Assembly (NCBI GenBank): GCA_021797225.1
Contig: JAKAAE010000031.1
Coordinates: 1-13,634 of the forward strand
Direction of reading: 5' to 3'
Length of the DNA stretch: 13,634 nt
Source: Thermoplasmata archaeon
Lineage (GTDB): Archaea > Thermoplasmatota > Thermoplasmata > Thermoplasmatales > Thermoplasmataceae
The notes under the pieces were generated by a model. That model searched no databases. It saw only the letters and a program-made list of their open reading frames with translations, and was not told the DNA's origin. The translations under genes were made by a program, and so were the position numbers. Of the stretch, positions 1-13,634 are shown piece by piece. Positions within the stretch are counted from its first letter, which is position 1, and each line of letters starts with the position of its first letter.

Positions 1-42
1 TACAATATTTAACTTAAAAATACCTTAAATACAAATTGGGCT

Positions 43-80
43 ATCAACAACAATTCTATATATTTATATAGAATGTTGAT
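43..80. repeat. Long AT-rich inverted repeat left of the transposase remnant
   Basis: Bases 53-62 (ATTCTATATA) are perfectly complementary to 65-74. The pairing extends outward, 43-48 (ATCAAC) with 75-80 (GTTGAT), across a 4-base bulge on the left arm. This gives 16 paired bases around a 2-base centre. It lies just before the readable part of the transposase remnant, so it could be a leftover of an element end, a transcription-stopping hairpin or an operator. The sequence alone does not decide between these. Confidence 0.5.
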
Positions 81-97
81 TATTTATATCTCTTTGA

Positions 98-864
98 TTG
101 TGTTTAACTTATAATGACCATGACCATATCAATGCACCATTCCATAAGTTCAGGGGAACTAATATGGCATACAGGTTTGCAACACTGGAATCTGTTAAGA
201 ATGGTGAGAGATTGACATTGTCCATAATGAAGAGAAATCAGCTGGATGGAATTGACAGTGCAGATGAGGTTGATTGCCTTATCAGGCACGCAATGTCCCC
301 TGGAATTGCCATAAATACAGTTTTAATGGACCGTGGGTACCTGAATGCAGGTGTTATGGGAAGGGTGAATCCCTTAAGCTGAAATACATAATACCTGCAA
401 AGGATAACAGGAAGACCATTAAATATAAGAAGATGGAGATGGAACACTGTGATAATGGAATATCATATCTTATTATAAATGATAAAATATCATCCGGAAA
501 GGAATCAGCAGAAACAGAATTTGTTCATATAGTATATTATCCTGACAGGAAGAGGCATGACTTCTCCTTTTACACAAATATAAATGTAAATAAAGGCAAT
601 GTAAGGGAAATAGCTGAAACATACAGGGAGAGATGGGGAATAGAGAACGGATACCTGGAGAAGAAGGATGTAAAGGAGAGGACACATTCACCTGATATGG
701 GCGTAAGGCACTTTCTATTCTACCTCTCAGTGCTGGTCTACAATATGTGGGTTCTTCTTAATCTTATTAGAAGAACAGCAGGCTATGGATGGATTACCCT
801 CATGGACTTTATCATCTCCATGGGCAGGGGTAAATTGAATATAATTATGAAGGGCAATGGATGA
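98..864 (+). pseudogene. Frameshifted, 5'-truncated IS4-type DDE transposase
   Basis: This is the remains of a cut-and-paste DDE transposase. The first part is read in one frame from about 98 to 360 and contains the typical block YRFATLESV and the second-Asp motif LMDRGY. The second part is read in another frame from about 355 to the stop at 862-864 and contains the IS4-family signature Y-(2)-R-(3)-E-(6)-K, seen as YRERWGIENGYLEKK. The first frame runs into a TGA at 380-382, so a single-base indel near 355-380 broke the gene. The region that should carry the first catalytic Asp and the N-terminal domain is absent or unrecognisable before base 98. The C-terminus looks close to complete. The catalytic triad is therefore split and the copy cannot make active enzyme without another frameshift. 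No flanking terminal repeats or target duplication could be fixed by eye. Family assignment (IS4 in the broad sense, including ISH3-like groups) rests on the two motifs. Confidence 0.85.
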
Positions 865-1022
865 TCAACAGTTAAGGCCAATAAGTTACAGGCATTCGAT
901 GTGCATTGATAGCTTCAGCCATGGAGCTAAAGTATGTTTCTCCTGATGTTCCAGCAAAATATACGATTATATGTTATTTATAGTACTACAGTTATGGCAA
1001 TTAATGCATCTAATGGATGGAA

Positions 1023-1072
1023 TAACATGATGTTTTCATGTTAAAGGGCTGTATTACATCATCAGCTTTAAC
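1023..1072. repeat. Cluster of overlapping inverted repeats
   Basis: Three inverted repeats share bases within 50 nucleotides. TAACATGA (1023-1030) pairs perfectly with TCATGTTA (1036-1043). ATGATGT (1027-1033) pairs with ACATCAT (1056-1062). GTTAAAG plus GCTG (1040-1051, two bases unpaired) pairs with CAGCTTTAAC (1063-1072). The first hairpin cannot form together with either of the other two. The block sits in the 286-base gap between the transposase remnant and the acetyltransferase, which holds no recognisable gene. It lies upstream of the likely acetyltransferase TATA box, so it would not be in that transcript. Confidence 0.45.
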
Positions 1073-1097
1073 ACATGCGGAGAGTCTGTATAGCAAC

Positions 1098-1115
1098 AAA
1101 TATTTAATTATAAAA
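1098..1115 (+). promoter_or_regulatory. Probable TATA region for the acetyltransferase gene
   Basis: The AT-rich stretch AAATATTTAATTATAAA lies 25-30 bases before an ATG at 1126 and about 45 bases before the acetyltransferase ATG at 1151. Transcription starting near 1126 would give a leader of about 25 bases carrying GAAGGT (around 1139-1144), a plausible Shine-Dalgarno sequence 7 bases before the ATG. This gene would then differ from most genes here, which look leaderless. Confidence 0.4.
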
Positions 1116-1150
1116 TTTGAATACCATGAATCTATCAGAAGGTAAAAGAG

Positions 1151-1684
1151 ATGAATAAGTACTCGTTAAAGGATGGTGAAATAGAGATTACAAATCAATT
1201 CCCTGACGGCCACATGGAAGAGTTTATCCGGAGTGCCAGTGACAGTGAGATGGCTTTCCAGTTGATGACGCATAGCTTTCCCTATCCATACACTGAGGAG
1301 GATGCACTTGCATTTATCCATAAGAACCGTGAATCAGGAAGTGAAATGTTTGAGATAGATTTTTATATTATGTACATGAACAGATTGGTAGGTGTTATCG
1401 GGCTGTCTGACATAGATTGTGAAAATTCACGGGCACATATAGGATACTGGATAGCAAAAGATTGCAGGAATAAGGGGATAGGCAGGAAGGCACTTGGGCT
1501 TACAGTACAGTTCTCACGGGAAAAATTAAAATTAAAGACCCTCTACACAACAGTGTTGACGTCAAACATCCCATCAATAATTATACTCACTGTGAATGGG
1601 TTCACAATGGATGGCTTTTCCAGGTATCGTTTTAGATATGAGAATAAATTTTATTCTGCTTTTACTTTTTCTTTACTGCTGTAA
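1151..1684 (+). CDS. GNAT-family N-acetyltransferase (RimJ/RimL-like)
   Basis: Predicted acetyl-CoA-dependent N-acetyltransferase of 177 residues, the normal length for a single GNAT domain. The acetyl-CoA pyrophosphate-binding motif A is clear: GYWIAKDCRNKGIGRKAL, with R106-N-K-G-I-G111 matching the R/Q-x-x-G-x-G/A pattern. It follows a strand of the type GVIGLSDID. Near the C-terminus N-x-P-S then NGF match the family's N-x-x-S...NGF stretch, but the usual K of KNGF is T-V here. RimJ/RimL-type relatives acetylate protein N-termini, antibiotics or polyamines, and nothing here identifies the substrate. The start ATG has GAAGGT at good spacing. A short frame from ATG 1126 to TAA 1158 overlaps the start and may be chance. 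The gene stands alone between the transposase remnant and the radical SAM gene, so a transferred accessory role is possible. Confidence 0.85.
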   Translation: MNKYSLKDGEIEITNQFPDGHMEEFIRSASDSEMAFQLMTHSFPYPYTEEDALAFIHKNRESGSEMFEIDFYIMYMNRLVGVIGLSDIDCENSRAHIGYWIAKDCRNKGIGRKALGLTVQFSREKLKLKTLYTTVLTSNIPSIIILTVNGFTMDGFSRYRFRYENKFYSAFTFSLLL

Positions 1685-1685
1685 T

Positions 1686-1705
1686 ATTTAGTGGTTCTAC
1701 TAAAT
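1686..1705. repeat. Perfect 7-bp inverted repeat after the acetyltransferase
   Basis: ATTTAGT (1686-1692) and ACTAAAT (1699-1705) are exact complements separated by six bases, starting two bases after the acetyltransferase stop. It could end transcription of that gene or serve as a palindromic operator for the downstream one. No T-run follows directly, so an intrinsic terminator role is uncertain. Confidence 0.4.
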
Positions 1706-1774
1706 TTATGAAAAACCTTGTTATTACTGGTAATCTAAAAAATCTCTATTTAAAAATAATTCTATTTATGACAA

Positions 1775-1784
1775 TATTTATAAA
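1775..1784 (+). promoter_or_regulatory. TATA box of the radical SAM gene
   Basis: TATTTATAAA is centred about 29 bases before the ATG at 1809. This implies a transcript with no leader or a leader of only a few bases, and no Shine-Dalgarno sequence is visible. Confidence 0.55.
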
Positions 1785-1808
1785 CAATAATTCTATAAGT
1801 GCTTTCAT

Positions 1809-3485
1809 ATGACGAAATACGTTTTAGTTTCGGACTCTACCTTGAGTTACGACTACAGAAATTTCCCGTTGCTGGACTTTTTACCGTGCGCTCCGGGAAG
1901 CAAGGTACCCGGAAAGGTTTACAGATTCCTGAGAGGTCCATCCCCTGAGGCATTACCAAATGGCGAGGCAAAAAACGCACCATATGCAATAAGAAAAATA
2001 GAAGCAGGGCTTTTAAGGGATAACCCAAAAAAGGACGTTGCAGTTGCCCATATGGATTATCTTTCAAATTTTATCACAGATGATACGGAAATAATAGGCG
2101 TATCCACAATGGACCCGCTTGGTATAGGTCCGACAACAATGTCATATGCCGCATTATTCGGAGGGGCACTTGATTCATGGGTAAGGCGTGAGTGGGATAT
2201 ACTCATGGAGAGGATCAATCAAATAAGAAAGGGTAAGAAGGCCAAACTTGTTGTTGGCGGACCCGGTGTGTGGGAATTTACAGTTTTAAGAGATGAAATT
2301 GACAAATACCACTTTGATTATGTAGTTTCCGGAGAGATGGATGATATAATATCAGATCTTTTCCGTGGCATAGAGCATGATGATATTGATAAAAATATGT
2401 TCACAAGGGGGTACATGACATACGATGACCATTTCAGAAGAGTTGTAAAAAACGATGACCTATTTGTTGGCAGGGGAACAGGAATAAGAGCATATCCGGC
2501 ACTAGAGGATATACCTGAAATTGTCAATCCCGCAACAAAGGGAATGGTAGAGGTCATGAGAGGTTGCGGTGTTGGATGTGATTTCTGTGAGGTTACACTG
2601 AGGCCTCTGAGATATTACTCACTGGACAGAATAAAGAAAGAAATAGAAGTAAACGTAAAGGGTGGAAATGACCATGCATGGCTTCATTCAGATGAAATAT
2701 TTGAATACAAGCATGAAAAGATGTTTACTCCCAATCAGGATGAATTGGTTGACCTGATGAATACAGTAATGTCTATAAAGGGGGTAACGGGATCAAATCC
2801 CACACATGGAAGAATATCAATACCTGCTGCATTCCCCGATCTTATAAAAAAGCTAAGTGAAATACTGAAGGCTGGGCCTGATAACTGGATAGGCATCCAG
2901 ACCGGAGTTGAAACGGGAAGCGATTCGCTTGCATTAAAGCATATGCCCAATAAAACGATGCCACTGAGAATAGGTCCTGATGGGTCTTTTCATGAGATCG
3001 TCTGGGAAGGTGTCTACAATGAAACTAAGTACTATTGGAGATCGGCTTTTACCATACAGGTCGGACAGCAGGAGGAAACCGACGAGGATAACTGGGACTC
3101 TATTGCGATGATTAACCAACTCAGCCATTCATATGTTGATGGAAGACCTTTTGAATTTACAGTTACACCATTAGTTAATGTGCCGCTTGGAAGGATAAAA
3201 TCCAGAAGTCTGAACTCAATGCTGAACACTACACAGCTCGGCGTTTATTATGCATCCTACAGGCATCTTGCAAAAATGGCAACCAGAGACGGATTCCGTG
3301 ATACCCATGGAAATATATTTTCACGTGCAGGTACAGGGACAATTCTCAGCGTCGGTGGAGAATTAATGCTCAAGATGGTTGAGAAAATAGCCAGAAAGAA
3401 TGGTGTTGATATAGATAAAGTAAAGAAATGGGGAATAGAAAATTCAAAGGAAATTTCCTCACTGAGTATGCTCTCTAGAGCATAA
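1809..3485 (+). CDS. B12-binding-domain radical SAM protein, Tes/Grs-like tetraether-lipid enzyme candidate
   Basis: A 558-residue radical SAM enzyme. The N-terminal about 200 residues form a Rossmann-like, B12-binding-type region with the blocks APYAIRKIEAGLL, GVSTMDPLGIGP and KLVVGGPGVWEF. The radical SAM domain carries RGCGVGCDFC, the canonical CX3CX2C at C253, C257 and C260, which holds the [4Fe-4S] cluster that cleaves S-adenosylmethionine. Further on are GIQTGVETGS and a substrate-side region ending in PLVNVPLGRI. From family knowledge, this arrangement is that of archaeal tetraether synthase (Tes) and GDGT ring synthases (GrsA/GrsB), which couple or cyclise the unactivated phytanyl chains of membrane lipids. 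Thermoplasmata membranes are rich in cyclised tetraethers, so the role fits. Whether it is Tes, a Grs or another relative cannot be told by eye. It is a single gene with its own TATA box. ATG 1809 agrees with that box. Confidence 0.6.
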   Translation: MTKYVLVSDSTLSYDYRNFPLLDFLPCAPGSKVPGKVYRFLRGPSPEALPNGEAKNAPYAIRKIEAGLLRDNPKKDVAVAHMDYLSNFITDDTEIIGVSTMDPLGIGPTTMSYAALFGGALDSWVRREWDILMERINQIRKGKKAKLVVGGPGVWEFTVLRDEIDKYHFDYVVSGEMDDIISDLFRGIEHDDIDKNMFTRGYMTYDDHFRRVVKNDDLFVGRGTGIRAYPALEDIPEIVNPATKGMVEVMRGCGVGCDFCEVTLRPLRYYSLDRIKKEIEVNVKGGNDHAWLHSDEIFEYKHEKMFTPNQDELVDLMNTVMSIKGVTGSNPTHGRISIPAAFPDLIKKLSEILKAGPDNWIGIQTGVETGSDSLALKHMPNKTMPLRIGPDGSFHEIVWEGVYNETKYYWRSAFTIQVGQQEETDEDNWDSIAMINQLSHSYVDGRPFEFTVTPLVNVPLGRIKSRSLNSMLNTTQLGVYYASYRHLAKMATRDGFRDTHGNIFSRAGTGTILSVGGELMLKMVEKIARKNGVDIDKVKKWGIENSKEISSLSMLSRA

Positions 3486-3494
3486 ATCTTTAAA

Positions 3495-3504
3495 GTATTT
3501 ATAG
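3495..3504 (+). promoter_or_regulatory. TATA box of the DUF47-PiT operon
   Basis: GTATTTATAG is centred 24 bases before the ATG at 3524, so the mRNA should start at or next to the start codon (leaderless). The gap to the radical SAM gene is only 38 bases. Confidence 0.6.
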
Positions 3505-3523
3505 ATAATTTTTATACACTGCC

Positions 3524-4204
3524 ATGGTAAATTACAATTTTTTGAAAAAAATTCTTGTTGTTGGTGAAAAAAATCTTTTATCGAGACTTTCAGAATATCC
3601 ATTGATGGGAATAGAAAATTCTTCCAGTTTAATTTCAATGCTTAAAAATGCCCCCGCCAATATTGAAGCATATAATGAAAAAGTCAGAACCATGGAAAAG
3701 AAAGGGGATGAAATGAACATAGATTTTAGGCATGAGGTTACAAGCGGTGCCATAAGCTCAAGTTTAATGGATAATCTGCTGGACCTTATAGAGAAATGTG
3801 ATGATATACTGGATAAAACATATTTTGTGAGCAGAGAATTGAATAGATTCAATATAAATTATAATATGTCTCCTGATGAAAAGGCTATACGTGATCATGC
3901 ATACACTAATTTCATCGACATACTTGAATCCAATAAAAAAGCATTGGATTATGTTCATAGTATATTGAATGAAAACGATCTGGGCAAAATGAGATCTGAT
4001 AGAAGAAACATAGAGGCAATAGAAGAACAGGTGGATGAAATCAAGGATGATATAATAGATTATACGTATAAAAATTCTGGAAAAATGTCATATCTTGTAT
4101 TCGAACACTTGAACACGCTTGCACATAAACTGGATGATTTACTGGATGATTGTGAGGATATTTCAGACCTTGTATTCACCATAATGCTTGCGGTGACAAG
4201 TTGA
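3524..4204 (+). CDS. DUF47/PhoU-like PiT accessory protein
   Basis: A 226-residue, almost wholly helical, charged protein of the DUF47 (TIGR00153, PhoU-like) family, at about the usual length. Recognisable blocks are the N-terminal LLSRLSEYPLMGI, an acidic helix with EKVRTMEKKGDEMNIDFRHEV, and LMDNLLDLIEKCDDILD. The last matches the family's D-I-x-x-L-L-D-x-I-E-x-x-D-x-x-x-D pattern, with acidic residues that bind metal in PhoU-like bundles. The C-terminus repeats the theme with HKLDDLLDDCEDISDLV. In bacteria and archaea these proteins are encoded next to PiT phosphate permeases and are thought to control them. Here the reading frame overlaps the permease gene by four bases, so the two are probably translated in concert. 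It has no membrane segments and acts at the cytoplasmic face. Regulation by phosphate is plausible but not visible in the DNA. Confidence 0.85.
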   Translation: MVNYNFLKKILVVGEKNLLSRLSEYPLMGIENSSSLISMLKNAPANIEAYNEKVRTMEKKGDEMNIDFRHEVTSGAISSSLMDNLLDLIEKCDDILDKTYFVSRELNRFNINYNMSPDEKAIRDHAYTNFIDILESNKKALDYVHSILNENDLGKMRSDRRNIEAIEEQVDEIKDDIIDYTYKNSGKMSYLVFEHLNTLAHKLDDLLDDCEDISDLVFTIMLAVTS

Positions 4205-5100
4205 TATTTTTTATTTTTTCGCTCATACTAACATTCTTCCTCACGCTTCTTGTTTCGGGAAATAATCTTTCCGCAGCGGTAGGAACACTAATAGGTTCAA
4301 GAATAGTGGAAAGATATGCTGGAATTTTGATTGGTTCTACGGGTTTTTTCATGGGTCTTATAATTGAGGGAAGATTCCTTCATGGCGCATCTCTTTCTCT
4401 GATACCGCATTCATATTTCTATATCACATATGCATTTCTTATTTCATTTCTTATATTTCTTTTTGCGAATATAGGAAGGGCACCTCTATCGCTGACAATG
4501 GCACTTGCAGGTACTGCTCTTGGTATAGATATCCGCATTCGCTATCCCGTCGATTATAATTTTGTTCTTCTCATGATTACCTTCTGGGTAATAGCGCCTA
4601 TTATTTCCATAATTGTTTCATATATAACGGAACGCGAAGTTTTTCACAGAAATTTCAAGAATGTCTGGGGTGTTGCAAAATGGCTTAAGTTCTTAATAAT
4701 TGTTTCATCATTTTTAACAGCCTTTACCCTGGGAGCGAATACACTTGGATTCATAGCAAATGTGGAGGGTTTTAATGTTACAACCATTTTAATTATGACT
4801 TTTGCAATATTTGCAGGATCCCTATTCTTCAGCAGCGGAGTAATAAAAAGGGTGGGGGAGGAAATGTACTCTATGAGGTATTCAAACGCGCTGGTTTCAC
4901 TGGTTGTGTCATCCCTGCTTGTTGAAATTGCTACACTATTTGCTGTACCGCTTTCAAATACCCAAACACTGACATCCAGTGTTTTCGGTGTTGGCATTTC
5001 CTATAAATACAAGGCCATTTATATGAAGCCATTTTTTATTATTATTCTGACATGGATATTATCACCGTCACTGGGATTTATACTTGGGTATATGGTCTGA
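4201..5100 (+). CDS. pit: Divergent PiT-family phosphate/anion permease
   Basis: A 299-residue integral membrane protein with about eight to ten hydrophobic segments, shorter than most PiT carriers, which have 400 or more residues and a central loop. The start is TTG 4201, which overlaps the upstream stop (TTGA). No better start lies upstream in frame, and the next Met (residue 51) would remove the first family motif. The family assignment comes from SGNNLSAAVGTLIGSR at residues 19-34, which aligns with the PiT signature GANDAANxxGTxxGSR, and from the duplicated PLSLTMALAGTALG and PLSNTQTLTSSVFGVG, which align with P-V-S-T-T-H/Q. Several polar signature residues are changed: Asp to Asn22, Asn to Ala25, and the His of STTH to Gln. 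Phosphate uptake coupled to Na+ or H+ is the family role, but these changes leave the substrate open. The DUF47 partner upstream supports the assignment. Confidence 0.82.
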   Translation: MIFFIFSLILTFFLTLLVSGNNLSAAVGTLIGSRIVERYAGILIGSTGFFMGLIIEGRFLHGASLSLIPHSYFYITYAFLISFLIFLFANIGRAPLSLTMALAGTALGIDIRIRYPVDYNFVLLMITFWVIAPIISIIVSYITEREVFHRNFKNVWGVAKWLKFLIIVSSFLTAFTLGANTLGFIANVEGFNVTTILIMTFAIFAGSLFFSSGVIKRVGEEMYSMRYSNALVSLVVSSLLVEIATLFAVPLSNTQTLTSSVFGVGISYKYKAIYMKPFFIIILTWILSPSLGFILGYMV

Positions 5101-5868
5101 CTACAGTCCATGTGTCAGGTTATCAATTCTTCCTCCATCCACAACAAGTACCTGCCCATCCATATATTCAGATTCATTGCTGGCAAGGAATAAAGCTGCA
5201 TCTGCTATATTTTCCGGTTTACCTGTCATATTGAGTTCAGTTCTCGATCTGAATGACTGCCTGAGCTTCTCTGCTTCTTCAGGACTCTTGCCACCAAGGG
5301 TCATATCTGATTCTATCCATCCAGGTGCAATGGCATTTACTCTAACATGCCATTCCATCAAATCAAATGCAAGCCTCTTTGTCAACATAGCAATTGCAGC
5401 CTTCGTCATTGAATAAATCGTAGTTCCCTTAGCTGCTGTGCCCACACCGGCATTTGATGACATATTAATTATTATGCCATGATTTTTCTTGAGATCGTTC
5501 AAACAGTTTTTCACAGTGTATATTGGTCCCATGAGATTTATATCGAATATTTTCCTCACCTTTTCTTCGTCAAACTCATCCCATGAAAATGAGCTGAGTA
5601 TACCTGCATTGTTTACCAGAATATCTATGGTGCCCATCTTCTCATGTATATCTTTTATCATACGCTCGACTGAAGCATGATCTGATACATCGGCCTGAAA
5701 AATTTCTGAACCGGGAAGATCCTTTCTCAATTTTTCTGCAGATTCCCTGTCTCTATTGTAATTTATAGCTATCCTTGCACCCTCCTCTGTAAATTTCCTT
5801 GCTATTGCACTACCAAGACCTCTTGAAGATCCTGTTATCAATACTATTTTATTATCAAGTTTTGCCAT
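5101..5868 (-). CDS. Short-chain dehydrogenase/reductase (classical SDR)
   Basis: An NAD(P)H-dependent oxidoreductase of 255 residues from the preferred ATG at 5868. The Rossmann motif TGSSRGLG is at residues 12-19 and NNAG at 86-89. The catalytic tetrad is N111, S138, Y152 and K156 (YSMTK). The C-terminal block APGWIESDM and the ending GQVLVVDGG are typical of the FabG/glucose-dehydrogenase branch. Arg39 after the second strand (NYNRDRE) suggests a preference for NADP. The substrate is unknown: a sugar, a polyol or a 3-oxoacyl compound are all possible. A GTG at 5886 could add six residues (MAILLI), but a TATA box lies 25 bases before ATG 5868, which favours a leaderless start there. The stop codon (5101-5103) directly abuts the PiT stop on the other strand, leaving no intergenic base. 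Confidence 0.88.
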   Translation of the reverse strand: MAKLDNKIVLITGSSRGLGSAIARKFTEEGARIAINYNRDRESAEKLRKDLPGSEIFQADVSDHASVERMIKDIHEKMGTIDILVNNAGILSSFSWDEFDEEKVRKIFDINLMGPIYTVKNCLNDLKKNHGIIINMSSNAGVGTAAKGTTIYSMTKAAIAMLTKRLAFDLMEWHVRVNAIAPGWIESDMTLGGKSPEEAEKLRQSFRSRTELNMTGKPENIADAALFLASNESEYMDGQVLVVDGGRIDNLTHGL

Positions 5869-5888
5869 AATTAATAATATTGCCACCG

Positions 5889-5896
5889 TATAAAAA
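5889..5896 (-). promoter_or_regulatory. TATA box of the SDR gene
   Basis: On the minus strand the sequence reads TTTTTATA, centred 25 bases before ATG 5868. This spacing is what decided the start codon for the SDR over the GTG six codons upstream. Confidence 0.6.
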
Positions 5897-5940
5897 TATG
5901 GTGCAAACCTGAAATTACATCGGTAACTTTTCTAGTAAAT

Positions 5941-5950
5941 GTTAAATATT
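5941..5950 (+). promoter_or_regulatory. TATA box of taw1
   Basis: GTTAAATATT is centred 24-25 bases before ATG 5970, the position expected for a leaderless transcript. The divergent SDR promoter is about 50 bases away. Confidence 0.5.
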
Positions 5951-5969
5951 CTTATTAAATTGGTAAATA

Positions 5970-6947
5970 ATGATCAACAATTATGAGGCCGTCTATAAAA
6001 AGCAGCATTACGGGCTGGTTGGGAGTCATTCTGCTGTAAAGGTTTGCCACTGGACGAAAAGTGAATTACTCGGTAAGGCCCCATGTTATAAAAACACATT
6101 TTATGGAATAAAATCACATCAGTGCGTACAGATGACCCCTGCACTGAATTCGTGCTCTGAGAACTGCGATTTTTGCTGGAGATTCCAGGGATTTGATTCC
6201 ATGCATATAAATGAGGAAGATGATCCGGAATTCATACTGGAAGAGAGCATCAAAGCTCATCTCAAACTCATATCCGGCTTCAAGGGAAATCCCAAGGTAA
6301 AGAAAGAATTGTTTGAGGAGGCATCGCATCCGAGACATATGGCTATATCCCTGACAGGAGAACCCACGCTTTACACCAGGCTTGGTGAGCTAATAGAAGC
6401 GGCTACCAGGAGAGGAATAACAACATTTGTTGTAACAAATGGAACCATGCCTAAGGTACTTGAGAATTTAAATCCGTTGCCTACTCAGTTATATGTGACC
6501 GTTGCAGGGCCTAATAAAGAGGTTTTCAATGATGTATTACATCCTGCCATAGGAAATGCATGGGAAAACTTCAATAAAACAATTGATCTACTGCCATCCC
6601 TGGATACCAGAACGGTAATAAGGCATACCATGGTAAAAAATATTAATTTCCCGTATTATGATGAGTATGAAACTATAGACAGACGTGCCGATCCGGATTT
6701 CATAGAATCAAAGGGATATGTCCATGTAGGGCAGTCAGCAGGGAGATTATCATACGAGAACATGCCAACACATGATGAAATCCTGGAATTTTCCGGTGAA
6801 CTCGCCCGAAGGCTTGGGTATGTTGAATATGCCGATAGATTTGAGAGCAGGGTAGCCATGATAGCAAAAAATCCAGAAATCGCTAAAATAAATGTTGATG
6901 AAGAAATACAAAAAACTCTCAATAAACTTGAAATAAAGAGAAAATGA
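5970..6947 (+). CDS. taw1: tRNA 4-demethylwyosine synthase Taw1 (archaeal TYW1)
   Basis: A radical SAM enzyme of 325 residues that converts N1-methylguanosine-37 of tRNA-Phe plus pyruvate into 4-demethylwyosine, the tricyclic core of the wyosine bases. The radical SAM cluster motif is C62-S-E-N-C66-D-F-C69. Three further cysteines, C26, C39 and C52, are at the spacing known for the second [4Fe-4S] cluster of the Methanocaldococcus jannaschii enzyme. K41, the position proposed to hold pyruvate as a Schiff base, is also present (CYKNTFYGI). Other family blocks are ISLTGEPTLY, FVVTNGT and YVTVAGPN. There is no N-terminal flavodoxin domain, as expected for the archaeal form. Its length is close to that of the family. 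It is a single-gene unit, convergent with the small gene at 6960 with a 12-base gap. Confidence 0.97.
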   Translation: MINNYEAVYKKQHYGLVGSHSAVKVCHWTKSELLGKAPCYKNTFYGIKSHQCVQMTPALNSCSENCDFCWRFQGFDSMHINEEDDPEFILEESIKAHLKLISGFKGNPKVKKELFEEASHPRHMAISLTGEPTLYTRLGELIEAATRRGITTFVVTNGTMPKVLENLNPLPTQLYVTVAGPNKEVFNDVLHPAIGNAWENFNKTIDLLPSLDTRTVIRHTMVKNINFPYYDEYETIDRRADPDFIESKGYVHVGQSAGRLSYENMPTHDEILEFSGELARRLGYVEYADRFESRVAMIAKNPEIAKINVDEEIQKTLNKLEIKRK

Positions 6948-6959
6948 GCATTGGCATAT

Positions 6960-7145
6960 CTATTTTATATCTATTTTCTTTAATTTTTTTACCGGTTCTG
7001 CAGGTGATACATTGTTGTTAAGCATCCTGGAACCGAACCTTAAAAGCTCAAGTCCACCATCAAAAAACTTTTTGCCTTCCTGGAGGGCAGTTCCAACAAT
7101 ACGTGGTACCTCTATATTTATCTGTATTACTGTTTTTTTATCCAT
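6960..7145 (-). CDS. 61-residue protein of unknown function, last gene of the prenyl synthase operon
   Basis: No family was recognised. The sequence starts with a short strand-like stretch (TVIQINIEVPRIVG), followed by an amphipathic helix (EGKKFFDGGLELLRFGSRML) and a basic tail (VKKLKKIDIK). There is no cysteine, signal peptide or long hydrophobic segment. The ATG at 7145 is nine bases downstream of the Get3-like gene's stop with no promoter between them, so it should be expressed from the same mRNA. Translational linkage to the ATPase is the best argument that it is real. A role as a partner or regulator of the ATPase is only a guess. Confidence 0.6.
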   Translation of the reverse strand: MDKKTVIQINIEVPRIVGTALQEGKKFFDGGLELLRFGSRMLNNNVSPAEPVKKLKKIDIK

Positions 7146-7154
7146 ATCCAGTAA

Positions 7155-8315
7155 TTAACTTAATGTTATATATAGATAACCGTTTTTGAGTTCTGCCCCT
7201 GTAGGTTGCATATTGGCCATGGTCTGTGGAAGATAAAGTATACGTTTCCAGTTTTTTACCTCAACAATAAGTTCACCGGCTCTATTAAACAGATTCAGAT
7301 TTTCTTTATCTGCAAATGGAAGCTTCATTTTGACCATGGTTTTGCCATTCTCTCTTGTGAATTCTATTGGTTTCCCCTTATAAAAGACGGAATATGGGTC
7401 TTCTGACCCGTAAAGGTCATGGGCAAATTTGAGCACTTTCTCCTGGCCCATGAGTTCATAGTTTTGCAGGTAGCTTTTAAAAACCTTTATTTCTGGAAAC
7501 GAGGCGTCAAGTTCTCCAATTATTTGTGCCTGTGTTTCCCTCCAGTTGCTGAAGAAATCGCCAGTATTTTCCGGATATATTTTATTTGCTATTATTGCAT
7601 CCACAGGGTATCCATAGAGAAGCAAATATGTAAACGCACGCTTGGTTTCATTGAAGGACATCTGATCAGCGTTGGTTACCAGCCTTATGGAGGTGATATC
7701 CGGATCTTCCAGAATTTTATGTATTTCTCCCAGGTCATCGTAAAGTGTTTCTGCACTCTTGAATACCTTGTCATTAGGCATGGGTATACCAGTGAAAGGC
7801 CGCATTATGGGTCTGGCTATTTTGGCAGCAGTCCTGCTTATGGGAAATACCTTTTCCATGTACCAGCGCATAACCTCGGGAAATGAAAGCATCCTCAATG
7901 CCTCTCCTGTCGGGGCACTGTCCACAACAATTACATCGTATTCATTGTTCTTTATATAATCATTTATGTACAGCAAATATGTGGCTTCCTCAAAACCTGG
8001 AAGTATAGCTATTTCATCTGCTGAAATAGGATCGAGGCCCTGGTACTGGAATAGGGCTGTCAGGTACTCCCTGAGATCCTTCCAGTGTGATTCTATTGCA
8101 TCGTTTATATTTATTTCCTGAGCATATAGATTCTCTGAAATCTTTGTAGCTTGAGATTTAATTTCTGTATTTAGAGAATCACTGAGGCTATGAGCAGGAT
8201 CTGTTGACATCACTATGGTTTTCCTGTTGTTTTTTGCCAGCATTGACGCTGTAGATGCTGCAACACTTGTCTTGCCAACTCCACCTTTTCCTGTATACAA
8301 TAATACCCTTGTCAT
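7155..8315 (-). CDS. Get3d-like ArsA/Get3 ATPase with C-terminal HSP20-like domain
   Basis: A 386-residue P-loop ATPase of the ArsA/Get3 family (SIMIBI class). The deviant Walker A GKGGVGKT is at residues 9-16, the switch I DPAHS at 39-43, and a switch II-like VVDSAPTGEALRML follows near residue 130. Residues about 315-386 form the small alpha-crystallin-like domain (ArsA HSP20, PF17886), ending in PTGAELKNGYLYITL. The protein contains no cysteine, so it lacks both the Zn-binding CXXC of classical Get3 and the arsenite-binding cysteines of ArsA. This combination matches the Get3d group, which is thought to bind hydrophobic cargo. Arsenite transport is therefore unlikely. The ATG overlaps the prenyl synthase stop by one base (TAATG) and has a strong Shine-Dalgarno sequence, so it is the second gene of an operon. 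The cargo is unknown. Confidence 0.9.
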   Translation of the reverse strand: MTRVLLYTGKGGVGKTSVAASTASMLAKNNRKTIVMSTDPAHSLSDSLNTEIKSQATKISENLYAQEININDAIESHWKDLREYLTALFQYQGLDPISADEIAILPGFEEATYLLYINDYIKNNEYDVIVVDSAPTGEALRMLSFPEVMRWYMEKVFPISRTAAKIARPIMRPFTGIPMPNDKVFKSAETLYDDLGEIHKILEDPDITSIRLVTNADQMSFNETKRAFTYLLLYGYPVDAIIANKIYPENTGDFFSNWRETQAQIIGELDASFPEIKVFKSYLQNYELMGQEKVLKFAHDLYGSEDPYSVFYKGKPIEFTRENGKTMVKMKLPFADKENLNLFNRAGELIVEVKNWKRILYLPQTMANMQPTGAELKNGYLYITLS

Positions 8316-9307
8316 TATATCACTCCTGATTCATTAATTCTATCCACCACAATAAGTGCCAAGTCCATTAATAGACCCAGGTCTTCTGATCTGCCTATAC
8401 CGTTTAAATTTTCTACTGATCTGAGAATATAGTCCTTTGCTATCTTGAAAGCATATTCCAGAGACCCTGATTTAAAAAGTAAATCCCTGAATTTAATTTT
8501 ATAATCGGTTTCTTTATATTGACCGTGCAGTATACTTACCAGTATTTTCATATCTGCAGAATCTACATGGGATAAGGCGTGTATTATGGGAAGTGTTATA
8601 ACGTCATGGTTTAAATCTACCATCGTTGGCTTCCCCATTTCCTTTTCATTGCCAACTATATCCAGTATATCATCTGTAATTTGAAATGCCATGCCCATGT
8701 TGAAGGCAAAATCACTTAATTTCTTTCTAACTGTTTTATCCGCCCTGCCGGCTATGGTTGCACCCTCTGCACATGCCGAAAAAAAGTACGCTGTCTTATT
8801 TTTTATTATATTGTTATATGTTTCAATACTAAGTGAAAGATTTCCTATATTCAAAGCCTCTATAACCTGACCCTCAGCAAGATGTGAAGACCCATCAGCC
8901 ATCACTTTTGATACCTCAGGCCCATATCTGGATCCGAGCTCGTATGCCTTTGCAAAAAGATAGTCTCCAACTACTATGGCATTGTCAATACCATCCCGGG
9001 AATACAGAGTTTCACGGCCACGTCTGTATTTTGATTTGTCTATTATGTCGTCATGTATGAGACTGGCAGTATGGATTAATTCGTAACCTGCGGCAAGGTC
9101 CAGAATTTTTTCGTATGGCTCGTAGCAGGATATTTCATATGACAGTATTGTTAGCAGGGGTCGGAACCTTTTGCCGCCGGCATCAATCGTATATTTTGCC
9201 ATATCGAACAGATAATTCTGGTCAGTTTTTATGGATTCAAGAAGTCGTGAATTAACCTCATTAATCTTATCCCTGAGACCATACTGCCATTCATAGAAGT
9301 TTTTCAT
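8315..9307 (-). CDS. trans-Polyprenyl diphosphate synthase (GGPP or longer chain)
   Basis: An all-helical, Mg2+-dependent prenyltransferase of 330 residues that extends an allylic diphosphate with isopentenyl diphosphate. GGKRFRP is at 44-50. The first Asp-rich motif is DDIID (D86-D90), followed by the substrate-binding Arg pair RRGRETLY. The second Asp-rich motif is DDILD (D212-D216), and GQ at 146-147 is also in place. In this family the residue five places before the first motif limits chain length. Farnesyl and archaeal geranylgeranyl synthases usually have an aromatic residue there, while this enzyme has Ala81 with Ser82 beside it, as in hexa- to octaprenyl synthases. It could supply a menaquinone side chain, although C20 for archaeal lipids is the default for archaeal homologues. 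It is first in an operon with the Get3-like ATPase. ATG 9307 fits the TATA box. Confidence 0.92.
   Translation of the reverse strand: MKNFYEWQYGLRDKINEVNSRLLESIKTDQNYLFDMAKYTIDAGGKRFRPLLTILSYEISCYEPYEKILDLAAGYELIHTASLIHDDIIDKSKYRRGRETLYSRDGIDNAIVVGDYLFAKAYELGSRYGPEVSKVMADGSSHLAEGQVIEALNIGNLSLSIETYNNIIKNKTAYFFSACAEGATIAGRADKTVRKKLSDFAFNMGMAFQITDDILDIVGNEKEMGKPTMVDLNHDVITLPIIHALSHVDSADMKILVSILHGQYKETDYKIKFRDLLFKSGSLEYAFKIAKDYILRSVENLNGIGRSEDLGLLMDLALIVVDRINESGVI
8319..8327 (-). promoter_or_regulatory. Strong Shine-Dalgarno site for the Get3-like gene
   Basis: On the minus strand AGGAGTGAT, close to perfect for the archaeal anti-Shine-Dalgarno sequence, ends three bases before ATG 8315 and lies inside the last codons of the prenyl synthase gene. 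It supports ATG 8315 as the start. It also shows that internal operon genes here use Shine-Dalgarno initiation while first genes look leaderless. Confidence 0.75.
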
Positions 9308-9324
9308 CGAAACACCAAGTGATA

Positions 9325-9335
9325 TTTATGTATAG
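9325..9335 (-). promoter_or_regulatory. TATA box of the prenyl synthase operon
   Basis: On the minus strand the sequence reads CTATACATAAATA, with its AT core centred 21-25 bases before ATG 9307, again matching a leaderless or nearly leaderless start. It should drive all three genes down to 6960, since no promoter-like sequence or spacing separates them. Confidence 0.5.
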
Positions 9336-9386
9336 AAAATTATGATTTAAGGTTTTGTAGAAATTTTTTTTACACATTATAAAAAT

Positions 9387-9659
9387 TTATTTTGTAAGTA
9401 CTATTTCTATGGATGAAACGTTTGAAGGCCCATTTTCTCCTTCTAGCGTTTCTGTATCAAGCTTGATGCTTTCATATGTTGCTGTCTGGATAAATTTATG
9501 CTTGGTAATTTCTGCAATATCAACTGCCTTGCTTATGGCTTTTCCTCTTGCTTTTATCACTATTCTATTTATATCAGAATTATTAAACTGAGTCACAATA
9601 GCCAGTACATAGTTCATAGTTGGTTTTCTTCCCACAAAGATTATGTTTTCTTCAGACAT
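9387..9659 (-). CDS. alba: DNA/RNA-binding chromatin protein Alba
   Basis: A 90-residue Alba (Sac10b family) protein at full family length. Diagnostic blocks run throughout: IIFVGRKPTMNYVLAIVTQFN at the N-terminus, then IVIKARGKAISKAVDIAEI, then the C-terminal VSSIEIVLTK. Alba dimers coat DNA and RNA and are a main chromatin protein in many archaea. The R11-K12-P13 segment holds the lysine equivalent to the one whose acetylation weakens DNA binding in Sulfolobus. The gene is monocistronic, with a TATA-like TTATATATT (around 9689-9697) about 34 bases before the ATG, giving a leader of roughly 9 bases. A full bacterial-type Shine-Dalgarno sequence is not seen. Thermoplasma-type archaea also carry an HU-like protein, so Alba may share the chromatin role. 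Confidence 0.97.
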   Translation of the reverse strand: MSEENIIFVGRKPTMNYVLAIVTQFNNSDINRIVIKARGKAISKAVDIAEITKHKFIQTATYESIKLDTETLEGENGPSNVSSIEIVLTK

Positions 9660-9712
9660 GTAAATTACCCAATTCTACATTTATTCAGAATATATAATAA
9701 TATCGTTAAATT

Positions 9713-10102
9713 TCATTTAAGCCTTACCATTGTATCTGTGTTCAGTACACCACTCATATCTCTGATTTTATCTACCTCCATATTTAATTCATCAATTGTA
9801 CTTTTCAGGATCCTCACAGCAACGTCAATTCTACCGGAAAATTCGTAAACATCCCTGTAAATGTTTTTCAAAAGTTTAATTGTGTTTGTTGCTATTCTTG
9901 AATCCAGTTTTATTAAAACTATACCCTCAATAGATATGGCAGTTTCCACGGTAAACTTTTGAATTACACCGGAACTTACCATATTAAATATACGCTTCCT
10001 TATGGTTCCCTCTGAAACGTTTAAATTTCTTGCTATCTCCATATTTTTTTCTCTTGAATTTTCCCGCAACATGTCTAAAATCTTAAAATCCATTTCATCC
10101 AT
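9713..10102 (-). CDS. Lrp/AsnC-family transcriptional regulator
   Basis: A 129-residue regulator. The N-terminal winged helix-turn-helix covers residues about 1-50: the classic opening MDEMDFKILDMLRENSREKNMEIA, then the recognition helix region VSEGTIRKRIFNMVSSGVIQKFT. Residues about 58-129 are a compact alpha/beta RAM-type ligand-binding and oligomerisation domain (GIVLIKLDSRIAT... VYEFSGRIDVAVRI). It is slightly shorter than the usual 140-165 residues, mainly in the C-terminal half. Archaeal members sense amino acids or act as general regulators. The effector and targets cannot be read here. It is co-oriented with Alba but has its own TATA box (TTTAAATT at 10124-10131, 25 bases before the ATG), and 53 bases separate it from Alba. 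Confidence 0.92.
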   Translation of the reverse strand: MDEMDFKILDMLRENSREKNMEIARNLNVSEGTIRKRIFNMVSSGVIQKFTVETAISIEGIVLIKLDSRIATNTIKLLKNIYRDVYEFSGRIDVAVRILKSTIDELNMEVDKIRDMSGVLNTDTMVRLK

Positions 10103-10123
10103 TTTACTCTATTTCAGTAGATA

Positions 10124-10131
10124 ATTTAAAT
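10124..10131 (-). promoter_or_regulatory. TATA box of the Lrp-family gene
   Basis: TTTAAATT, within an AT-rich run, is centred 25 bases before ATG 10102. This predicts a leaderless transcript. Confidence 0.5.
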
Positions 10132-10151
10132 TTATTTGTACGAATATTTTC

Positions 10152-10406
10152 CTATCTATAAAGGCCTTTATCAGCTTCAGTTTTCTTTTTTATAGCTTCT
10201 TTCGGTACCTTCATGGTTCTTATCATAGGTACTGCATTTATGCCATACTGTGGAAGCCCGGTGTTTGGATCGTTTCCAACTTTCATGATTGACATTATTT
10301 CCATTTTAATTTCCAGTACGGCTCCATCATCCAGGGATACCCTTATCCATTTTGGCTCCTCCTCCATTTTAAATCCCATAACAGCATTATTATTTTCATC
10401 ATCCAT
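10152..10406 (-). CDS. 84-residue conserved-looking archaeal protein of unknown function
   Basis: No named family could be assigned. The protein has an acidic start (MDDENNN), a central beta-rich core (KWIRVSLDDGAVLEIKMEIMSIMKVGNDPNTGLPQYGI) and a basic end (KVPKEAIKKKTEADKGLYR). The pattern of WIRVxLDDGxVLEIK followed by GNDPNTGLPxY resembles small hypothetical proteins seen across archaea, but this is recollection and not a search. It has no cysteine and no membrane segment, so it should be a soluble small barrel-like protein. A TATA box sits 24 bases before ATG 10406, which supports both the start and its being a real gene. It is co-oriented with the Lrp-family gene but separated from it by a 49-base gap containing that gene's own promoter. 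Confidence 0.75.
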   Translation of the reverse strand: MDDENNNAVMGFKMEEEPKWIRVSLDDGAVLEIKMEIMSIMKVGNDPNTGLPQYGINAVPMIRTMKVPKEAIKKKTEADKGLYR

Positions 10407-10425
10407 AATATCTTAGTGATATATC

Positions 10426-10435
10426 ATATAAATAT
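10426..10435 (-). promoter_or_regulatory. TATA box of the 84-residue protein gene
   Basis: On the minus strand AATATTTATATG is centred about 24 bases before ATG 10406. It is one of the better TATA matches in the window and predicts a leaderless mRNA. Confidence 0.55.
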
Positions 10436-10499
10436 TATATTATCTCTTCAGGATGCTCTTAAAAAAACTTATTAATCAAAAACATATTACTACCGGAAC

Positions 10500-10584
10500 G
10501 CAAGGGTAACTAAGCTTGGCCAAAGGTGTAGGACTTAAGATTCTATCTCGAAGGAGTTCGCGGGTTCAAATCCCGTCCCTTGCA
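10500..10584 (+). tRNA. tRNA-Leu (anticodon UAA)
   Basis: A class II tRNA of 85 bases. The acceptor stem is GCAAGGG (10500-10506) with CCCTTGC (10577-10583) and discriminator A at 10584. The anticodon stem is TAGGA/TTCTA and the loop is CTTAAGA, giving anticodon TAA at 10536-10538, which reads UUA/UUG leucine codons. A long variable arm (CTC-GAAG-GAG around 10546-10554) is present as required for tRNA-Leu. The T arm is GCGGG-TTCAAAT-CCCGT, with a G-U pair at its outer end. CCA is not encoded and no intron is seen. The D loop contains the standard GG (TTGGCCAAAGG). The gene lies at the border between core-type genes on its left and accessory genes on its right. Confidence 0.96.
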
Positions 10585-10727
10585 TGATTATAAAAGTTCA
10601 ATGCAGTAACATGCTAGGTTAGTGTTCTCAATTCTTTATTTATATACTTCCGATCCTGTTTTTGTAATATAAAAATAACATTATATAATTACTGGATTAT
10701 ATTATAAGTATGCTATAACGAAAAATG

Positions 10728-10735
10728 TATATATA
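10728..10735 (+). promoter_or_regulatory. TATA box of the toxin-antitoxin operon
   Basis: TATATATA is centred about 24 bases before ATG 10755, again the leaderless spacing. The 170 bases between the tRNA and this gene hold no other recognisable feature apart from short T-runs. Confidence 0.55.
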
Positions 10736-10754
10736 GTGATTTTAATTGTAGTAT

Positions 10755-11324
10755 ATGGAGAAAGTAAAAATAAGCGGAGTAGACCTTGTTAAATATCTAT
10801 TAAGCAAATATGGTCCATTGTCCCAGAAGAAATTACAAAAACTTTCTTATTTTGCTGAATATGAATATGTTAAAAAATATGGAAAAAGATTATCTGATCT
10901 ATCATTCAAGCGTTATTATTTTGGTCCTTATTCTGAAGATATAAAAAACATTGAAGACCTTGAAGAAGATATTATAATTAAAGAACAGGCAGGTACCAAT
11001 CCTGCAAAGGAATCAGAGCTTATTAATGATGATTTTAAAATAGATAATAAAACCTCAGTTATTATAGATAATCTTATAAAACCATATATTAATAAAAATG
11101 GAAAGGAACTTGAGGAACTGGCAGATAAAACGGAGCCTTATATCGATGCAGAAGATTTCGACAATCCTATAGACCTTGACAGCTTTGCATGGTTTTACAG
11201 TGAAGTTAATTCTGATGATTTCTGGAAAAATGCCGAAGAAATAGACAAAGAGAATATCCGAAAAGGAATATATGGTAGGCATATAATAAAAGATGATTCT
11301 GACATAGATTCTCTATTTTCATGA
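10755..11324 (+). CDS. Panacea-domain (DUF4065) antitoxin
   Basis: A 189-residue protein whose first 75 residues carry the Panacea/DUF4065 pattern: a leading helix (GVDLVKYLLSKYG), the hallmark LSQKKLQKLSYFAEYEYVKKYG, then FKRYYFGPYSEDI with the conserved F/Y-G-P turn. The rest is acidic and helical (EELADKTEPYIDAEDFDNPIDLDSF), which is usual for these proteins. Panacea proteins (PanA, SocA-like) are antitoxins known to neutralise many unrelated toxins through this one domain. The gene is first in a two-gene operon and is followed after five bases by a RelE/ParE-fold protein, which strongly suggests an antitoxin-toxin pair. The ATG fits the TATA box. Codon use is very AT-rich. No DNA-binding domain is obvious, so autoregulation is uncertain. 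Confidence 0.85.
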   Translation: MEKVKISGVDLVKYLLSKYGPLSQKKLQKLSYFAEYEYVKKYGKRLSDLSFKRYYFGPYSEDIKNIEDLEEDIIIKEQAGTNPAKESELINDDFKIDNKTSVIIDNLIKPYINKNGKELEELADKTEPYIDAEDFDNPIDLDSFAWFYSEVNSDDFWKNAEEIDKENIRKGIYGRHIIKDDSDIDSLFS

Positions 11325-11329
11325 TTTAA

Positions 11330-11614
11330 ATGTGTGATAATTATTCTATTGATTTATCTGCTATAGAAGATTATATACAAAAGGTTAAAGATAAAAATAT
11401 CAAAGAACAGATTAAAAAGAAAATATATGCGGTGAAGGAAAATCCCTATATCGGTGCCACTAAAACAGGCCGTATCAAAAATTACAGAACAGTAAAAGTA
11501 AACAGGCAAAAAATCGTAATACTCTATAGAATAGAGGAAGAAGACTGCATGGCCATATTTATAAAAATTGGCACACATGATGAAGTTTATAATAAAACCT
11601 ATGGGAAAAGATAA
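11330..11614 (+). CDS. RelE/ParE-superfamily toxin
   Basis: A 94-residue basic protein with the RelE/ParE plan: N-terminal helices (SAIEDYIQKVKDKNIKEQIKKKIYAV), then the N-P of KENPYIG, then a beta sheet (GRIKNYRTVKVNRQKIVILYRIEEEDCMAIFIKIGTHDEVY). The candidate active-face residues R53, R59, R67, H83 and Y87 fall where RelE-type toxins place the charged and aromatic residues that cut ribosome-bound mRNA. The terminal G-T-H-D-E-V-Y matches the family's G-x-H-x-x-V-Y ending. ParE-like gyrase poisons share the fold, so the target is not settled. The ATG is five bases after the antitoxin stop with no Shine-Dalgarno sequence, suggesting translation coupled to the antitoxin. Confidence 0.85.
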   Translation: MCDNYSIDLSAIEDYIQKVKDKNIKEQIKKKIYAVKENPYIGATKTGRIKNYRTVKVNRQKIVILYRIEEEDCMAIFIKIGTHDEVYNKTYGKR

Positions 11615-11636
11615 AGGCCATTAAAAATAAATATTA

Positions 11637-11720
11637 TCATTCATCAGATCTGTATTCATGTCTCCTGGCCTTATCCACCAGGTACAATCGATAGGTTATG
11701 AAAAAGGCATTTCTCTGCAT
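11637..11720 (-). pseudogene. Short coding-like remnant beside the IS3-type OrfA
   Basis: A 27-codon stretch on the minus strand (MQRNAFFITYRLYLVDKARRHEYRSDE, running to TGA at 11637-11639) reads like real protein and continues upstream in frame for some residues without a start. It is in a different frame from the OrfA remnant that it follows. It could be a remnant of the element's second reading frame or an unrelated gene tail. I do not recognise it. Confidence 0.25.
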
Positions 11721-11733
11721 GGATTTATTCTCA

Positions 11734-11904
11734 TCATTCCAGTTCCTTTCTTCCTCCTTCTAAGAACTGATCCTTCCATTTGTAGAACATTGATACAGCT
11801 ATTCCATGGTTCCTGCATATCTCTGCTATGGTAATATCAGGATTCTGGAATGATTCCATTATAATATTATACTTCTCCTCACCGGTCCATATTCTTCCAG
11901 GCAT
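11734..11904 (-). pseudogene. Truncated IS3-type transposase OrfA (HTH_Tnp_1)
   Basis: From ATG 11904 the minus strand encodes 56 residues that match the start of the IS3/ISA1214-type OrfA helix-turn-helix protein: M-P-G-R-I-W-T-G-E-E-K-Y-N-I-I-M, then DITIAEICRNHGIAVSMFYKWKDQFLEGGRKELE, the classic I-A-E-I-C-R-x-x-G-I-S-x-x-x-F-Y-x-W-x-x-x-F-L-E-G-G pattern. Two consecutive TGA codons (11734-11736 and 11731-11733) end it right after the HTH. The rest of OrfA and the DDE-bearing OrfB are missing. In an intact element OrfA binds the terminal repeats and is fused to OrfB by frameshifting. This copy is a decayed fragment. No terminal repeat was identified. It shows that this region has received mobile DNA. 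Confidence 0.8.
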
Positions 11905-12273
11905 TTAGATTACCTTGCTAATATATTTATATAAATTATTCTTTATATATATCTATTTAGATTTGCATAGGTTTAAACTATCTATAACTACTAATGAACT
12001 ACACTTTGGAATTCTGAAGAAGCTTTCAATGAAGGAAATAGTGAAAAACTATAGAGTAGATAACGCTAAAGTGAATAACTATTTAGCGGTGGCATAAAGG
12101 AATGTTAAGTATAGGTTTTTCATAGAAGTAAAATAATTACATTATCCAAATTATTTATTTGAATTTAAGAGTAAAACATTTTGACTCAAATTAAGGCTAA
12201 GACTATTTATAATAGCCGTATATTGCAATACTTTAATTTCACCTTGGGATTCCTTACATAGTTTATGAATATT
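11905..12273. other. About 370-base stretch with no convincing gene
   Basis: Very AT-rich. A forward frame ending at 12097 gives a C-terminal stretch (LSMKEIVKNYRVDNAKVNNYLA) that looks faintly like a helix-turn-helix, but it has no credible start and its N-terminal half is low-complexity. Near 12204-12220 there is an imperfect palindrome (GACTATTTATAATAGCC). Otherwise I see no gene, RNA or repeat. Confidence 0.4.
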
Positions 12274-13212
12274 TCAATTTTTAGACCTTAGTGGGCATTT
12301 TAGCTGTGCCGGATTCCCAGATAACTGACCCCTAACCCAATATGTCAATTTATCAGTGTTTATATTTACTGTTCCATCTTCATTTATTTTCCATATAGTA
12401 TTCTTATCGTCATATAAGGCTACAGTACATTTCTGTATGCTACCATCAGACCTTATAACATATTCCGAGAACGAGGCGTCATAACACATTATACAAGCAT
12501 CTCTATACAATGTTAAATGTAATTTCCTCGCTTTTAATGTCAGGGTTGTTATCATATTTTTCACTATCTCAGGATTTTCTATAACCGGTAAATCATTGTC
12601 ATTTTTCCCACCCAGTTTAGATAGCCCACGTATAAATAACAAAAATCTATCATCATATGCAAAATCCTCTGATAATTTGTCGATGAATTTTGATATACCT
12701 TCATAATTATTTTTATTTAAATGTAGCCGAATTATGATTGATGATCTTAAGTTACTATTATGTAGATTCACTAAATTCCGATATATAATTTTGAAAGAGC
12801 CATTTCCAACTCTGGTTATCCTGAGTTTATCGTGCAGATCCTGATTTCCATCAAAAGAAATTTGAAAGCGGTTAACTCCCAACTCATTCAATTCATATAA
12901 CTTCTTTAATGTTAGTAAACTACCATTTGTGGTCATAGATGATATGAGCGTAAAATTGTATTTCTCTGACAAGCGGTGTGAAAATTGCATTATATCTTTT
13001 ATTATATTATATGCAAGCATGGGCTCTCCTCCAAACCAATCTATGGTTAATTCTTCAAGTGTAGGTGCTCTATTCAATATCTAATTTTTAATACCGTTAA
13101 AAGTTTTAGTTTCCATCTTTTTAAGAATAAAATTTTCATAACAATAAACACACCGAAAATTGCATAGCTCGGTAGGCATGATTATTAATATCAGATTTTT
13201 ATTGTATATCAT
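12274..13212 (-). pseudogene. Radical SAM/SPASM-type peptide maturase interrupted by an in-frame TAG
   Basis: Read on the minus strand from ATG 13212, the frame gives IIMPTELCNFRCVYCYENF, with a perfect radical SAM CX3CX2C followed by YE. A TAG stop follows at 13081-13083. The same frame then continues without further stops to TGA at 12274, with NRAPTLEELTIDWFGGEPMLA (the GGE SAM-binding motif), TTNGSLLT, FQISFDGNQDLHDKLR, and a SPASM-like end: ACIMCYDASFSEYVIRSDGSIQKCTVAL then WVRG and LKCPL. Such enzymes install thioether or C-C crosslinks in ribosomal peptides. The family fit on both sides of the TAG is continuous, so only the stop separates the cluster motif from the rest of the barrel. 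The 267-codon part could start at TTG 13077, but without the three cysteines it would be inactive. It is most likely a recent nonsense pseudogene. A sequencing error is the main alternative. Confidence 0.8.
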
Positions 13213-13233
13213 AAATTTCAGAATAAAATAATA

Positions 13234-13374
13234 TTAATAAAGTATTTCAAGCTCTACGCCACATCTTAAGTTAGCCATTTTCGGGCTTATTGGATCATTC
13301 TCTCCATTAATTTCAGAATATTTTATCACACCAAATCTATCAACTTCTATACTCCATTTTATATGTTCTTTCAT
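13234..13374 (-). CDS. Small reading frame (46 codons), candidate precursor peptide
   Basis: An ATG at 13374 opens 46 codons ending in TAA at 13234-13236, 21 bases before the maturase ATG and in the same frame. The sequence is hydrophilic at first (MKEHIKWSIEVDRFGVIKYS), then NGENDPISPKMANLRCGVELEILY, with one Cys near the C-terminus. Size, position and orientation fit a precursor peptide cut and crosslinked by the adjacent radical SAM/SPASM enzyme, with an N-terminal leader and a C-terminal core. No known precursor family is recognised. Alternatively it is the N-terminal part of the maturase cut off by a second stop, or an independent small protein. A TATA-like ATATAT on the minus strand (around 13396-13401) lies 25 bases before the ATG. 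Confidence 0.45.
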   Translation of the reverse strand: MKEHIKWSIEVDRFGVIKYSEINGENDPISPKMANLRCGVELEILY

Positions 13375-13393
13375 GTCTATCAAGATATTGATG

Positions 13394-13413
13394 CGATATA
13401 TGTATATATAAAG
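13394..13413. promoter_or_regulatory. Divergent promoter region with overlapping TATA elements
   Basis: The run GATATATGTATATATAAAGG contains TATATATAAA (13403-13412), centred 23 bases before the transporter ATG at 13431 on the plus strand. On the minus strand it contains CATATATC (13395-13402), centred about 25 bases before ATG 13374. Both directions fit leaderless starts. The two divergent genes would therefore be controlled through one 20-base region. Confidence 0.5.
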
Positions 13414-13430
13414 GTTTGTATTTTAGGATT

Positions 13431-13634
13431 ATGCTTAACAATTACGAAAAAATATATATTGCAATTTTTTTGAATTCTTTATTATATGGGGCAGCATTAA
13501 TTTTCGTTGATTTAATTCTAATTAGAACCGGTTCGATATTGCTGGGGAGTATAACGTTATCTGTATTTTACATACCGGCTATATTTTCATTTATCATAGG
13601 GCCATTAACTGATAGCATAAAAAATAAAAAATTA
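13431..13634 (+). CDS. MFS-type transporter, N-terminal fragment (runs off the window)
   Basis: The first 68 residues of a membrane protein whose 3' end lies beyond the window. Two hydrophobic segments are visible: residues about 8-30 (IAIFLNSLLYGAALIFVDLIL) and about 36-57 (ILLGSITLSVFYIPAIFSFIIG). They are followed by GPLTDSIKNKKL, which matches the loop 2-3 signature (motif A, G-x-x-x-D-x-x-x-x-K/R-K) of the major facilitator superfamily. Substrate and full length are unknown. It is divergent from the candidate peptide and maturase genes and shares their promoter region, the position often taken by an exporter of the finished peptide, but this is inference. Confidence 0.65.
   Translation, partial: MLNNYEKIYIAIFLNSLLYGAALIFVDLILIRTGSILLGSITLSVFYIPAIFSFIIGPLTDSIKNKKL

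Follow-up and report, generated by a model that had tools for sequence, protein, structure and literature searches.

Among the described systems, the NxxC RaS-RiPP of Streptococcus orisratti, NxxcA/NxxcB (Caruso et al. 2019, as covered in the accessible parts of PMC8326336, PMC13361665 and PMC9012708), comes closest to the cassette described here. In this system, the bond that NxxcB introduces into NxxcA connects Cys23 with the beta-carbon of Asn20 (PMC8326336, PMC13361665). PapB needs an acceptor that follows the cysteine (Asp in CX3D), while the reversed order is not crosslinked, and binding of the leader is expected at the RRE domain of the enzyme (excerpts of PMC9413430). SCIFF precursors comprise six cysteines (excerpts of PMC8326336). 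Large-scale antiSMASH predictions of radical SAM RiPP clusters, namely ranthipeptides and sactipeptides, exist for archaea, and Thermoplasmatota are among the phyla with most such clusters (excerpts of PMC12144867). Since these bulk predictions exist, the term "undescribed", which the original prediction had used for the present cassette, can hold for this family and its motif pair only. In the literature covered by our search, to which most subscription papers did not belong, no description of the cassette or of N-x-x-C peptides outside Streptococcus was found.

The analysed stretch of DNA, referred to as the window, comprises 13,634 nucleotides of a contig from a Thermoplasmata archaeon (JAKAAE010000031.1). 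At its right end, a peptide frame and a radical SAM frame form one unit with a divergent MFS gene, of which only the start lies within the window. The features of this unit are as follows:

13234..13374, minus strand: precursor peptide gene, 46 codons from the ATG at 13374, or 49 from the in-frame TTG at 13383
13324..13350, minus strand: leader motif IEVDRFGVI, precursor residues 9-17
13261..13272, minus strand: core motif N35-L-R-C38 with the predicted thioether ring (Asn enriched at -3 from Cys)
13081..13212, minus strand: 5' maturase piece of 43 aa, ending at the in-frame TAG 13083..13081
13141..13164, minus strand: CxxxCxxC radical SAM cluster motif (C17, C21, C24) within the 5' maturase piece
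12274..13080, minus strand: 3' maturase piece, ORF from the TTG at 13077, 267 aa, with the auxiliary C243, C262 and C306
13375..13430: A/T-rich intergenic region of 56 bp between the divergent peptide and MFS starts
13431..13634, plus strand: 5' part of the divergent MFS transporter gene, truncated at the end of the window, with similarity to an MFS_1 protein of the related locus L010

As had been predicted, the 46-codon frame lies 21 bases (13213-13233) upstream of the ATG of the radical SAM frame, and the translated peptide (13374..13234, minus strand) ends in RCGVELEILY and contains a single Cys. The divergent MFS-like gene was found as well, as a frame that starts at 13431 on the plus strand and runs off the window; over 67 aa it is 61% identical to one of the two L010 proteins assigned to MFS_1 (Pfam), while the window fragment alone gave no Pfam match. 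The intergenic region contains TATATAAA near 13405-13412 (read by eye), and a putative shared promoter may be located within 13375..13430.

A profile built from four archaeal maturases matched 3086 proteins at E <= 1e-20, which may include members of neighbouring families and of which the best 120 were listed, as well as 180 genome loci, with the best 80 retained. The matches originate from archaea, Pseudomonadota, Actinomycetota, Cyanobacteriota, Bacillota and other taxa. In a tree of 81 rows, the 12 archaeal rows formed one group (98/86), in which the window joined L010 (100/97). Next to homologous radical SAM enzymes, the cassette recurs in many bacteria as well as in Thermoplasmata, Micrarchaeota and Marsarchaeota. 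From the claim of a RiPP cassette with archaeal character, the recurring RiPP layout can thus be retained, but not the restriction to archaea, as the same pair of enzyme and peptide is present in many bacteria.

The peptides encoded upstream of the maturases share the leader motif hydrophobic-x-hydrophobic-[DN]-x-x-G-x-[IV]. Its occurrence together with N-x-x-C was counted strictly and without hand selection, with a motif written after the sequences had been seen, in 79 loci, i.e. the window and 78 of the 80 genome loci; L012 and L014 were excluded because their match starts less than 300 bases from a contig end, and near-copies (e.g. L053/L054 and L077/L078) were counted separately. Both signals were present in 36 of the 239 small ORFs upstream on the maturase strand, distributed over 36 of the 79 loci, compared to 0/255 upstream on the opposite strand, 0/241 downstream on the opposite strand and 1/170 downstream on the same strand. 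The leader, with or without N-x-x-C, showed a similar distribution, with 53/239 (51 of 79 loci) compared to 0/255, 4/241 and 3/170 in the same three controls. N-x-x-C alone, found in 57/239 compared to 13/255, 5/241 and 11/170, is less telling by itself than the motif pair. At 18 of the 79 loci the upstream ORFs carried neither signal; candidates lie downstream in L032, L067 and L080 and further upstream in L049. The strict count supersedes the one made with a loose motif, which had given 72/406 upstream on the same strand compared to 27/471 upstream on the opposite strand and 18/307 and 40/450 downstream.

The position of Asn relative to Cys was evaluated in 62 chosen precursors, for which 15 ORFs had been dropped and 8 added by hand, the latter including 5 without a leader anchor and 7 with N-x-x-C. 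Based on the 132 Cys within the last 35 residues, Asn at -3 was observed 64 times compared to 10.3 times after shuffling, and Asn at -1 25 times compared to 10.9 times. Each of these two values was reached in 0 of 2000 shuffles, whereas those at all other offsets were reached in at least 40 of 2000. Altogether, 47 of the 62 chosen precursors contain N-x-x-C. Upstream DNA was available for 11 archaeal loci (the window, L010-L013, L015-L017, L019, L020 and L022), while L014, which would be the twelfth, is truncated by the end of its contig. Among these, 9 precursors contain N-x-x-C, comprising all 7 from Thermoplasmata as well as L016 and L019, and it is absent from L020 and L022. At all 11 loci a small frame with the leader and a variable, Cys-bearing C-terminus lies beside the maturase, as had been anticipated, and in every case it is an ORF of its own. 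Hence, neither of the two outcomes that would have spoken against the original prediction, a fusion of the peptide into the maturase N-terminus or a small frame conserved nowhere beside the enzyme, was observed. A small precursor gene beside a modifying enzyme, with a conserved leader and a variable core across genomes, is what characterises a RiPP cassette, and we regard the cassette with high confidence as a real one. On its core motif, NLRC, the window peptide agrees with an NxxC-type ranthipeptide.

The maturases show a SPASM-type radical SAM core with CxxxCxxC. In the window, the radical SAM domain spans both pieces of the gene (PF04055, 63.2 bits at a cut-off of 29.5, with the stop read as X). 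In the 70 homologs aligned out of the 120 listed, C17, C21 and C24 are invariant, and so are three auxiliary Cys matching C243, C262 and C306. A full SPASM C-terminus comprises seven Cys. The family shows only the three invariant ones, and in 66 of the 70 homologs no further Cys follows the third. An N-terminal RRE was likewise absent from the 70 homologs, in which 5-56 residues precede the first cluster Cys. According to a model alignment, the fold resembles CteB and anSME, without the N-terminal domain of CteB (the SCIFF maturase, PDB 5wgg and 5why), which has a full SPASM domain; the model aligns only from about residue 88-90 of CteB, indicating that CteB has a further N-terminal part. The best NCBIfam match of the six family members scanned was TIGR04463 (radical SAM/SPASM RiPP maturase), with matches that start at profile position 79-83 and reach 112.8-167.9 bits (112.8 for P0001, 133 for L001 and 119.3 for L002) at a cut-off of 525. 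NF047865 (PapB) ranked fourth for all three archaeal maturases that were scanned and likewise stayed below its cut-off, with 99.7 (P0001), 109.4 (L001) and 105.2 bits (L002) at a cut-off of 340. None of the six members reached a listed NCBIfam cut-off. A viral scan yielded four loci; the one examined, L090 (2079-3361, an IMG/VR contig filed as viral), combines a precursor-like ORF ending in DTNCSCNV with a maturase match that loses its reading frame about half way. In L016, an M16-family peptidase, possibly a leader protease, directly follows the Micrarchaeota maturase (2084-3280).

With regard to the product, a thioether of the N-x-x-C type is assumed with moderate confidence by analogy. Since the streptococcal beta-thioether peptide NxxcA is characterised by N-x-x-C (excerpts of PMC8326336), the likely product is an Asn35-Cys38 ring. 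The Asn-Cys spacing is that of NxxcA, whereas PapB needs its acceptor after the Cys, and thus the spacing points to the NxxC reaction. The acidic and aromatic residues that had been suggested as crosslink sites do not fit this pattern; the predicted partner of the Cys is Asn35 within N-L-R-C. As far as the available parts of the sources describe NxxcA/NxxcB, the cassette shares with it the small precursor, a core with Cys three residues past Asn, and a radical SAM enzyme with an auxiliary-cluster domain. It differs by its archaeal and broad bacterial hosts, the DxxG leader motif, the MFS neighbour in Thermoplasmata and the three-Cys C-terminus of its maturases, NxxcB being listed as a SPASM enzyme. 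With PapB/freyrasin (NF047865) it would share thioether chemistry on Cys-bearing precursors, although here Asn precedes the Cys and the Asp acceptor of PapB follows it. As the likeness was established on motif spacing, the claim made for the cassette is that it would work like the NxxC system, rather than that it belongs to it. In the proposed mechanism, the leader would dock directly on the maturase and Asn35 would lose a hydrogen to the 5'-deoxyadenosyl radical. The Cys38 thiolate, which may be bound at the open site of the three-Cys auxiliary [4Fe-4S] cluster, would then add to Asn35, at the beta-carbon by analogy to NxxcA, giving a four-residue thioether ring, and the leader would be removed after ring formation.

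The distribution of the cassette was followed in 31 relatives, the nearest of which has 38% of the sampled words of the window genome. A match at E <= 1e-10 was found in 6 of them, but only three matches in two genomes were close: L001 in G006 (61%) and L002 (49%) and L007 (47%) in G003. The small ORFs immediately upstream of these three are MIDNIEIDNYGVIKTINEIDEGHKIMKMLGGCGCINISCM, MEIDDYGRIYGIDEEIDLMDALGNFICKVINAGAC and MNVDKYGIVTMEQETIINGSMNELLEAQIICIENGHC, respectively, and the same places in longer cuts are referred to as L010, L015 and L017. Among 400 sampled genomes of the class, 3 contained copies at E <= 1e-50, 6 in total, indicating that the cassette is rare and patchy; G003 carries two cassettes and G206 three. 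MFS_1 proteins adjoin all 7 other Thermoplasmata cassettes (L010-L015 and L017). In L019 an MFS_1 gene lies downstream, and in L016 one follows the M16 peptidase on the other strand. L010 contains two adjacent MFS genes (3131-5811) beside one precursor and maturase. DNA homologous to the window peptide and MFS start was also found in G003:C31 and G009:C8, at relic loci with frameshifted precursors beside MFS genes (L110 3270-4690 and L111 2461-3851, in G003 and G009), so that G003 carries a relic besides its two cassettes (L002 and L007). Between the relic DNA and the flanking gene, which we take to be electron-transfer-flavoprotein-like, no maturase ORF was present at either locus. Frame changes disrupt the relic peptides, of which KPKMANNMC and KTKMANNGC can still be translated from one frame. 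In G009 the MFS gene is preserved as one 404-aa ORF; in G003 it is split.

The surroundings of the cassette differ along the window. Positions 1101-10584 are collinear with one stretch of G001 (93%), 10581-11740 match a different G001 contig (96%), and the pieces 127-1089 and 11738-11988 occur in several copies in G001 and G007. This mixture of collinear and multicopy pieces indicates that the cassette lies in a variable region, in which transposon-like and toxin-antitoxin-like genes adjoin it (Pfam). Transposase pieces, present in multiple copies in related genomes, were found in 1-1089 and 11734-11992 (Pfam: DDE_Tnp_1 at 274-864, HTH_Tnp_1 at 11734-11904). On the plus strand, 10755-11614 contain a SocA/Panacea-domain gene and, downstream of it, a ParE-like toxin gene (Pfam). 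As 10581-11740 matches a separate G001 contig, this block seems to be mobile independently of the chromosome to its left.

Alternatively, the small frame could have arisen by chance or could be a regulatory upstream ORF that yields no peptide product. The frame is short and A/T-rich, and under longer profiles the leader similarity is weak. Of the leader profiles, all of which were trained on hand-anchored leader segments, the 16-column HMM placed the window peptide first among 137 ORFs, yet with E = 0.2, and under the 16-column matrices it ranked fourth once and twice outside the top five. Of 20,000 shuffles, 430 attained its score on the matrix from all training rows, 1202 on the one from archaea and 796 on the one from bacteria. 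Compared over its full length with individual archaeal peptides, the window peptide shows low similarity as well, since in pairwise alignments to six of nine (L011, L013, L015, L019, L020 and L022) its score was reached by 232 to 1086 of 2000 shuffles. On the other hand, it was reached by only 3 of 2000 for L010, by 22 for L012 and by 29 for L017. The window peptide bears both family signals, IEVDRFGVI and NLRC. On a 9-column leader matrix trained without the window sequence, it scored 14.8, matched by 25 of 50,000 shuffles, while the next best of the 124 small window ORFs scored 4.4; N-x-x-C within the last 35 residues occurred in 4 of these 124. An identical 46-aa protein is present in 16 contigs. 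Given also that position, leader and N-x-x-C recur together in 36 of the 79 loci and almost never in controls, and that relics of the same peptide are readable beside related MFS genes, an ORF without a product is highly improbable. Another radical SAM modification, such as an alpha-carbon thioether (sactipeptide), an epimerisation or the tyramine excision of a splicease, is somewhat less remote but still unlikely, since the enriched feature is Asn at -3 from Cys. Splicease systems have a conserved Tyr-Gly splice site (X-Y-G). As Tyr precedes the leader Gly in just 9 of 51 distinct leader windows, X-Y-G splicing is no family trait and was rejected.

For the window copy itself, the assumption of an intact radical SAM/SPASM maturase did not hold. 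The frame 13212..12274 (minus strand) contains an in-frame TAG at 13083..13081 (residue 44), which splits the CxxxCxxC motif and the remaining enzyme over two ORFs. The aligned relatives L001, L002 and L007 have Leu at this position, and the region around the stop is otherwise open and aligns to them. A TAG was found in 2 of 8 Thermoplasmata maturase loci (L014 being incomplete), the second being the single one of L007 (= L017), at a place occupied by Gln in the window. Apart from the stop, near-invariant columns are altered at two residues in the window copy (A245D and G274W) and at three in L017, compared to none in L010-L016 and L019; since L020 and L022 also show two each, the two changes in the window are weak evidence. 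Over 148 rows, 109 showed none and 19 two or more. As P0013, the truncated window maturase is itself a database entry (248 aa; 3 members and 5 contigs, possibly counting the window itself). Among the best 120 of the 3086 proteins there is no longer form nearly identical to it, which suggests that the stop is not a single-read error. Pyrrolysine at the TAG was rejected, as PylS gave only weak matches below the cut-off in 8/8 relatives; of the 14 control genomes, 13 gave such weak matches and one was over the cut-off. A cassette that works despite the TAG, by readthrough, by a split enzyme assembled from two pieces or by an intact maturase elsewhere in the genome, would be in line with the intact peptide and visible MFS part, the 267 codons open beyond the stop, the several cassettes possible per genome and the likewise single TAG of L007. 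We nevertheless consider it rather improbable, because TAG also serves as the stop codon of two further putative genes in the window (5886..5101 and 10406..10152), PylS stays below its cut-off in 8 of 8 relatives, a split would part the cluster motif from the barrel, and the only near-identical protein among those best 120 is the truncated P0013. Taken together, the TAGs, the relic loci and the lack of a PylS match over the cut-off in the 8 relatives indicate a fast turnover of the cassette. The window copy is probably dead, provided that no intact enzyme acts in trans. It would thus be a young pseudogene of a high-turnover cassette, a status held with moderate to high confidence, in which the maturase is probably inactive and the precursor and the visible MFS part would not yet have decayed. 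As a whole, a RiPP cassette of a cross-domain family with an Asn-Cys thioether product, of which the window holds most likely such a young pseudogene, is the reading we consider probable.

The MFS protein may export the peptide or shield the producer; a whole MFS gene without a maturase or an intact precursor, as at one of the two relic loci, is what immunity would predict. More tentatively, and with less than even probability, the family could represent a cross-domain Asn-Cys thioether class whose maturases lack the RRE and half of SPASM, in which the radical SAM enzyme binds the DxxG leader directly and completes the open site of its three-Cys auxiliary cluster with the core Cys, and the Thermoplasmata product serves as a strain-against-strain weapon with MFS export or immunity. 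The cassette offers an archaeal RiPP system in which the predicted crosslink is specific enough to be tested and of which intact relatives exist. The 3086 proteins matched at E <= 1e-20 would likely be Asn-Cys crosslinking enzymes without a recognition domain, and if this is true, both leader recognition without an RRE and the contribution of a three-Cys auxiliary cluster to thioether formation would become directly testable.
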